A stretch of DNA of 47,583 bases from positions 1 to 47,583 of IMG/VR virus record IMGVR_UViG_3300042982_000075; one strand, given 5' to 3'. The position numbers and the translations under genes were made by a program. Positions 1 through 47,583 of this stretch are shown here, piece after piece. This DNA is from a virus. How positions within the stretch are numbered: position 1 is the stretch's first letter; each line of letters begins with the position of its first letter. The notes below the pieces were generated by a model. That model saw nothing but the letters and a program-made list of their open reading frames with translations. It was not told the origin of the DNA and made no database searches.

Positions 1-117
1 CGCATCGGCGACGGCTCCGCCGCCCTCGCCTGGCGGATCCTGTCGTGGCCGGCCGCAGGGGAGGGGTGGCGCGCCTGCTGCGGCCGCACCGTGTGGCTGG
101 GCTTCTGCGGCTGGGCA
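1..117. repeat. Terminal overlap, left copy
   Basis: These 117 bases are identical to 47467-47583. The overlap lies inside a coding region whose reading frame runs through the join without interruption. It therefore reads as the end overlap of a circular or circularly permuted molecule, possibly of assembly k-mer length, and not as a functional terminal repeat. The unique circle is 47,466 bp. Confidence 0.93.
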
Positions 118-594
118 TCGTGGCAGATCGTCGACCACCAGCACGCCACTGCGGCGCTCGCCGCCGCAGGCTGGCTGCGTGCGGCGTGGCGGTCGGCAGC
201 GGTCGCCGAGGCCGAGCTGGAGGACGGCGAAGACCAGGAGCTGGAGGAGCCGGAAGAGCCGGAGGAGCAGGCCCCGGCCGCGCCCCTCGACGAGCAGCGC
301 ACCTACCTCCTCGGCGTGGTCCGCGGCCTCATCGGCGACAGCAACGGGGTGCACCTCACCGAGCTGCGCGACGCCCTGGTGCAGCGCGGCAACATCCCCG
401 CCGGACTGCGCACCGCCGCCGTCCGCCTCACCGTCGAGCGGCTCGGCATCCCCGTCCGCGACCAGCTCAAGATCGGCCGAGCAAACCGGCCCGGCATCCA
501 CCGCGACGACCTGCCGCCGCTGACCGGGGGAGAGGACGCGGCCACTCCCCCGCACCTGGCCCTCGTCGAGAACGCCGGTAGTTCAGCCGCTTGA
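1..594 (+). CDS. Membrane-operon protein with acidic linker, 3' part (206 aa once joined)
   Basis: This is the continuation of the gene that starts with GTG at 47440; 9 codons precede the join and 197 follow, giving 206 aa. The first ~60 residues are Trp/Ala-rich and may sit in or on the membrane (WLGFCGWASWQIV). A strongly acidic Glu-rich linker follows (DGEDQELEEPEEPEE). The C-terminal ~100 residues form a compact domain (YLLGVVRGLIGD to VRDQLKIG) that looks like a winged helix. It is the last gene of the SpdB-like membrane operon and overlaps the preceding gene by 4 bases (GTGA). The function is unknown. An anchored DNA-binding or adaptor protein is possible, but that is inference from layout only. 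Confidence 0.75.
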   Translation, partial: RIGDGSAALAWRILSWPAAGEGWRACCGRTVWLGFCGWASWQIVDHQHATAALAAAGWLRAAWRSAAVAEAELEDGEDQELEEPEEPEEQAPAAPLDEQRTYLLGVVRGLIGDSNGVHLTELRDALVQRGNIPAGLRTAAVRLTVERLGIPVRDQLKIGRANRPGIHRDDLPPLTGGEDAATPPHLALVENAGSSAA

Positions 595-625
595 CCTGCG
601 TAGACCTACCTACCTACCCGCCCTA

Positions 626-655
626 CCCCGCATCGGGGGAGGGGCTCAAAGCCCC
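626..655 (+). terminator. Tandem GC hairpins after the membrane operon
   Basis: Two perfect hairpins lie back to back. The first is CCCCG-CAT-CGGGG at 626-638 and the second is GGGGCT-CAA-AGCCCC at 641-655. They sit 32 bases after the stop at 594 and before the next ribosome binding site. There is no T-tract, which is common for Streptomyces terminators. The probable role is to end the 45305-to-594 operon. A CTAC-rich stretch at 603-620 precedes them. Confidence 0.55.
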
Positions 656-727
656 CGGGGCGGCCGTCGTCCGCCAAGACCAGTCGGCCGCCCCGGGTCC
701 ATCCCGCGAACGAGACAGGAGATCATC

Positions 728-916
728 ATGCTTGGTTGGCTGTTCGGCAGCAACGACCCCGAGAAGTACGCCGGCCGGGAGTCGGCCAGCGCCCGCGCCA
801 CCCGGAAGGCCACGGAGGCATCACAGCGTCGCAGCGCAAGCCACCGCCGCAGCGGCGCCACCAAGGCCGACCGACGCGGCCAGGCCTGGACCGACCGCCA
901 GCGCTACCGCGCCTGA
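728..916 (+). CDS. Small basic protein, function unknown
   Basis: A 62-aa Arg/Ser/Ala-rich protein starts at ATG 728, with AGGAG six bases upstream at 717-721. The N-terminus MLGWLFGSNDPEKYAG is followed by a basic, probably helical stretch with many Arg and Ser. No domain is recognised. The basic charge would suit nucleic acid or membrane-surface binding. Codon third positions are G/C-rich like the neighbours, so it is probably real. It lies between the hairpins at 626-655 and the DUF6221 gene. Confidence 0.6.
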   Translation: MLGWLFGSNDPEKYAGRESASARATRKATEASQRRSASHRRSGATKADRRGQAWTDRQRYRA

Positions 917-928
917 GAGGATGACGAC

Positions 929-1306
929 ATGACCGAGGATCTGGTGGCGTTCCTGCGGGCCCGCCTCGACGAAGACGAGCAGACCGCGCGCGCGGCGGGC
1001 GGCGTCGACTGGCTGCGGCCGGAGTACCCGGGGGAGACCGTGGCAATCTTCGACTCGACGGGGGAACCGGTCGTGTATGACGAGGGCTGGCCGTCCGAGG
1101 GGCAGCTGACGCACATTGCCGAGCACGATCCGGAGCGGGTGCTGGCCGAGGTCGACGCCAAGCGGCGGACGCTGGTGCGGTGCGAGGAGGCCCTGCTCGC
1201 CGCGTCGCCGATGCTGGTGCACTTCGCCAAGCAGACGCTTTGGGAGATGGCCCGGCCGTACCGAGAGCACCCCGACTACCGGCCCGAGTGGGCGCCCGGC
1301 ATCTGA
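929..1306 (+). CDS. DUF6221 family protein
   Basis: This 125-aa protein begins MTEDLVAFLRARLDEDEQTAR and contains HDPERVLAEVDAKRR in the middle and YREHPDYRPEW at the C-terminus. These are the hallmarks of DUF6221, a family common in Streptomyces genomes and phages with no known biochemical role. The start ATG 929 follows an AGAGGA site at 914-919. The domain is full length for the family. It stands between two hairpin-bounded spacers upstream of the terminase, so it may be transcribed separately. Confidence 0.8.
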   Translation: MTEDLVAFLRARLDEDEQTARAAGGVDWLRPEYPGETVAIFDSTGEPVVYDEGWPSEGQLTHIAEHDPERVLAEVDAKRRTLVRCEEALLAASPMLVHFAKQTLWEMARPYREHPDYRPEWAPGI

Positions 1307-1495
1307 GCCCAAAACGGGTGCCGCCGGGCCGTGCCACACTGGTAGAGGTGGTTCGGAGGACAGCCGAGTCCCGATCGGTCCGAGGTGTGTGTGCGCAGCA
1401 GCAGGGCCCTCGCTCAGGCGGGGGCCCTGCAGCGTCTCTACGCGTCGTCACCGCCCGCCATACCCTGGAGATGACCAAGAGACCAGGGAGCAGCC
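1307..1495 (+). promoter_or_regulatory. Pre-terminase leader with hairpin
   Basis: This 189-base gap lies before the terminase genes. It holds a perfect 9-bp stem, GCAGGGCCC at 1401-1409 and GGGCCCTGC at 1422-1430, whose 12-base loop contains a CGC/GCG mini-stem. Upstream, TAGAGG at 1343-1348 fits a HrdB-type -10 (TAGPuPuT-like), but no good -35 is visible. The region could be the late promoter plus a leader terminator, or part of a packaging site. No cos-like cohesive sequence could be identified. Confidence 0.4.
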
Positions 1496-2005
1496 ATGAC
1501 GGACAGCGAGCGCCCACGGGCGTACCTCGACCGCCCGCACGGCGGAAACGGACGCTTCGGCCCCAGCATCGACACCGCCATCCGCGACGGCCAAGCCGCC
1601 CGCATGCGCACCGACGGCAAGACCTACACCGAGATCGCCGCCGCACTCGGCTACGCCTCACGCGGCGCAGCCCACGACGCCGTGGCCCGCGCCATGCGAG
1701 CCGCCCGCGCAAAGCCCGGCGAGGAACTCATCGAGACCGAAGCTGCCCGCCTTGACGCCCTGTACGACGAGGCCCTCGCAGTCCTCGACCGCGACCACAT
1801 CACCGTCTCCAACGGCCGGGTCGTGGTCGGCGATGACGGCCAGCCTGTCCTCGACGACGGGCCGAAGCTCGCCGCGCTTCGCGAGCTCCGGGCAATCCGC
1901 GAGTCGTACCGTAAGCTCATCGGCCTGGACTCGGCGCAGAAACTCGACCTGTCTGGCGGCGTGAAGTACGAGATCGTCGGCGTGGCGCCCGAGGACCTGA
2001 CGTGA
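1496..2005 (+). CDS. terS: Terminase small subunit
   Basis: A 169-aa protein sits directly upstream of the large terminase with a 4-base GTGA overlap. Residues ~33-65 (MRTDGKTYTEIAAALGYAS) form a helix-turn-helix typical of small terminases that bind the packaging site. The C-terminal half is helical (LDALYDEALAVLDRDH, LAALRELRAIRESYRKL) and suits oligomerisation into a ring. The RBS GGGAGCAGCC precedes ATG 1496. Position, size and HTH make the call secure, although sequence conservation in this family is weak. Confidence 0.8.
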   Translation: MTDSERPRAYLDRPHGGNGRFGPSIDTAIRDGQAARMRTDGKTYTEIAAALGYASRGAAHDAVARAMRAARAKPGEELIETEAARLDALYDEALAVLDRDHITVSNGRVVVGDDGQPVLDDGPKLAALRELRAIRESYRKLIGLDSAQKLDLSGGVKYEIVGVAPEDLT

Positions 2006-3336
2006 CTGAAGCGACCGTCGTCCGGTACGAGCCGCGCGGCGCAGCACGGGAGCTGTTCAAGACGCGCTGCGCCGAGGTGGCCATCACCGGCGCGGCCGGC
2101 ACGGGCAAGTCCCTGGCATGCCTGTTCCGGCTGCACCTGGCTGCGCTGCACAACCCTGGGGTCCGGTGCCTGATCGTCCGCAAGACCGCAGTGTCTCTCG
2201 GCTCGACCACCCTGGTCACGTATGAGGAGAAGGTCGCCAAGGCCGCCATGGCCGCGGGCATCGTGAAGTGGTTCGGCGGCTCCCCGCGCGAGGCGCCGTG
2301 CTACCGGTACGACAACGGCTCCGTGATCGTGGTCGGTGGGATGGACAAGCCAGAGAAAGTCCTCAGCGCGGAGTACGACCTCGTCTTCGCCGACGAGGCC
2401 ACCGAGCTGACCATCACCGACTGGGAGACGATCGGCACCCGGCTGCGCCACGGCGTCCTGTCCTGGCAGCAGCAGATCGCCGCGTGCAACCCGGCGCAGC
2501 CCACCCACTGGCTGAAGCAGCGCGCCGATACCGGCCCCATGCGCATGCTGACATCCCGCCACCGCGACAACCCCGCTTACATCAACGCCGATGGAACCCC
2601 TACCAAGGCCGGCCGGGACTACCTGGCCAAGCTCGACGCTCTCACCGGCGTTCGAAAATCGCGCCTGCGGGACGGGATCTGGGCCGCGGCTGAAGGCCTG
2701 ATCTACGAGGAGTTCGACGAGGCCGCCCACCTGGTCGACCGGTTCCCTGTACCCGAGGACTGGACCAGGTGGTGGAGCGTCGACTTCGGCTTCACGAACC
2801 CCTTCGTGTGGCAGGAGTGGGCCGAGGACCCGGACGGCCGGCTGTTCCTGGTGCGGGAGATCTACCGGACGCGCCGCCTGGTCGAGGATCACGCGAAGGA
2901 CATCCTCGAGCTGGTCGGCGACGGGCCGATGCCCAAGGCGATCATCTGCGACCACGACGCCGAGGACCGGGCCACCCTGGAGAGGCACCTCGGGATGCCG
3001 ACCCGGCCCGCCCCGAAGGCCGTCAGCGTGGGTATCCAGGCCGTGCAGGCCCGTCTGAAGACGCAGCCGGACGGCAAGCCGAGGATGTTCCTCATGCGCG
3101 GCGCCCTGGTGCGCCGGGACGCTGCGCTGGAGGAGGCGAAGAAGCCGACGTCCACGCTGGAGGAGGTCTTCGGCTACGTATGGGATGTCAAGCCCGGCAA
3201 GCCGCCGAAGGAAGCCCCAGTGAAGGAGGACGACCACGGGATGGACGCGATGCGGTACCTGGTGCTGCACCGGGATCCACCCAGAAGCATGAAGGCCAAG
3301 GTTGCCCTGCCTCACACTCTCGGGGCTCTGCGCTGA
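2002..3336 (+). CDS. terL: Terminase large subunit
   Basis: This 444-aa ATPase-nuclease packages DNA into the prohead. Walker A GAAGTGKS is at residues 30-37 and Walker B LVFADE at 127-132, followed by a coupling region. The C-terminal RNase H-like nuclease has its expected acidic residues: D261 in WWSVDFGF, the CDHDAED stretch around D317-D319, and D415 in DDHGMDAMRY. It starts with GTG 2002 overlapping terS and is full length for the PBSX/Terminase_3-like family. The next gene points the opposite way, so the terminase pair may end its transcript here or read through antisense. Confidence 0.93.
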   Translation: MTEATVVRYEPRGAARELFKTRCAEVAITGAAGTGKSLACLFRLHLAALHNPGVRCLIVRKTAVSLGSTTLVTYEEKVAKAAMAAGIVKWFGGSPREAPCYRYDNGSVIVVGGMDKPEKVLSAEYDLVFADEATELTITDWETIGTRLRHGVLSWQQQIAACNPAQPTHWLKQRADTGPMRMLTSRHRDNPAYINADGTPTKAGRDYLAKLDALTGVRKSRLRDGIWAAAEGLIYEEFDEAAHLVDRFPVPEDWTRWWSVDFGFTNPFVWQEWAEDPDGRLFLVREIYRTRRLVEDHAKDILELVGDGPMPKAIICDHDAEDRATLERHLGMPTRPAPKAVSVGIQAVQARLKTQPDGKPRMFLMRGALVRRDAALEEAKKPTSTLEEVFGYVWDVKPGKPPKEAPVKEDDHGMDAMRYLVLHRDPPRSMKAKVALPHTLGALR

Positions 3337-3810
3337 TCATTCGTAGCGCGTGCTGTACCGCTGCCGCAGTTCGGGCCAGTAGCGGCGCAGGGTAGCCACG
3401 CTCACCGGATGGCCAGGGCGACGGCCGCTGACGCCGCGGTCATACAGGAACTCGGCGAGGCTCCGCGGATCGGGTTCCCGGCCGTGGACGTCGATGAAGT
3501 CGACGAGGCCTTCGAGGTAGATGTCGACCGTGCGGGTTCTTGACGGCGAGGAAACCGCCCTTGGCAGCGTCTCGCCTGCCGTTGGAGGGACCGGGGCGGG
3601 GATTGGCGCCATCCAGCGCAGGTACTCGACGCGCGCCAGGGCGGCAGCCCGGGCCTCGCGCATCTCCTGACTCCCGTTGGCTGCCGTGACGTCGGCTGCG
3701 AGGACGCGGGTGACGTACTCATCCACGCTCAGGCTGACTGCGGAAGCTGCCTGCGCGATGTCCTGGGTGAGCTGCTGCGGGAGTTGGATGCTGATGGTGG
3801 TCGTATCCAT
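3337..3810 (-). CDS. Ribbon-helix-helix DNA-binding protein
   Basis: A 157-aa protein is encoded on the strand opposite to all other structural genes. Residues 1-42 (MDTTTISIQLPQQLTQDI then SLSVDEYVTRVLAADV) match the beta-strand plus two-helix ribbon-helix-helix fold of Arc/MetJ regulators. The C-terminal part (LVDFIDVHGREPDPRSLAEF ... VATLRRYWPELRQRY) looks like an accessory helical DNA-binding or oligomerisation domain. No RBS precedes ATG 3810. TACCCT, a possible -10, lies exactly 6 bases upstream, which suggests a leaderless mRNA. The divergent spacer holds the TTGT-N14-ACAA element, its most likely operator (inference). Confidence 0.72.
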   Translation of the reverse strand: MDTTTISIQLPQQLTQDIAQAASAVSLSVDEYVTRVLAADVTAANGSQEMREARAAALARVEYLRWMAPIPAPVPPTAGETLPRAVSSPSRTRTVDIYLEGLVDFIDVHGREPDPRSLAEFLYDRGVSGRRPGHPVSVATLRRYWPELRQRYSTRYE

Positions 3811-3842
3811 GGCGGGAGGGTAGCGGGGCCACCCCGAGCCGC

Positions 3843-3882
3843 TTGTGAGACGTGTTGTCAACAAGCGCCCTACGATAGAACC
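3843..3882 (+). promoter_or_regulatory. Divergent leaderless promoter/operator, copy A
   Basis: TTGT (3843-3846), 14 bases, ACAA (3861-3864), 6 bases, TACGAT (3871-3876), then 6 bases to GTG 3883. The same arrangement with identical internal spacing occurs at 15064-15104; 23 of 34 positions match, including TGTCAACAA in full. TACNAT fits the -10 consensus TANNNT, and the 6-7 base distance to GTG implies transcription starting at the start codon. On the minus strand the TTGT half-site lies near the -35 of the RHH gene. Confidence 0.6.
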
Positions 3883-4176
3883 GTGATCGGCTTCACGACG
3901 CTGCTCCTCGCCGCCCTCTCGGTCGCACGCCTCACCAGGCTCGCCACCGAAGACCAAGTGCTGGCCGGGCCCCGTGGCGCGCTGATCCGGCGCCTGGGCG
4001 TCGACCACCCGCTCTCCTACCTCGTCACCTGCTCCTGGTGCACCTCGGTGTGGATCAGCGCAGCCGTCGCCCCCGCCGCCTACTGGGCCGGTGACACCGC
4101 GTGGTTCCAGGTCCCGGCCATCGCCCTGAGCGCCTCGTACGTAGCCGGGTGGCTCTCCCAGTTCGGAGGCGAGTAG
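3883..4176 (+). CDS. DUF1360 family membrane protein
   Basis: This 97-aa protein has an N-terminal hydrophobic helix (MIGFTTLLLAALSVARL), the family signature SYLVTCSWCTSVWISA with its paired cysteines, and a second hydrophobic stretch near the C-terminus. DUF1360 proteins occur in phages and Gram-positive bacteria without an assigned role. The GTG 3883 start is chosen because it lies 6 bases after the TACGAT element and no RBS exists upstream, so the message is probably leaderless. The stop overlaps the portal start by one base (TAGTG). A membrane protein between terminase and portal is unusual but recurrent in actinophages. Confidence 0.75.
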   Translation: MIGFTTLLLAALSVARLTRLATEDQVLAGPRGALIRRLGVDHPLSYLVTCSWCTSVWISAAVAPAAYWAGDTAWFQVPAIALSASYVAGWLSQFGGE

Positions 4177-5906
4177 TGGCCCCATCCCTCCGCAAGAAGC
4201 CCAAGCCCGCACCGCCACCGAAGGCCGGCCGGTCCCTCGTCGCCTCCGCGGCCCGCTTCGACATGGGCGGCGGCCAGACCTGGAAGACATTCATCGCAGG
4301 CGACACCGGGTGGCAGGAAGAGGCCTGGCGCCAGTACGACATCAACGGCGAACTCCGCTACGCCACCAACTGGGTCGGCAACGCCGTCTCCATGGCGACC
4401 CTGTACGCGGCCGACGTCGACCCGGACACCGGCCGCCCAGCCGGGCCGACCGAGAACGCGCGGGTCCAGGAGATCACGGAGAGCATCCTCGGTGGCCCGG
4501 TGCAGCGCGCCCAGGCGCAGAAGACCATCGCCATCAACCTGTCGGTTCCCGGGGAAGTGTTCCTCCTGGTGCGCTCCGGGGACCAGGGCGCACCGGACCG
4601 GTGGCTGGTGCTGTCCACCTCGGAGATCAAGGGCGGCGTGGGTGGGGTTGAGTACTGCGACCCGGAGACAGGGAAGGACGTCAAGCTCACGGCGGACGAT
4701 CTGCTGATCCGGATCTGGACTCGGCATCCGAGGCTTCACCGGGCCGCTGACTCGCCGGTACGGGCGCTCCTGCCGACGCTGCGGGAGATCGAACGGTCGT
4801 CGCAGAACATCGCCGCCCGCCTCGACAGCCGCTTGGCCAGCGCGGGCCTGCTGCCGCTCCCGGCCGGGATCGACTTCCCCAGGGGCGACGACGACCCGCC
4901 CGGCCTTGAGGGCTTCATGCAGATGATCGCCCGCGCCATGTCCGCGTCCATCCGTGAACCCGGGTCAGCGGCCGCTCAGGTCCCGATCATGTTCGAGGTC
5001 CCCGACGAGTTCGTGGACCGCCTCGGCGTCATCAGCTTCGAGTCCCCACTGTCCTCCGAAATCCTGGACCTGCGGGAGAAGGCCATCGGCCGGTTCGCGA
5101 CCGGCATGGATCTCCCCCCGGAGATCTTGAAGGGCCTCGGCGACTCGACGCACTGGAATGCGTTCATCGTCAAGGAGGAGACCTACCGGACGCACCTGGC
5201 ACCGCTGCTGGACCAGATCGCCGACGCTCTCACCCAGGCGTATCTCCTGCCCGCCCTCGAAGCAGCAGGCGTCCCGGACCCGGGATCGTTCATGCTCGCG
5301 TTCGACCCGACCGACCTGGTGGTGCAGCCGGACCGGCTCGATGACCTGCTGCGCCTGTACGACCTCGGCCTGATCTCCGCCGAGGCAATCCGCCTGGCCG
5401 CCGGGATCACGGACGACGAGCAGCCCACCGACGACGAGGCGAAGCGGCGCCTGGCGGAGCGGCTGGTGACGGGCGCTCCGACCCTGCTCGAGGATCCGGT
5501 GCTCGCCGAGATCCTGGGCCTGGCCCCGGTGCAGGTGCAGGCGGCGCAGCCCGCCGTCGAGGCCCCGGCCGAACAGCCGGCCGCGGTCACCGCCTCCGGC
5601 GCGCAGCAGCCCATCGAGCTGCTCGCCGCGGACATCGCCGTCCTCCACGCACTCGCCAAGGCCGGCGGCCGCCTGCTGAACAGTCACAGCATGCGGGGCC
5701 GGTACGCGGACACTCCGAAGCACGAGATCCACACGCAGGTCGCGATCGAACCGGATCGGGTCCCGTCGCTGCTTGACGGCGCTTTCGAGTTCTGCGGCGA
5801 CCTCGCTGATGCACACCAGCTCGGCCGGTACGTGGCTGGGCTGTTGGAGTCCGGCGCTGTGCACGACCGGGTCCTGCTCGCGGCGTGGATGGCTGACCAT
5901 GGCTGA
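4176..5906 (+). CDS. Portal protein
   Basis: A 576-aa protein follows the terminase and DUF1360 genes. GTG 4176 is preceded by GGAGG at 4166-4170. The central region carries typical portal features: GELRYATNWVGNAVS near the N-terminus, RHPRLHRAADSPVRALLPTL mid-protein, and the crown/stem segment EKAIGRFATGMDLPPEIL with GDSTHWNAFIVKEETYR. The last ~100 residues (from SGAQQPIELLAADI onward) extend beyond the usual portal core. The protein forms the dodecameric DNA channel at the capsid vertex. The downstream MuF-like gene overlaps it by 8 bases, consistent with coupled translation. Confidence 0.9.
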   Translation: MAPSLRKKPKPAPPPKAGRSLVASAARFDMGGGQTWKTFIAGDTGWQEEAWRQYDINGELRYATNWVGNAVSMATLYAADVDPDTGRPAGPTENARVQEITESILGGPVQRAQAQKTIAINLSVPGEVFLLVRSGDQGAPDRWLVLSTSEIKGGVGGVEYCDPETGKDVKLTADDLLIRIWTRHPRLHRAADSPVRALLPTLREIERSSQNIAARLDSRLASAGLLPLPAGIDFPRGDDDPPGLEGFMQMIARAMSASIREPGSAAAQVPIMFEVPDEFVDRLGVISFESPLSSEILDLREKAIGRFATGMDLPPEILKGLGDSTHWNAFIVKEETYRTHLAPLLDQIADALTQAYLLPALEAAGVPDPGSFMLAFDPTDLVVQPDRLDDLLRLYDLGLISAEAIRLAAGITDDEQPTDDEAKRRLAERLVTGAPTLLEDPVLAEILGLAPVQVQAAQPAVEAPAEQPAAVTASGAQQPIELLAADIAVLHALAKAGGRLLNSHSMRGRYADTPKHEIHTQVAIEPDRVPSLLDGAFEFCGDLADAHQLGRYVAGLLESGAVHDRVLLAAWMADHG

Positions 5907-6705
5907 CCCGTGGGAGCCGGTGCGGCGCCGGACCCGTGGCGCGGTCGACCAGGGCGAGCAGGACATTCGCGCCGGGTGGCTGGCCGTCGCCCGCGGCTGG
6001 ACCAGCCGGGTCCTGGGCCCGGTGATGGCGCCGTTCCGGCAGGCCGGGCAACTCCCCGACGCGTCCCTGGTCCTGGCTCAGCAGCAGCTGTGGGAAGACC
6101 TCCTCGCCACCAGCGTCCGCCCGCCGCTGCTCCGCACACTCCGCGCGGGATGGGCCCTGGTCACCGGCCAGCAGCCCCCGGACTACTTCGACACGGCCGC
6201 CAACACCCAGCAGTACCTGACCGACTCTCTCAACCTCATGGTGCGTACGCCGGACAGCGTGTACCGGCTGATCGCCGCCACCATCTCTGACGGCTTGAAC
6301 GGGGGCGAGGCGATCCCGGACATCGCCGCCCGGGTGCAGGCCGTGCTGGAGTCGACAAGTACCGAGTTCTGGACGAACCGGGCGACGCTGGTCGCGCGTA
6401 CGGAGGCGCAGCGCGCGGTGAATGCCGGGCAGTTCGCGGCCGGCCTGGCCGAGCAGGTCCGGACCGGGGCTTTGTACGTGAAGACGTGGCTGGCGACGGA
6501 GGACACGCGGACCCGGCCGGAGCACCGCGAGGCCGACGGGCAGCAGGTTCCCCTCGACCAGCCGTTCATGGTCGGTGGCGTGCCGCTCGCGTACCCGGGT
6601 GACCCGCTCGGGCCGCCGCATCTGACGATCCAGTGCCGCTGCTCCTTCACGGTCGAGCGGAGCAGCGAGCCCCCGACGAGCCGGGCCGACCGGCAGAACC
6701 CCTGA
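5899..6705 (+). CDS. SPP1 gp7/MuF-like minor capsid protein
   Basis: A 268-aa protein follows the portal. The C-terminal module has the MuF signature: KTWLATEDTRTRPEHREADG, then PFMVGGVPLAYPGDP and the closing HLTIQCRCSF. Such proteins sit at the portal vertex and assist assembly or DNA ejection. The N-terminal ~130 residues are helical and poorly conserved. ATG 5899 overlaps the portal stop by 8 bases. No toxin or ADP-ribosyltransferase domain is fused to it, as sometimes happens with MuF proteins. Confidence 0.88.
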   Translation: MADPWEPVRRRTRGAVDQGEQDIRAGWLAVARGWTSRVLGPVMAPFRQAGQLPDASLVLAQQQLWEDLLATSVRPPLLRTLRAGWALVTGQQPPDYFDTAANTQQYLTDSLNLMVRTPDSVYRLIAATISDGLNGGEAIPDIAARVQAVLESTSTEFWTNRATLVARTEAQRAVNAGQFAAGLAEQVRTGALYVKTWLATEDTRTRPEHREADGQQVPLDQPFMVGGVPLAYPGDPLGPPHLTIQCRCSFTVERSSEPPTSRADRQNP

Positions 6706-6715
6706 GGAGGGGACC

Positions 6716-8356
6716 ATGGCAGACAGGTGGTCGGGCACGATTGCCCGCCTCGGCGTCCCCACCGGGGACGGCCGGATCATCGCGCCGAGCGGCGTCTCCC
6801 ACCGGGCCCTGCCGCTGCCGTTGTCGTGGCAGCGCATGTCCAACGACGGCCACCTCTCCAGCGTGGTGGTCGGCCGGATCGACAGCATCGACTTCGACTA
6901 CATGGCCGGGGAGGTCCGAGCCACCGGTGTGCTCCTCGATGAGGCCACCACGCCGGAGGTCGCCGAGGTCCGCGCCATGCTCGCGAACGGGGTCGTCGGT
7001 CCGAGCGTGGACCCCGGGGCGGTGGACTACGACATGCTCGACGACTACTCGGGCATCGTGGTGTTCACCCGGTACGAGATCGCTGGAGCCACCCTCGTGT
7101 CGGTGCCCGCGTTCGCCGGGCTGGGGATCAGCCTCGACGACCAGGTGCTGGGCGAGCCCCACGCGGTGGTGGCCGCGGTGCGGTCTGAGGGCTGGTGCGA
7201 TCTGCCCGTGGCCGACCGCGATGCGGCGTGGGACGGCGCGGCGGCGGCGCAGCGCGTGGCGGAGTGGGCCGGCCTGGACGGCGACAACCCCGACTGGTCC
7301 AGGTATGGCAGGGCGTTCCTGTGGCGGAACGACGACGCCAACCCCGAGACCCGCAGCGCGTACGGCCTGGGCATGGCCGACATCGTGGACGGCGAGCTGA
7401 CGCTGATCCCGCGCGGCGTGTTCGCGGTGGCCGCCGTCCTTCAGGGTGCCCGTGGTGGTGTCAGCGCGTCGCAGGAGGAGCAGGACCGGATGCGGTCCGT
7501 CGTCTCGGGCATCTACGACTGTGCCGACCTCGGTGTCGCCCCGTGGGACACCGAGCAGAGCGCCGAGGCCGCGATGGTGTCCGGGGCCTGCTCGTCCTGC
7601 GCTCGGTGCGAGGGCGGGGAGCTGGCCGCCGAGCAGGGCTGCGCCTCCGGGCAGTGCCGGGGTGCGGTGACGGCGTGCGCGCAGCAGCTGCCGCCGCTCG
7701 CCTGGTTCGACGACCCGGGCCTGCCCGGGCCGACGCCGCTGACCATCACGGCCGACGGCCAGGTCTGGGGGCACTGCGCGCTCTGGGACTCGTGCCATGT
7801 CGGCCTGCCCGGCTGCGTCACCCCGCCGTGCAGCATGGCGAACTACGCCTACTTCACCACCGGCAGCACTCAGACCGCCGAGGGCATCGACGTGCCCGTC
7901 GGACACCTCACCGTCGGCACCGGCCACGCCACCCCCGACGCCGGATTCCGCGCTGCCGCCGAGCACTACGACCACACTGGCACCACGGTGGCCGTCGTCG
8001 CCGCCGGGGAGGATCAGCACGGCATTTGGGTGGCCGGCGCGATCGTGCCGGAGGCCACCACCGAGCAGGTGGAGGCGCTGCGCCGCTCTCCGCTGTCGGG
8101 GGACTGGCGGCGGATCGGCGGGAACCTGGAGCTGGTGGCCGCCCTGGCGGTGAACGTGCCGGGCTTCCCGGTACCTCGGGCGCGGGTGTCGGTGACGGCA
8201 GGCGGGGAGCAGCTGTCGCTTGTCGCCTCGGCACGGTTCGACGAGCAGCCCGAGTCCGAGCGGGCCGAGGACCAGGCCGCCGAGGACACCGCCCGGCCCG
8301 GGCGTGAGTCGGCCCGCCGCCGCGCCCGCGCCCGACTCCAGCTGGAAAGGAACTGA
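6716..8356 (+). CDS. Capsid maturation protease with Cys-rich insert
   Basis: A 546-aa protein. The N-terminal ~150 residues resemble HK97-type (U35) prohead proteases. A candidate catalytic His lies in WQRMSNDGHLSS and a candidate Ser in AGATLVSVPAF. The protein is far longer than a simple protease (~200 aa). The middle segment contains at least 11 cysteines within about 100 residues (for example CSSCARCEGGE and HVGLPGCVTPPC), followed by a further domain (VGHLTVGTGHATPDAGFRAA). The C-terminal Arg/Ala tail could be scaffold-like. The RBS GAGGAGG lies at 6704-6713. Its place between the MuF-like gene and the capsid gene supports the call; the role of the Cys-rich insert is unknown. Confidence 0.78.
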   Translation: MADRWSGTIARLGVPTGDGRIIAPSGVSHRALPLPLSWQRMSNDGHLSSVVVGRIDSIDFDYMAGEVRATGVLLDEATTPEVAEVRAMLANGVVGPSVDPGAVDYDMLDDYSGIVVFTRYEIAGATLVSVPAFAGLGISLDDQVLGEPHAVVAAVRSEGWCDLPVADRDAAWDGAAAAQRVAEWAGLDGDNPDWSRYGRAFLWRNDDANPETRSAYGLGMADIVDGELTLIPRGVFAVAAVLQGARGGVSASQEEQDRMRSVVSGIYDCADLGVAPWDTEQSAEAAMVSGACSSCARCEGGELAAEQGCASGQCRGAVTACAQQLPPLAWFDDPGLPGPTPLTITADGQVWGHCALWDSCHVGLPGCVTPPCSMANYAYFTTGSTQTAEGIDVPVGHLTVGTGHATPDAGFRAAAEHYDHTGTTVAVVAAGEDQHGIWVAGAIVPEATTEQVEALRRSPLSGDWRRIGGNLELVAALAVNVPGFPVPRARVSVTAGGEQLSLVASARFDEQPESERAEDQAAEDTARPGRESARRRARARLQLERN

Positions 8357-8358
8357 CC

Positions 8359-8520
8359 ATGGCATGCGCCTGCGGCGGGAAGTCCCGCGCGAACGTCGAG
8401 TACCAGGTCGTCTACCCGGACGGCACCTCACAGACCACCACCGACATGAACCAGGCCCGCGTTCTCCGCGCGGCCGGCGCCCCTGGCACGGTCATCAAGC
8501 AGGTCCCGAAGAAGCAGTGA
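8359..8520 (+). CDS. Small conserved-type phage protein (53 aa)
   Basis: A 53-aa ORF starts at ATG 8359 with AAAGGAAC just upstream. The sequence begins MACACGGKS, then a beta-hairpin-like stretch (YQVVYPDGTSQTTTDMNQAR) and a basic tail (VIKQVPKKQ). Proteins of this size and pattern commonly sit between protease and capsid genes in actinophages; no function is known. Two N-terminal cysteines could bind metal together with other subunits. It is 2 bases past the protease stop and probably translated with it. Confidence 0.7.
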   Translation: MACACGGKSRANVEYQVVYPDGTSQTTTDMNQARVLRAAGAPGTVIKQVPKKQ

Positions 8521-8531
8521 CGAAACGGTGG

Positions 8532-8544
8532 CCCCGGACCGGGG
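8532..8544 (+). terminator. Short hairpin upstream of capsid gene
   Basis: CCCCG-GAC-CGGGG forms a perfect 5-bp stem immediately after the small ORF. No T-tract follows. It could act as a partial terminator or an mRNA-processing stem that sets a separate, higher level for the capsid message. Confidence 0.35.
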
Positions 8545-8573
8545 ATACCATCGAATCGAAGGCGGCGCCGGGA

Positions 8574-8630
8574 CGTGGTCCGGCCGCCCTAACTGAAGAG
8601 CCTTGATCAGGTGTCTGGCGTGGTCCGGCC
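8574..8630 (+). repeat. Two 12-bp direct repeats in capsid leader
   Basis: CGTGGTCCGGCC occurs at 8574-8585 and again at 8619-8630, 45 bases apart, in the 149-base leader of the capsid gene. No promoter consensus was convincing here. The repeats could be a protein-binding site or RNA structure controlling capsid expression. Confidence 0.4.
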
Positions 8631-8669
8631 TGACCGCACATCCCAACTCGCACGAGAGGAGGGGCGGTC

Positions 8670-10388
8670 GTGGACGAGACCACGCAGACCCCCGCAGAGA
8701 ACACCCCCGAGGTCCCGGCCGCCGTCGAGCCCACCGCTCCGGCCGCCGAGACCGACTTCTCCGAGCTGACCGACGACCAGGTCACCGAGCTTGCCACCGA
8801 CGCGCACGCTGAGGCCGTTGCCATCCTCGACTCCGAGGAGGAGTTCACCGAGGACCGTGAGGCCGTCTACGCTGCCGCGCTGGCCCGCCGTGACGCCGCG
8901 AACGCCGAGCTCTCCCGCCGCAACGAGCGTGCCGCCAAGCGCGCCGCCGCCCGCGAGGCCACCGCCGAGTTCGCCCCGACCAAGGTCGTCCGCCCGGCTG
9001 CAGCTGGCCGCCCGGCCGTGCCCCGCGTCGCCGACATCGCCAAGCCCACCGCCCAGCCTGTCGTCCCGGAGCAGCGACCCACCTTCGCGCACAAGCTCCT
9101 CGTCCCGACCGACGCCCACAACCTCGTCCCCGGCAAGGCACAGGGCTCTCAGTTCGCGTCCATGGACGAGGTCGGCAAGGCCATGGACCGCCGCCTCCAG
9201 ACCTACGGCGGCATGGTCAAGGGCAGTACCGCCCGCCACACCCTCGCCGTCATCCAGCGCGACTACGGTCCCGAGTTCACCGTAAACAACGTCGACGCCG
9301 ACGCCGACGTCGTCCGGGCCGCCCGCAACGAGCGGCGCCTGGCCGGCGGATCCGCGCTCGCCGCCTGGCGCCAGGGCGTCAACCGGGCCGGAAGCGACGA
9401 CAACGCCCTCACCGCCGCCGCCGGATGGTGTGCCCCCTCTGAGACGCTCTACGACCTGTGCGAGCTGGAGTCCATGGACGGACTCATCGAGCTCCCCGAG
9501 CTCTCCGCGACCCGCGGCGGGTTCCGCTGGACCCCGGAGCCGACCTACGCGCAGATGGACGCCGCCACCACCTTCACCTCCCTGACGGAGGCGCAGGTCA
9601 TCGCGGCCACGGCGAAGAACTGCGACGACATCGACTGCCCGCCGTTCACCGACACCCGCCTGAACATCGCCGCGACCTGCGTCACCGGCTCGTTCCTCCA
9701 GCTGCGCGGCTACCCGGAGCTCGTCGCCCGGCGCATCCGCGGCGCCCTGGTCGTCCACGCGCACAAGCTGAACGAGGCGATCATCGCGGCGATCGCGACG
9801 CAGGCCGGCGCCGCGACCGCGATCACCACCCCGACCGATGACGCGGCCACCTCGGCGGTCCTGTCCGCGGTGGAGCTCGCGGCGGAGGACATCCGCTACC
9901 GCAACCGCATGAGCTTCAACGACACCCTCGAGGTCGTGCTCCCGCACTGGCTGCTGCCGGTGCTCCGCGCGGACTTCGCCCGCCGCAACGGCGGCGACCC
10001 GGGCCTGACCAACCAGCAGATCGCGCAGTGGTTCACCATCCGCGGGGTCCGGCCGCAGTTCGTCTACGACTGGCAGGACTTCTACTCGGGCGTCGCGGCC
10101 CCGTCGATCGGCTCGGCCGCGCCGTACATCACGGCCCTCCCGGCCACGGTCAACTTCCTGATCTACCCGGCGGGCGGCGTCGTCCTCGCCCGCCAGGACG
10201 TCATCACGCTGACCAACGTGTACGACTCCACCAACCTCCAGCAGAACCTGTTCACGGCTCTGTTCACGGAGGAGGGCTGGGCGCCGATCTACCCCTGCAA
10301 CAACGTCCGCCAGTACTCCGTGGCCCTGTGCCCGTCGGGTGCGACTGGAGCCCAGGAGAACTGGGGCTGCGTCGACGACGCGGCCTGA
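8670..10388 (+). CDS. Major capsid protein with N-terminal scaffold-like domain
   Basis: This 572-aa protein is the HK97-fold shell candidate. Residues 1 to ~130 are acidic then helical (DDQVTELATDAHAEAVAILD, AALARRDAANAELSRRNER) and look like a delta/scaffold domain removed by the upstream protease. The shell domain follows (SATRGGFRWTPEPTY, ALVVHAHKLNEAIIAAIATQ, LEVVLPHWLLPVLRADFARR). GTG 8670 has a strong GAGAGGAGG site. Cysteines recur in the shell domain and at the C-terminus (CPSGATGAQENWGC), which could allow crosslinks. Position and size agree with a capsid gene. Confidence 0.87.
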   Translation: MDETTQTPAENTPEVPAAVEPTAPAAETDFSELTDDQVTELATDAHAEAVAILDSEEEFTEDREAVYAAALARRDAANAELSRRNERAAKRAAAREATAEFAPTKVVRPAAAGRPAVPRVADIAKPTAQPVVPEQRPTFAHKLLVPTDAHNLVPGKAQGSQFASMDEVGKAMDRRLQTYGGMVKGSTARHTLAVIQRDYGPEFTVNNVDADADVVRAARNERRLAGGSALAAWRQGVNRAGSDDNALTAAAGWCAPSETLYDLCELESMDGLIELPELSATRGGFRWTPEPTYAQMDAATTFTSLTEAQVIAATAKNCDDIDCPPFTDTRLNIAATCVTGSFLQLRGYPELVARRIRGALVVHAHKLNEAIIAAIATQAGAATAITTPTDDAATSAVLSAVELAAEDIRYRNRMSFNDTLEVVLPHWLLPVLRADFARRNGGDPGLTNQQIAQWFTIRGVRPQFVYDWQDFYSGVAAPSIGSAAPYITALPATVNFLIYPAGGVVLARQDVITLTNVYDSTNLQQNLFTALFTEEGWAPIYPCNNVRQYSVALCPSGATGAQENWGCVDDAA

Positions 10389-10460
10389 TCCCTCCCCCCG
10401 TGATCTGCCCCCACCTGCCCGCGTCCGGCGGGTGAGGGCTCACAGGAAGGAGGTGGACGC

Positions 10461-11330
10461 ATGGCAGCGATCACACCTGCCTTCGAGGTTGCGCCACCCG
10501 CACCGGGCCCCGTCCGGTACGGGCTGTTCGCGGCGGCCACCGGCCCGCTGGAACTGCCCGAGCACGGCCGCGCGGGCGGCCTTCAGTGGGAGCAGGACGT
10601 CTGCGGCACCGCGACCCTGTACACGGCTGAATGCCCGCCCACCGGGCAGGACACCAAGGTGTCGGCCGAGGGCGACGACTACATGACCGCGGCGCCGTTC
10701 GTCGTGTACGCGATGAGCAACTGCGCGCCGATCGGCCGTGGCCCGGAAGAGCACCGTCGGCGGGCGATCGCCCGGCTGATGGCCGGCGAGCAGACCGCAG
10801 TGGAGACGGCACTGTGGAACGGCGGCGGCGTCGGCGTCACCCCCGCGCTGACCCTGGCCGGGGCCACCACCGTGGTCTCGGCGGCCACCGGGTTCGCCGC
10901 CCGGATCGCCGCCCTGGAGGAGGCGTTCTACGACGCCTACGGCTACCAGGGCACCGTCCACGTCAACACCCGGGCGTACGGGGCCGCTGCGGCCGCTGGG
11001 CTGATCCGGTCGCCGAACGGCGGCGGGCAGCTCTTCGCCGACGGGGGCAGGCTTCAGACCCCGATCGGATCGGTCTGGTCGTTCGGCGCCGGGTACGACA
11101 TCACGGGCCCGGCCAACGTGGCCCCTGAGGACGGGTCGGTGTTCGCGTTCATCACGCCGAACGTGACCGTGTACCGGTCCACGGAGGTCAACGCCCCCGA
11201 CCCGCAGTTCACGTTCAACCGGACCACCAACCAGATGTACGCCCTGGCCGAGCGCGAGTACGTGGTCGGCTACGGCTGCCCCACCGTCCTCGCCATCGAG
11301 GTGCCGGTGGAAACGGCGGCCACACCGTGA
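10461..11330 (+). CDS. Head structural protein, possibly a second capsid-like protein
   Basis: A 289-aa protein starts at ATG 10461 behind a near-perfect AAGGAGGTG. Segments RAIARLMAGEQTAVETALWN, ALEEAFYDAYGYQGTVHVNT, SVWSFGAGYDITGP and REYVVGYGCPTVLAIEV follow the order expected of the HK97 shell fold (spine helix, A-domain, C-terminal strands). This may be a capsid paralogue or vertex/decoration protein; the resemblance is by eye only. It follows the major capsid gene by 72 bases, with a weak CCCGC/GCGGG hairpin between, and overlaps the next gene by 4 bases. Confidence 0.6.
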   Translation: MAAITPAFEVAPPAPGPVRYGLFAAATGPLELPEHGRAGGLQWEQDVCGTATLYTAECPPTGQDTKVSAEGDDYMTAAPFVVYAMSNCAPIGRGPEEHRRRAIARLMAGEQTAVETALWNGGGVGVTPALTLAGATTVVSAATGFAARIAALEEAFYDAYGYQGTVHVNTRAYGAAAAAGLIRSPNGGGQLFADGGRLQTPIGSVWSFGAGYDITGPANVAPEDGSVFAFITPNVTVYRSTEVNAPDPQFTFNRTTNQMYALAEREYVVGYGCPTVLAIEVPVETAATP

Positions 11331-11572
11331 GCGCCTACATCTACCCCGGCCCCGGTGATGAGTCCGACGTCGCACGTCGGCTGCTCGCCCTCACGGACAA
11401 CCCGCACGAGGTCCAGACCTCGTCGGATGACGGCCTCGCGTTCCGCGTGCCTGAGGACCTGGCCGAGCGCTACCACCAGTCGCTCCTCGGCTCCGCCACC
11501 CCGCCGGCTGATGAGCCGGCCGCGAAGAAGACCACCGCGCCCCGTAGGCGCACCAGGAAGGAGGGCAGCTGA
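11327..11572 (+). CDS. Small head protein, function unknown
   Basis: An 81-aa protein starts at GTG 11327 within the GTGA overlap. The N-terminal half is folded-looking (SDVARRLLALTDNPHEVQT, FRVPEDLAERYHQSL) and the C-terminal third is a basic tail (AKKTTAPRRRTRKEGS). It resembles the short acidic/basic proteins often placed between capsid and tail genes. It could help joining or stabilise DNA at the portal; nothing more can be said. Confidence 0.65.
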   Translation: MSAYIYPGPGDESDVARRLLALTDNPHEVQTSSDDGLAFRVPEDLAERYHQSLLGSATPPADEPAAKKTTAPRRRTRKEGS

Positions 11573-12273
11573 TGCCCGCGTTCTGCTCCAGCCGGGTGCG
11601 CATCAAGGCCATCCGGGTCACGCGTCTCGACGAGTGCGGTAACCCGGTCACGGGTGAGTGCTCCACGGTCGTGTCGTCCGGCGCCGTGTCGGTCGCCTCG
11701 TCGCCGCAGTACCTGGACCCGGAGGAGATCCAGGTCCGGAACGGCAACGGTGACCTGTGTGTCTACGACCGCGGCTGCTCGTCGTTCCTGCGGGACGACC
11801 TGACGTTCGTGTTCTGCCAGGTCGACCCGGACCTGTTCGGCATGATCACCGGTGACCCGGTGATCCTCGACGATGCCGCGACCCCCAACTCGATCGGGTT
11901 CGCGCAGACCGGTGACGGGATCTGCGACACGAAGTTCGGCCTGGAGATCTGGTCGGACATCCCCAACCAGGCATGCTCCGCCACCAGCCCGCGCCGCTAC
12001 GGGTACGACCTGCTCCCACTCCTCGGGAACCCCCCCTGGGGCGACCTGACCTGGCCCACCGACCCCGCCAGCTTCACCCTCAATGCCTCCACGAGCGCCG
12101 GTGGCGGGTGGGACGTCGGCCCGTACGACGTCATCAACTCCGGCACCCCGACCCCGGCACCCACGCCGATGCTTACCCCGGTCGGCGCGACCGAGCACTG
12201 GCGCAGCTTCGAGACGACACTGGCCCCGCCGACGCCGTCCTGCGGCTGCGTCGAACTGCCGCCCGCTCCCTGA
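11572..12273 (+). CDS. Major tail protein
   Basis: A 233-aa protein with the pattern of actinophage tail-tube proteins: VTRLDECGNPVTGECSTVVS at the N-terminus, YLDPEEIQVRNGNGDLCVYD, then LTFVFCQVDPDLFGMITGDP and, near the C-terminus, AGGGWDVGPYDVINSGTPTP. Such proteins polymerise into the tail tube and are produced in large amounts. That fits the perfect 14-bp hairpin at 12282-12322, which would cap or stabilise its message. The gene precedes the connector genes, an order seen in other Streptomyces siphoviruses. A head decoration role is the alternative. Confidence 0.68.
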   Translation: MPAFCSSRVRIKAIRVTRLDECGNPVTGECSTVVSSGAVSVASSPQYLDPEEIQVRNGNGDLCVYDRGCSSFLRDDLTFVFCQVDPDLFGMITGDPVILDDAATPNSIGFAQTGDGICDTKFGLEIWSDIPNQACSATSPRRYGYDLLPLLGNPPWGDLTWPTDPASFTLNASTSAGGGWDVGPYDVINSGTPTPAPTPMLTPVGATEHWRSFETTLAPPTPSCGCVELPPAP

Positions 12274-12281
12274 CCCCCACA

Positions 12282-12322
12282 CCGCCGGGAGAGGACCACC
12301 CAGGCTGTTCCTCTCCCGGCGG
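12282..12322 (+). terminator. Strong 14-bp hairpin after major tail protein gene
   Basis: CCGCCGGGAGAGGA (12282-12295) and its exact reverse complement (12309-12322) enclose a 13-base loop. It lies 8 bases after a stop codon and 27 bases before the next start. No T-tract follows. It is probably a terminator or 3'-stabilising stem that partitions high-level head and tail-tube expression from the downstream connector and tail genes. Confidence 0.75.
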
Positions 12323-12349
12323 CCACCACCCCTCGTGAGGAGCCGTCTC

Positions 12350-13147
12350 GTGGCCAACGACCCCGCCCCGTGCGGCTGGACGCCCGACACCTCCTGCTGC
12401 CCCGACTGGGCCAACTACGACCCCGCGACACAGGCCCGGGCGATCGCGTCCGCCACCGAGATCCTGTGGGCCCTGTCCGGCCGCCGCTTCGGGGCATGTG
12501 AGATCACGGTCCGCCCGTGCGGCCCACGCTGCACGGGCGGCGGCGGATGGATGGCCTACCCCGTGGTCGCGGACGGCAGCAGCGGCGGCCTGCTGAACCC
12601 GTACGTGCTGAACGGCCAGTGGTACAACTGCGGCTGCGCCGGAGCCTGCTCCTGCCGCCCGGCGTGCGAGGCATGGCTCCCCGGCCCGGTCGCCACGGTC
12701 ACCTCGGTGACCGTCGACGGCATCGTCCTCGACCCGACCGCGTACCGGGTCGACGACCGACAGTGGCTTGTCCGCACCGACGGCGACTGCTGGCCCGAAT
12801 GCCAGGACCTCAACACCTCCGACCTCGGCGCGGAGGGCACCTTCGCCGTCACCTACGCCCGAGGCACCCCGGTCCCGCGCGGCGGGAACATCGCAGCCGG
12901 CGTCCTGGCGTGCGAAGTCGCCAAAGCGTGCGCGGGCGGGGACTGCCGGCTCCCCAGGAACATCACCAACCTGGTGCGGCAGGGCGTGGAGATCAGCCTC
13001 CCCGACCCGACCGAGCTCCTCGACTCCGGCCTGACCGGGGTCGCCGACGTCGACCTGTGGATCCGCGCGGTGAACCCCAGCCGGAAGACGCACCGGCCGC
13101 GCGTGTGGTCGCCGGATTTGGACTACCCGAGGATGAGGACCACCTGA
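12350..13147 (+). CDS. Head-tail connector protein, unusually Cys-rich
   Basis: A 265-aa protein starts at GTG 12350 with TGAGGAG upstream. Early residues ARAIASATEILWALSGRRFG match phage head-tail connector (gp6/adaptor-like) helices. The C-terminal half (GVLACEVAKACAGGDCRLPR, VRQGVEISLPDPTELLDSG) is also connector-like. Sixteen cysteines were counted, several clustered in NCGCAGACSCRPAC. This is unusual for a cytoplasmically assembled protein and suggests metal binding or later disulfide locking. It overlaps no neighbour but is followed within 2 bases by the next gene. Confidence 0.72.
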   Translation: MANDPAPCGWTPDTSCCPDWANYDPATQARAIASATEILWALSGRRFGACEITVRPCGPRCTGGGGWMAYPVVADGSSGGLLNPYVLNGQWYNCGCAGACSCRPACEAWLPGPVATVTSVTVDGIVLDPTAYRVDDRQWLVRTDGDCWPECQDLNTSDLGAEGTFAVTYARGTPVPRGGNIAAGVLACEVAKACAGGDCRLPRNITNLVRQGVEISLPDPTELLDSGLTGVADVDLWIRAVNPSRKTHRPRVWSPDLDYPRMRTT

Positions 13148-13148
13148 C

Positions 13149-13691
13149 ATGGGGCTGATCGGCCTGGACGGCATCGTCTCCGATGTGGCGCTGGACCTGC
13201 GGGACTGCCTCGAAGCGGCGCTCGGCGGCGAGCCGGACGGCGTGCGCCCGGCCGAGGTGTGCTTCGTCCCCGGCAGCGTGGGCGAGGACTTCCTCAGCAT
13301 CGGCCTGTCCGAGGACAAGTGCTGCTCCGGTTTCGCCTGGGTGCGCGTCGACTCCATCGCCCCGCAGTCCCCGCAGCCGGGCGAGGAGATCGGCCCGTGC
13401 GGCATCTACACGTGGGCGGTGACGCTGGAGATGGGCGTGGCCCGCTGCGCCCCTGTGGGCGACCAGTACAGCGGCCCGTCCTGCACGGAGTGGACTGAGG
13501 TCGCCCTGGCAGTGCAGCAGGACGCCGCTGCGATGCGCCGGGCCTGGTGCTGCTGGCAGCCCCTCATCGCCTCCGGCAGGACGTCGGTGGGCCCGTGGCA
13601 GCCGTTCGGCCCTCAGGGTGGCTGTACCGGCGGGACGATGCAGGTGGTGGCTTTCGTGGACGGCTGCGAATGCAGTGAGGAGGCAGCATGA
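13149..13691 (+). CDS. Head-tail joining protein candidate, Cys-rich
   Basis: A 180-aa protein directly follows the connector and overlaps the next gene by 4 bases. It contains many Cys and Trp residues (DKCCSGFAWVRVDS, RRAWCCWQPL, DGCECSEEAA), echoing its upstream neighbour. The N-terminal helix DVALDLRDCLEAALGG and central beta segment TWAVTLEMGVARC are compatible with a head-closure or tail-completion fold. No specific family was recognised; the call rests on position. Confidence 0.6.
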   Translation: MGLIGLDGIVSDVALDLRDCLEAALGGEPDGVRPAEVCFVPGSVGEDFLSIGLSEDKCCSGFAWVRVDSIAPQSPQPGEEIGPCGIYTWAVTLEMGVARCAPVGDQYSGPSCTEWTEVALAVQQDAAAMRRAWCCWQPLIASGRTSVGPWQPFGPQGGCTGGTMQVVAFVDGCECSEEAA

Positions 13692-13876
13692 GGTTGCTGG
13701 TGCGTGCCGTGTGGGCGTTCGACGACGTCCCCAGGGGCGCCGAGGCATGGGTCGAGGAAACGCCTCGGGTGCGGGGCCTGGTTGCCCGGGGCGCTTTCGT
13801 CGTCCTCGACCAGGAGCCCGACCCCGAACCGGAGCAGGAGGAGGACGATGAGCAGGCTCCTGCTGTCGACGCCTGA
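13688..13876 (+). CDS. Small acidic-tailed protein, function unknown
   Basis: A 62-aa protein starts at ATG 13688 in an ATGA overlap. Residues 1-40 (MRLLVRAVWAFDDVPRGAEA) resemble the small beta-rich proteins that sit among connector genes, and the tail is strongly acidic (DPEPEQEEDDEQAP). The next gene starts 29 bases before its end, so the two reading frames overlap there. The role is unknown. Confidence 0.6.
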   Translation: MRLLVRAVWAFDDVPRGAEAWVEETPRVRGLVARGAFVVLDQEPDPEPEQEEDDEQAPAVDA

Positions 13877-14249
13877 CCTGCGCCGCACCTTCCAAGTCCG
13901 CGGCCGCCGCGCCGTCGACGACTTCGCCCGCAAGGTTCAGAACCGGGCCAAGGTGTTGGCGCCGGTCGACACCGGGCGGCTCCGCGCGAGCATCCGCGTC
14001 AAGCGCACCCTGACGCTGCGCGGTCCGTCGGCTGTGGGGGGCACCGACGTGCAGTACGCGCCGATGGTCGAGAACGGCACCGGCCCGCACGTCATCCGCC
14101 CGGTCCGCAGGAAAGCCCTGCGGTTCAAGATGGGCGGACGTACGGTCATCGTCGCCAAGGTCAACCACCCCGGCACCCGCCCCCGCCCGTTCCTCTCACG
14201 GGCCCTCAGGGAAGTCGCCGCGAACGAGGGCTGGGACTACCGGAGATAA
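13848..14249 (+). CDS. HK97 gp10-like head-tail component
   Basis: A 133-aa protein. AKVLAPVDTGRLRASIRV, then YAPMVENGTGPHVIRP and HPGTRPRPFLSRALREV, are the defining segments of the HK97 gp10 family, which completes the head-tail interface or tail terminator. ATG 13848 lies inside the preceding gene behind GGAGGACG, so translation is probably coupled. The length is normal for the family. Confidence 0.86.
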   Translation: MSRLLLSTPDLRRTFQVRGRRAVDDFARKVQNRAKVLAPVDTGRLRASIRVKRTLTLRGPSAVGGTDVQYAPMVENGTGPHVIRPVRRKALRFKMGGRTVIVAKVNHPGTRPRPFLSRALREVAANEGWDYRR

Positions 14250-14257
14250 TTGGAATC

Positions 14258-14572
14258 ATGGACGCAACTTCAGAGCGTGTGACCCGCACCGTCCGCCTCG
14301 CCGGCCGAACCATGCAAATGTACGTACCCACCGGCGACCAGATGGTCGCAGTCACCCTCTCCCACTCCGACGTCTTCGACGAAGTCGAGCAGTTCGAGGT
14401 ACTCCGCGACCTGTGGCTCGACCTCTTCGTCAACAGCGCCGACCGGCTGCACTTCGTCAAGGAAATGGCGCTGCGCCGCCTCGACGCCACCGCCCTGTCC
14501 AAGGGCATCGCGATCCTCACGGGTCGCGCCGACCAGCTCGACGAGGCGGACGAGGCAGAGCCCGCGCAGTGA
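14258..14572 (+). CDS. Tail assembly chaperone, first reading frame
   Basis: A 104-aa protein placed just before the tape measure region. It is mostly helical (FDEVEQFEVLRDLWLDLFVN, LHFVKEMALRRL) with an acidic end (DQLDEADEAEPAQ), as usual for the N-terminal chaperone. GGAG lies 12 bases upstream, rather far; GATAAT ends 7 bases before ATG 14258, so a leaderless start is another possibility. The stop overlaps the next gene as TGATG. Function is inferred from position and size. Confidence 0.72.
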   Translation: MDATSERVTRTVRLAGRTMQMYVPTGDQMVAVTLSHSDVFDEVEQFEVLRDLWLDLFVNSADRLHFVKEMALRRLDATALSKGIAILTGRADQLDEADEAEPAQ

Positions 14573-15048
14573 TGCTTGCCGCGTGCATCACGCCCCGGCC
14601 CATCACCCTCCCGGTCACCGACCAGCTGCACGTAACCATCCCCGCACTGTGGGCCGACCGGTGGCTCCCGGCAGTCGCGGGTAGCTACATTCCCGACGTG
14701 CTGCCGGACCTGTTGCTCGAGGAGGACCAGGTCGCGGTCGCCCGCGCACTCGCCACCCGCAAAGCCACCGTCGACGACCTGAGGCGGGCCGCCCGCCAGG
14801 CCGTCAGCGCGGCCGGCGCGCGCCCGTGGTGGGAGGTCAACCGTCTGGCCGGTCTGGCTGACGACGACACCGGTGAGGTGATGGGGCGTCTGCTGCTGGC
14901 CGGGATCGACCCCGCCCGCACCACCCTCGCCGGATGGTGCGCCGCCCTGTACGCCCACTCGGTGCAGCACCTCGACAAGACCGACCGCATGCGCTTCGAC
15001 GTCCACCTCGGCGTCGTACCGCCGGGAGCGGGCGACGATGATCTGTAA
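14572..15048 (+). CDS. Tail assembly chaperone, second reading frame
   Basis: A 158-aa protein starts at ATG 14572 within TGATG. It lies in the -1 frame relative to the upstream chaperone and that frame stays open upstream to at least 14413, the arrangement used by phages that fuse the two by programmed frameshift. No classical slippery heptamer was found in the overlap, so reinitiation looks more likely. WWEVNRLAGLADDD and GEVMGRLLLAGIDPARTTLA are typical of the longer chaperone. A hairpin follows at 15051-15064. Confidence 0.72.
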   Translation: MLAACITPRPITLPVTDQLHVTIPALWADRWLPAVAGSYIPDVLPDLLLEEDQVAVARALATRKATVDDLRRAARQAVSAAGARPWWEVNRLAGLADDDTGEVMGRLLLAGIDPARTTLAGWCAALYAHSVQHLDKTDRMRFDVHLGVVPPGAGDDDL

Positions 15049-15063
15049 GGACCGCTCCAGCGG

Positions 15064-15104
15064 TTGTTAGATCGAGTGTCAACAACACCCGTACCATGGG
15101 TGAC
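15064..15104 (+). promoter_or_regulatory. Leaderless promoter/operator, copy B
   Basis: TTGT (15064-15067), 14 bases, ACAA (15082-15085), 6 bases, TACCAT (15092-15097), then 7 bases to GTG 15105. The spacing equals copy A at 3843-3882. A GC stem ACCGC-TCCA-GCGGT at 15051-15064 just upstream may end the preceding transcript. The element would give the tape measure gene its own regulated promoter. Confidence 0.58.
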
Positions 15105-17294
15105 GTGGCATCCGATGGCAGAGCCTTCGTCGAAGTCGTCGCCGACACCTCCGGCACCGAACGACAGATGCAGCGCGACATGGAACAGGCCCTCAGCGCC
15201 GTCCAAGCCGCCCTGCCACCCATCGACGTCCAAGCCGCCCTCGACTCCACCGCCGGCCGCCAGGTCGTCTCCGAGATGGAACGCGTCGTCCGCGAAGCAC
15301 AGGCCGCGCTGCCCGACGTACAGGTCCAGGTCGACACCAGTCAGGCCACCGCGCAGATCGAGCAGTTCACCCGGGACGCGAACGGCCGGCTGCGGGACGC
15401 CCGGGGCCGGTTCGTGTCCTCGTCCCGCGCCCTGGGTGATGCCCTGGGCGACGGGGTGGGGGGCGGTTCCGACCGGGCGTCGGGCATGCTGCAGCGCCTG
15501 ATCGGCTCGCTCGGTGGTGTCACGTCCGGCCTCAGCGGCGTTGCCGCGGCCGCACCGCAGGCATCGGGGGCGCTGATCGCGGTGGCGGCTTCGGTCGGCG
15601 CGACCACCGCCGCGACGCTCGGCCTGGGCACGGCGTTCGCTGGGCTCGGCGTGGCCGCCCTGAAAGACACCCCGGCGGTCGAGGCGGCGTTCACCAGCCT
15701 CGGCCAGACCATCAAGGCCGTCATGCAGGGCGCGGCCGAGCCCCTGGAGGGCCCGCTCCTCGACGCCCTCCACGACGTACAGGACCTGGCCGTCGACCTC
15801 GGTCCGATCCTGCAGGAGATGTTCGCCGCCAGCGAGCCGTTCCTCAAAGCCCTCATCAGCGGAGTTGAGGCGTTCGCCCGTAACGCCCTCGGCGGCTTCA
15901 ACACGGCACTCCAGACCGCTGGCCCCCTGGCGGACAGCCTGAACACGATCCTCGGCGAGCTCGGCCAGGCCCTGGGCGACACCGTGGAAGCCCTCGCGCA
16001 GGACCCCGAAGGTACTGCCCTGGCCCTGGAAGAGATCATCCACTCGGCGGTGATCCTGCTGCCGACGCTGGGGAACCTGGCATCCGCGATCACGTCCCTT
16101 GCCGGTCCTGTCCTGGCCAGCCTGAACGGCGGCCTGATGGTCACCGCCACCGCGCTGGACGAGTTCGCGTCCATCGTCGAGTCCGTGGGTGACCTCCTGC
16201 GCGGCGACGCCTCTGAGGCCGCCGACGAATGGACTGGCAAAGCCCAGCGGCGGCTGGTGGACCGCACGAAGGAATCCACCGACGCCACGGACAGTTTCTC
16301 CTCGGCGCTGGACAACGCGCTGAAGAGCCTCAAGGACACCTCCGACACCACCACCGAAGCATCCACGGTCTCCAGCATCTACGCGTCGCAGGTCGCCTAC
16401 GTCAACACGAAACTGGCGCAGCAGAAAGCCGACGCCGACGGACTGCGGCAGTCCATTTTCGCCCTGACCGCCGAGACCCGCAGCGCCCTGGATGCCGAGT
16501 CGGCGTACGAGTCCGCAGTCGACAGCGTCTCGAAGGTCCTGAAGGACAACGGGGCTGTGCTCCGCATGCGCAACGGCGAGCTGGACCTCGGCTCGGAGAA
16601 GAGCCGGACGGCGTACGACGCCCTGTCACAGCTGGCCCAGCAGACCGAGGACTGGTCGGCGAAGGTGCTGGAGTCCACCGGGTCGGTCACCCAGTCCAAC
16701 GCGGTCCTCGACCAGGGCCGACGCAAGCTGATCGACCAGGCCGACGCGCTGGGCCTGACCAAGGCGCAGGCGAAAGCCCTCGCGGACCAGCTGATCGCCA
16801 CCCCCGACAAGGTCATCTCCGTGAAGGGCGACCTCGCGGACCTCAAAGCGAAGCTGGCGGATGCCGAGCAGCGCCTGCGGAACGCCCGCGGGTCGAAGCG
16901 GGTCGACATCCAGGGCGACATCGCCAACCTGAAACGGAAGATCTCGCAGGCCCGCGCGGAACTCCAGTCCCTCAACAACGTCAAGATCCTCATCAACGCG
17001 AACATTGCGCCTGCCGGACGCCCGTCCGCTGCATTCGCCGAAGGCGGCATCGTCCGCAGCGCAGTGCACGCCCTGGTCGGCGAGGCCGGCCCCGAGGTGG
17101 TGATCCCGCTGACCAAACCGGACCGCGCGCGGGAGCTCGCCGAAAAGTCCGGGCTGACCGGCCTCCTCGGCCAGCAGGCCCCCACCCCCGTGGTCAACAA
17201 CTACATCACCCTCGACGGCCAGGAACTCCGGCACGTGGCCCGGCAGGAGATCGCCGACGACCAGCGCCGTCGCGCCCAGGGAATCCGGAGGTAA
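15096..17294 (+). CDS. Tape measure protein
   Basis: A 732-aa protein, the longest in the genome, that sets tail length. Repetitive helical segments with Gln/Ala-rich content (MQRDMEQALSAVQAALPP) precede an Ala/Gly hydrophobic zone (residues ~145-200) and long coiled-coil stretches (KLADAEQRLRNARGSK). The C-terminal FAEGGIVRSAVHALVGEAGP followed by EVVIPL is the classic actinophage tape-measure ending. ATG 15096 lacks an RBS and lies in the putative -10. If the message is leaderless the true start is GTG 15105 (MASDGRAF), so the N-terminus is uncertain by 3 codons. Confidence 0.9.
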   Translation: MGDVASDGRAFVEVVADTSGTERQMQRDMEQALSAVQAALPPIDVQAALDSTAGRQVVSEMERVVREAQAALPDVQVQVDTSQATAQIEQFTRDANGRLRDARGRFVSSSRALGDALGDGVGGGSDRASGMLQRLIGSLGGVTSGLSGVAAAAPQASGALIAVAASVGATTAATLGLGTAFAGLGVAALKDTPAVEAAFTSLGQTIKAVMQGAAEPLEGPLLDALHDVQDLAVDLGPILQEMFAASEPFLKALISGVEAFARNALGGFNTALQTAGPLADSLNTILGELGQALGDTVEALAQDPEGTALALEEIIHSAVILLPTLGNLASAITSLAGPVLASLNGGLMVTATALDEFASIVESVGDLLRGDASEAADEWTGKAQRRLVDRTKESTDATDSFSSALDNALKSLKDTSDTTTEASTVSSIYASQVAYVNTKLAQQKADADGLRQSIFALTAETRSALDAESAYESAVDSVSKVLKDNGAVLRMRNGELDLGSEKSRTAYDALSQLAQQTEDWSAKVLESTGSVTQSNAVLDQGRRKLIDQADALGLTKAQAKALADQLIATPDKVISVKGDLADLKAKLADAEQRLRNARGSKRVDIQGDIANLKRKISQARAELQSLNNVKILINANIAPAGRPSAAFAEGGIVRSAVHALVGEAGPEVVIPLTKPDRARELAEKSGLTGLLGQQAPTPVVNNYITLDGQELRHVARQEIADDQRRRAQGIRR

Positions 17295-17301
17295 GCCCGC
17301 C

Positions 17302-18234
17302 GTGGCCGACACCATCACTCTCACACCGGATACCGGGCAGGCCGGCGTCTTGGTCCACGTCCACGTCGACTCCACCGCGGGCACCGGCGACCAGGTCACG
17401 GTCACGCTGGAACGCTCCAGCGACGGCGGCACCACGTGGGTGCGGCTCGGGAACGCGGTCGCGGTGCCTGTGGTCGGCACGACGGCGGATCAGGGCGACG
17501 TGTACGTGTGGGACCACGGCGCGCCACTGAACACGGCGGTGATGTACCGGGCGACGACGGCGCCGACCGTGGCAACGGTGGTCTCTACGCCTGCCACCAT
17601 CACGGCCGACACGGACGGCTGGCTCAAGGACCCCGCCCGGCCGTGGGCGAACCTCGAACTGGACCTGTGCCCGAGCTTGGCCGAGTGCATCACCGAGGAC
17701 GAACCCGCCGTCGCCCTGGTCTACGACGGCCTCGGTACGGAGACGTGGGCGGCGGACGCCACCCTGATCCCGGTCCTGAACCGGCGCCGCCCGGGGGATG
17801 TGTACGCGCTGCGGAAGGACGCCACCACCAGCGCCCGGTTCGTCAGCCGGACCCTGCCATCCGCGTTCGCCCTCAACACCCTGTGGGCCTGGGGCGGCCC
17901 CTTGTTCTTGCAGCTCCCGCCGGAGTACGGCTGGTGCGACCGCTACTACCAGCCCGGCGACATCGACGAGACCCGCCTCACCGGCACCCTCAACAAGCCC
18001 TACCGCCTGTGGGACGCACCCCTGACCGTGGTGGACCAACCCGTCGGCCCCACACAGGGCACCGCCTCCACCAACTGGTGCGCCGTCGCCGAGGCCTACC
18101 CGACATGGGCCGACCTCGCCGCCTCCGGCTTCACCTGGGGCCAGGTCGCCGAAGGTGCGGCGGCCCCGATCAGGCCCATCCCTGCTGGCGGATACGGCGG
18201 CGGCGGATACGGCGACGGACCCTACGGAGGCTGA
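17302..18234 (+). CDS. Minor tail protein (tail tip, N-terminal beta domain)
   Basis: A 310-aa protein follows the tape measure, the usual place for distal tail proteins. Residues 1-100 form an Ig-like beta domain (GVLVHVHVDSTAGTGDQVTV). A second domain (LVYDGLGTETWAADATLIPV, YGWCDRYYQPGDIDETRLTG) is shared by eye with Streptomyces phage minor tail proteins. The C-terminus ends in Gly/Tyr repeats (GGYGGGGYGDGPYGG), a flexible tail. GTG 17302 starts 7 bases after the tape measure stop. Confidence 0.7.
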   Translation: MADTITLTPDTGQAGVLVHVHVDSTAGTGDQVTVTLERSSDGGTTWVRLGNAVAVPVVGTTADQGDVYVWDHGAPLNTAVMYRATTAPTVATVVSTPATITADTDGWLKDPARPWANLELDLCPSLAECITEDEPAVALVYDGLGTETWAADATLIPVLNRRRPGDVYALRKDATTSARFVSRTLPSAFALNTLWAWGGPLFLQLPPEYGWCDRYYQPGDIDETRLTGTLNKPYRLWDAPLTVVDQPVGPTQGTASTNWCAVAEAYPTWADLAASGFTWGQVAEGAAAPIRPIPAGGYGGGGYGDGPYGG

Positions 18235-18236
18235 CC

Positions 18237-18860
18237 ATGATCTCGCCCATCCCCGCCGGCACCCCGGACTGGGACGTGCCTCTCAACGCCCGGCTCGTCG
18301 AGGCGCAATCCCGGCTCGCCGCGCTGGAAGCCTTTCTGAACCCGCTGGCCAGCGGGCACGAGACCGTACCGCGGTCCTGCGTCTCCAACTCCGGTATCGG
18401 CATGACGTCGGGCACGCTTCGCCTAGCGTTTTTCACTGCGCGCCGCACCGGCCTGTGCACGGGGATCCGCATCCCTGGCGGGGCGACTGCGGCCGGTGCG
18501 ACGCCGACCCTGGTCCGGTTCGGCCTGTACTCGGTGGACGGCTCTGGCAACCTCACCCTGCTGAGCGCGACGGCCAGCGACACCGCGGTGTTCGCTGCGG
18601 CGCTGACGAACTACACCCGGAACCTTGCGGCGTCGCAGGCCGTCACGGCGGGCAGCAGGTACGCGATCGGGGTCCTGGTCGTCACTGCCGCGACCGCGCC
18701 GACGCTCACCGGAAGCAGCATGCTGACCGGCGGGGAGACGGGGCAGGCTCCGCGCCTGTCCGGCGCCGTGACCGGGCAGACTGACCTGCCCGCGTCCATC
18801 ACGGCCGGGACCGTCGCGGACAACCCCGCGACGGTCTACGGCGTCGCGGTCGGAGTGTGA
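18237..18860 (+). CDS. Minor tail protein, beta-rich
   Basis: A 207-aa protein. A short helix (LNARLVEAQSRLAALEAFL) is followed by a long Ser/Thr/Ala-rich beta domain (LRLAFFTARRTGLCTGIRIP, LVRFGLYSVDGSGNLTLL). The layout of a helical base plus a jelly-roll-like head is typical of tail-tip or fibre proteins that touch the cell surface. ATG 18237 follows GGAGGCTGACC. The target is unknown. Confidence 0.65.
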   Translation: MISPIPAGTPDWDVPLNARLVEAQSRLAALEAFLNPLASGHETVPRSCVSNSGIGMTSGTLRLAFFTARRTGLCTGIRIPGGATAAGATPTLVRFGLYSVDGSGNLTLLSATASDTAVFAAALTNYTRNLAASQAVTAGSRYAIGVLVVTAATAPTLTGSSMLTGGETGQAPRLSGAVTGQTDLPASITAGTVADNPATVYGVAVGV

Positions 18861-18864
18861 CCCG

Positions 18865-19965
18865 GTGCTCCCTGCCACCAGCCTGTATCGGGCGGCGCTG
18901 CCATACCCGCATCAGCGGATCACCCGGGTGGAGGTGTGGCACGGCGGCGTGCTGGTGGAGCCGGACCTGCCGATCAACTCGGGTGAGGTCACCGCGTCCC
19001 TCACGTCCCGTGTCACCCGGTCCCTGCGGCTCAGCGTCGACGCGGGCCTGTACCCCGAGACCGCCGATGCCCTGCTGGCGCCTGAGATCGCACTGCTCCG
19101 GGTGTACACGGGCATCGGCTACCCCGACGGATCCTCGGAGCTGTTCCCCGTCTTCGTGGGCCGCGTCGCCACCCCGTCCGAGAATCCCGACGGGACCGTC
19201 ACCGTCCAGGCCGACGACCTCGCAGCCGACGTCATCGGGTACCGGTTCGAGAGCCCGGAGCCGTCCCACGCGGGCGCATCGATCACCTCGGAGATCCGGC
19301 GCCTCATCACCCAGGCCCTGCCGTCCGCGACGTTCGGCACGGACGACGTCGACCCGGCGATCACCCCCACTTTGGTGTGGGACCAGGACCGCGGTCAGGC
19401 CCTGGACGACCTCGCTGCCGCGGTCGGCGGACGCTGGTACGCGCTCGGTGACGGATCCTTCGTGGTCCGCGCCTACCCGTACGACCTCGGCACCCCCGTC
19501 GTCACGCTCACGGACGGGCAGGGATCCGACCAGCCCGGCACCATCGCGGGTGTCACCCGGCAGCGCACGAGGAACAGCGTCTACAACTCGGTGACCGTCT
19601 CCAGCGAACGCCTCGACGGCACTGACCCGGTACGCGTCACCCGACGCAACATCACCACCGGCTCCCCGACCGAGTTCGGCGACGCCTTCGGCCGGGTCTC
19701 CACCATCATCAGCGTGCAGACCCCGCTCACCGCCTCCGAGGCCGCACAGCTCGCCGTCCAGCAACTCAACGCGAGTACGGCGCTGGCCGAGCAGTGGACC
19801 ATCGACACCATCCCCGATGCCACGCTGGAACCAGGCGACACCGCCCTCGCTACGTGGCGCGGCCACACCACCACCCAGGTGATCGACTCCATCACCTACC
19901 CGCTCGGCACCGGCGACACCATGCGGATTACCGCCCGCTCCTCCATCACAGGGGTGACCCAGTGA
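18865..19965 (+). CDS. DUF5047-like tail protein
   Basis: A 366-aa protein. RITRVEVWHGGVLVEPDLPI, then SLTSRVTRSLRLSVDAGLYP, SELFPVFVGRVATPSENPDG and the C-terminal GDTALATWRGHTTTQVIDS match the DUF5047 pattern found in baseplate-hub-like proteins of actinophages. It likely forms the tail tip around the tape measure end. GTG 18865 is 4 bases past the preceding stop, and its own stop overlaps the next GTG by 3 bases. Confidence 0.74.
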   Translation: MLPATSLYRAALPYPHQRITRVEVWHGGVLVEPDLPINSGEVTASLTSRVTRSLRLSVDAGLYPETADALLAPEIALLRVYTGIGYPDGSSELFPVFVGRVATPSENPDGTVTVQADDLAADVIGYRFESPEPSHAGASITSEIRRLITQALPSATFGTDDVDPAITPTLVWDQDRGQALDDLAAAVGGRWYALGDGSFVVRAYPYDLGTPVVTLTDGQGSDQPGTIAGVTRQRTRNSVYNSVTVSSERLDGTDPVRVTRRNITTGSPTEFGDAFGRVSTIISVQTPLTASEAAQLAVQQLNASTALAEQWTIDTIPDATLEPGDTALATWRGHTTTQVIDSITYPLGTGDTMRITARSSITGVTQ

Positions 19966-20534
19966 ACTCGACCCGACGCGGCTACCCGTACCCGCAGGCT
20001 GACTGCACCACCGACCAGTGCACGCCGCCCCTCATCCGCGACGCAGCGGATCTGCCGGCGCAGCTCCTCGCGCTCGCCACCGCGGTGGATGCGGACCTCA
20101 CGGCCATCAATGACCAGGTCGTTGGGGAGACCTCCGGCCCGGCCGCAGAGATCCTCTCCAACTCGACGCAGGTGCTCGGCACCAACCAGGGCTTCACCCT
20201 CGACACGATCGTCGCGGACCAGGGCGGCATGGCCGACGTCACGAACAGCCGCCTGATCGTCCCCACCTCGGGCCTCTACCTGATCACCGCATCAGGCAAC
20301 AAACCGTCCTCCACCGCCGTCGGATTCCTCCGCCTGTCCATCGTCGTCGACGGCGTACCCGAAGCCTGGACCACGGTAAAGCCGGCGGCCACGGTCGGAG
20401 ACATCTGCCGGATCAGCGCCTCCATGGTCCGCGTGTGCTCCGGCGGGGAGTTCATCACCCTCGCCCAGCGGCAGGAGGCCAACGACTCGTGGGACCGCGC
20501 GCGCCTGTCGGCCGTGCGGCTGATGGTGCTCTGA
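19962..20534 (+). CDS. Fibre-like tail protein, first of three related genes
   Basis: A 190-aa protein. A short N-terminal Pro/Tyr motif (RRGYPYPQ) leads to a helix (LPAQLLALATAVDADLTAIN) and a C1q/jelly-roll-like beta domain (SRLIVPTSGLYLITASGNKP, GFLRLSIVVDGVPEAW). The same plan occurs in the genes at 20745 and 21301. Trimeric receptor-binding fibres have this architecture, so adsorption is the likely role (inference). GTG 19962 overlaps the upstream stop. Confidence 0.62.
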   Translation: MNSTRRGYPYPQADCTTDQCTPPLIRDAADLPAQLLALATAVDADLTAINDQVVGETSGPAAEILSNSTQVLGTNQGFTLDTIVADQGGMADVTNSRLIVPTSGLYLITASGNKPSSTAVGFLRLSIVVDGVPEAWTTVKPAATVGDICRISASMVRVCSGGEFITLAQRQEANDSWDRARLSAVRLMVL

Positions 20535-20535
20535 C

Positions 20536-20745
20536 ATGGAAGACACCTCACTCCTCCTCACCGTCCGGCAGCTCGGCGCCGAGGTCGGCGTCGGCATCGT
20601 CGCCTCCACCAGCCCGCTCACCGTCGCCTTCAGGGGCACCACGATGGACGCCAACCAGCTCAGCTCCTACGCCGCCGCCGTCAACGATCGTGTGGCCGTG
20701 ATCCGTCAGGACGCCACCCTGCTGATCCTCGGGAGGATCGTCTGA
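20536..20745 (+). CDS. Small tail-region protein, function unknown
   Basis: A 69-aa protein lies between two fibre-like genes, 1 base after one and overlapping the next by 1 base. It is beta-rich (LLLTVRQLGAEVGVGIVAST) and ends ATLLILGRIV, resembling a small barrel. The position suggests a fibre-associated or assembly role, but no family is recognised. Confidence 0.6.
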   Translation: MEDTSLLLTVRQLGAEVGVGIVASTSPLTVAFRGTTMDANQLSSYAAAVNDRVAVIRQDATLLILGRIV

Positions 20746-21287
20746 TGCCAGGTTCTACAACCGACTGGGCGCTGCCCTACCCGCTGTACACGGACCCGGC
20801 CGCCGGCGCCGCGCAACTCCAGGCCCTGGCCGAGGCCATCGACGACGCCCACGAGCAGATCGCCGCCGAGATCGCGGCGATCGGGCAGCGCACCGCCGCG
20901 GCCGTGTACGGATCTGCCGCGCAGTCCCTGGCCAACAACACATCCGTCCAGCTGACCTTCAGTACGACCGAGTTCGACAACGGGCTGACGGTGAACCTGG
21001 GCACCGGTGACCTGACCGTGGTCACGCCCGGCTGGTACTGGGTCAGCGCCTGGGTCCGCATCGCCGCGAACTCCACGGGAAACCGGCAGATCTACATCCG
21101 ACAGGACACCTCCCCGATCGGCTACCTCCGCTCCCAGACCGTCGCGTCACCGGACACGACCGTACTCACAGCCAACGCCCTCACGTTCTTCACCGCGGGC
21201 CAGAGCATCAACATGCAGGCCGCACAGGACTCCGGCGGCGCCCTCAACGCTACAAACCGGCGTCTCGCCGCCGTCCGCGTCGCCTGA
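20745..21287 (+). CDS. Fibre-like tail protein, second related gene
   Basis: A 180-aa protein. The N-terminal signature WALPYPLYTDPAAGAAQLQA precedes a coiled-coil-like helix and a beta domain (FDNGLTVNLGTGDLTVVTPG, GWYWVSAWVRIAANSTG). The N-terminus is clearly related to the gene at 21301 (YALPYPLAGDP), so the two are paralogues with diverged heads. ATG 20745 overlaps the preceding stop by one base. Confidence 0.64.
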   Translation: MPGSTTDWALPYPLYTDPAAGAAQLQALAEAIDDAHEQIAAEIAAIGQRTAAAVYGSAAQSLANNTSVQLTFSTTEFDNGLTVNLGTGDLTVVTPGWYWVSAWVRIAANSTGNRQIYIRQDTSPIGYLRSQTVASPDTTVLTANALTFFTAGQSINMQAAQDSGGALNATNRRLAAVRVA

Positions 21288-21300
21288 AAGGAGACCACTG

Positions 21301-21867
21301 ATGCCCGGCGCTACCGTCCCGTACGCCCTGCCCTACCCCCTTGCTGGCGACCCCACCGGCCCGGACCCGGTGCAGGCCCTGGCCGAGGCCGCCGACGCCC
21401 TCGCGGCGCAGCAGCTCGCCGACCTCCAGGCCGCCCGCGCAGCGCAGATCGCAATGATCGTGTCGGGTGGCCCGTTCACCACCACCGCCGTCGGGGACTT
21501 CGAGTTCGTCCCCATGAGCCAGGTCGTCCTCAACTTGGGCGGCATGGCGAACCTCGCCCTGAACGACGCGGCGTTCACCATCCCCAGCACCGGCCTGTAC
21601 TACCTCCACGGCCAGGTCCGATGGGACACCAACACCACCGGGCTACGCAACATCACCGTCAACGACGGCTCCGCCCTCGGCGACACGTTCTACCCGCAGT
21701 CCCAGCTCCCACCGCCGACCGTCACCACCGCAGGCGGCCTCTCCCACCAGGTGTCCGGCACCTACGAACTGACCGCAGGAACACAGCTCAGCCTCGGCGT
21801 GGACTCCGGGGCCGCATCCCGCACGGCGCTGCTGTACAGCCTCGCCATCATCCGCATGTCCTTCTGA
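21301..21867 (+). CDS. Fibre-like tail protein, third related gene
   Basis: A 188-aa protein with the shared base YALPYPLAGDPTGPDPVQAL, an Ala/Gln-rich helix, and a beta domain (AAFTIPSTGLYYLHGQVRWD) whose STGLYYLHG segment parallels TSGLYLITA in the 19962 gene. The RBS AAAGGAGACC is strong. It lies immediately before the endolysin. Diverged fibre heads could broaden host range or recognise different wall glycopolymers (inference). Confidence 0.64.
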   Translation: MPGATVPYALPYPLAGDPTGPDPVQALAEAADALAAQQLADLQAARAAQIAMIVSGGPFTTTAVGDFEFVPMSQVVLNLGGMANLALNDAAFTIPSTGLYYLHGQVRWDTNTTGLRNITVNDGSALGDTFYPQSQLPPPTVTTAGGLSHQVSGTYELTAGTQLSLGVDSGAASRTALLYSLAIIRMSF

Positions 21868-21876
21868 AAGGCCCCC

Positions 21877-22734
21877 ATGACTGTCCCTGGCATAGACGTC
21901 TCCAGCCACCAGCCTGCCGACTACTCCACGGCAGGCCTCGGCTTCGTGGTCGTGAAGGCCACCGAGGGCACCACGTACACCAACCCGAAGTACCACGACC
22001 AGATCGCGCGGGCACGCGCGGACGAGCTGGTGCTGGGCCACTACCACTACCTCAGCCCCACCTCGCCACCGACCGCGCAGGTCGACCACTTCCTCGCAGT
22101 GGCCGACCTGCGGCCCGGCGAGTTCCTGGCGCTGGACTGGGAAGAGACCGGCGTCAGCTGCGCCGAGAAGGACCAGGCGCTCCGACACCTCGTCGAGAAA
22201 GTGGCCGGCCACCGGGCGCTGCTGTACTGCAACCTGACCTACCAGCGAGACCGGAACACCTCCGGCTACGTCGCCGACGGCCTGTGGCTCGCCCGCTACA
22301 ACGGCCACCCCGGCGAGCCGGGCGTGGACGACTGGGTCATCCACCAGTACGCGAGTACCCCGCTGGACACCAACGTCGCCCGGTTCGCGGACGTCGCCGC
22401 GATGCGCGCTTGGGCGGGCGTCACTCCGCCGGCCAAGCCGAAGCCGAAGCAGCCGGTCACGAAGGCCGATCGGACGCCCACGCTGCACGCCCCGAAGTGG
22501 CCGGGCCGGAACCTGCGCTACGTCCCCGGGAAGCCGCTGATGCACGGCGCCGACGTGCGCACGTGGCAGGCCCGGATGGCGAAGCGCGGCTGGAACATCG
22601 ACGCCGACGGCTACTACGGCCCCGCCTCCGCCGAGGTCGCCCGCCAGTTCCAGACCGAGAAGCACCTCGGCGTCGACGGAATCGTCGGTCCGAAGACCTG
22701 GGCCGCGGCCTGGACCACACCCATCACCAACTGA
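21877..22734 (+). CDS. Endolysin: GH25 lysozyme plus peptidoglycan-binding domain
   Basis: A 285-aa muramidase that cuts the glycan backbone at lysis. Residues 1-190 are GH25: PGIDVSSHQ with D7, KATEGTTYTNPKY, and the acidic pair D87/E89 in ALDWEETG. A Pro/Lys linker follows (TPPAKPKPKQP), then a C-terminal PG_binding_1 domain (MHGADVRTWQARMAKRGW ... DGIVGPKTWAAAW). No signal peptide is present, so export depends on the holin next door. The RBS GAAAGGCCCCC before ATG 21877 is modest. Confidence 0.93.
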   Translation: MTVPGIDVSSHQPADYSTAGLGFVVVKATEGTTYTNPKYHDQIARARADELVLGHYHYLSPTSPPTAQVDHFLAVADLRPGEFLALDWEETGVSCAEKDQALRHLVEKVAGHRALLYCNLTYQRDRNTSGYVADGLWLARYNGHPGEPGVDDWVIHQYASTPLDTNVARFADVAAMRAWAGVTPPAKPKPKQPVTKADRTPTLHAPKWPGRNLRYVPGKPLMHGADVRTWQARMAKRGWNIDADGYYGPASAEVARQFQTEKHLGVDGIVGPKTWAAAWTTPITN

Positions 22735-22749
22735 CCAGGAGGTCACCCC

Positions 22750-22992
22750 ATGCGCAAGTTCCTGCTGGACCTGGCCGAGCGTGCCGGACGCACCTTCCTC
22801 CAGGGCGCCATCGGCGCGCTGCCCCCGGCTGCCGCGCTCACCGACTGGGGCGCGGTCAAGGTCGCCGGTGTGGCCGCGGCTACGGGCGGCGTGGCCGCCC
22901 TCGGGTCCATGCTGATGAGCGTCCTGGCTGGCTTCGTCGGCGACCGGACCAGCGCGTCCCTGCTGTCCGCCACCAGCCCTGAGGGGCAGTGA
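22750..22992 (+). CDS. Holin (r1t-like)
   Basis: An 80-aa protein follows the endolysin. LDLAERAGRTFLQGAIGALP is the typical beginning of r1t-type holins in actinophages. Two hydrophobic segments follow (ALPPAAALTDWGAVKVAGVA and GGVAALGSMLMSVLAGFVG), then a short polar tail. It opens the membrane for the endolysin at the programmed time. GGAGG at 22739-22743 precedes ATG 22750. Confidence 0.85.
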   Translation: MRKFLLDLAERAGRTFLQGAIGALPPAAALTDWGAVKVAGVAAATGGVAALGSMLMSVLAGFVGDRTSASLLSATSPEGQ

Positions 22993-23019
22993 TAGCCCGC
23001 ACCATCCCGGGAGCCACAC

Positions 23020-23286
23020 GTGGACGCTGCGATGGTCACCGCGCTGGCAGCTCTCGCCGCCGCACCGCTGGCCGCGCTCGCGTCCGTGTACGGCGCCCGG
23101 GTACAGGGCCGCACCGCTAGGGAGGGCGGAGCCATCGACGGGTACAACACGCTGACGGACCAACTGCAGGAAGAACTGGCAACCAAGTCCGCACGGGTAG
23201 CCACGCTGGAAGCGAGGCTCGCCACCGCCGAGGCCGAAGCGGCCCGGCTGCGACTGCTGGTCACCCAGCTCGGAGGCACACCGTGA
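23020..23286 (+). CDS. Membrane-anchored coiled-coil protein of lysis cassette
   Basis: An 88-aa protein has one N-terminal hydrophobic helix (VTALAALAAAPLAALASVYG) and a C-terminal coiled coil (LQEELATKSARVATLEARLA). GTG 23020 follows CGGGAG. This layout is common just after the holin in actinophages, where such proteins act as second holins or lysis modulators. The assignment is positional. It overlaps the collagen-like gene by 4 bases. Confidence 0.66.
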   Translation: MDAAMVTALAALAAAPLAALASVYGARVQGRTAREGGAIDGYNTLTDQLQEELATKSARVATLEARLATAEAEAARLRLLVTQLGGTP

Positions 23287-23945
23287 CCCGCGCACAGCTC
23301 ATCCTGGCCCGCCGATGGCGCCACATGGCCCTGGTCGCCGTGCTCCTGGCCCTCACCGGTGCGACGCTGCTGATCTGGATACGGGTCTCGGCGGAGGCCC
23401 GCCGGGCGAACGAGATGGCGGCGGAGGCCGACCGGCGGGGCGCCGCCGTCACCACCCTGGCCGCCGATGTCCGTACGCTCCGGGCTCAGGTCGAGGCGCA
23501 CGGGGATACCCCGGCCGCACCGGATCCGGGGGCCGCTGTGCCGGACCTGTCGGGCAGGCAGGCGTCGGTGGCCGGGCCGCGGGGCGAGCAGGGTCCGTCT
23601 GGTCCTGCTGGCCTGTCGGGTCTGCCGGGGCCGGTGGGTGCGACTGGTCCGGCTGGTCCTACCGGCGCGCCCGGGACCTCGGGTACGGACGGCGTCGACG
23701 GGGCCGCTGGCCCCGCGGGGCCAGCCGGACCGCAGGGTGAACCTGGGCCCGCGGGCCCGGCCGGTCCTCAGGGGGAGCAGGGACCAGCCGGACCCATGGG
23801 GCCGGCCTGCCCCGACGGCTACATCCTCCAGCCGCCGCCCTGGGACCCAGACGCCCTGGTCTGCCGGCGCGGCGCTGCTCCTGAGCCGGCGCCTTCCAGC
23901 GGGCCTGAGCAGCCGCCTGCGATCGTCGACAGGCGCCGCACATGA
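23283..23945 (+). CDS. Membrane-anchored collagen-like protein
   Basis: A 220-aa protein starts at GTG 23283 inside GTGA. A cytoplasmic basic start and one membrane helix (MALVAVLLALTGATLLIWI) are followed by a helical stretch and then about 26 Gly-X-Y triplets (GPSGPAGLSGLPGPVGATGP and onward), a trimerising collagen-like rod. The end has CPDGYILQPPPWDPDALVC, two cysteines that may cap the rod. Collagen-like repeats are usual in tail fibres; here the membrane anchor and lysis-cassette position suggest an extracytoplasmic wall-spanning role, perhaps analogous to a spanin (inference). Confidence 0.8.
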   Translation: MTRAQLILARRWRHMALVAVLLALTGATLLIWIRVSAEARRANEMAAEADRRGAAVTTLAADVRTLRAQVEAHGDTPAAPDPGAAVPDLSGRQASVAGPRGEQGPSGPAGLSGLPGPVGATGPAGPTGAPGTSGTDGVDGAAGPAGPAGPQGEPGPAGPAGPQGEQGPAGPMGPACPDGYILQPPPWDPDALVCRRGAAPEPAPSSGPEQPPAIVDRRRT

Positions 23946-23947
23946 CA

Positions 23948-23982
23948 CCGCCCCCGCACCGGCTACGGCCGGACGGGGGCGG
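23948..23982. terminator. Bidirectional terminator at end of late operon
   Basis: CCGCCCCCG (23948-23956) pairs perfectly with CGGGGGCGG (23974-23982). The 17-base loop contains CCGG/CCGG and can fold further. It lies between the convergent collagen-like gene and lipoprotein gene and can serve both strands. Confidence 0.82.
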
Positions 23983-24002
23983 CTTCGTCATGCCCGAGGC
24001 TG

Positions 24003-24767
24003 CTACCGGCTCACCGGCCTCCACTCGCCGCACCCATCAGCGGTGAACGAGTAGTCACTCGACCGGATGGTCACCTGCACCCGCTTCGCCCCGTTGGTGA
24101 AGTAGTTGTCGATCGGGTTGCCGTTCCTGTTGGTCCGCTCCCAGTAGCAGCCATCGACATCCACGGCGTAGTACGTGCCCGGCTGGATCTCCTTACCCAC
24201 CCGGTACACGCCGTCCCAGAAGATCCGGCCCTCGGCCTCCAGCTTGGTGTCCGCCGCCGCAGCCGACGTCAGCTTCTTCAGCAGCTTGCGGTCCGGGTGG
24301 TCGGGGCAGAGCGCCAGCATCCCAGTGGTCTCCTGGATCTGATCGGCATCCCCGTCGCCTTCAATGCCTTCCCATGCCTCCGGTCCCGACTGGGCACACA
24401 GGCCGTACAGCGTCCCGAGAGACTCCACGTCTCCTTCGTCGCCGTACGCGATGCCCACTGCTTTCTCTTCCTGGGCGCTCATTTCGCCAGTTGCCGTGGC
24501 GTCACACATGTCCTGCTCGTCTGTCCACGCATCCTGGTAGGTGGGGTACCAGGAGCCGTAGCAGTCGATGCTGATGGAAGCGCCTGTGGGTTCCGGGGTC
24601 GGCGTCTCGGTGCTGGGTTCCGGGGTCGGCGTCGGGGTGGCCGGCGCGCTGCTCTCGGGTGCACTCGGTACGGCTGACACCGTCGGCGCAGCGGTGTTCT
24701 CGCTGGTGCTCGAGCAGGCGGTGGCAGTGAGCAGCACAGCGATGGCGGCGGCGTAGCGGACGCGCAT
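24003..24767 (-). CDS. Secreted lipoprotein (lysogenic accessory gene)
   Basis: A 254-aa protein. MRVRYAAAIAVLLTATACSS is a clear lipoprotein signal with lipobox TATAC. A Thr/Pro/Glu/Ser-rich linker follows, then a domain with YGSWYPTYQDAW. The C-terminal module VGKEIQPGTYYAVDVDGCYW ... FTADGCGEWRPV is widespread in Streptomyces lipoproteins. ATG 24767 is preceded on its strand by CGGGGGAACC. It would sit on the outer face of the membrane of a lysogen. Superinfection exclusion or a host fitness role is plausible but not shown. It is on the strand opposite to the late genes, as expected for lysogenic expression. Confidence 0.82.
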   Translation of the reverse strand: MRVRYAAAIAVLLTATACSSTSENTAAPTVSAVPSAPESSAPATPTPTPEPSTETPTPEPTGASISIDCYGSWYPTYQDAWTDEQDMCDATATGEMSAQEEKAVGIAYGDEGDVESLGTLYGLCAQSGPEAWEGIEGDGDADQIQETTGMLALCPDHPDRKLLKKLTSAAAADTKLEAEGRIFWDGVYRVGKEIQPGTYYAVDVDGCYWERTNRNGNPIDNYFTNGAKRVQVTIRSSDYSFTADGCGEWRPVSR

Positions 24768-24855
24768 GGTTCCCCCGGGGTGGTGTGGCGGTGAGGGCCG
24801 CACCGTACCGAGCGGTGGACGCCATATGGGGGAGGTGTTGCCGACCTGTGACGGA

Positions 24856-25389
24856 TCAGCGGATCCGCAGAGAGTGCAGCATCAGCAACGCCGCCACCGC
24901 GTTCGCACTCCGCACCTCTCCCCGAGCCACCAGCTCAGGCACCCGCGACAACGCCACCCACTCCCGCCGCTCGGACTCGAACGCATCCTCCGGATCACCA
25001 ACGTGCTCGGCGCTCTCCGTCCAGTACACATGGTGCATCGCATCCGCCAGACCATTCGACGGTTCCACAGTGAGCAGGTGCCGGAGCGGTCCCGGCCGCC
25101 ACCCGGTCTCCTCGAGCATCTCCCGCGCGGCCGCTTCCTCCAGGAGCTCGCCGTCCTCGACGACTCCGGCCGCCAGCTCCCAGCCCCAGCTGTCGGTGAT
25201 GAACCGGTGGCGCCACAGCAGGAGCACTTCGTCTTGTTCGTTGACGGCCGTGGCCAGGGCGACCGGGCGCTGCCGGATCAGGTAGTGGTCCAGGTGCCGG
25301 CCGTCAGGGAGCTCGACGTCTGCGAGGTTCACCCGCAGCCACGGGTTCTCATACACCGTGCGCTCGCCGAGGTTCTTCCACACCGACAT
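24856..25389 (-). CDS. Nudix hydrolase
   Basis: A 177-aa pyrophosphohydrolase. The Nudix box runs from G75 to W97 (GVVEDGE ... REMLEETGW) and fits GX5EX7REUXEEXGU in every position. Upstream WGWELAAG is typical of the ADP-sugar or NAD-related subfamilies, although substrate cannot be read from sequence. Streptomyces chromosomes carry many pairs of such a Nudix gene with an XRE-TPR regulator, and the same pair occurs here (59 bases after the regulator). It is probably host-derived cargo expressed in the lysogen. Confidence 0.9.
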   Translation of the reverse strand: MSVWKNLGERTVYENPWLRVNLADVELPDGRHLDHYLIRQRPVALATAVNEQDEVLLLWRHRFITDSWGWELAAGVVEDGELLEEAAAREMLEETGWRPGPLRHLLTVEPSNGLADAMHHVYWTESAEHVGDPEDAFESERREWVALSRVPELVARGEVRSANAVAALLMLHSLRIR

Positions 25390-25448
25390 GCCGTTCTCCC
25401 GTCCGCTGGCCTCGCAGGTCGGCGGACAGTATCGCAGCGGCGGCCGGT

Positions 25449-26783
25449 CTACAGCGGCACGGACAGCGACGCGTCGATCCGCTCCACCGCGTCCCGCGTG
25501 GCAGCGGACCCGTGCCTGGACAGCTTCAACCGCAGGGCGATGAATCGGTCCCGGAGCCGCTGCGATTCCATGCCGGCTGCTAAGTCGAGTGCCGCGACGG
25601 CGGACGCCGCAGCCTGCTCGGCATCACCTCGACCGAGATCCACGGTGGTCAGCGTCGCCATCCGGTGTACCCGGCCCCGGGCGTGTGCCTGGGTCCGGAC
25701 GGCTTCCTCAGCGTACTCCCGGGCCGACTTCCAGTCCGCCAGGCTGATGAGGGCCTCCGCGAGCTGGGCCTCGACCAGGCCGGGCTGGACGTAGCCGGTC
25801 TCCGGCGGCTCCTCGTCGTGGCGAATACGGGCAGCCGCCTCCTCCGCCCGCGCCATCGCCTGGTGCGCCGACGTGATGTCACCCATCCGGGCGTACGCCT
25901 TGGCCTGCATCGCATGCAGGTCGGTGGACAGCGCCGGACTGGCGTGCGCCCCGGCGGACCGTACGCCGGCCTCGGCGAACGCCACGGCCTGCCGGAAGTC
26001 GCCGAGGAACAGCGCCTGGTTGACGAGCAGCGCGACCACGTACCCGCCGAACGCCCGGTCCCCGGACGCCTTCGCCAGGCGCAGCGCGTGATGGAAGTAC
26101 CGCTGGGCGAGCCCCTGCGCGTCGGAGTCATAGGCGCAGATCCCGGCGACCGCCACCAAGCCGCCAGCCGCCCGGTAGAGGTCGCGCCCTATCGCGTCGG
26201 TGTAGGAGCCGCGGAGCAGCGGGGCGGTGTGGTCGGTCAGGAAGGGCACGATGCGGCCCTTGGTGGCGATGCCTCCGGCGCTGCGGTACATCTGCTCGTA
26301 CCTGGTTCGCGCCGTACGGAGCATCTCGACGTCTGAGGCTCCCACACGGGGAGCGCCGGACCTGGCGAGGTCGGCGTCGTCGGGCGGGTTCTCCCACTCC
26401 CATACGGGCATCACCGCGGCGGTGCCCACGACGGCGGGCGCGGCCTGCACATCGGGGCGTTCCTGCCGGTCGGACCGCCACAGTGCGGTGGCCCGGTCGA
26501 CGAACGCGGTCAGCCCGGTCGGTGCGGGCCCTGCGCTCGGCCGGCCCATGCCGATGTCGTCGAGGCTGAGCGGGCGGCCCAGCCGGGCGCTGAGGACGTC
26601 ACAGATGAGGTCGGGTACGCGGCCGCGGGGGCGCTGTCCTTTAATCCATCGGGTGACGGCTGTGTGGTCGTAGCGGGAGTCTTTTCCGGCTGCCGCGCCG
26701 GCTTTGTTGACGCGTGCGGCCAGGCCGGCGTGGGACATGCCTGCTTCGTCGAGGAGGGCGTCGAGCAGTGTGTTGGGTTCCAT
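25449..26783 (-). CDS. XRE-type regulator with TPR-like domain, contains a TTA codon
   Basis: A 444-aa protein. Residues 1-75 hold a helix-turn-helix (LLDALLDEAGMSHAGLAARV ... HTAVTRWIKGQRPRG), and the rest is built of helical TPR-like repeats (FRQAVAFAEAGVRSAGAHAS, MGDITSAHQAMARAEEAAAR). This matches the Streptomyces NsdA-like regulator family, usually linked to development or secondary metabolism. ATG 26783 follows GAGGGGGAG on its strand. Leu401 is encoded by TTA (complement of 25581-25583), the only in-frame TTA I found in the window; TTA needs the bldA tRNA in Streptomyces. The upstream region has a cluster of TGTGA half-sites. Confidence 0.85.
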   Translation of the reverse strand: MEPNTLLDALLDEAGMSHAGLAARVNKAGAAAGKDSRYDHTAVTRWIKGQRPRGRVPDLICDVLSARLGRPLSLDDIGMGRPSAGPAPTGLTAFVDRATALWRSDRQERPDVQAAPAVVGTAAVMPVWEWENPPDDADLARSGAPRVGASDVEMLRTARTRYEQMYRSAGGIATKGRIVPFLTDHTAPLLRGSYTDAIGRDLYRAAGGLVAVAGICAYDSDAQGLAQRYFHHALRLAKASGDRAFGGYVVALLVNQALFLGDFRQAVAFAEAGVRSAGAHASPALSTDLHAMQAKAYARMGDITSAHQAMARAEEAAARIRHDEEPPETGYVQPGLVEAQLAEALISLADWKSAREYAEEAVRTQAHARGRVHRMATLTTVDLGRGDAEQAAASAVAALDLAAGMESQRLRDRFIALRLKLSRHGSAATRDAVERIDASLSVPL

Positions 26784-26803
26784 GGCTGACTCCCCCTCAG
26801 GTT

Positions 26804-26854
26804 TTCACGTCCTGTGAGGAACGGTAGCCGACTGTGATTCACACGGGGTGTGAA
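26804..26854. promoter_or_regulatory. TGTGA/TCACA operator cluster between divergent genes
   Basis: TTCACAC-GGG-GTGTGAA is a perfect palindrome at 26838-26854 and overlaps a second one, TGTGA-T-TCACA, at 26833-26843. A third pair, TTCAC-N5-GTGAG, lies at 26804-26818. On the minus strand TACCGT (complement of 26821-26826 region) is a possible -10 for the XRE-TPR gene placed between these sites. Autoregulation and control of the divergent small-gene operon are likely. Confidence 0.65.
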
Positions 26855-26939
26855 CCGAGAACTGCGACACGGACGCCGCACACCCTCCCGGCCCGGGCCC
26901 GCCTCACCCACGCTGTGACCATTGAGGGAAGGGGATCCG

Positions 26940-27128
26940 GTGAACGACACCGCCGCTGCATCTGAGCAGCGCTGCCCTACTCGCGAGCAGCTGCACGGGC
27001 AGGCATGCATCGACTGCGGCAGTACCAACGGTCCGCTTCTTCCGGCGGGCTACACATACACCCGTTCCAGTGACGGCGGCCGCCTGGGCTGGCCTGTCGT
27101 CGCCTGCCCGACCCACCTGGGGAACTGA
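26940..27128 (+). CDS. Small Cys-containing protein 1 of 5
   Basis: A 62-aa protein starts at GTG 26940 with AAGGGGA upstream. Four cysteines (CPTRE, ACIDCGS, VVACPTH) and a following His suggest a zinc site. The central YTYTRSSDGGRLGWPVV is beta-like. It is divergent from the XRE-TPR regulator across the TGTGA cluster and begins a tightly overlapping set of five genes. The function is unknown. Confidence 0.66.
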   Translation: MNDTAAASEQRCPTREQLHGQACIDCGSTNGPLLPAGYTYTRSSDGGRLGWPVVACPTHLGN

Positions 27129-27322
27129 TGCAGATCCTTGACGATGTCCCGGGCACCACGGCCCGGCTGTGCCACTGTGGTGAGCCCGCCGGGGGGCCCG
27201 CGTACCCGATCGACCCGGCCCGGCCGGGGCTCGGCCGGATCGCGGTCCGGCATGAAGCGTGCTGGCGCGCGTACATGCTCGGTGGCGCCACGCCCGCGCA
27301 GCAGCTCGGCAACGCGCGGTGA
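27128..27322 (+). CDS. Small Cys-containing protein 2 of 5
   Basis: A 64-aa protein starts at ATG 27128, overlapping the previous stop (TGATG). It contains CHCGEPAG and later HEACWRAYM, a C-X-C plus His/Cys arrangement that could bind metal. YPIDPARPGLGRIAVRH links them. The gene's last 4 bases overlap the next start. Function unknown. Confidence 0.64.
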   Translation: MQILDDVPGTTARLCHCGEPAGGPAYPIDPARPGLGRIAVRHEACWRAYMLGGATPAQQLGNAR

Positions 27323-27507
27323 CCGGCGCGCCCGGCCGGGCGGCCGGCACCTGCATCTACTGCCAGCAGTTCACGGACGACGGCCTGGTCCTCGGCGTCC
27401 TTCACCGACCCCGGCAGCCGGACGTACCGGTGATAGCCCACCAGGCGTGCGAGGGCGAGCGCTGGCTCGGCGAGTTCCAGACCGCACACCAGCGGGAGGC
27501 ACGGTGA
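27319..27507 (+). CDS. Small Cys-containing protein 3 of 5
   Basis: A 62-aa protein starts at GTG 27319 in a GTGA overlap. TCIYCQQFTDDGLVLGVLHR and then VIAHQACEGERWLGEF give CXXC with His and Cys further on, the same plan as its upstream neighbour (CxC/CxxC ... HxAC). The similarity suggests duplication followed by divergence. Function unknown. Confidence 0.62.
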   Translation: MTGAPGRAAGTCIYCQQFTDDGLVLGVLHRPRQPDVPVIAHQACEGERWLGEFQTAHQREAR

Positions 27508-27680
27508 GCGCCAAGCATCTGGCCGACGCCGTATGGAAGCCGGGGATAGACAAGTTCACGGTGTCGTGCACCATCTGCGGTCTGCTGGCCGTGCACGGCG
27601 AGGGCCAGGGCGACGCCGCGACTCTTGCCGCTCTCGGCCACGAGGACGACTGCCAGGGCTACGACGAGGAGGCGCGGTGA
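27504..27680 (+). CDS. Small Cys-containing protein 4 of 5
   Basis: A 58-aa protein starts at GTG 27504, again in GTGA. KFTVSCTICGLLAVHGEGQG carries CXXC and a His, and LGHEDDCQGYDEEAR supplies another His/Cys pair, so a single zinc site is likely. It overlaps both neighbours by 4 bases. Function unknown. Confidence 0.62.
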   Translation: MSAKHLADAVWKPGIDKFTVSCTICGLLAVHGEGQGDAATLAALGHEDDCQGYDEEAR

Positions 27681-27916
27681 GCGAGGAGACGTACGGGGTC
27701 TGCGAGCGCGGCTGCGGGGAGTGGCTGTACGGCGAGTGGGTGCGTGAGGTCGGCGGCGGGAGCGGAGGCTTCAGCGTCGTATCCGGGCACGTGGACTGCC
27801 CCGGGCCGCCGAAGCCGGGCGACCACAGCCAGCCGCGGTCCTACCCGACGCCGCCCCTGGGGAGCGACCCGGAGATCCGGCGCCTCGCCGCCCGGTCCCG
27901 CCCCCGCCGCTCGTAG
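27677..27916 (+). CDS. Small Cys-containing protein 5 of 5
   Basis: A 79-aa protein starts at GTG 27677. The N-terminal YGVCERGCGEWLYGEW has CXXXC, then VSGHVDCPGPP adds His and Cys; the last 35 residues are Pro/Arg-rich and probably disordered. It ends the five-gene set and is followed by a strong terminator at 27931-27968. Function unknown. Confidence 0.62.
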   Translation: MSEETYGVCERGCGEWLYGEWVREVGGGSGGFSVVSGHVDCPGPPKPGDHSQPRSYPTPPLGSDPEIRRLAARSRPRRS

Positions 27917-27930
27917 CGGCCCACCTACTG

Positions 27931-27968
27931 CCGTCCCGGCCGCGTGTCCCCCGTCGCGGCCGGGACGG
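27931..27968. terminator. Bidirectional terminator between convergent genes
   Basis: CCGTCCCGGCCGCG (27931-27944) and its exact complement (27955-27968) form a 14-bp stem with a 10-base loop. It lies between the small-gene operon and the convergent XRE gene, whose stop is 2 bases away. Confidence 0.85.
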
Positions 27969-27969
27969 C

Positions 27970-28209
27970 TCACTCGTCTCGGAAGAAACGCCACAGCGGG
28001 ACGTCGAGGGCTTCGGCCATCAGGATGAACTTATCCAGCCCGACCGAGTGGGTGCCGAGCTCGGCCCGGTACACCGCCTCCCGGCCGATACCAGCGGCGT
28101 GAGCGAGCTGGATCTGCGAGAGGCCACGCTCCGCGCGCAGGATCCGGATGCGGTCTCCGACCTGGCGGCGCGCGGCGAGGACGTGAGGCGGCTGGTCGGA
28201 CTGCGGCAC
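27970..28209 (-). CDS. Small XRE-family regulator
   Basis: A 79-aa protein is almost entirely one helix-turn-helix domain: VGDRIRILRAERGLSQIQLA, HAAGIGREAVYRAELGTHSV, and a final LDVPLWRFFRDE. It resembles the single-domain Cro/C-type regulators. The start at GTG 28209 has no visible RBS. An inverted GCTGAC/GTCAGC repeat at 28218-28245 lies just upstream and may be its operator. It could regulate the integrase side or the accessory block. Confidence 0.78.
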   Translation of the reverse strand: MPQSDQPPHVLAARRQVGDRIRILRAERGLSQIQLAHAAGIGREAVYRAELGTHSVGLDKFILMAEALDVPLWRFFRDE

Positions 28210-28217
28210 GTAGTCAC

Positions 28218-28245
28218 GCTGACCGCAGCATGATCAAATGTCAGC
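28218..28245. promoter_or_regulatory. Inverted repeat between XRE and small gene
   Basis: GCTGAC (28218-28223) and GTCAGC (28240-28245) face each other across 16 bases between the divergent XRE gene and the gene at 28278. The half-site resembles half of the immunity operator (TTGTCAGC), but spacing differs, so recognition by a different regulator is more likely. Confidence 0.4.
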
Positions 28246-28277
28246 CGCAGATATGCAGCAACTTTCCTGGAGGAAGC

Positions 28278-28475
28278 ATGGCCGAGACACAGCAGCCACC
28301 CCGCAACGGCCGGATCGCCATGGCCCAGTCCGACCTCGACCATGCCCGCCAGGCAGACCTTGCCGCCGCATCCAAGGCCGACCTGATCCGCCTCGTGGAA
28401 CGCCTCCGGGGAAGCCTGTACGACATGCTGCGCCTGGTCGAGGAGATCACCACACCCGATCAGACCTGCCCTTGA
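28278..28475 (+). CDS. Small helical protein upstream of integrase
   Basis: A 65-aa protein starts at ATG 28278 behind TGGAGGAAGC (GGAGG). It is mainly helical: LDHARQADLAAASKADLIRL then VERLRGSLYDMLRLVEEIT. It lies next to attP and the integrase, the place where some phages keep a recombination directionality factor, but no known RDF signature is seen. A small partner of the XRE regulator is an alternative. The assignment stays open. Confidence 0.6.
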   Translation: MAETQQPPRNGRIAMAQSDLDHARQADLAAASKADLIRLVERLRGSLYDMLRLVEEITTPDQTCP

Positions 28476-28509
28476 GTGCGACATCCCCCCTGCCAGCGCA
28501 GATCACTTA

Positions 28510-28558
28510 GCGCAACACACACCCCTAACAGAACTTTGCGCCAGACAAGGTCTGTTAG
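28510..28558. other. Candidate attP site
   Basis: Just upstream of the serine integrase lies a perfect inverted repeat CTAACAGA (28525-28532) / TCTGTTAG (28551-28558), centred on CC at 28541-28542. A second pair, GCGCAA (28510-28515) / TTGCGC (28536-28541), overlaps it. Large serine integrases use ~50-bp partly palindromic attP sites with a non-palindromic central dinucleotide beside their own gene, so this is the best candidate. The crossover base is inferred. Confidence 0.5.
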
Positions 28559-28584
28559 ACACAGTTTCTGGCTACGCTTCACCC

Positions 28585-30024
28585 ATGCCCATCGCACCGG
28601 AGTACCTGCACCTCGCCTACACCGGACCCATGACGGCGATCCTCTACGGCCGGGCCTCACGCGACCCCAAGAAGCGCGGACGCAGCGTCAACGACCAGCT
28701 CTACGAAAGCCGCGAACTCTGCGAGACCCACGGCTGGCCCATCGTGGACACCTTCCGCGACATCGACCGCTCCGCGAGCCGGCATGCGAAGAAGACCCGT
28801 GACGACTTCGAAGCCATGGTCGAAGCCATCAACGCCGGGAAGTGCCGCATCGTCGTCGCGTGGGAGGCCTCCCGCTACTACCGCGACCTCGAGATCTACA
28901 TCAGGCTCCGCAATGTCTGCGCCCAGAACAACGTCCTGCTCTGCTACAACGGCACCGTCTACGACCTGTCCAAGCGCGCGGACCGCAAAGCCACCGCCCA
29001 AGACGCCCTCCAGGCCGAAGACGAAGCCGAAGGCATCCGCGACCGCGTCCTGCGCACCGTCCGCCTCAACGCCGAACGCGGCAAACCCCACGGCCGGATC
29101 CTCTACGGCTACACCCGCCGCTACGACCCCGACACCGGCGACCTCATCGACCAGGTCCCCCACCCCGAACACGCCCCCATCGTCCGCGACATCTTCAAGA
29201 TGCGCGCCGAGGGCAAGGCCGGGAACTTCATCGCCAAGCACCTGAACGAGCGCGGCATCAAGACTCTGCACGGCCACGCCTGGACGCCGATCGCCGTCTC
29301 GAACCTGCTCCGCAACCCTGGCTACATCGGCCGGCGGATCCATCAGGGGCAGGAGATCGGTGACGCCACGTGGGATCCACTGATCGACTCCACCACGTGG
29401 AACACCGTCCAGGCGCTGCTGGCGGACTCGAGGTGGAAGGGCGAGCGACCGACCAGCGTCCGGCATCTGCTGACCGGGATAGCCCTGTGCGGCACGTGCG
29501 AGACGCCGCTGCGGCTGACGAAGAACCGCAACCGGTACTTCGCGTACTCGTGCCCCGGCCAGTACTGCGTGGCGATCCAGGAGCAGCTGCTGGACGCGTA
29601 CGTGGAGGAGTGGCTGCTGGCCCGGCTGGCTCGGCCGGATGCCGCCGAGGTTTTCCTTCCGCCGGACACCGGCGATGCGGTCACCGCGGCCGTGGCCGAG
29701 CAGGAAAAGCTGGAGGCGCGCCTTCAGGAGGCCCGCGATGCGGCCGGGGACGGGACGCTGTCCATCAAGTCGTTGGCGGCGCTGGAGGCCAAGCTCCTGC
29801 CGCAGATCGAGGCCGCCAAGGCCAGGGCCCGGGAGTCGGTCCGTAACCCGCTGCTGCACGACCTGGTGACCGCAGACGACCACGAGCAGGCATGGGACCG
29901 TCTGGTGCTCGAGCAGCGCCGCACGGTGATCCGCGACATGGTGACGATCCGGGTCCACAAGGGGCGCCGGGGCGTGGGCCGAATCACCCCGGGCCGGGTC
30001 ACCATCGACCCCCCGCAAGGCTAG
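28585..30024 (+). CDS. int: Large serine integrase
   Basis: A 479-aa site-specific recombinase. The catalytic domain begins ILYGRASRDPKK with nucleophile Ser25, followed by the motifs VVAWEASRYYRDL and ALQAEDEAEGIRDRVLRTVR. The recombinase domain (KPHGRILYGYTRRYDPDTGD ... VSNLLRNPGYIGRRI) follows. The zinc ribbon has Cys302, 305, 323 and 328, and a coiled coil covers ~350-405. No RBS precedes ATG 28585. TACGCT ends 6 bases before it, so a leaderless message is likely; ATG 28630 (Met16) would still retain the catalytic motif. Its stop overlaps that of the convergent gene (CTAG). Confidence 0.95.
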   Translation: MPIAPEYLHLAYTGPMTAILYGRASRDPKKRGRSVNDQLYESRELCETHGWPIVDTFRDIDRSASRHAKKTRDDFEAMVEAINAGKCRIVVAWEASRYYRDLEIYIRLRNVCAQNNVLLCYNGTVYDLSKRADRKATAQDALQAEDEAEGIRDRVLRTVRLNAERGKPHGRILYGYTRRYDPDTGDLIDQVPHPEHAPIVRDIFKMRAEGKAGNFIAKHLNERGIKTLHGHAWTPIAVSNLLRNPGYIGRRIHQGQEIGDATWDPLIDSTTWNTVQALLADSRWKGERPTSVRHLLTGIALCGTCETPLRLTKNRNRYFAYSCPGQYCVAIQEQLLDAYVEEWLLARLARPDAAEVFLPPDTGDAVTAAVAEQEKLEARLQEARDAAGDGTLSIKSLAALEAKLLPQIEAAKARARESVRNPLLHDLVTADDHEQAWDRLVLEQRRTVIRDMVTIRVHKGRRGVGRITPGRVTIDPPQG

Positions 30025-30569
30025 GAACGAGAGTCTGTCCCCGTCACAGTGAGCCCGCGAGCAGCGGCCCTGACCGGCAGCTGAACGACAGTCGCAACAG
30101 GCTCCGGAACGTTGTCCAAAGCGCCGGTCAGGGCCGCCATCGCACCGGCTTCGAAGGCCTGACAGATCAGCTCCCCGCGCTGCTCTTCGAACTCCTGGCG
30201 CATCGCCCGCCGATCGCTCTCCAGCTCAAGCCTGGCCTGCCGCCTGCTCTCGACCGCGTCACGCCGAACCCGTTCTCGTTCCATCTCCAGCACAGCGAGA
30301 GCGGCGCCGTATGCCTCGGCTTCCCGCCGGAGGTCGGCACGCTCGGAGCTGGTGTCGGCGATACCCCTGAGCAGGATGCGTACCCACAGGCCCATCAACG
30401 ACATGCACACCATCGTGGATCCGGCGACCGTCAGCTTCGCGGTGCTGGTCCACATGCTTCCTATGAGGGCAACCACGCCGACCAGGACACCGACGACAGC
30501 GATCGAGAACTTGGCCGAAGAGAACATGTCCACCCCGTCACGCTTCCGCTGCTTCTCCTCCGGGAGCAT
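30021..30569 (-). CDS. Membrane protein with coiled coil, downstream of repressor
   Basis: A 182-aa protein. Two hydrophobic segments (FSIAVVGVLVGVVALIGSMW and a second from MVCMSLMGLWVRILL) are followed by a long charged coiled coil (ERADLRREAEAYGAALAVLE, ESRRQARLELESDRRAMRQE) and a hydrophobic C-terminal part. ATG 30569 follows GGGAGCCGGG on its strand and overlaps the repressor end by 32 bases; Met at 30527 with GGGGTGG is an alternative. Co-expression with the repressor suggests a lysogen-expressed membrane function such as superinfection exclusion (inference). Confidence 0.72.
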   Translation of the reverse strand: MLPEEKQRKRDGVDMFSSAKFSIAVVGVLVGVVALIGSMWTSTAKLTVAGSTMVCMSLMGLWVRILLRGIADTSSERADLRREAEAYGAALAVLEMERERVRRDAVESRRQARLELESDRRAMRQEFEEQRGELICQAFEAGAMAALTGALDNVPEPVATVVQLPVRAAARGLTVTGTDSRS

Positions 30570-30993
30570 TGTCCCGGCTCCCTGCTTGGTGGCGTCGGAG
30601 CCTTTTGACCATGCTCTCGAAGAGAGCCACGTCCTCGGGGTCCCTGATCCCAAGATCCTCAGCTGCCTCACGGGGGGTAATAGGGCGCGAGCGTAGCGCG
30701 TTTCCAGACACGTGGGTGAGGGATTCCTCCGAAACGATGCCAGATCTGATCAGTAGCTCCCGCAGTGGGACGCGTAGGGCTTTGGCGAGAGGCTCGAAGG
30801 CGGTGGCGTCAGGCATGCGTTCAGCGGTGAGGAGGCGGCTGATCGTGGACAAGCTGAGCCCGGCGTCTCTGGCCAGGTTGGTCTTGCCGCCGCCGCGGGG
30901 GCTGTCGATGTCGTAGCCGGCGGCGCGGGCTGCGTCGGCGATGTATCGCGCGAAGCTCCGGAGCCGTGTCTCGTCTGCCTTGTTAGCGGTCAC
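30538..30993 (-). CDS. Immunity repressor candidate
   Basis: A 151-aa protein. FARYIADAARAAGYDID opens it, then the helix-turn-helix TNLARDAGLSLSTISRLLTA and EPLAKALRVPLRELLIRSGI. The C-terminal part (ITPREAAEDLGIRDPEDVAL) may mediate dimerisation; no LexA-type cleavage motif is evident. GTG 30993 has no RBS. TAACCT, with CGGACA 18 bases before it, ends 6 bases upstream, consistent with a leaderless transcript as known for lambda cI from PRM. Divergent transcription from the Cro-like gene across three or four operators supports the repressor role. Confidence 0.82.
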   Translation of the reverse strand: MTANKADETRLRSFARYIADAARAAGYDIDSPRGGGKTNLARDAGLSLSTISRLLTAERMPDATAFEPLAKALRVPLRELLIRSGIVSEESLTHVSGNALRSRPITPREAAEDLGIRDPEDVALFESMVKRLRRHQAGSRDNAPGGEAAEA

Positions 30994-31033
30994 GCAAGCA
31001 GGTTAGCCACCCGGCTAGCACATTGTCCGTTGC

Positions 31034-31047
31034 TTGTCAGCTGACAA
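31034..31047. promoter_or_regulatory. Immunity operator O1
   Basis: TTGTCAGCTGACAA is a perfect 14-bp palindrome. On the minus strand its CTGACA half can serve as -35 for the repressor, with TAGCCG 17 bases on, so binding would autoregulate the repressor. Confidence 0.8.
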
Positions 31048-31079
31048 AGGTCATGGTCAGGCCATGTTACGTCAGGTAC

Positions 31080-31093
31080 ATCTCAGCTGCCAG
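31080..31093. promoter_or_regulatory. Degenerate immunity operator O4
   Basis: This site matches 10 of 14 positions of O1, including the central TCAGCTG. It lies next to a possible leftward promoter (minus-strand TTCGAG, 17 bases, TATCGT), so it may fine-tune leftward transcription. The assignment is weaker than O1-O3. Confidence 0.4.
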
Positions 31094-31149
31094 CACGATA
31101 GAACACTCGTTCGGTAGCTCGAAGGCGAAAAATTAACACCGCTCCTTGC

Positions 31150-31163
31150 TTGCCAGCTGACAC
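31150..31163. promoter_or_regulatory. Immunity operator O2
   Basis: TTGCCAGCTGACAC differs from O1 at two positions. Its first six bases are also the -35 of the rightward early promoter, so repressor bound here would block that promoter directly. Confidence 0.75.
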
Positions 31164-31179
31164 GTAAGCCCATTAGGTT
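31150..31179 (+). promoter_or_regulatory. Rightward early promoter PR
   Basis: TTGCCA (31150-31155), an 18-base spacer and TAGGTT (31174-31179) fit the Streptomyces HrdB consensus TTGACN/TANNNT. The promoter faces the Cro-like gene at 31219 and the whole early operon. O2 covers its -35 and O3 lies just past its -10. Confidence 0.65.
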
Positions 31180-31181
31180 GT

Positions 31182-31195
31182 TTGTCAGTTGGCAA
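31182..31195. promoter_or_regulatory. Immunity operator O3
   Basis: TTGTCAGTTGGCAA matches 12 of 14 positions of O1. It sits over the expected transcription start of the rightward promoter, 19 bases after O2, about two helical turns, which would favour cooperative binding. Confidence 0.75.
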
Positions 31196-31218
31196 GCAGC
31201 CCGCAAGGGAGGTGACCC

Positions 31219-31437
31219 ATGGCTGCCCAGTACACCTTCTGCACCACCCGGCTCCTCGAAGTCGCACAGAAAGTCGGCGACACCACCGGATACGCCATCG
31301 CCCAGCGCGCCGGCATCTCCGGTTCCGTCGTCTCCCGCATCCTCAACGGCCGCCGCCGCCCATCACTGGAAACGGCGGTCACCCTGGCCCGCACCTACGG
31401 CGTCCAGGTCGACGACCTCATCCGGGAAGCGGCATGA
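31219..31437 (+). CDS. Cro-like regulator
   Basis: A 72-aa protein is essentially one helix-turn-helix domain: TGYAIAQRAGISGSVVSRIL, NGRRRPSLETAVTLARTYGV. It is the first gene of the rightward early operon and faces the repressor across the operators, the position of cro in lambdoid phages. A strong GGGAGGTG precedes ATG 31219. It probably binds the same operators with a different preference and promotes lytic growth. Confidence 0.83.
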   Translation: MAAQYTFCTTRLLEVAQKVGDTTGYAIAQRAGISGSVVSRILNGRRRPSLETAVTLARTYGVQVDDLIREAA

Positions 31438-31604
31438 CCCGGGCCGAACGCCACGCACTCCTCGGCGCCGACACGGTGGCCGAAATCCGCCGCGACGCCT
31501 CGACAGCACCGGCCCTGACGCCCCAGCAGATCGAACGGATCCGCCGCGTCATCGCCCCGGCAGCCGCAGCCGCACGCCAGGAAGAGCGCCTGACCGCCGC
31601 CTGA
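31434..31604 (+). CDS. Small helical protein in early operon
   Basis: A 56-aa protein starts at ATG 31434 in an ATGA overlap with the Cro-like gene. It begins MTRAERHALLGADTVAEIRR and has a second helix QQIERIRRVIAPAAAAARQE. Proteins with this MTRAERHALLG start recur in Streptomyces mobile elements, role unknown. A ~98-base spacer follows. Confidence 0.62.
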   Translation: MTRAERHALLGADTVAEIRRDASTAPALTPQQIERIRRVIAPAAAAARQEERLTAA

Positions 31605-31702
31605 CCGCCGCGCGAATCGAAGCGCGGCCGGCCACCTCGAACTCGACCTCGGGTGACCAGCCGCAGAGCCCACCAACCACTTCAAAGCAGAGAGGTGGAC
31701 AC

Positions 31703-32314
31703 GTGTCCAACCTTACCGACCCGCTGAGCCCGGAACGGATCGCCGAGGTCCGCTCCCTGATCGGACCTGACATCAAGCCCGCCCAGCCGGGACTGGTCGT
31801 CTCCTTCGCCGAGGCGGTCCGTGACCGCCGCGAGCACGACCACACCTCGCAGCGCGAGGACTGGTACTGCCTCAACCTGTCGGCCTACATCGGCGAGCGC
31901 ATCGCCCCGGTGCTGCGCCGCCTGGTCGACGCCGAGGCCGAGGTCGACCGGCTGCGGGACCTGGCCAAGCAGCAGTCGGCCTCCCTCACCACGATGCTTC
32001 GGCACCTGGAGGAGCAGCAGATCCGGCTGGACGCGTACGAGGCGGCGCAGCGGGCCGACGAGTCCCGCGCGGCCGTGGCCTGGAAGCGGGTCACCGAGCT
32101 GGAGCGTCGCGACCAGGCCGCCGACAACCTCGGCGCCTTCATCTCCTGCTCGGGAGCTGGCTGCCAGCGCGGCGAGTGGGAGGGCACGGCGGCAGGGCGC
32201 GGCTGGGAGCCCGGCTCCGGGGTCACCGAGTGGCTGTGCCCGCAGTGCGCGGCCAACGCCGCAGACCGCCGTGAGTACCTCGAGCGCCTGGCAGCCGAGG
32301 ACGGTGACCGATGA
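31703..32314 (+). CDS. Coiled-coil protein with C-terminal zinc motif
   Basis: A 203-aa protein starts at GTG 31703 after GAGGTGG. The N-terminus (PLSPERIAEVRSLIGPDI) is followed by a long coiled coil (LVDAEAEVDRLRDLAKQQSA, LRHLEEQQIRLDAYEAAQRA). The C-terminal part has CSGAGC and, after ~35 residues, CPQC, a four-Cys zinc motif. A scaffold or DNA-associated role is possible. It overlaps the next gene by 4 bases. Confidence 0.66.
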   Translation: MSNLTDPLSPERIAEVRSLIGPDIKPAQPGLVVSFAEAVRDRREHDHTSQREDWYCLNLSAYIGERIAPVLRRLVDAEAEVDRLRDLAKQQSASLTTMLRHLEEQQIRLDAYEAAQRADESRAAVAWKRVTELERRDQAADNLGAFISCSGAGCQRGEWEGTAAGRGWEPGSGVTEWLCPQCAANAADRREYLERLAAEDGDR

Positions 32315-32643
32315 GCGCCCCAACCTTCGACCAGGTGGCCGCGACCCGCCTGATCGCGGTCCGGTACCTCGACGAGCACGGCCCGTACGAGGACTGGTCC
32401 GACGACACCCACGCCGCCTACATCGCGGAGATCCAGGCCGCCGAGCAGCAGCCGGCCACGCCGGTGGTGCCGCTGTGGACCCAGCCGAAGCCGGAGCTGT
32501 CGGCCGGTGTGCTGACCGTCCGCCTGGTGCAGGCCGGCCACGACGCGCGGCTCGCGCTGGCGCTCCTCCAGACCGGCAGCACCCGCACGGCGATCGCGGT
32601 CCTGACGGACCTGATCCGCCTCCCCGCCGGGGTGGCCCCGTGA
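32311..32643 (+). CDS. Early protein of unknown function (110 aa)
   Basis: ATG 32311 overlaps the upstream stop. The protein is helical with FDQVAATRLIAVRYLDEHGP at the start and VLTVRLVQAGHDARLALALL then TAIAVLTDLIRLPAG at the end. No motif is recognised. It is embedded in a run of ATGA/GTGA-overlapping genes and is surely expressed with them. Confidence 0.65.
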   Translation: MSAPTFDQVAATRLIAVRYLDEHGPYEDWSDDTHAAYIAEIQAAEQQPATPVVPLWTQPKPELSAGVLTVRLVQAGHDARLALALLQTGSTRTAIAVLTDLIRLPAGVAP

Positions 32644-32768
32644 CCTCCCAGAAGTCCGCGCGCTGCTGCCACTGCGGCGCCCCCGCTGCTGAGCGGCTCC
32701 TGATCCGCCTGCTGGACGGCCGCTACGCCTGCGCCCGGCCCTGCAGGGACAAGGAAGGCAACCGATGA
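32640..32768 (+). CDS. Tiny zinc-ribbon protein (42 aa)
   Basis: GTG 32640 overlaps the previous stop; the stop overlaps the next ATG. The sequence KSARCCHCGAPAAERLL has CXXC and DGRYACARPCRDK provides two more cysteines, enough for one zinc ribbon. Similar tiny ribbons recur along this operon (42756, 42924, 44039). Function unknown. Confidence 0.66.
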   Translation: MTSQKSARCCHCGAPAAERLLIRLLDGRYACARPCRDKEGNR

Positions 32769-33145
32769 TCAGCGCCCGCATCGACGCCTACGGCATGGCC
32801 GTCACCGTCGACCTCACCACCGCCATCGACCAGGTCCTCGACCTCGTCGCCACCGCGTACGAGGACGACCCCTCCACCATCGGCCAGCTCCTGATCGACC
32901 TCGCCCAGGCCAACACCGCAGCGGACCAGGCCGCCCACCGCGACATCCCCGACTGGATCGCCGACCACGCCAGCGCCCAGGCCGACAGCATCCGCGAGGA
33001 CCTCGCCGCCGCGCTGCCGTCCGAGCCGGTGACCGCGGACCTCAACGAGAACGACGCCTGGCAGCTCGCCGGGGAACTCACCACCGCCGCTGGCCGGACC
33101 TTCACCGCCCGCGCCCGGAACTGCCAGCGAGGTACTGCCGCATGA
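32765..33145 (+). CDS. Early protein of unknown function (126 aa)
   Basis: A helical protein (TAIDQVLDLVATAYEDDPST, IGQLLIDLAQANTAADQAAH) precedes the exonuclease gene and overlaps it by 4 bases. The C-terminal third (NENDAWQLAGELTTAAGRTF) suggests a small alpha/beta unit. No family is recognised. Proximity to the recombination genes makes a supporting role plausible. Confidence 0.64.
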   Translation: MISARIDAYGMAVTVDLTTAIDQVLDLVATAYEDDPSTIGQLLIDLAQANTAADQAAHRDIPDWIADHASAQADSIREDLAAALPSEPVTADLNENDAWQLAGELTTAAGRTFTARARNCQRGTAA

Positions 33146-34185
33146 CCATCACCACCCCGGCCGGGACCACCGTCCCGGCCGGGCGGCGGGTCACCCCCAC
33201 CGCCCGACTCATCGTCCCCGCCGACGCCGACCGAGACACCTGGCTCCGAGCCCGCCGACAGGGCCTCGGCTCCAGCGACATCGCCGCGATCCTCGGCCTG
33301 TCCCGATACGGCACCGCCCAGACCGTCTACTACGACAAGCGCGGCGAACTCCCCCTGGAGAGCGACGACTCCGAGCCCGCCCTGTGGGGCCGCGCCAACG
33401 AGGACACCGTCGCCCGCGAGTGGGCCCGCCGTAACCGGGGCGTCGTGCGCCGCGTCGGCCTGGTCGCCAACACGGACCGGCCGTGGCAGATGTGCACCCT
33501 CGACCGACGCGTCCTCGAATGCCCGCTCGCCACCGAGCACGAACGCTGTGCCTTGGAGATCAAGTGCCGGGACAAGATGAAGGCCGGCCAGTGGCGCAAG
33601 GGCACCCCTGACGATGTCCTCGCGCAGACGCTGTGGCAGGCCGACGTGTGCGGCTACGACCACATGCACGTCGCGGTGCTGATCGGTGGCAACGACTACC
33701 GGCAGTACGTCATCCGGGTCGTCGACCACCAGGACGTCATCGCGGACCTGCGTACGGCTGGTGCTGCGCTGTGGGAGCGGATCGTCTCCGGCCGTCCGCC
33801 GGCGCTGACCGGGTCGGAGGAGCCGGACCCGCTGATCGACCTTTACAACCGGCTCCACCCCGACCGTGAGGGTGTCGTCCGCATCGACCGGGACTTCGAC
33901 GCCCAGGACGACCTCGCCGAGTACGTGCAGGCTGCGGCCGCCGAGACCGAGGCGAAGAAGCGGAAGAACGCCGCGAAGGCCCGCCTCCTGCACCACCTCG
34001 GCAAGGCGGAGATGGCCGTCATGGGCGACCGCCCCGCGTACTCGTACGACCCCGGGTCCCGGGAGCACTGCGACATCAAGCGCCTGGCCGAGCTGTGGCC
34101 GGAGGCGTACGCGGACTGCGTGGAGGACCGACCCCAGCGCCGCATCAACATCCCGCAGAACGTCCGCAAGGAGTACCTCGGATGA
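33142..34185 (+). CDS. YqaJ-type viral recombinase exonuclease
   Basis: A 347-aa 5'-3' exonuclease of the lambda Exo/YqaJ fold. ARRQGLGSSDIAAILGLSRY holds the GSSD motif (43-46), LWGRANEDTVAREW gives Glu87, and catalytic residues follow at D121 (MCTLDRRV), E139 and K141 (ALEIKC). The C-terminal half contains a Lys/Ala-rich helix (ETEAKKRKNAAKARLLHHLG) common in the family. It is paired with the downstream ERF gene as a two-component homologous recombination system. Confidence 0.93.
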   Translation: MTITTPAGTTVPAGRRVTPTARLIVPADADRDTWLRARRQGLGSSDIAAILGLSRYGTAQTVYYDKRGELPLESDDSEPALWGRANEDTVAREWARRNRGVVRRVGLVANTDRPWQMCTLDRRVLECPLATEHERCALEIKCRDKMKAGQWRKGTPDDVLAQTLWQADVCGYDHMHVAVLIGGNDYRQYVIRVVDHQDVIADLRTAGAALWERIVSGRPPALTGSEEPDPLIDLYNRLHPDREGVVRIDRDFDAQDDLAEYVQAAAAETEAKKRKNAAKARLLHHLGKAEMAVMGDRPAYSYDPGSREHCDIKRLAELWPEAYADCVEDRPQRRINIPQNVRKEYLG

Positions 34186-34979
34186 CCACCTTGAAGGAGC
34201 GCGCTGCAGCAGCTGCTGGCCGCGCGCTGAAGACCGACGAACTCCTCGACGTGATGGCCGCTGAGCGGGCGGCCGAGGAGTCCACTGCGGCGCCGCTGAC
34301 CGACCCCGGCATCCCCGAGCCCGGCCCGGACGGACCCGAGCAGGTCCCCGTTCACATCGCCTGGTCCCGCGTCATGGGCACCGTCCGAGGCGTCGCCAAG
34401 GGCGGCTGGTACGGCAAGCCCGGTCAGACCGGCAGCTACCAGTTCCGTGGCGTGGACGCCGCCCTCAACGCCTTCGGCCCCGCCTGCCGACTCCACGGCG
34501 TCCTGGTTCTCCCCGTCAAGACCGACGCCGCCTACCGGGACGTCAAGACCAGCACCGGTAAGAACTCCCGCGAGTGCACCGTCACCGTCACCTACCGGAT
34601 CATCGGCCCGGTCGGCGACTTCATCGAAGTGCAGTCGGTGGGTGAGTCGATGGACTCGGCAGACAAGGGCACCGCGAAGGCGCTGTCTACGGCTCTGCGG
34701 TCGCTGCTGTTCCTCGGCGGCCTGGTGCCGACCGGCGACGCGGACCCGGACTCCAGCAACGTTGAGCGCGGCGAGGCCCCGCAGCGTCAGCCCGCTGACT
34801 ACCTCGACGAGATCCTCAACTCGAACACCTCCCGCCAGCGCCTGGCCCAGATCAACTACGAGATCAAGCAGGCTGGGTTCTACAACGCCGCCATCACCAA
34901 CGAGGTCGGCGAGTCCGAGCAGCTCGGCGCGTTCCTGTACCGGATCGGCCAGGAGCGGTTTGGCGGGGGTGCCCAGTGA
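34182..34979 (+). CDS. ERF-family single-strand annealing protein
   Basis: A 265-aa annealing protein. Core segments VHIAWSRVMGTVRGVAKGGW, YQFRGVDAALNAFGPACRLH, VTVTYRIIGPVGDFIEVQSV and GESMDSADKGTAKALSTALR are diagnostic of ERF. ATG 34182 overlaps the exonuclease stop and follows AAGGAG. It coats 3' single strands exposed by the exonuclease and anneals them. Length is normal, with a C-terminal helical extension (DEILNSNTSRQRLAQINYEI). Confidence 0.92.
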   Translation: MTTLKERAAAAAGRALKTDELLDVMAAERAAEESTAAPLTDPGIPEPGPDGPEQVPVHIAWSRVMGTVRGVAKGGWYGKPGQTGSYQFRGVDAALNAFGPACRLHGVLVLPVKTDAAYRDVKTSTGKNSRECTVTVTYRIIGPVGDFIEVQSVGESMDSADKGTAKALSTALRSLLFLGGLVPTGDADPDSSNVERGEAPQRQPADYLDEILNSNTSRQRLAQINYEIKQAGFYNAAITNEVGESEQLGAFLYRIGQERFGGGAQ

Positions 34980-35812
34980 CGCGCCCGTGGCACCTTCAGC
35001 GCATGGCCGCCCTCGACTTCGAGAGCAGCGACAAAGACCCCGAGACCGCGCGGATCGTCACCTGCGCCCTCATCCTCGTCGGCGGCGACCAGCCCACCAA
35101 CACCCGCACCTGGCTCCTCAACCCCGGCATCCCCATGGAGCCCGGAGCGATCGCCGTCCACGGCATCACCGACGAGTACGCCGCCGCACACGGAATCGAC
35201 GCCAAGCAGGGCGTACACGAGATCGCCCAGGCCGTGGCCGAGGTCGTCGCCGCAGAGGTGCCGCTCGTCGGACACAACCTCGGCAGCTACGACCTGAACC
35301 TCCTCGACCGCGAGACCCGCAGGCACTGCGGCGCCGGCCTGGAAGAGGTGTGCGGCCGCCCGCTGAACCGCGTCATCGACACGATGGTCCTGGACAAGCA
35401 CGTCGCACCGTACCGGCGCCGCGTGTCCGAGACGCAGGGCCCGTACCAGATGCGGACCACTGCCGAGACGTACCGCCTGCGGTGGGATGAGGACCAGGCC
35501 CACGGCGCTGAGTACGACGCGCTCAAGAGCGCGCAGGCCGCGTGGGTGATGGGCGCGATCGCGCACCGCCGCCGTGAGGAGCGCCCGGAGTGGGTGCAGG
35601 CGCTGCGGAACCGGCGGGGCCCGTATGACCGGTTCGACGATATCGCCGGGATCGACGTCGACGAGCTGCACCGCCGTCAGGTGGTGTGGGCCGCCGGGCA
35701 GGCGGCCTCGTTCCAGGAGTGGCTGCGCAGTGACAGGGCGGGCGAGAAGTACGACCCGAACGCGGTGATCGACGGCTCGTGGCCGCTGCGCCCCGTGGCA
35801 GGTGCCCAGTGA
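34976..35812 (+). CDS. DnaQ-like DEDDh exonuclease
   Basis: A 278-aa 3'-5' exonuclease. Exo I is LDFESSDKDPE (D14, E16), Exo II is LVGHNLGSYDLNLL (D106), and Exo III is HGAEYDALKSA (H176, D181), completing the DEDDh set. HGITDEYAAAHG fits the common HGI element. A C-terminal ~85-residue extension is unassigned. It may trim or proofread DNA during replication or recombination. GTG 34976 overlaps the ERF stop. Confidence 0.92.
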   Translation: MTRPWHLQRMAALDFESSDKDPETARIVTCALILVGGDQPTNTRTWLLNPGIPMEPGAIAVHGITDEYAAAHGIDAKQGVHEIAQAVAEVVAAEVPLVGHNLGSYDLNLLDRETRRHCGAGLEEVCGRPLNRVIDTMVLDKHVAPYRRRVSETQGPYQMRTTAETYRLRWDEDQAHGAEYDALKSAQAAWVMGAIAHRRREERPEWVQALRNRRGPYDRFDDIAGIDVDELHRRQVVWAAGQAASFQEWLRSDRAGEKYDPNAVIDGSWPLRPVAGAQ

Positions 35813-36063
35813 GCGGCCTGCCGGTGACGTACCGGCAGATGCAGATCCTCGCCGGGATCGCCCGCGGCCTGCCGGACAAGGCCATCGGCAAGCAGCTGTA
35901 CATCGCCGAGTCCTCCGTCAAGACGCATGTCCGGCGCCTCTACCAGCGGCTCGGCGCCTCCGACCGGGCGCACGCGGTCGCGATCGCCTACGACCTCGGC
36001 CTGCTCCGCCACGGCGCCAGCGGCCACACCACCACAACCACCACCGGGGGGAACCATGCCTGA
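35809..36063 (+). CDS. LuxR-type HTH protein
   Basis: An 84-aa protein consists of a LuxR/NarL helix-turn-helix: TYRQMQILAGIARGLPDKAI then KQLYIAESSVKTHVRRLYQR and AHAVAIAYDLGLL. No receiver or sensor domain is attached. The C-terminal tail is Thr/His-rich (SGHTTTTTTGGNH). It probably acts as a stand-alone DNA-binding regulator of phage or host genes. GTG 35809 is in a GTGA overlap. Confidence 0.84.
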   Translation: MSGLPVTYRQMQILAGIARGLPDKAIGKQLYIAESSVKTHVRRLYQRLGASDRAHAVAIAYDLGLLRHGASGHTTTTTTGGNHA

Positions 36064-36823
36064 CCACCTGTCCGAGCAGCAGCTCGCCGGCATCCGCGCC
36101 GACCTGGCCGCCGTACCCGCCCCGCCGTGGCGCTGGATCGGCGTCCGCCACGCCGGAGGCCCGCAGCTGGTCACCGACCACTCCGGCCGCCAGTACATCC
36201 TCCGCGCCGCGAAGCCCGCCGACCAGAACGGCGACGAGCTGACCGACCCGGTGACCGACTACCCGGTGTACGGCGACCTCCAGTTCCGCGACCAGCGCCC
36301 GGACGAGGAGTACGCCACGATGCGCCGGGGCAACGAGCTCGCCGTCGGCCGCACCAGCTACGACCCGGACAGCATCGCGGGTGTCAACAACCCGGTGGCC
36401 CGCTGGATCGAGAAGTCCGCCGCGCACGCCGCCGCGCTGCTGGCCGAGGTCGACCGGCTGGATGCCGGACTGAGTGGGTTCGCCCTCACCGCCAGCAACC
36501 TCCTCACCGAGCTGGAGGCCGCGCAGGCCCGCATCGCCGAGCTGGAGAAGGCGCCCGCCGTCGCGTTCCGGGCGTCGTACGACGACGACATCCCCCTCGG
36601 CACCTACCGCACCATCACCGACGCCACCAGCCATGGCGACGCCCACTACCGGCAGCACCACGACCAGGACGACGTGATGCTCCTCGCCTGGTACCCGGAG
36701 GCCGGCAGCGATGACGAGGTGTGGCGCCTGTGGGTCACCGACCACGGCGACGACGACCAGCCCACCAGCTACGTCGTCACCCAGATCGAGATCTCCGCCA
36801 ACTACGAGGACGGAGACGAGTGA
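36056..36823 (+). CDS. Early protein of unknown function (255 aa)
   Basis: ATG 36056 follows GGGGGGAACC. The first half is compact (LSEQQLAGIRADLAAVPAPP, PPWRWIGVRHAGGPQLVTDH, DPDSIAGVNNPVARWIEKSA), followed by a coiled coil (LLTELEAAQARIAELEKAP) and a beta-rich end (DEVWRLWVTDHGDDDQP). The beginning resembles proteins widespread in Streptomyces phages with EQQLAEIRARHAAATPGPW-like starts; their role is unknown. Confidence 0.68.
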   Translation: MPDHLSEQQLAGIRADLAAVPAPPWRWIGVRHAGGPQLVTDHSGRQYILRAAKPADQNGDELTDPVTDYPVYGDLQFRDQRPDEEYATMRRGNELAVGRTSYDPDSIAGVNNPVARWIEKSAAHAAALLAEVDRLDAGLSGFALTASNLLTELEAAQARIAELEKAPAVAFRASYDDDIPLGTYRTITDATSHGDAHYRQHHDQDDVMLLAWYPEAGSDDEVWRLWVTDHGDDDQPTSYVVTQIEISANYEDGDE

Positions 36824-37080
36824 TGCGTCTCCGCTTCCGCTACACCACGTGGCCGCGCCCCGCGCTGGAGCTCACCGACACCCCGCAGCCCAACTGCTGC
36901 GTGTGCAACGGCGCCGGCGGCTACCAGACCGGCACCCCGTACGACGAGGAGCCGGACGAGGTCGTGTGCGGCTGCTGGCGCCCTGAGCGCGCCTGGTTCC
37001 TCGCCGCCGTCCCCGCCTGGATCGCCCGCCGCTGGCTCGGCTGGACCGAGCCTGCCTGGTCCGAGGAAGCCCCGTTCTGA
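36823..37080 (+). CDS. Small Cys-containing protein (85 aa)
   Basis: ATG 36823 overlaps the upstream stop. The centre NCCVCNGAGGYQTG and VVCGCWRPERAW gives two CXC/CXXC-like pairs separated by ~25 residues, reminiscent of a DnaJ-type CXXCXGXG half-site. The C-terminal half is Trp-rich (IARRWLGWTEPAW). Zinc binding is likely; partners are unknown. Confidence 0.66.
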   Translation: MRLRFRYTTWPRPALELTDTPQPNCCVCNGAGGYQTGTPYDEEPDEVVCGCWRPERAWFLAAVPAWIARRWLGWTEPAWSEEAPF

Positions 37081-37196
37081 TGGCCCTCGCCTCAATCTTC
37101 GCCGTCGCCATCCTCATCGGCCTCTGCCTCGCCGCCATCACCCACCGATGCGACGACCCCACCTGCTGCCCCCAGCCCACCGGACGGAGGAACTGA
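37080..37196 (+). CDS. Tiny membrane protein (38 aa)
   Basis: ATG 37080 overlaps the previous stop (TGATG). One membrane helix (MALASIFAVAILIGLCLAAI) is followed by a short Cys-containing tail (HRCDDPTCCPQPTGRRN). The clean overlap, G/C third positions and the RBS of the next gene starting in its tail support a real gene. Its role is unknown. Confidence 0.58.
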   Translation: MALASIFAVAILIGLCLAAITHRCDDPTCCPQPTGRRN

Positions 37197-37198
37197 CC

Positions 37199-37588
37199 AT
37201 GCGCATCATCACCAACCACCAACACGAACAGCGCCAGGCGGAACTCGCGGAAAACCACCGACTGATCAACGAACTCCTCGCCGCCAACGCCCGCCTCGCC
37301 GAGCAGGTCACCGACCTCCGCGACGACGCGATCCGCGCGGAGAAGGCGCTGCGCAACACCACTGCCGCCGAGCGCACCGTTCACCGCGAGGACAGCGAAC
37401 TCCAGCGGCAACTCGCCGACCTCCACGAGCGCCTGGAGCTGCTGCAGGCCCAGACCGAGGCCATGGATATGCCGATCGGTCTCGACGGCATCACGCCGGA
37501 GGACTGGCGGGACGCGGTCATCGTCGTCGTCGCGAACATCGCCGACCAGCGCAAGACGGCCGCGACCCTGTCGGAGGCCCGGGCGTGA
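37199..37588 (+). CDS. Coiled-coil protein (129 aa)
   Basis: ATG 37199 follows GGAGGAACTGACC. Most of the protein is heptad-like helix: HRLINELLAANARLAEQVTD, LQRQLADLHERLELLQAQ. The last part (GITPEDWRDAVIVVVANIAD) is a small globular piece. It immediately precedes the RusA gene with a 4-base overlap. An oligomeric adaptor for DNA processing is possible; no family is recognised. Confidence 0.64.
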   Translation: MRIITNHQHEQRQAELAENHRLINELLAANARLAEQVTDLRDDAIRAEKALRNTTAAERTVHREDSELQRQLADLHERLELLQAQTEAMDMPIGLDGITPEDWRDAVIVVVANIADQRKTAATLSEARA

Positions 37589-38124
37589 CCGCCACCCAGA
37601 TCCCTGCCCCGGCGGCGCAGGCCACTGCGCCCGCCGCCGGGGCGGGCACCACCCCGCCCGACCTCGAGGTCGTCGTCCGCAACCACCGGCCCGCCCCGCA
37701 GGGCAGCAAGCGGCACGTCGGCCACGGCCGGCTCATCGAGCAGTCCAAGCGCGTCACCCCATGGCGCACGGCGGTCGTAGAGGCCACCCGGGCCGCCATG
37801 ACCGCCCAGCACGTCATCACCCACGGCGGGTCCCCGGCCGGGCCGGTCGGTCTGATGGACGGTCCGCTGTCGGTCGAGGTCGTCTTCACCGTCCGTAAGC
37901 CCGCCTCAGCACCCAAGACCCGCATCACCTGGCCCACCACCCGGGACAGCGGCGACATCGACAAGCTCCTCCGCTCCACCCTCGACGCCCTCACCACGGC
38001 CGGGGCCATCGCGGATGACTCCCGGATCGTCGAGGTCACCGCCCGCAAGGTCCACCCCGGTGAAGGCCTCGACGCCCTGGACGCCCCGGGCGCCGTGATC
38101 CGTATCTGGAGGCTGGCCCGATGA
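37585..38124 (+). CDS. rusA: RusA-type Holliday junction resolvase
   Basis: A 179-aa resolvase. The conserved core SVEVVFTVRKP, then GDIDKLLRSTLDALTTAGAI and ADDSRIVEVTARK, carries the catalytic aspartates of RusA. A 30-residue Ala/Pro-rich N-terminal extension precedes it. It would resolve recombination or replication branches before packaging, working downstream of the Exo/ERF pair. GTG 37585 overlaps the coiled-coil gene. Confidence 0.92.
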   Translation: MTATQIPAPAAQATAPAAGAGTTPPDLEVVVRNHRPAPQGSKRHVGHGRLIEQSKRVTPWRTAVVEATRAAMTAQHVITHGGSPAGPVGLMDGPLSVEVVFTVRKPASAPKTRITWPTTRDSGDIDKLLRSTLDALTTAGAIADDSRIVEVTARKVHPGEGLDALDAPGAVIRIWRLAR

Positions 38125-38450
38125 CCGGCAACCGGCCGGCGTGCGAGGACCCGTCCGTCGACAGGTCGTGGTGGTGGGCCGACCGCTCCACCGCCGCCGG
38201 CGCGGCCGACGCCGACTTCGCCACCTACATCTGCCGTAACTCCTGCCCGGTCCGCGAGGCGTGCCTGGCAGAGGCCATGACCACCGAAGGCAACGCGACC
38301 GACAAGCACCGCTTCGGGATCTACGGCGGCCTGACCGCGATTGAGCGGGCCCGCCTGTACAAGGGCGGCCGCGTCCAGACCACCCGCCCCAAGCCCGAGC
38401 CCGAGGCGCAGCAGCAGCTAGTCGTCCTCGACCTGGAGGCCGCGGCATGA
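38121..38450 (+). CDS. WhiB-family iron-sulfur regulator
   Basis: A 109-aa WhiB-like protein. The four cluster cysteines are C8, C38, C42 and C48 (CRNSCPVREACLAEAM), and the turn motif GIYGG at 66-70 precedes the basic tail. The usual spacing is CX2CX5C; here it is CX3CX5C, one residue longer. WhiB proteins are 4Fe-4S regulators that bind sigma-factor region 4, and phage versions can interfere with host WhiB. ATG 38121 overlaps rusA by 4 bases. Confidence 0.9.
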   Translation: MTGNRPACEDPSVDRSWWWADRSTAAGAADADFATYICRNSCPVREACLAEAMTTEGNATDKHRFGIYGGLTAIERARLYKGGRVQTTRPKPEPEAQQQLVVLDLEAAA

Positions 38451-38932
38451 CGATGCTCACGGCCCGCGAGCGCGGAGACATGGCCGAGCGTATGGTTCCT
38501 GTCGCCTGCCAGCTCGCCTGCATCGCCCACGGCGACGGCGGCCAGCCGGACATCGCGCACGTCCTCACCCAGCTCGACGACAACGAGCGCGAGGCCCTGA
38601 TCGTGGTCCTCGCCGCCATGGTCGACCCCAGCCTGAAGCTGGCTGACCTCCTCGGCTACGTCACCTGGGACGAGGAAGGCCGACCGGCACCGCGCCAGAT
38701 CATCACCGGAACCGTCCGGCAGAACGCCCGCCAGCAGTGGACCCCGATCCACAAGCCCGCAGTGAAGGGCGGCCCGCGCGAGCGCGTCCTGGTCGAGGAC
38801 TCCGAGGAACTCCACGCACAGGGCCTGGACCCGCAGGAGATCGCCGCGCGGCTCGGCACCACATGGTCCCGCATTCAGACCGCGTACTCCCGGTGCCAGG
38901 TTCCGACCCCGAAGGCGAGGGCCGCCGCATGA
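38447..38932 (+). CDS. Early protein with C-terminal HTH-like segment
   Basis: A 161-aa protein. The first ~80 residues are helical (MAERMVPVACQLACIAHGD, DDNEREALIVVLAAMVDPSL). The end LDPQEIAARLGTTWSRIQTA is a probable helix-turn-helix similar to those of recombinase or sigma-like proteins. ATG 38447 overlaps the whiB stop by 4 bases, so the two are translationally coupled and may act together. No family name is assigned. Confidence 0.66.
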   Translation: MTMLTARERGDMAERMVPVACQLACIAHGDGGQPDIAHVLTQLDDNEREALIVVLAAMVDPSLKLADLLGYVTWDEEGRPAPRQIITGTVRQNARQQWTPIHKPAVKGGPRERVLVEDSEELHAQGLDPQEIAARLGTTWSRIQTAYSRCQVPTPKARAAA

Positions 38933-39597
38933 CGATCGCCGCCCTCCGCGCCATCCAGGACGGGGAATTCCCCGAGGTCCGCCGGCTCCCCGCACCCCGC
39001 CTCAACCGCACCCCCAGGAAGGAGGAGCAGGTGGACACCCAGACCGCTGTCGCCGTCTCCATGTACAAGCACGGCGAGACCGTCGCCGCCATCACCCAGG
39101 CCACCGGCCTGACCCAGGACCAGATCGGCGCCGCCGTCACCGCCACCGGCGTCCCGTTCGTCGCCGACCGGTACACCATTCGCGCCACCGGCCCGGAACT
39201 GCCGCCGCCGGCCAAGACCGCCGCGCCGTCCACCGCCGAGGCGCTCATCGCCTGGGGCATGGGCCACGGCAGCCCGCGCGTGCAGCGCCTGGCCGACCAG
39301 GCCCGCGCCGCGCTCGCCGACCTCCAACAGGCCCAGCGCAAGGAAGCCGCGGTCACCGGGGCCGAGGAACTCGTCCGCCGCGCCGAGCAGCAGCTGGCCG
39401 ACGCCAAGGCCGCGCTGCGCACCGCGAAGGGCAGCAGCGCCCCGGCCACCGCGGGCACCACCAGCGACCGGCCCACGACCGAGGAATGCGCCGCGATCCG
39501 CGCCTGGGCCCGGGAGAACGGCGTCGAGGTCGGCGCGGTCGGCACCCCCGCCCGCCGCGTCATCGACGCCTACCGCGCCGCGCGGGCCGCCGCGTGA
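38929..39597 (+). CDS. Protein with Lsr2-like C-terminal domain
   Basis: A 222-aa protein. An HTH-like repeat lies at ~40-75 (VSMYKHGETVAAITQATG), an Ala/Lys coiled coil follows (EELVRRAEQQLADAKAALRT), and the last ~40 residues (AAIRAWARENGVEVGAVGTP, ARRVIDAYRAARA) match the DNA-binding C-terminus of Lsr2. Lsr2 normally inserts an RGR loop into AT-rich minor grooves; here that position reads VGT, so affinity or specificity may differ. A phage counterpart could compete with or counteract host Lsr2 silencing (inference). Confidence 0.74.
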   Translation: MTIAALRAIQDGEFPEVRRLPAPRLNRTPRKEEQVDTQTAVAVSMYKHGETVAAITQATGLTQDQIGAAVTATGVPFVADRYTIRATGPELPPPAKTAAPSTAEALIAWGMGHGSPRVQRLADQARAALADLQQAQRKEAAVTGAEELVRRAEQQLADAKAALRTAKGSSAPATAGTTSDRPTTEECAAIRAWARENGVEVGAVGTPARRVIDAYRAARAAA

Positions 39598-39836
39598 CCG
39601 CCGCCGAGCCACCCCGCTCCCCGCCGTTCGGACTCCGCATCGACCTCGGCCACCACACCCGCCCCTGGTCGCCCGAACACGGCCACTGGAACCGGCCACC
39701 AACCGCGGACTTCACGTGCCGATGCGGCTGGTCTGACAGCGCCACCGGCGACGCCGTGAAGGCCTTCGTGAACACCGTGGCCCGCACCCACCAAGCCACC
39801 TGCCCCCTCAACCCACAGAACAGAAAGGCAGCCTGA
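39594..39836 (+). CDS. Small CxC protein (80 aa)
   Basis: GTG 39594 overlaps the previous stop. FTCRCGWSDSATGDAVKAFV with later HQATCPLN supplies a Cys/His set for one metal ion; the start is Pro/His-rich. This type of short protein (CRCGWSD plus an HxxxC) is frequent in Streptomyces elements. Function unknown. Confidence 0.64.
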   Translation: MTAAEPPRSPPFGLRIDLGHHTRPWSPEHGHWNRPPTADFTCRCGWSDSATGDAVKAFVNTVARTHQATCPLNPQNRKAA

Positions 39837-40258
39837 TGCCCAAGCTCCACAAGAACCAGGTCCCGCAGGTCCGCATCGACTCCAGCCCCGGCTGGCTCGA
39901 GGACGCCCTGTCCGCCGAACAGCGCCGCGGCCTGTTCGAGGCCCCCGGCACCGTCGTCGTCGCCATCGTCGAGCTCCGCTCCACCAGCTACACCGGGCAC
40001 GCCGACGGCGAGGACAAGGACCCGCAGGTCAAGCTCCGCATCGGGCAGGCCGAAGTTGCCCGCGACGACGCCGAGGCCGCAGCCCTGCTCGAGGCCAAGC
40101 GGGCCATGTACCGCCGCCGGAAGATCAACGGCACGTTGGACGAGGTCGGGCCCGGCCCGCAGTCCGCCGAAGCCGTCCTCGACGACGCGTTCGTGACCTA
40201 CCCGTCCGAGGCCGAACTCCGGGCGCACCTCGACGCCGAGCAGCGCGTCACCCGCTAA
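39836..40258 (+). CDS. Early protein of unknown function (140 aa)
   Basis: ATG 39836 overlaps the previous stop. A beta-rich core (GTVVVAIVELRSTSYTGHAD, KVKLRIGQAEVARDDAEAAA-type segment) is followed by a Lys/Arg helix (LLEAKRAMYRRRKINGTLDE). Similar proteins recur in Streptomyces phage early regions without known role. It closes a run of overlapping genes and is followed by a 12-bp hairpin. Confidence 0.64.
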   Translation: MPKLHKNQVPQVRIDSSPGWLEDALSAEQRRGLFEAPGTVVVAIVELRSTSYTGHADGEDKDPQVKLRIGQAEVARDDAEAAALLEAKRAMYRRRKINGTLDEVGPGPQSAEAVLDDAFVTYPSEAELRAHLDAEQRVTR

Positions 40259-40282
40259 CCGCCCCCAGGGCCCCTGTGACGC

Positions 40283-40320
40283 CCCGGGGCGGGGTCGACC
40301 ACCACATCCCCCGCCCCGGG
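40283..40320 (+). terminator. 12-bp hairpin before replication initiator gene
   Basis: CCCGGGGCGGGG (40283-40294) and its exact complement (40309-40320) enclose a 14-base loop. It ends 35 bases before the initiator start. It is probably a partial terminator that lowers read-through, giving the initiator gene its own expression level. Confidence 0.65.
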
Positions 40321-40355
40321 CCGCAACCCCCGCACGCGACCCGAAAGAAGAGCCC

Positions 40356-41183
40356 GTGAGCACCGAGCAGGACCAGCGCACCGGAAGCGTCGCCCACGCC
40401 TTCGGCCAGGCGCTCGCCTTCAAGTGGGCACCTGCCCTGCCCACGGCCATCAAGCGCACCGGCCTGCCCATCCTGCTCTACGCCCTGCGGCAACTCGCCA
40501 ACGCTGCAGGGGAGCTGCGGTTCGCCGGCGACGGCAAACCAATCCGCGTCCGGCAGATAGCCGCCGCCGCGTGCTGCGCCGAGAAAGACGCACGCCGCTT
40601 CCTGGACGCCGCAATCGTCGCCGGAGTCGTCCAGGTCGTCGGGGAGCGCAAGCGCGGATCGATCACCGTGTACCGGCTGATCGTCACGCCGTGGCCCGAC
40701 TGGGAGGCAGCCGCCTCCTACCTGAGAGCGAACCCGCGGAAGTCAGGCACTGCCCGCACGGTATGGCAGCAGGACGACACCGCCGAAAGTTCGGGTCACC
40801 GCGACCCAAACTCCCCGGAGCCAACCTCGGGTCACCGCGACCCAAACTTTGAGGCCCCCGACGAAACCGAAGTTCGGGTCACCGCGACCCATTGGAGTTC
40901 GGGTCACCGCGACCCATTGAGTTCGGGTCACCGCGACCCAAACAACCCATGTATCTCCCATGAGTACTCCCATGAGGTGGCTGAGGTAGTCACACAACCT
41001 CAGGTCCCCGGCGGCCACGCCCCGGACGAGACCCCCCACGAGGACACCGGCGCCGCTCCGCGCGCCGAACCCGCCACCCAGCTACCCGCCGACTTCATCC
41101 GCTGCACCGTCTGCCACCGCCCGATGCTGCCCCGCCCCGGCCGCACCGCCCACCGCGACTGCACCACCGCCCGCACCGCCTGA
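40356..41183 (+). CDS. Replication initiator-like protein containing the iteron array
   Basis: A 275-aa protein. The N-terminal ~115 residues form a winged-helix-like domain (PIRVRQIAAAACCAEKDARR, AAIVAGVVQVVGERKRGSIT). The middle ~60 residues are low-complexity and encoded by five DNA iterons (SGHRDP motifs; the third copy is read in another frame as VRVTATH). The C-terminus has CTVCHRPMLPRPGRTAHRDC, a zinc-finger-like end. Initiator genes that contain their own origin are known from lambda O. GTG 40356 follows AAAGAAGAGCCC. I saw no helicase loader or helicase nearby. Confidence 0.72.
   Translation: MSTEQDQRTGSVAHAFGQALAFKWAPALPTAIKRTGLPILLYALRQLANAAGELRFAGDGKPIRVRQIAAAACCAEKDARRFLDAAIVAGVVQVVGERKRGSITVYRLIVTPWPDWEAAASYLRANPRKSGTARTVWQQDDTAESSGHRDPNSPEPTSGHRDPNFEAPDETEVRVTATHWSSGHRDPLSSGHRDPNNPCISHEYSHEVAEVVTQPQVPGGHAPDETPHEDTGAAPRAEPATQLPADFIRCTVCHRPMLPRPGRTAHRDCTTARTA
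40793..40939 (+). repeat. Iteron array, probable origin of replication
   Basis: Five perfect copies of GGGTCACCGCGACCC start at 40793, 40829, 40876, 40901 and 40925, each preceded by TCG(GG) context and four followed by A-rich bases (CCCAAAC or CCCATTG). Each copy is itself an inverted repeat, GGGTC-ACCGC-GACCC. Distances are 36, 47, 25 and 24 bases. The 47-base step changes reading frame, yet the DNA is unchanged, so selection acts on DNA. Just downstream are three CCCATG copies at 11-12 base steps and a relatively AT-rich stretch (40940-40990). Confidence 0.8.
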
Positions 41184-41212
41184 CCCACCAACCACCCGAA
41201 CGGACACCGCCC

Positions 41213-41632
41213 ATGACCACCCAGCACCCAGCCATCACCACCTACCAGCACGCCACCGCAGGCATCCCCGACTCCTTCGACTGCCTCACCGCCCGCAGCC
41301 TCCACGACCACCAGATCAACGCCTTCCGCGACGGCAAGACCCCCGCCTCTGCCGCCGTCCACACCCTGGTCTGCGAATACCTCGACATGATCAACAACTG
41401 GTACGACGCCATCGACAACCTCGACAGCGAACTCCGCGCCCACGTCACCGCCGGCAGCCTCCCCGACGACCAGGCCCTCTACCTCAAGCAGCAGGCCATG
41501 GCGCTCTTCGAGGCCAGCACCGCCCTCCTCCGGGCCATCGCCGAATACCACCACGGCGCCGCCGGCCCCGCCCTCGACCCCGCCTACGGCCACGCCTACG
41601 CCCTGTCGAACAGCACGCTCCGACCGTTCTGA
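41213..41632 (+). CDS. Early protein of unknown function (139 aa)
   Basis: ATG 41213 lies 30 bases after the initiator gene. The protein is helical and acidic (AVHTLVCEYLDMINNWYDAI, QALYLKQQAMALFEASTALL), with AIAEYHHGAAGPALDP near the end. Position beside the origin suggests a replication accessory, but no motif supports a specific role. A ~90-base spacer with the palindrome CGACCGGTCG follows. Confidence 0.62.
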   Translation: MTTQHPAITTYQHATAGIPDSFDCLTARSLHDHQINAFRDGKTPASAAVHTLVCEYLDMINNWYDAIDNLDSELRAHVTAGSLPDDQALYLKQQAMALFEASTALLRAIAEYHHGAAGPALDPAYGHAYALSNSTLRPF

Positions 41633-41723
41633 CCCGCCTGCTGAACCACACGCCCAGCGAACGACCAGCCACCCACCGCCGCCCGCGACCGGTCGATCCC
41701 AGCCCCACGCCCTGGAGGACCCG

Positions 41724-42209
41724 ATGCCCAACACCACCACCGCCCGCGAGTCGCTCACCAGCGCACTGCGCGCCATCCGCAAGACCGACGGCACCCGCAC
41801 CTACCCGGACACCGTCATCACTGCCGCGCTCGACAACTACCGCGACCGGGTCCGCGCCGAGACCCTCGCCGAGGCCAAGACCGAGACCATCGCGTGGCTG
41901 CTGAAGAAGGCCGGCGAGTACCGCTCCACCCGCGGCAAGCAGCACGCCTTCACGGCCGAGGCCATCGAGGTGCTGGCGTCGAAGCTGGACCGGGGCGCGG
42001 TCCGCGCGTTCCTGGGCACGCAGCGCTTCCGGGACGCGATGGACGCGCACCGCGCCAAGGTGCTCCGCGAGGCCGCCGACGCCGTAGTCCAGGCGTTCGT
42101 CAGCGGCGTTACTCCCGCCCGCTCTGAGCGTGACGAGGTCTGGGACCAGGCCGCCCTCGCCATTGCGGAGGAACTGCGCCGCATGGCCGACGAGGCGGTG
42201 ACCCAGTGA
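41724..42209 (+). CDS. Helical early protein of unknown function (161 aa)
   Basis: ATG 41724 follows TGGAGGACCCG. The protein is nearly all helix (RAETLAEAKTETIAWLLKKA, FTAEAIEVLASKLDRGAVRA, KVLREAADAVVQAFVSG). The last gene base overlaps the next start (GTGA). Similar helical proteins recur in Streptomyces phages; no function is known. Confidence 0.65.
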   Translation: MPNTTTARESLTSALRAIRKTDGTRTYPDTVITAALDNYRDRVRAETLAEAKTETIAWLLKKAGEYRSTRGKQHAFTAEAIEVLASKLDRGAVRAFLGTQRFRDAMDAHRAKVLREAADAVVQAFVSGVTPARSERDEVWDQAALAIAEELRRMADEAVTQ

Positions 42210-42541
42210 GCGGCGGTGGGCAGCTCGCCGTCACCGCCCTCGTCGGCGCCGGCCTGATCGCGGCCGGGTGGCTGGCGGATCGGTGGCACACGCGGCGGAA
42301 GGTACGCCGAGCCCGGGAGCGCAGGGACGGTCAGATCGCAGCCCTGGACGCCCGTCAGAAGCCGAACACCGCCACGAACGGTCCGGGCGACCTCCACCCC
42401 TGGTTCGGCCGCCACACGGCCCCGCCACGGCCCGCCTGCGCCTGCTGGGCCTGCGCGCTCACACCCGCCGAACTCGGCACCAACGACTGCGAAGCCCACC
42501 TCGAAGAGATCTACGCCCGCGACGCCTACGAAAGGCCCTGA
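42206..42541 (+). CDS. Membrane protein with cytoplasmic Cys motif (111 aa)
   Basis: GTG 42206 is in a GTGA overlap. One N-terminal membrane helix (LAVTALVGAGLIAAGWLAD) is followed by a strongly basic stretch (RRKVRRARERR) and a C-terminal part with PACACWACALTPAELGTNDC, which may bind zinc. The basic stretch after the helix indicates a cytoplasmic C-terminus. Function unknown. Confidence 0.66.
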   Translation: MSGGGQLAVTALVGAGLIAAGWLADRWHTRRKVRRARERRDGQIAALDARQKPNTATNGPGDLHPWFGRHTAPPRPACACWACALTPAELGTNDCEAHLEEIYARDAYERP

Positions 42542-42543
42542 CC

Positions 42544-42753
42544 ATGACCGCCACCGTCTCACCCGTCCGGGTCGAACGCTCCCGGCCCAGCGTCCGCGAC
42601 ACCGCCCGCCTCGCCGCCTTCAAGCGCAAGTTTCCGTGGGCCTGGTGGTGCACCAGCTGCCCCGGCGCGTACGGCGCCGACCGAACCGAGGAACTCGCCC
42701 AGGCGCAGGCCAGCGCCCACGCCGCTGCCGCACACCTCACCGAAGGGAACTGA
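42544..42753 (+). CDS. Small zinc-like protein (69 aa)
   Basis: ATG 42544 follows AAAGGCCCTGACC, a ribosome site repeated before 42924. It contains WAWWCTSCPGAYGADRTEEL, then an Ala/His-rich helix ending AAAHLTEGN. CXXC plus a downstream His suggests one metal site. Function unknown. Confidence 0.62.
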   Translation: MTATVSPVRVERSRPSVRDTARLAAFKRKFPWAWWCTSCPGAYGADRTEELAQAQASAHAAAAHLTEGN

Positions 42754-42755
42754 CC

Positions 42756-42881
42756 ATGCCCGGCCCGGACCTGACCTGCGAGCGCTGCGACGAGACAGCC
42801 CCGGCCGGCACACCCGGCTGGAGGCCCTGGCCGCCGATGTGCCCCGAGTGCCTCGACTCGATCGCCTCCAAGAACCTCTGA
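42756..42881 (+). CDS. Tiny zinc-ribbon protein (41 aa)
   Basis: ATG 42756 lies 2 bases after the previous stop behind GAAGGGAACTGACC. DLTCERCDETAP and MCPECLDSIASK give a clean CXXC-X17-CXXC zinc ribbon. The protein is nothing but this ribbon. Function unknown; it may modify a host protein or nucleic acid enzyme. Confidence 0.66.
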   Translation: MPGPDLTCERCDETAPAGTPGWRPWPPMCPECLDSIASKNL

Positions 42882-42923
42882 CGCCCTCCCCGCCCGCACA
42901 CCCGACCACGAAAGGCCCTGACC

Positions 42924-43115
42924 ATGACCGCCATCCCCGCCGTCTTCCTGCGCTGTGACGGATGCCTGGTCTTCCTGGACACCGACACGATCCCGGACGC
43001 TCCGACGATCAAGGACGCCCGCTTGGAGGCCCGGCGGAAGGACTGGCGGATCACGAGCCGGAAGGACCTCTGCCCCGACTGCGCCGCGGAGACCGCCGAA
43101 CCGCACGACGCCTGA
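42924..43115 (+). CDS. Small zinc-ribbon protein (63 aa)
   Basis: ATG 42924 follows AAAGGCCCTGACC. FLRCDGCLVFLDTDTIPD and LCPDCAAETAEPHDA give CXXC-X~33-CXXC, with a helix between (IKDARLEARRKDWRI). Such proteins are common in Streptomyces phages. A strong hairpin and a tRNA follow. Confidence 0.68.
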   Translation: MTAIPAVFLRCDGCLVFLDTDTIPDAPTIKDARLEARRKDWRITSRKDLCPDCAAETAEPHDA

Positions 43116-43121
43116 CGTCCC

Positions 43122-43148
43122 GTGGTGGCCCGCACGCCGGGCCACCAC
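43122..43148 (+). terminator. 11-bp hairpin immediately before tRNA
   Basis: GTGGTGGCCCG (43122-43132) and its complement (43138-43148) enclose a 5-base loop, 4 bases before the tRNA. It may terminate the upstream message or, if transcription continues, act as a processing stem that helps release the tRNA 5' end. Confidence 0.65.
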
Positions 43149-43152
43149 CCCA

Positions 43153-43226
43153 GCCCGAGTAGCCCAACGGCAGAGGCCACCGCCTTAAAAGCGGACCAAG
43201 TGCGGGTTCGAATCCCGCCCCGGGCA
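43153..43226 (+). tRNA. tRNA with UAA anticodon on a short-variable-arm scaffold
   Basis: A 74-nt cloverleaf. Acceptor stem 43153-43159 pairs with 43219-43225 except one A-C mismatch, and the discriminator is A43226. The D arm has 3 pairs, the anticodon stem 4 (80-83 with 91-94), and the T arm GCGGG-TTCGAAT-CCCGC is perfect. The loop CTTAAAA gives anticodon UAA (43186-43188), which reads UUA leucine codons. Leucine tRNAs normally have a long variable arm; this one has about 6 bases, so its amino acid is uncertain. CCA is not encoded. Confidence 0.8.
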
Positions 43227-43260
43227 CGCCCCCCACCCCGACCGCACCGGAAGGACCGCC

Positions 43261-43497
43261 GTGGCCACCTACACCAGCCGTCAGATCGTCTCCCGCCGCA
43301 AGGAATGGATCGTGCCCACCATCAACGAGTACGGAGCTCCGCTCGGCGAGTTCCTGGCCGCGCTCGCCGCCGCCTCGGCGTCGTACCGGCAGGACCACGG
43401 CATCCCCGAGACCGTCGCGCTCGCCGACGACACCCTGCGCGTCCGGCCGGACGACGACGACATCGTCATCAGCTACGTCCTCGAGGTGGCCGAGTGA
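43261..43497 (+). CDS. Early protein of unknown function (78 aa)
   Basis: GTG 43261 follows CCGGAAGGACCGCC. The sequence (ATYTSRQIVSRRKEWIVPTI, PLGEFLAALAAASASYRQDH, DDDDIVISYVLEVAE) resembles small alpha/beta proteins widespread in Streptomyces phages. It overlaps the next gene by 4 bases. Function unknown. Confidence 0.66.
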   Translation: MATYTSRQIVSRRKEWIVPTINEYGAPLGEFLAALAAASASYRQDHGIPETVALADDTLRVRPDDDDIVISYVLEVAE

Positions 43498-44042
43498 CCG
43501 CCGCCGTGCCGACGCCGCCCGCCGCCCAGGTCCGCGCGCTCCTCGACCGCGCCGCCAACGGCCACCTCAACCCCGACGAACAGCGCCTGGCCGGCCAGCT
43601 CCTCCGCCAGGCCCGCGCGGCCAGCTACCGCACCGCCGCGCTGGACGAGGTGCGGGACGCCCTTACCGCCGCCGGGCACGGCCGCGCCGAGGTCACTGAC
43701 TGGCCCGACGTCATGCCCGCCCTCACCGACCTCATCGCCGAGCGGGACCGCTACCGGGCCGCCTGGCAGTCCGCCCGCCGCCGGGCAGTGCAACGCCACA
43801 ACCTCGCCCGCCACAACAACGGCCAGACCAGCGCGGCTGTTCACCGAGCACTGGCTGCCGAGACCGAGCGGGACCAGCTCCGCAAGCAGCTCGCCGCCCG
43901 CGTCGAACCCGGCACCGTCGACTGCCCCCGCTGCCCTGCCCCCGCCGGCCGCCGCTGCAAGTCCCCGTCCGGGCAGATCGTGAACTGGCACTCGGAGCGG
44001 ATCATCCGCGCCCAGCAGCAGGCCGCGGGGGTGGGGCAGTGA
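43494..44042 (+). CDS. Protein with C-terminal mobile-element-type zinc finger (182 aa)
   Basis: GTG 43494 is in a GTGA overlap. Helical segments (AQVRALLDRAANGHLNPDEQ, LTDLIAERDRYRAAWQSARR) lead to a zinc finger VDCPRCPAPAGRRCKSPSG with a downstream His (NWHSERI). This CPXC-X6-CXXXXG-H type finger is common in Streptomyces mobile-element proteins and probably binds nucleic acid. The rest is unassigned. Confidence 0.7.
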   Translation: MTAAVPTPPAAQVRALLDRAANGHLNPDEQRLAGQLLRQARAASYRTAALDEVRDALTAAGHGRAEVTDWPDVMPALTDLIAERDRYRAAWQSARRRAVQRHNLARHNNGQTSAAVHRALAAETERDQLRKQLAARVEPGTVDCPRCPAPAGRRCKSPSGQIVNWHSERIIRAQQQAAGVGQ

Positions 44043-44245
44043 TCGACCTCAGCACGCTCGCCCGCGTCCGCTTCCGCCGCAGCACCCGCGTCCACGCCGT
44101 GACCACCACCGAGACGAGCCGCCGCACGCACTGCGGCGAGTTCGTACACCTCAACGAGTACAGCCGCGCCGGGCGCCTGCTCGATGAGCCGCTGCCGCCC
44201 GAGACCCCGGTGACATGCCCGGCCTGCCTGAAGGCCGCCCCGTGA
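44039..44245 (+). CDS. Small zinc-like protein (68 aa)
   Basis: GTG 44039 overlaps the previous stop. [20 protein letters not shown] and [11 protein letters not shown] provide Cys/His plus CXXC, compatible with one zinc. The N-terminus is basic ([13 protein letters not shown]). Another member of the run of tiny metal-binding genes in this operon. Function unknown. Confidence 0.63.
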
Positions 44246-44271
44246 CCCTGCACCTACCCGAGGAGCCCACC

Positions 44272-44637
44272 GTGACCGACGACCTGCGCGATCGCATCAC
44301 CGACGCCCTCACCGCATCCTGGTTCGCCGACACCGGCCGCACCCCCGACGAGGTAGACCGCAAGTCGATCCGCCAGGACACCGACGCGGTGCTGGCGGTG
44401 GTCGGACCCGAGCTCGACCAGGCCCGCATCCGCGCCGAGCTTGCCGAGGCCGAGGTGGAGCGGCTCCGCGCCGAGCTCTCCCACCGGTGCGCCCACTGCG
44501 GCCGCGACGTCGAGAACCGCGCCGACCCCGGCTTTGGTGGCCCCGGACCCGACCGCTGGGTCCACCTGCCCGGCGGCTACACCATCTGCCACCCGCAGCA
44601 GACCGACAGCCCCCGCGCCACCCCCAGCACGCCCTGA
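44272..44637 (+). CDS. Early protein with CXXC motif (121 aa), last gene of operon
   Basis: GTG 44272 is chosen for its AGGAG at 44261-44265; GTG 44242, overlapping the upstream stop, would add 10 residues. [16 protein letters not shown] is a start typical of many Streptomyces proteins of unknown role. A coiled coil follows ([17 protein letters not shown]), then [15 protein letters not shown] and a His-containing C-terminus (YTICHPQQ). It ends the rightward early operon. Confidence 0.66.
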
Positions 44638-44695
44638 CCCCGCACAGCACGGAGGGGCGCCCAGGCCGGCAAGCTCGGGCACCCCACTGCGCAAC

Positions 44696-44809
44696 CTACC
44701 GCCCGGCCTGCTGCGCCTCACACTCCAGCAGCAGCACCCACAGCCAGTCCGCCTCAACCTCCGGCCCCAGCCACACCGGCCCGTCGCACGGCTCCTCGTC
44801 GTCGTTCAC
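44696..44809 (-). CDS. Possible 37-aa acidic protein
   Basis: This minus-strand ORF begins with GTG 44809 and reads MNDDEEPCDGPVWLGPEVEA then DWLWVLLLECEAQQAGR. Codon third positions are strongly G/C and the composition is protein-like, but no RBS is seen and a strong terminator separates it from the upstream HTH gene. It is the only coding candidate in the 259-base gap 44638-44895. Confidence 0.28.
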   Translation of the reverse strand: MNDDEEPCDGPVWLGPEVEADWLWVLLLECEAQQAGR

Positions 44810-44846
44810 GACAGGACCAACGCCGGGCGCAGCACCCGGACACGCC

Positions 44847-44880
44847 ACGGCCCCGCCTCGATCAACCAAGGCGGGGCCGT
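44847..44880. terminator. Terminator for HTH gene and early operon
   Basis: ACGGCCCCGCCT (44847-44858) pairs perfectly over 12 bp with AGGCGGGGCCGT (44869-44880) around a 10-base loop. It lies 15 bases beyond the stop of the leftward HTH gene and can serve both directions. Confidence 0.82.
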
Positions 44881-44895
44881 ACTGCTGCGCCTGGG

Positions 44896-45171
44896 CTACT
44901 CGCCGGCCTCCGCCGCACGCCGGCGCTCGATATCCGTCCGCCGCCCCTGCCCGCTCTTGCGAAGCCGGAAGTACGGCTCGGCCAAACGCCAGTCGACCGC
45001 CTTCGACCTGCCGACGAACACGACCGGCGGGAAGTCGGGATCCTCGCGGGACAGCTGCGACACCCGCTGATGACTGATCCGCTCGACGATGTTCGCCTCG
45101 ACGAGCCTGCGCGCCAACTCCCGGAGTGACACCAACTCTGGCCCTCCTTCGGGTACGGCCATGGTCACCAT
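44896..45171 (-). CDS. HTH regulator, MerR/AlpA-like
   Basis: A 91-aa protein. LVSLRELARRLVEANIVERI and SHQRVSQLSREDPDFPPVVF form a MerR/excisionase-like winged HTH, followed by VGRSKAVDWRLAEPYFRLRK and a basic acidic-ended tail. ATG 45171 sits close to GGGGAAG on its strand; GTG 45168 is an equal alternative. It is divergent from the SpdB-like membrane operon, and a long palindrome lies between the two, so it likely controls that operon and itself. An excisionase role is possible but it is far from attP. Confidence 0.76.
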   Translation of the reverse strand: MVTMAVPEGGPELVSLRELARRLVEANIVERISHQRVSQLSREDPDFPPVVFVGRSKAVDWRLAEPYFRLRKSGQGRRTDIERRRAAEAGE

Positions 45172-45176
45172 TCTTC

Positions 45177-45208
45177 CCCGACTTCTGGCCGCATGGCTAG
45201 AAGTTCGG
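45177..45208. promoter_or_regulatory. Long palindromic operator
   Basis: ACTTCT-g-GCC-GCAT-GGC-t-AGAAGT at 45181-45204 is an inverted repeat with one internal mismatch pair; with a one-base bulge it extends to CCG/CGG at 45178-45208. It lies 10 bases upstream of the HTH gene and just ahead of TACTGT (45209-45214), a possible -10 for the rightward membrane operon. It is the likely binding site of the divergent HTH protein. Confidence 0.68.
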
Positions 45209-45234
45209 TACTGTCGATCCGTCACAACAACAGA

Positions 45235-45266
45235 CCCCGGCCGGAGCTCTCACCCTCCGGCCGGGG
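45235..45266 (+). terminator. Leader hairpin (attenuator or terminator) of membrane operon
   Basis: CCCCGGCCGGAG (45235-45246) and its complement (45255-45266) form a 12-bp stem with an 8-base loop. It is inside the leader between the possible -10 at 45209 and the first gene at 45305, so it should terminate or attenuate the operon unless relieved. Confidence 0.7.
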
Positions 45267-45304
45267 CCACCAACCCTCAGCCGCGAAGCCACGGAGGGCA
45301 GGTC

Positions 45305-45523
45305 ATGTCTCAGAGTAGCCATTCGGCAAGTAAGAGCACCGCAGCTCAGGAAGCAGCCGACGCCATCACCTTCTTCTGGCAGGTCATCGGCACGTACCGC
45401 CCCGGATCGCCTGAGCTCGCCGGAGCGGCCAACGCTGTTGCCGACGCCGTCAGCGCTGCCCTCGCCGCTGGGGCCACCGAGGACGACATCCGTGCAGCCA
45501 CCACCGGACCCGTCCTCTTCTGA
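45305..45523 (+). CDS. Small helical protein, first gene of membrane operon
   Basis: A 72-aa protein starts at ATG 45305 after GGAGGGCAGGTC. A Ser-rich start is followed by helices (EAADAITFFWQVIGTYRPGS, GAANAVADAVSAALAAGATE). No family is recognised. It lies directly behind the leader hairpin and 16 bases before the SpdB-like gene, so it may be a regulator or accessory of that membrane protein. Confidence 0.62.
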   Translation: MSQSSHSASKSTAAQEAADAITFFWQVIGTYRPGSPELAGAANAVADAVSAALAAGATEDDIRAATTGPVLF

Positions 45524-45539
45524 CCCGGAACGGATCACC

Positions 45540-46481
45540 GTGAAGCTCATCCAGCGCCGCGCCGCCGGAAAGCGGTGGCAGCGGCCACCCGCCATCATCT
45601 GGGGCGCAGCAGCGCTCGCCGCCCTATCCCTCGCCTGGTCCGGCTACGCCATCACCCAGCTGATGCACTCCGGCCCGTTCGGCCTGTCCGTCGCCGTCGC
45701 CGGAGACATCGGCTGGATCACTGTCCTCTACGCCGAGTACCGCGGCATCACCATCGCCGGGAAGCACTGGACCGCCCCCGCAGCCGGCTGGCTCATTGCC
45801 GTTGCCGTCGCCGGGCTCCTGGTCCTCCACGGCCTGGACGCCGGCAGCATCCCCCAGGCGATCGCCGGGCCCTTCGTCGTCCTGGTCGGCAAGACCGTGT
45901 GGACGTTCGGCCTCGCCGCGATGGCCGACCCGACCGCCCTGACGCCGGAGCAGGAAGCCGAGATCAACTCGGTGATCCGTCACTCCGAGTACGTCGCCCG
46001 CATGCTCGGTGCTGAGTCCGACGCGGAGATCGTCCGGATCCAGGCGCAGGCCCGCACCGTTCTCGCGAGGGACGAGGCCGACTTCCAGATCACCCTGGAG
46101 CGGATCGGCATGCGCGCCGAGCTCGCCCGCCGGGCACCGCTCGCGTTGAGCGTTGAGCCCACCGGCTCAGCCACAGTTGAGCTCCCGGCTCGCCCGGTTG
46201 AGCCCACCAGCTCAACCGACCCGGTGAGCCTGACATCCGCGCACGTCACCACGCCCGAGCCCGAGGCTCGCCCCGCTGCGCCCGAGCGCATCACGTTCGG
46301 GTTCACGGCCCACCAGAGTGCGCAGTCGGCTCAGCGGGCTCAGGGCGTGGCTCAGGTGGCTGAGCTCCTGGCCGCTGATCCCGGGCTCACCTCCGGGCAG
46401 GTCGCCGAGACCCTCAAGGTCAGCCCGGCCACTGCGAAGCGGTACCTCCGCGAGGCCCGGCAGGGAGGCACCAAGCGATGA
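45540..46481 (+). CDS. SpdB-like four-helix membrane protein with C-terminal HTH
   Basis: A 313-aa protein. Four membrane segments are visible: AIIWGAAALAALSLAWSGYA, LSVAVAGDIGWITVLYAEY, WLIAVAVAGLLVLHGLDAG and AIAGPFVVLVGKTVWTFGL. The second resembles SpdB/SpdB2 spread proteins of Streptomyces plasmids and integrative elements. A helical cytoplasmic part (AEIVRIQAQARTVLARDEAD) follows, and the end is a helix-turn-helix (LTSGQVAETLKVSPATAKRY). Spread proteins move plasmid DNA along the mycelium with TraB; no TraB is present here. GTG 45540 has GGAAC upstream. Confidence 0.7.
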   Translation: MKLIQRRAAGKRWQRPPAIIWGAAALAALSLAWSGYAITQLMHSGPFGLSVAVAGDIGWITVLYAEYRGITIAGKHWTAPAAGWLIAVAVAGLLVLHGLDAGSIPQAIAGPFVVLVGKTVWTFGLAAMADPTALTPEQEAEINSVIRHSEYVARMLGAESDAEIVRIQAQARTVLARDEADFQITLERIGMRAELARRAPLALSVEPTGSATVELPARPVEPTSSTDPVSLTSAHVTTPEPEARPAAPERITFGFTAHQSAQSAQRAQGVAQVAELLAADPGLTSGQVAETLKVSPATAKRYLREARQGGTKR

Positions 46482-46633
46482 TCCTCGCCATCATCTGGGC
46501 GCTGCTCGCCGTGATCGCCGTCCTCGGCCTGTACACCATCCGCCGCGCCCCGGCCCGGCCCGGATACGTCCTCCTCGCCACCGGCCTTGCCTGGACCGCC
46601 CTCGCCATCACCCTGGCGGCCGACCGTGGCTGA
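46478..46633 (+). CDS. Small two-helix membrane protein (51 aa)
   Basis: ATG 46478 overlaps the SpdB-like stop by 4 bases. Two membrane helices (ILAIIWALLAVIAVLGLYTI and YVLLATGLAWTALAITLAA) are joined by a basic turn (RRAPARPG). The stop lies within the start of the next gene. Small two-helix proteins are typical of Streptomyces spread operons. Function unknown. Confidence 0.66.
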   Translation: MILAIIWALLAVIAVLGLYTIRRAPARPGYVLLATGLAWTALAITLAADRG

Positions 46634-46916
46634 TCTCGGAACCGACCGCCAGATCGACTGGTCCCGGCTGCGCCTCGGCTACAACGCCGCAGCCGCCGGG
46701 GCCGGCGCCTTCATCACCCCGGCCCCGCTCGCCCTGCTGCACATCGCTGGTGATGAGTACGGCTTCGCCCTGGCCCTGATCGGCCTCGCCGCGTGGATCG
46801 ACCACCGGTGCGGCCGTCTCGCCACCCGCGCGCTCGTCTACGCCACGCTCATCGCCACCTGCTGCACCCCCGCCGCCCCCCAGCTCCTCACCTACCTGAC
46901 TGGAGTGACCCCGTGA
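46626..46916 (+). CDS. Small membrane protein (96 aa)
   Basis: GTG 46626 overlaps the previous gene by 8 bases. The N-terminal 20 residues are polar (DLGTDRQIDWSRLRLGYNAA). Hydrophobic segments follow (GAGAFITPAPLALLHIAG, YGFALALIGLAAWIDHRCGR, ALVYATLIATCCTPAAPQLL). It is the third consecutive membrane gene and is translationally coupled on both sides. Function unknown. Confidence 0.66.
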   Translation: MADLGTDRQIDWSRLRLGYNAAAAGAGAFITPAPLALLHIAGDEYGFALALIGLAAWIDHRCGRLATRALVYATLIATCCTPAAPQLLTYLTGVTP

Positions 46917-47443
46917 TCGTCACCCTCGGCTGCATCCTCCTCGGTGTCCTCACCGCTCTTCCCGTACTCGTCCCGTGGTGGCGCGGCGGCAAGGGCACGC
47001 CCGCCAAGGGTCTCGACAAGGGCACCGGCGGCAAGCGTGACTGGAAGGACCTGATCCCGTTCATCGGCGCATTCTGTGTCGGGTCCCTCGCCTCCACCTG
47101 CTCCGGCGGCCTGATCGGCACCGTTAGCCGATGGATCGTCGCCCGCTCCGGCAGCGGAGGAGACACGATCATCCGCGTCCTGACCGGCGCCCCGTCGCAG
47201 TCCGCTGCTCGCGCGGTGGCTGGGGCCATGACCGCAGGGGCGGCAGTGATCTACATCGCCGCGATCGCGGTCCTGGTCATGGTCGCGCGGAAAGCCAACC
47301 GGGCCACCCGCATCAAGATCTTGTCCGGCGCCTACTCCGGAATCACCCTCGGCGGAGCCAACGGCATCACTGGCCTGGTCACCGCAGCGCTGCTGCCCGC
47401 TCTCGTCTCCGGTGGCGGGATGCTCACCGGGAGCGTGCTGTGA
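46913..47443 (+). CDS. Membrane protein (176 aa)
   Basis: GTG 46913 is in a GTGA overlap. A first membrane helix (IVTLGCILLGVLTALPVLV) is followed by a Gly/Lys-rich loop (GGKGTPAKGLDKGTGGKRDW), a second hydrophobic region (LIPFIGAFCVGSLASTCSGG), and helices AGAAVIYIAAIAVLVMVARK and ITGLVTAALLPALVSGGGML. The mixed Gly-rich, multi-helix layout suggests a pore-like or scaffold protein. It overlaps the join-spanning gene by 4 bases. Confidence 0.68.
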   Translation: MIVTLGCILLGVLTALPVLVPWWRGGKGTPAKGLDKGTGGKRDWKDLIPFIGAFCVGSLASTCSGGLIGTVSRWIVARSGSGGDTIIRVLTGAPSQSAARAVAGAMTAGAAVIYIAAIAVLVMVARKANRATRIKILSGAYSGITLGGANGITGLVTAALLPALVSGGGMLTGSVL

Positions 47444-47583
47444 CCCGGCTTCAGCGGGCCGCCACGCGCATCGGCGACGGCTCCGCCGCCCTCGCCTGGC
47501 GGATCCTGTCGTGGCCGGCCGCAGGGGAGGGGTGGCGCGCCTGCTGCGGCCGCACCGTGTGGCTGGGCTTCTGCGGCTGGGCA
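47440..47583 (+). CDS. Membrane-operon protein, 5' part (continues at 1-594)
   Basis: GTG 47440 in a GTGA overlap begins MTRLQRAATRIGDGSAALAW. The first nine codons (47440-47466) are unique to this end. The rest repeats 1-117, so the complete protein is 206 aa and the coordinates cross the circle's origin. See the entry at 1-594 for the description. Confidence 0.75.
   Translation, partial: MTRLQRAATRIGDGSAALAWRILSWPAAGEGWRACCGRTVWLGFCGWA
47467..47583. repeat. Terminal overlap, right copy
   Basis: Identical to 1-117 over its whole length. It should be removed to obtain the unique circle. Confidence 0.93.

Follow-up and report, generated by a model that had tools for sequence, protein, structure and literature searches.

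Operator-like elements at two leaderless-type late promoters of a temperate actinophage suggest late-gene targets for its lysogeny switch

A 47,583-nucleotide stretch of viral DNA (IMG/VR record IMGVR_UViG_3300042982_000075), hereafter the window, was found to carry one and the same sequence element directly upstream of two late genes with leaderless-type starts, namely the DUF1360 gene preceding the portal gene and the tape measure gene. The element is composed of words that recur in the operators of the immunity region of this phage, and we regard it as about an even chance (probability roughly 0.5) that operators for the lysogeny repressor or the Cro-like protein silence these two conserved leaderless late promoters.

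Two late promoters with a common upstream element

An exact-pattern scan of the window for TTGT-N14-ACAA-N6-TACNAT returned two matches, at 3843-3876 (site 1) and 15064-15097 (site 2), both on the plus strand, with no third copy in the window and none in the reversed control. A sequence-only reading had reported the motif at both places with the same internal spacing and 23 of 34 identical positions, and the recomputed count agreed. When the -10 hexamer was left out, 18 of 28 positions were identical (P = 1.4e-4), and TTGT-N14-ACAA, seen twice, was expected 0.01 times per window in order-2 Markov simulations. Among 435 pairs of upstream regions, the two sites gave the highest score (37.2 in base-weighted units, the runner-up reaching 27.0), which also exceeded the maximum of 30.1 obtained across 200 null sets. 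The shared element is real and statistically solid.

As to its anatomy, site 1 contains the dyad CGCTTGT-N14-ACAAGCG (3840-3867, plus strand), centred at -29.5 from GTG 3883 and at -43.5 from ATG 3810 of the divergent neighbour gene, while site 2 contains GTTGTT-N12-AACAAC (15063-15086, plus strand), centred at -30.5 from GTG 15105; in both, the centre lies 17.5 bp 5' of the -10 hexamer. The base outside TTGT is C.G at site 1 and G.C at site 2, and because it differs and yet pairs at both sites, it supports a real symmetric element, dyad arms of six or seven bases as such being not rare in such GC-rich DNA. The inner octamer TGTCAACA matches exactly between the sites.

The -10 hexamers, TACGAT for DUF1360/portal (3871-3876, plus strand) and TACCAT for the tape measure (15092-15097, plus strand), precede the respective GTG codons by 6 and 7 nt. 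GTG 3883 opens the gene for a DUF1360 membrane protein (3883-4176, plus strand; PF07098, E = 9.7e-6), which is followed by the portal gene (4176-5906, plus strand), assigned by alignment. GTG 15105 opens the tape measure gene (15105-17294, plus strand), the start of which was set by N-terminal alignment; since the homologues align to GTG 15105, the ATG at 15096, which overlaps the -10 hexamer, is not the start of this gene. No Shine-Dalgarno sequence was seen upstream of either GTG, and neither site has a -35 of the NTGACC/TTGACA type at a spacing of 16-19 bp, the hexamers 18 bp from the -10 (GAGACG at site 1 and TAGATC at site 2) being poor matches to TTGACA with 3 of 6 positions each. Judged by these features, both sites are probably leaderless late promoters, and transcription is predicted to start at or beside the two GTG codons.

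In actinobacterial hosts, TANNNT hexamers and leaderless starts are nothing unusual. In S. coelicolor, the -10 is TANNNT, approximately 21% of the primary starts are leaderless, and a -35 of the NTGACC/TTGACA type is common but not universal, being present at 58.6% of the starts (PMC4895711); likewise, leaderless genes carry TA-like signals about 12 bp upstream (PMC3160421). In the window as a whole, TACNAT occurs three times where order-2 simulations predict about 17, which suggests that -10-like words are avoided there.

Immunity-operator words at the late promoters

The window encodes a CI-type repressor (HTH_3) with a leaderless-type start (30538-30993, minus strand; phrog_3949 transcriptional repressor, E = 1.8e-22) and, divergently, a Cro-like HTH_3 protein (31219-31437, plus strand; Pfam HTH_3, E = 4.4e-11). 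The presence of this pair alongside a serine integrase indicates that the phage is temperate. The immunity operators are located within 30980-31195 and comprise the palindromes TTGTCAGCTGACAA at 31034, TTGCCAGCTGACAC at 31150 and TTGTCAGTTGGCAA at 31182, together with the weaker palindrome ATCTCAGCTGCCAG at 31080; a TTGTTAG word is found at 30980. Just 3' of this fourth palindrome, at 31096-31107, stands the 10-mer ACGATAGAAC, which site 1 carries unchanged across its -10 and start codon region (3872-3881).

Several further features of the window were recorded. The serine integrase gene (28585-30024) is of the leaderless type and is preceded by a 12-nt inverted repeat, CTAACAGAACTT/AAGGTCTGTTAG (28525-28558), a possible operator or attachment site. 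Within the minus-strand block between the tail genes and the integrase, the gene at 24856-25389 (minus strand) was matched to the PADLOC candidate defence family PDC-S07 (E = 2.3e-6), and a tRNA-Leu with anticodon taa lies at 43153-43227 (plus strand).

Counting both strands, TTGTNAG occurs six times in the window, against 4.0 ± 1.9 expected: at 3843, at 15064, and four times in 30980-31182, where the copies are spread over the intergenic region and the initial codons of the repressor gene. The regions holding these six copies make up 0.6% of the window. Among the gapped 7-mers drawn from both late promoters, TTGTNAG was the only common word enriched in other noncoding DNA. Each late site offers two half-sites on the plus strand, TTGTGAG (3843-3849) and TTGTCAA (3855-3861) at site 1, and TTGTTAG (15064-15070) and GTGTCAA (15076-15082) at site 2, the first of each pair fitting TTGTNAG; among matches to the immunity half-site matrix in the window, TTGTCAA of site 1 comes fourth. 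When all half-site pairs of the window were ranked by this matrix, which was built from the four immunity palindromes alone and applied in a comparison chosen after the immunity region had been seen, three immunity operators came first, 3843/3855 fourth and 15064/15076 fifth, followed by the fourth immunity operator. Since a random window would yield about 2.8 pairs that score as well as the weaker late site, this site is convincing only by its position.

The two sets of sites also differ. The immunity operators consist of abutting inverted half-sites (7-bp step), whereas the late sites present direct half-sites 12 bp apart or a dyad with N14, so that one protein would have to bind two arrangements. 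TTGTGAG and TTGTTAG of the late sites moreover lack a C found in every immunity half-site used, and in three relatives (G001, G002 and G011) the late promoters showed no link to the immunity operators. Nevertheless, because the late element is built from immunity-operator words, the lysogeny repressor is a likelier binder than the product of the neighbouring RHH-like gene described below.

In the mechanism that we favour, the TACNAT hexamers with a start codon at or beside +1 would constitute the promoters of the DUF1360/portal operon and of the tape measure gene, and the element spanning -40 to -19 would be an operator made of the CI/Cro immunity half-sites TTGTNAG and KTGTCAA. During lysogeny or early in infection, the repressor or the Cro-like protein would occupy these late operators, and the bound protein, overlapping the -35 and spacer regions, would block polymerase and shut both internal promoters. 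Upon induction, binding would be lost, and the promoters of the portal operon and the tape measure gene would be freed.

Conserved promoters and clade-specific elements in relatives

With the portal protein as query, 80 related IMG/VR loci were collected (best identity 52%), and the DUF1360 gene, which lies directly 5' of the portal gene, was examined in these loci and in phage records. TANNNT was found exactly 6-7 nt before the start in 56 of the 64 distinct DUF1360 genes (35 at 6 nt and 21 at 7 nt over all candidate starts), a count in which the start codon was allowed to vary within protein-family consistency and which therefore somewhat favours finding TANNNT. Of the 456 genes called in eight relatives, for comparison, 32 had TANNNT at this distance and one had it at a control distance. 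The arrangement stands at the annotated DUF1360 start in CRB2 and BatteryCK (cluster B mycobacteriophages) and in Rhodococcus phage Tonitrus. For the tape measure, homologues collected with an N-terminal profile carried TANNNT 6-7 nt before the start in 9 of 13 cases including the window (8 of 12 without it). The architecture of the late promoters is conserved across the phage family; the element upstream varies from clade to clade.

The window's own version of the element, which the sequence-only reading had proposed to seek in relatives, was absent from 48 related records (sets of 15 and 33); the bare dyad, stripped of the rest, occurred once in each of two records of the 15-record set. Across IMG/VR, the exact pattern was present in six records, five of 27-48% GC and one of 56% GC, none of them recognisably related, and a search for a GC-rich variant that included the -10 and the start codon returned 16 matches, none 5' of a plausible late gene. 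The record of 56% GC, an otherwise unrelated viral contig (L026), contains TTGT-N9-TGTCAACAA-N6-TACAAT in three copies, at 717, 2440 and 4805.

In place of the window's element, other clades carry their own. The arrangement ATCTACCYCTTG-N15-TANNNT is common to 25 distinct DUF1360 promoters; its TTG, 15 bp before the -10, is too close for a normal -35. In phiAsp2, G009 and G010, GAGATGYCC accompanies DUF1360 as well as several further leaderless genes, and in the latter two genomes it also adjoins the tape measure gene. This set, apparently a late sub-regulon without an RHH gene, resembles the window in combining a repeated element, TANNNT and a leaderless start at DUF1360 (and at the tape measure in G009 and G010), but differs in the sequence of the element, in lacking an RHH gene and in that the element is not matched to an immunity region.

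Further observations were made on these genomes. In each of the genomes of phiAsp2 (L295-L297), G009 and G010, several leaderless genes have an element of the GAGATGYCC type 18-22 bp ahead of TANNNT. In phiAsp2 (L295, 16250-16321) and the equivalent regions of G009 and G010, a minus-strand gene of 142-145 aa and the tape measure gene form a divergent leaderless-type pair 71-72 bp apart, and the phiAsp2 intergene holds the palindrome CCCTGACA-N6-TGTCAGGG. Canonical leaderless promoters, TTGACACTTCACAGTCA-N-TAAGGT/TAATGT, are repeated in phiAsp2 at 33033, 33734, 40302 and 56901, and their palindrome TTGACTGTGAAGTGTCAA recurs 5' of the DUF1360 gene of L244, with a near match at the corresponding place in L235.

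As for the earlier claims, that of two internal late promoters for leaderless messages is supported by the family-wide conservation, whereas that of one common element holds within this phage only. The accompanying statement that such an arrangement was not known from described phages was too strong, as relatives often have a leaderless DUF1360 promoter, and other actinophages, such as L5 and phiC31, are known to carry repressor sites beyond the immunity region. Literature searches on leaderless phage late promoters, DUF1360 and RHH late regulators returned nothing on point.

These comparisons bring in the first alternative, which we hold to be possible but tentative, that the element is a phage-specific late-activator box replacing -35 recognition in the manner of MotA, each clade having a box of its own. 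The clade elements do take the place of a canonical -35 at DUF1360, as in the 25 ATCTACCYCTTG promoters; GAGATGYCC recurs at several leaderless genes per genome; the dyads of the window are centred at -29.5 and -30.5; and a good TTGAC is missing at 16-19 bp. Against these points, these phages yielded no shared candidate for an activator, the window's element resembles immunity operators, and three of the four genomes scanned have a single copy of the ATCTACCYCTTG element.

The RHH-like neighbour gene

The 474-bp gene at 3337-3810 (minus strand) encodes a 157-aa protein with an RHH-like N-terminus (residues 3-45) and a C-terminal helical domain (residues 94-149). The RHH-like character was recognised by inspection together with weak profile matches, to NCBIfam VapB_Myco (E = 0.0019; 18.7 bits, cut-off 60) and Pfam CopG_antitoxin (E = 0.22; 12.8 bits, cut-off 28). 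An AlphaFold2 single-sequence model of low confidence (pLDDT 68) placed helices at 11-23 and 28-36 after a strand-like stretch, in the numbering of a 156-aa model from which the first Met is missing. With this low-confidence model, Foldseek returned weak matches to AtaR, NikA and Reg576, and PDB alignment gave generic HTH-like matches only (Z about 5). In a tblastn search of plasmids, the C-terminal part resembled the C-termini of Streptomyces plasmid DUF2637 proteins, while searches of phage and IMG/VR sequences yielded no homologues. The assignment as an RHH regulator in the sequence-only reading falls short of every curated profile cut-off.

This gene looks leaderless-type too, with a -10-like TACCCT (3818-3823, minus strand) in the order TACCCT-N6-ATG 3810, and it forms with DUF1360 a divergent leaderless-type pair across a 72-bp intergene. 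The gap between TerL and DUF1360 in the nearest relatives, about 80 bp (G001), 115 bp (L176) and about 270 bp (G002), is too short for a 474-bp gene, and unrelated antisense genes occupy the interval in TP1604, TurkishDelight and cluster B phages, the gene in cluster B mycobacteriophages being for a RuvC-like resolvase. Taken together, the short gaps and the unrelated genes suggest that 3337-3810 is one of several alternative insertions. Most likely, therefore, the RHH-like gene is an inserted neighbour whose own promoter adjoins the site 1 operator.

The second alternative, put forward by the sequence-only reading and considered unlikely here, is that the RHH-like protein recognises both copies of the dyad and regulates the late promoters as well as its own gene. 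The geometry would suit such a role, since the dyad is at -43.5 from the start of its own gene, a class II activator position, and at about -30 from the late starts, so that a logic like that of lambda PRM/PR, with self-activation and late repression, would be possible. The gene adjoins site 1 in a divergent pair, gene and element are both absent from the relatives checked, and the protein combines RHH-like with HTH-like domains. However, the domain assignment falls below the curated cut-offs, other phages fill the same interval with unrelated antisense genes, and relatives without the gene still carry clade-specific elements at the corresponding promoters. Because the element shares TTGTNAG with the immunity operators, the proposal, which had drawn on adjacency, is demoted. 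Thus, the promoter half of the earlier interpretation appears to be supported and generalised, and its RHH half to be replaced by a better candidate regulator, the lysogeny repressor.

Remaining explanations

More speculative still is a combined scheme, in which a clade-specific box read by a phage-encoded factor has replaced the host -35 at the leaderless portal operon and tape measure gene throughout a large family of actinobacterial siphophages, and in the present phage has merged with a lysogeny operator, a single sequence serving as activator box and repressor site.

It is rather improbable that the similarity reflects two strong host-type leaderless promoters plus chance. Although the -10 and its spacing from the start are general host features, as in S. 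coelicolor (PMC4895711), the identity outside the -10, the rank of the pair above all null sets and the dyad arms that pair with different bases argue against it. An action of the element in RNA, as a hairpin or processing site on read-through transcripts, is very improbable and was rejected because site 2 does not fold better than shuffled sequences (z = -0.4 and -0.2), even though site 1 does so somewhat (z = -1.9 on the plus and -3.4 on the minus strand), and a T run of the terminator type is missing. Promoters of the ECF type, with TGTCAACA as the -35, were rejected by reasoning only, as +1 would land inside genes.

Implications

If the favoured reading is true, it provides a concrete and testable wiring for the silencing of head and tail genes in a temperate actinophage, in that internal late promoters lying 16-27 kb from the lysogeny switch would themselves carry its operators. 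Of wider bearing is the comparison with relatives. The pre-portal gene appears to be leaderless-type in nearly all members of a large actinophage family, and the tape measure gene in most relatives that could be checked, the sequence 5' of the -10 being clade-specific. Recognition of leaderless late promoters also corrects start-codon annotation, as for ATG 15096, and points to compact late promoters and their trans-acting factors.

Comparison with known systems

The stoperators of L5 and other cluster A mycobacteriophages are repressor sites outside the immunity region that are numerous, asymmetric and mostly away from start-proximal promoters. The late sites resemble them as half-sites located outside the immunity region, in a single orientation relative to transcription, that would silence other operons in the lysogen; they share a recognition sequence with the immunity operators but not the half-site arrangement, and they differ from L5 in being two paired sites placed on promoters. 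In phiC31, the repressor binds conserved inverted repeats (CIRs) scattered over the genome, mainly in the early region. The present phage would likewise be a Streptomyces-type temperate phage with dispersed repressor operators, its sites being instead at the portal and tape measure promoters.

The late promoter P3 of GIL01 is repressed by LexA/gp7 and activated by gp6, which has a palindrome centred at -43.5 (PMC6182141). Common to both systems would be a late promoter with a palindrome overlapping the -35 and deciding between lysis and lysogeny, but in the window the centre is at about -30 from the late genes and at -43.5 only relative to the RHH-like gene, and no LexA-type gene was identified in this phage. 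The middle promoters of T4, which combine a MotA box centred at -30 with a sigma70 -10 (PMC2988021), match the window in joining a host-type -10 to a phage element near -30 in place of a -35; the element of the window differs in being a dyad that contains immunity-operator words.

Follow-up and report, generated by a model that had tools for sequence, protein, structure and literature searches.

We found that a temperate Streptomyces phage very probably carries a self-contained theta-type replication start module inside a single gene, laid out like ori and the O gene of phage lambda. The stretch we analyzed (the window) is an entire viral record of 47,583 bases. It contains terminase, major head protein and tail genes and a serine-type integrase (phrog_95, E 5e-90, the serine type coming from a DNA-invertase-like match), and on these grounds we consider the phage temperate; its relatives are Streptomyces phages and prophages. 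The gene at 40356..41183 (+ strand, GTG start) encodes an initiator-like protein of 275 aa, as seen from the ORF, its homologs and an AlphaFold2 model, and an array of five iterons lies in the middle of its coding sequence. We infer that the array is a replication origin by analogy, from a layout like those of lambda O and pSK41, a weak O-like family match, an AT-rich tract and the gene neighborhood.

The array is built on GGGTCACCGCGACCC, which occurs in five exact copies on the + strand (starts at 40793, 40829, 40876, 40901 and 40925), all inside ORF 40356-41183. The spacings are 36, 47, 25 and 24 bp. No further exact copy was found elsewhere in the 47,583-base record, and no 15-mer in the window is present more than five times. 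With up to 3 mismatches allowed, there were 25 matches where 11.1 were expected, and the largest number in 100 shuffles was 18. The preliminary description had called these copies perfect 15-bp palindromes. The copies are indeed five and identical, but the palindrome is imperfect, as the reverse complement, GGGTCGCGGTGACCC, matches at 12 of 15 positions, with one mismatched pair and the center base accounting for the rest. Comparison of relatives gives a natural unit of 21 bp with the form TTCGGG-NN-N5-NN-CCCGAA, which in the window has 8-bp arms around an asymmetric 5-bp spacer, TTCGGGTC-ACCGC-GACCCAAA. The 21-bp units are all on the + strand, at 40790..40810 (iteron 1, core 40793-40807), 40826..40846 (iteron 2, core 40829-40843), 40873..40893 (iteron 3, core 40876-40890), 40898..40918 (iteron 4, core 40901-40915) and 40922..40942 (iteron 5, core 40925-40939).

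For the comparisons we used contig scans of genomes and viruses with alignments as queries, which gave 17, 30 and 29 loci, from which we kept 49 distinct genes; another 19 loci were held out. Alignments were required, as a viral scan with a single protein as the query returned no relative. Plasmid records yielded no relative either. A search of viral contigs for the iteron pattern, independent of the protein, recovered the same family along with chance matches (L105, L117, L118, L120 and L121 were discarded as such). One distant homolog, L184, does not have the array and was excluded from the test of the recognition code described below.

The array sits at the same place in the homologous genes and its spacing is rigid: 25 or 36 bp, then 46, 25 and 24 bp. 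In 48 of the 49 genes the array closes with spacings of 25 and 24 bp; the remaining locus is cut differently. The third-from-last spacing is 46 bp in 40 of the 49, 47 bp in the window and 36 bp in the Chymera-like phages and some other relatives. The permitted spacings (24/25, 35-37 and 46/47) are about one helical turn apart, as would be expected for a phased bound protein. It had been predicted that relatives would retain the iterons, and this is correct for their position, number and spacing but not for their sequence, which covaries with the protein. GGG and CCC on the outside are almost invariant, and the inner bases vary between phages while being nearly uniform within one: the inner 9 nt are 94% identical among the copies of one genome, and corresponding copies from different genomes are 62% identical.

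In the window, copies 1, 2, 4 and 5 encode SGHRDP, and copy 3 encodes RVTATH in another frame of the same ORF, which agrees with what was first noticed. Because the same hexapeptide comes from four of the five copies, one could suppose that the peptide was selected for the protein and that the copies agree at the DNA level merely because they were duplicated recently. We find this hardly credible. The peptide is unrepeated in the other frames, and relatives use all three frames: the last five iterons occupy all three in 41 of the 49 and two frames in the other 8. Conservation is as high at third codon positions as at the other two, with 1.42, 1.38 and 1.38 bits per codon position over iterons 3 to 5, compared with 1.34, 1.53 and 1.00 bits in the N-terminal domain. 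The encoded stretch is predicted to be disordered, and the spacing of iterons 3 to 5 hardly ever slips, though the protein would tolerate slippage. The use of three frames and the conserved third positions support the view, already put forward in the preliminary description, that selection acts on the iteron DNA.

AlphaFold2, run with 39 family members, gave a model with three parts. The first is a winged helix-turn-helix domain (residues 12-125, 40389..40730, + strand, pLDDT mostly >=90), in which helices 65-71 and 76-89 precede a wing of two strands (92-95 and 105-108). The second is a linker (residues 137-226, 40764..41033, + strand) that is predicted to be disordered (pLDDT below or around 50); its DNA carries the iterons, the CCCA-type repeats and an inverted repeat. 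The third is a C-terminal Cys-x2-Cys...His...Cys ribbon (residues 247-275, 41094..41180, + strand, pLDDT around 90 over 251-270), modeled as short strands and one helix without a five-helix domain. Homologs include OnionKnight gp46, Chymera gp45 and further loci.

Evidence that this protein binds its own iterons comes from residue 75, Ala in the window (codon 40578..40580, + strand), which is placed where the predicted recognition helix (76-89) begins, at its N-terminal end, and covaries with an iteron base. We classed the genomes as G, T or C by the iteron base adjoining the GGG core, and residue 75 agreed with the class in 49 of 49: Asp with G (28 genomes), Ser, Asn or Ala with T (11, some of them T/C) and Arg with C (10). 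Half-sites are mixed in six of the 49 genomes, which we classed by their majority base, including a 5:5 C/T tie (L049) that was placed with T. The perfect score therefore owes something to this rule, which the 43 unmixed genomes do not need in order to fit the code. Residue 75 explains 100% of the entropy of the iteron class across the 49 genes, compared with about 43% for the next-ranked columns and 25% for the largest value among shuffles. On a tree built without column 75 there are 10 changes of iteron class and 10 of residue class. Among phylogenetically independent pairs on well-supported branches, Asp/G agreed in 6 of 6 (p = 0.03); the pairs for Ser/Asn/Ala-T (5 of 5) and Arg-C (2 of 2) are too few for significance. 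Eighteen of the 19 held-out loci fit the code, although some are closely related to each other and the number 19 overstates their independence; the sole exception, L167, has Ser with GGTCC iterons (C class). No other single position predicted base 8, in the other half-site, as well as helix position 81 did, a result that is exploratory and confounded by descent. Taken from sequence comparison, this covariation strongly supports the earlier proposal that the gene encodes a protein that binds the iterons.

Just after iteron 5 there are three repeats of the CCCA(T/A)G type, at intervals of about 12 bp (40943..40976, + strand), which are conserved in the family and lie in the most AT-rich spot near the array, making this tract a candidate DNA-unwinding element. 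The 40 nt at 40940-40979 are 52.5% AT, compared with 29% for the window, a value reached by only the highest 0.17% of 40-nt windows. Among 45 relatives, 37 have a 62-nt stretch following iteron 5 that ranks within the top 5% of its own locus for AT. An inverted repeat, CTGAGGT-N9-ACCTCAG (40981..41003, + strand), follows and recurs in most relatives, where it is sometimes imperfect or has a different loop. It had also been suggested that GC skew would change near 40.9 kb, and here the result was negative, with no inflection at the array.

Two known arrangements resemble this one. In lambda ori/O and its Stx-phage relatives, the initiator gene likewise carries imperfect inverted-repeat iterons (19 bp in lambda O) midway along its length, next to an AT-rich tract (PMC7466680). 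Of the 39 family members, 25 have a weak match to PHROG 391, 'replication initiation O-like' (best E 5.6e-4). The window protein itself, however, has no match among Pfam, PHROG and NCBIfam families, and no match to Phage_rep_O of Pfam was obtained for the 39 members. Our iterons also differ from those of lambda in being 21 bp and GC-rich with longer, helically phased spacing, the protein ends in a Cys/His ribbon, and no P-like loader was recognized. The iterons of lambda and the Stx phages are almost identical, whereas here the iteron sequence differs between close relatives.

The second resemblance is to RepA_N initiators of the pSK41 type, whose origin DNA specifies a dispensable linker that joins the DNA-binding domain to the C-terminal domain (PMC5703833). 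They share with our family a winged-helix N-terminal domain, an origin-encoded linker and a C-terminal domain in that order (PMC5703833), and their origin boxes are central in the rep gene, much as the window array encodes residues predicted to be disordered. Unlike them, our family has no match to RepA_N (PF06970) in the list of families for the 39 members (cutoff E <= 0.1), and in place of their five-helix DnaD-like C-terminal domain the model predicts a small Cys/His ribbon. Judged by sequence, then, the family is a recognized member of neither lambda O nor RepA_N. Fold searches with Foldseek and VIA-align returned common winged-helix folds alone, with a best Z of 7.8 that is within the chance range; 4pql, 4pt7 and 5kbj, whose titles name an initiator or a Rep-DNA complex, were among the better matches (Z 6.7 to 7.8), not above background. 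The gene has until now been called hypothetical only. The initiator family is new but its arrangement is of a known kind, and what is novel is the residue-base code. Searches of openly accessible papers turned up no comparable origin from a Streptomyces phage.

A winged-helix protein could also bind such sites to repress or silence transcription within its own gene, in which case the array would be an operator or stoperator array and have nothing to do with replication. The domain does resemble winged-helix regulators (PefI, MarR), and 22 members have a weak match to phrog_2030, 'transcriptional regulator'. We nevertheless consider this unlikely, as the sites are confined to mid-gene and class-matched half-sites occur upstream of the start in only 6 of 49 genes. 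There is no scattered stoperator pattern either, all five exact copies being within one array, and the rigid helical spacing with an adjoining AT-rich tract and inverted repeat is more origin-like. One upstream half-site overlaps the ribosome-binding region of the window gene, but such half-sites are not conserved among the relatives, and for this reason we rejected autoregulation as a general feature. Two loci, L040 and L080, have an extra iteron-like sequence shortly before the start of the homologous gene, possibly an operator.

The array is in the early region of replication and recombination genes, with genes for a RecE-like exonuclease, an Erf-like annealing protein, a DnaQ-like exonuclease and RusA. 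Among the ORFs scanned with PHROGs we recognized no phage helicase, primase or loader, and no P-like helicase-loader or helicase gene adjacent to the initiator gene; most neighbors have no known family. Phased iteron-like arrays next to DNA-binding genes are also found in plasmid partition loci, and the protein might accordingly bind a partition or centromere site. This is very improbable in our view, as the phage has an integrase and so integrates, and a ParA-like ATPase was not found in the ORFs scanned. On the sequence, both regulation and partition appear to fit less well than an origin.

Other features of the region are recorded here for their own sake. Just upstream of the initiator gene the phage carries a WhiB-like regulator (38121-38450, +) and a protein with an Lsr2-like DNA-binding domain (38737-39597, +). 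A tRNA gene at 43153-43227 (+) has the anticodon TAA and reads TTA, as the Streptomyces bldA tRNA does. ARAGORN calls it Leu, but it is only 75 nt long with a short variable arm, and it overlaps ORF 43122-44042, whose single TTA codon is the only one in the roughly 12,000 codons that we checked. A near-identical 31-nt repeat (42523-42553 and 42903-42933, 380 bp apart) surrounds a possible ribosome-binding site and ATG, and a 21-nt palindromic repeat, GTTGAGCCCACCGGCTCAGCC, occurs in 2 copies 45 bp apart (46152-46172 and 46197-46217).

Reading the array as an origin, we propose that the 275-aa winged-helix initiator, probably as a dimer, would bind each 21-bp imperfect palindrome and so occupy the five phased iterons midway in its own gene. 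The resulting protein-DNA complex may then open the AT-richer CCCA-repeat tract adjoining iteron 5, after which the host helicase and the host replisome would be loaded. We propose loading of the host replisome because no phage helicase, primase or loader was recognized in the ORFs scanned. Residue 75 would read the base adjoining the GGG core (G by Asp, T or C by Ser, Asn or Ala, and C by Arg), and the initiator and its iterons would change together as a result.

Covariation of a DNA-binding domain and its origin is known from Vibrio satellites under attack, where RepA and the iterons of PLE covary and initiator-origin pairs are not interchangeable (PMC8263062). In PLE, whole domains are swapped and the origin is intergenic, whereas in our family individual residues of the recognition helix follow individual bases and the iterons are in the gene. 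Replication of lambda has also been reported to be inhibited by plasmids with ori iterons (PMC3349717). The gene is present in 20 of 393 Streptomyces sampled, or about 5% of the Streptomyces species sampled, and in a class-wide sample (n=395) there were 4 hits, all in genomes that are also in the family-level sample. Two genomes have two copies of the gene each, and the codes differ within both pairs: one lysogen (G076) has R/C and D/G prophages and the other (G144) has S/T and D/G prophages. Differing types would be expected if origins of the same type interfered with each other, but two cases are no proof.

We suggest, tentatively and with more doubt than confidence, that the origins of Streptomyces prophages fall into types that exclude one another and are determined mainly by a single residue of the recognition helix, and that switching type is adaptive. 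If that is true, each switch (about 10 on the tree, with all of the iteron copies converted together) would free a phage from a resident prophage with the same origin, the relief being from titration or interference by that prophage. The locus probably supplies a group of temperate Streptomyces phages with their origin and initiator, and if the origin is confirmed, it would be a possible source of compatible Streptomyces minireplicons. In some 70 related viruses one initiator residue varies together with one iteron base, a natural recognition code that is open to bench tests, and the matched series of initiators and iterons is well suited to the question of how a DNA-binding protein and ten half-sites may shift specificity jointly while function is kept.
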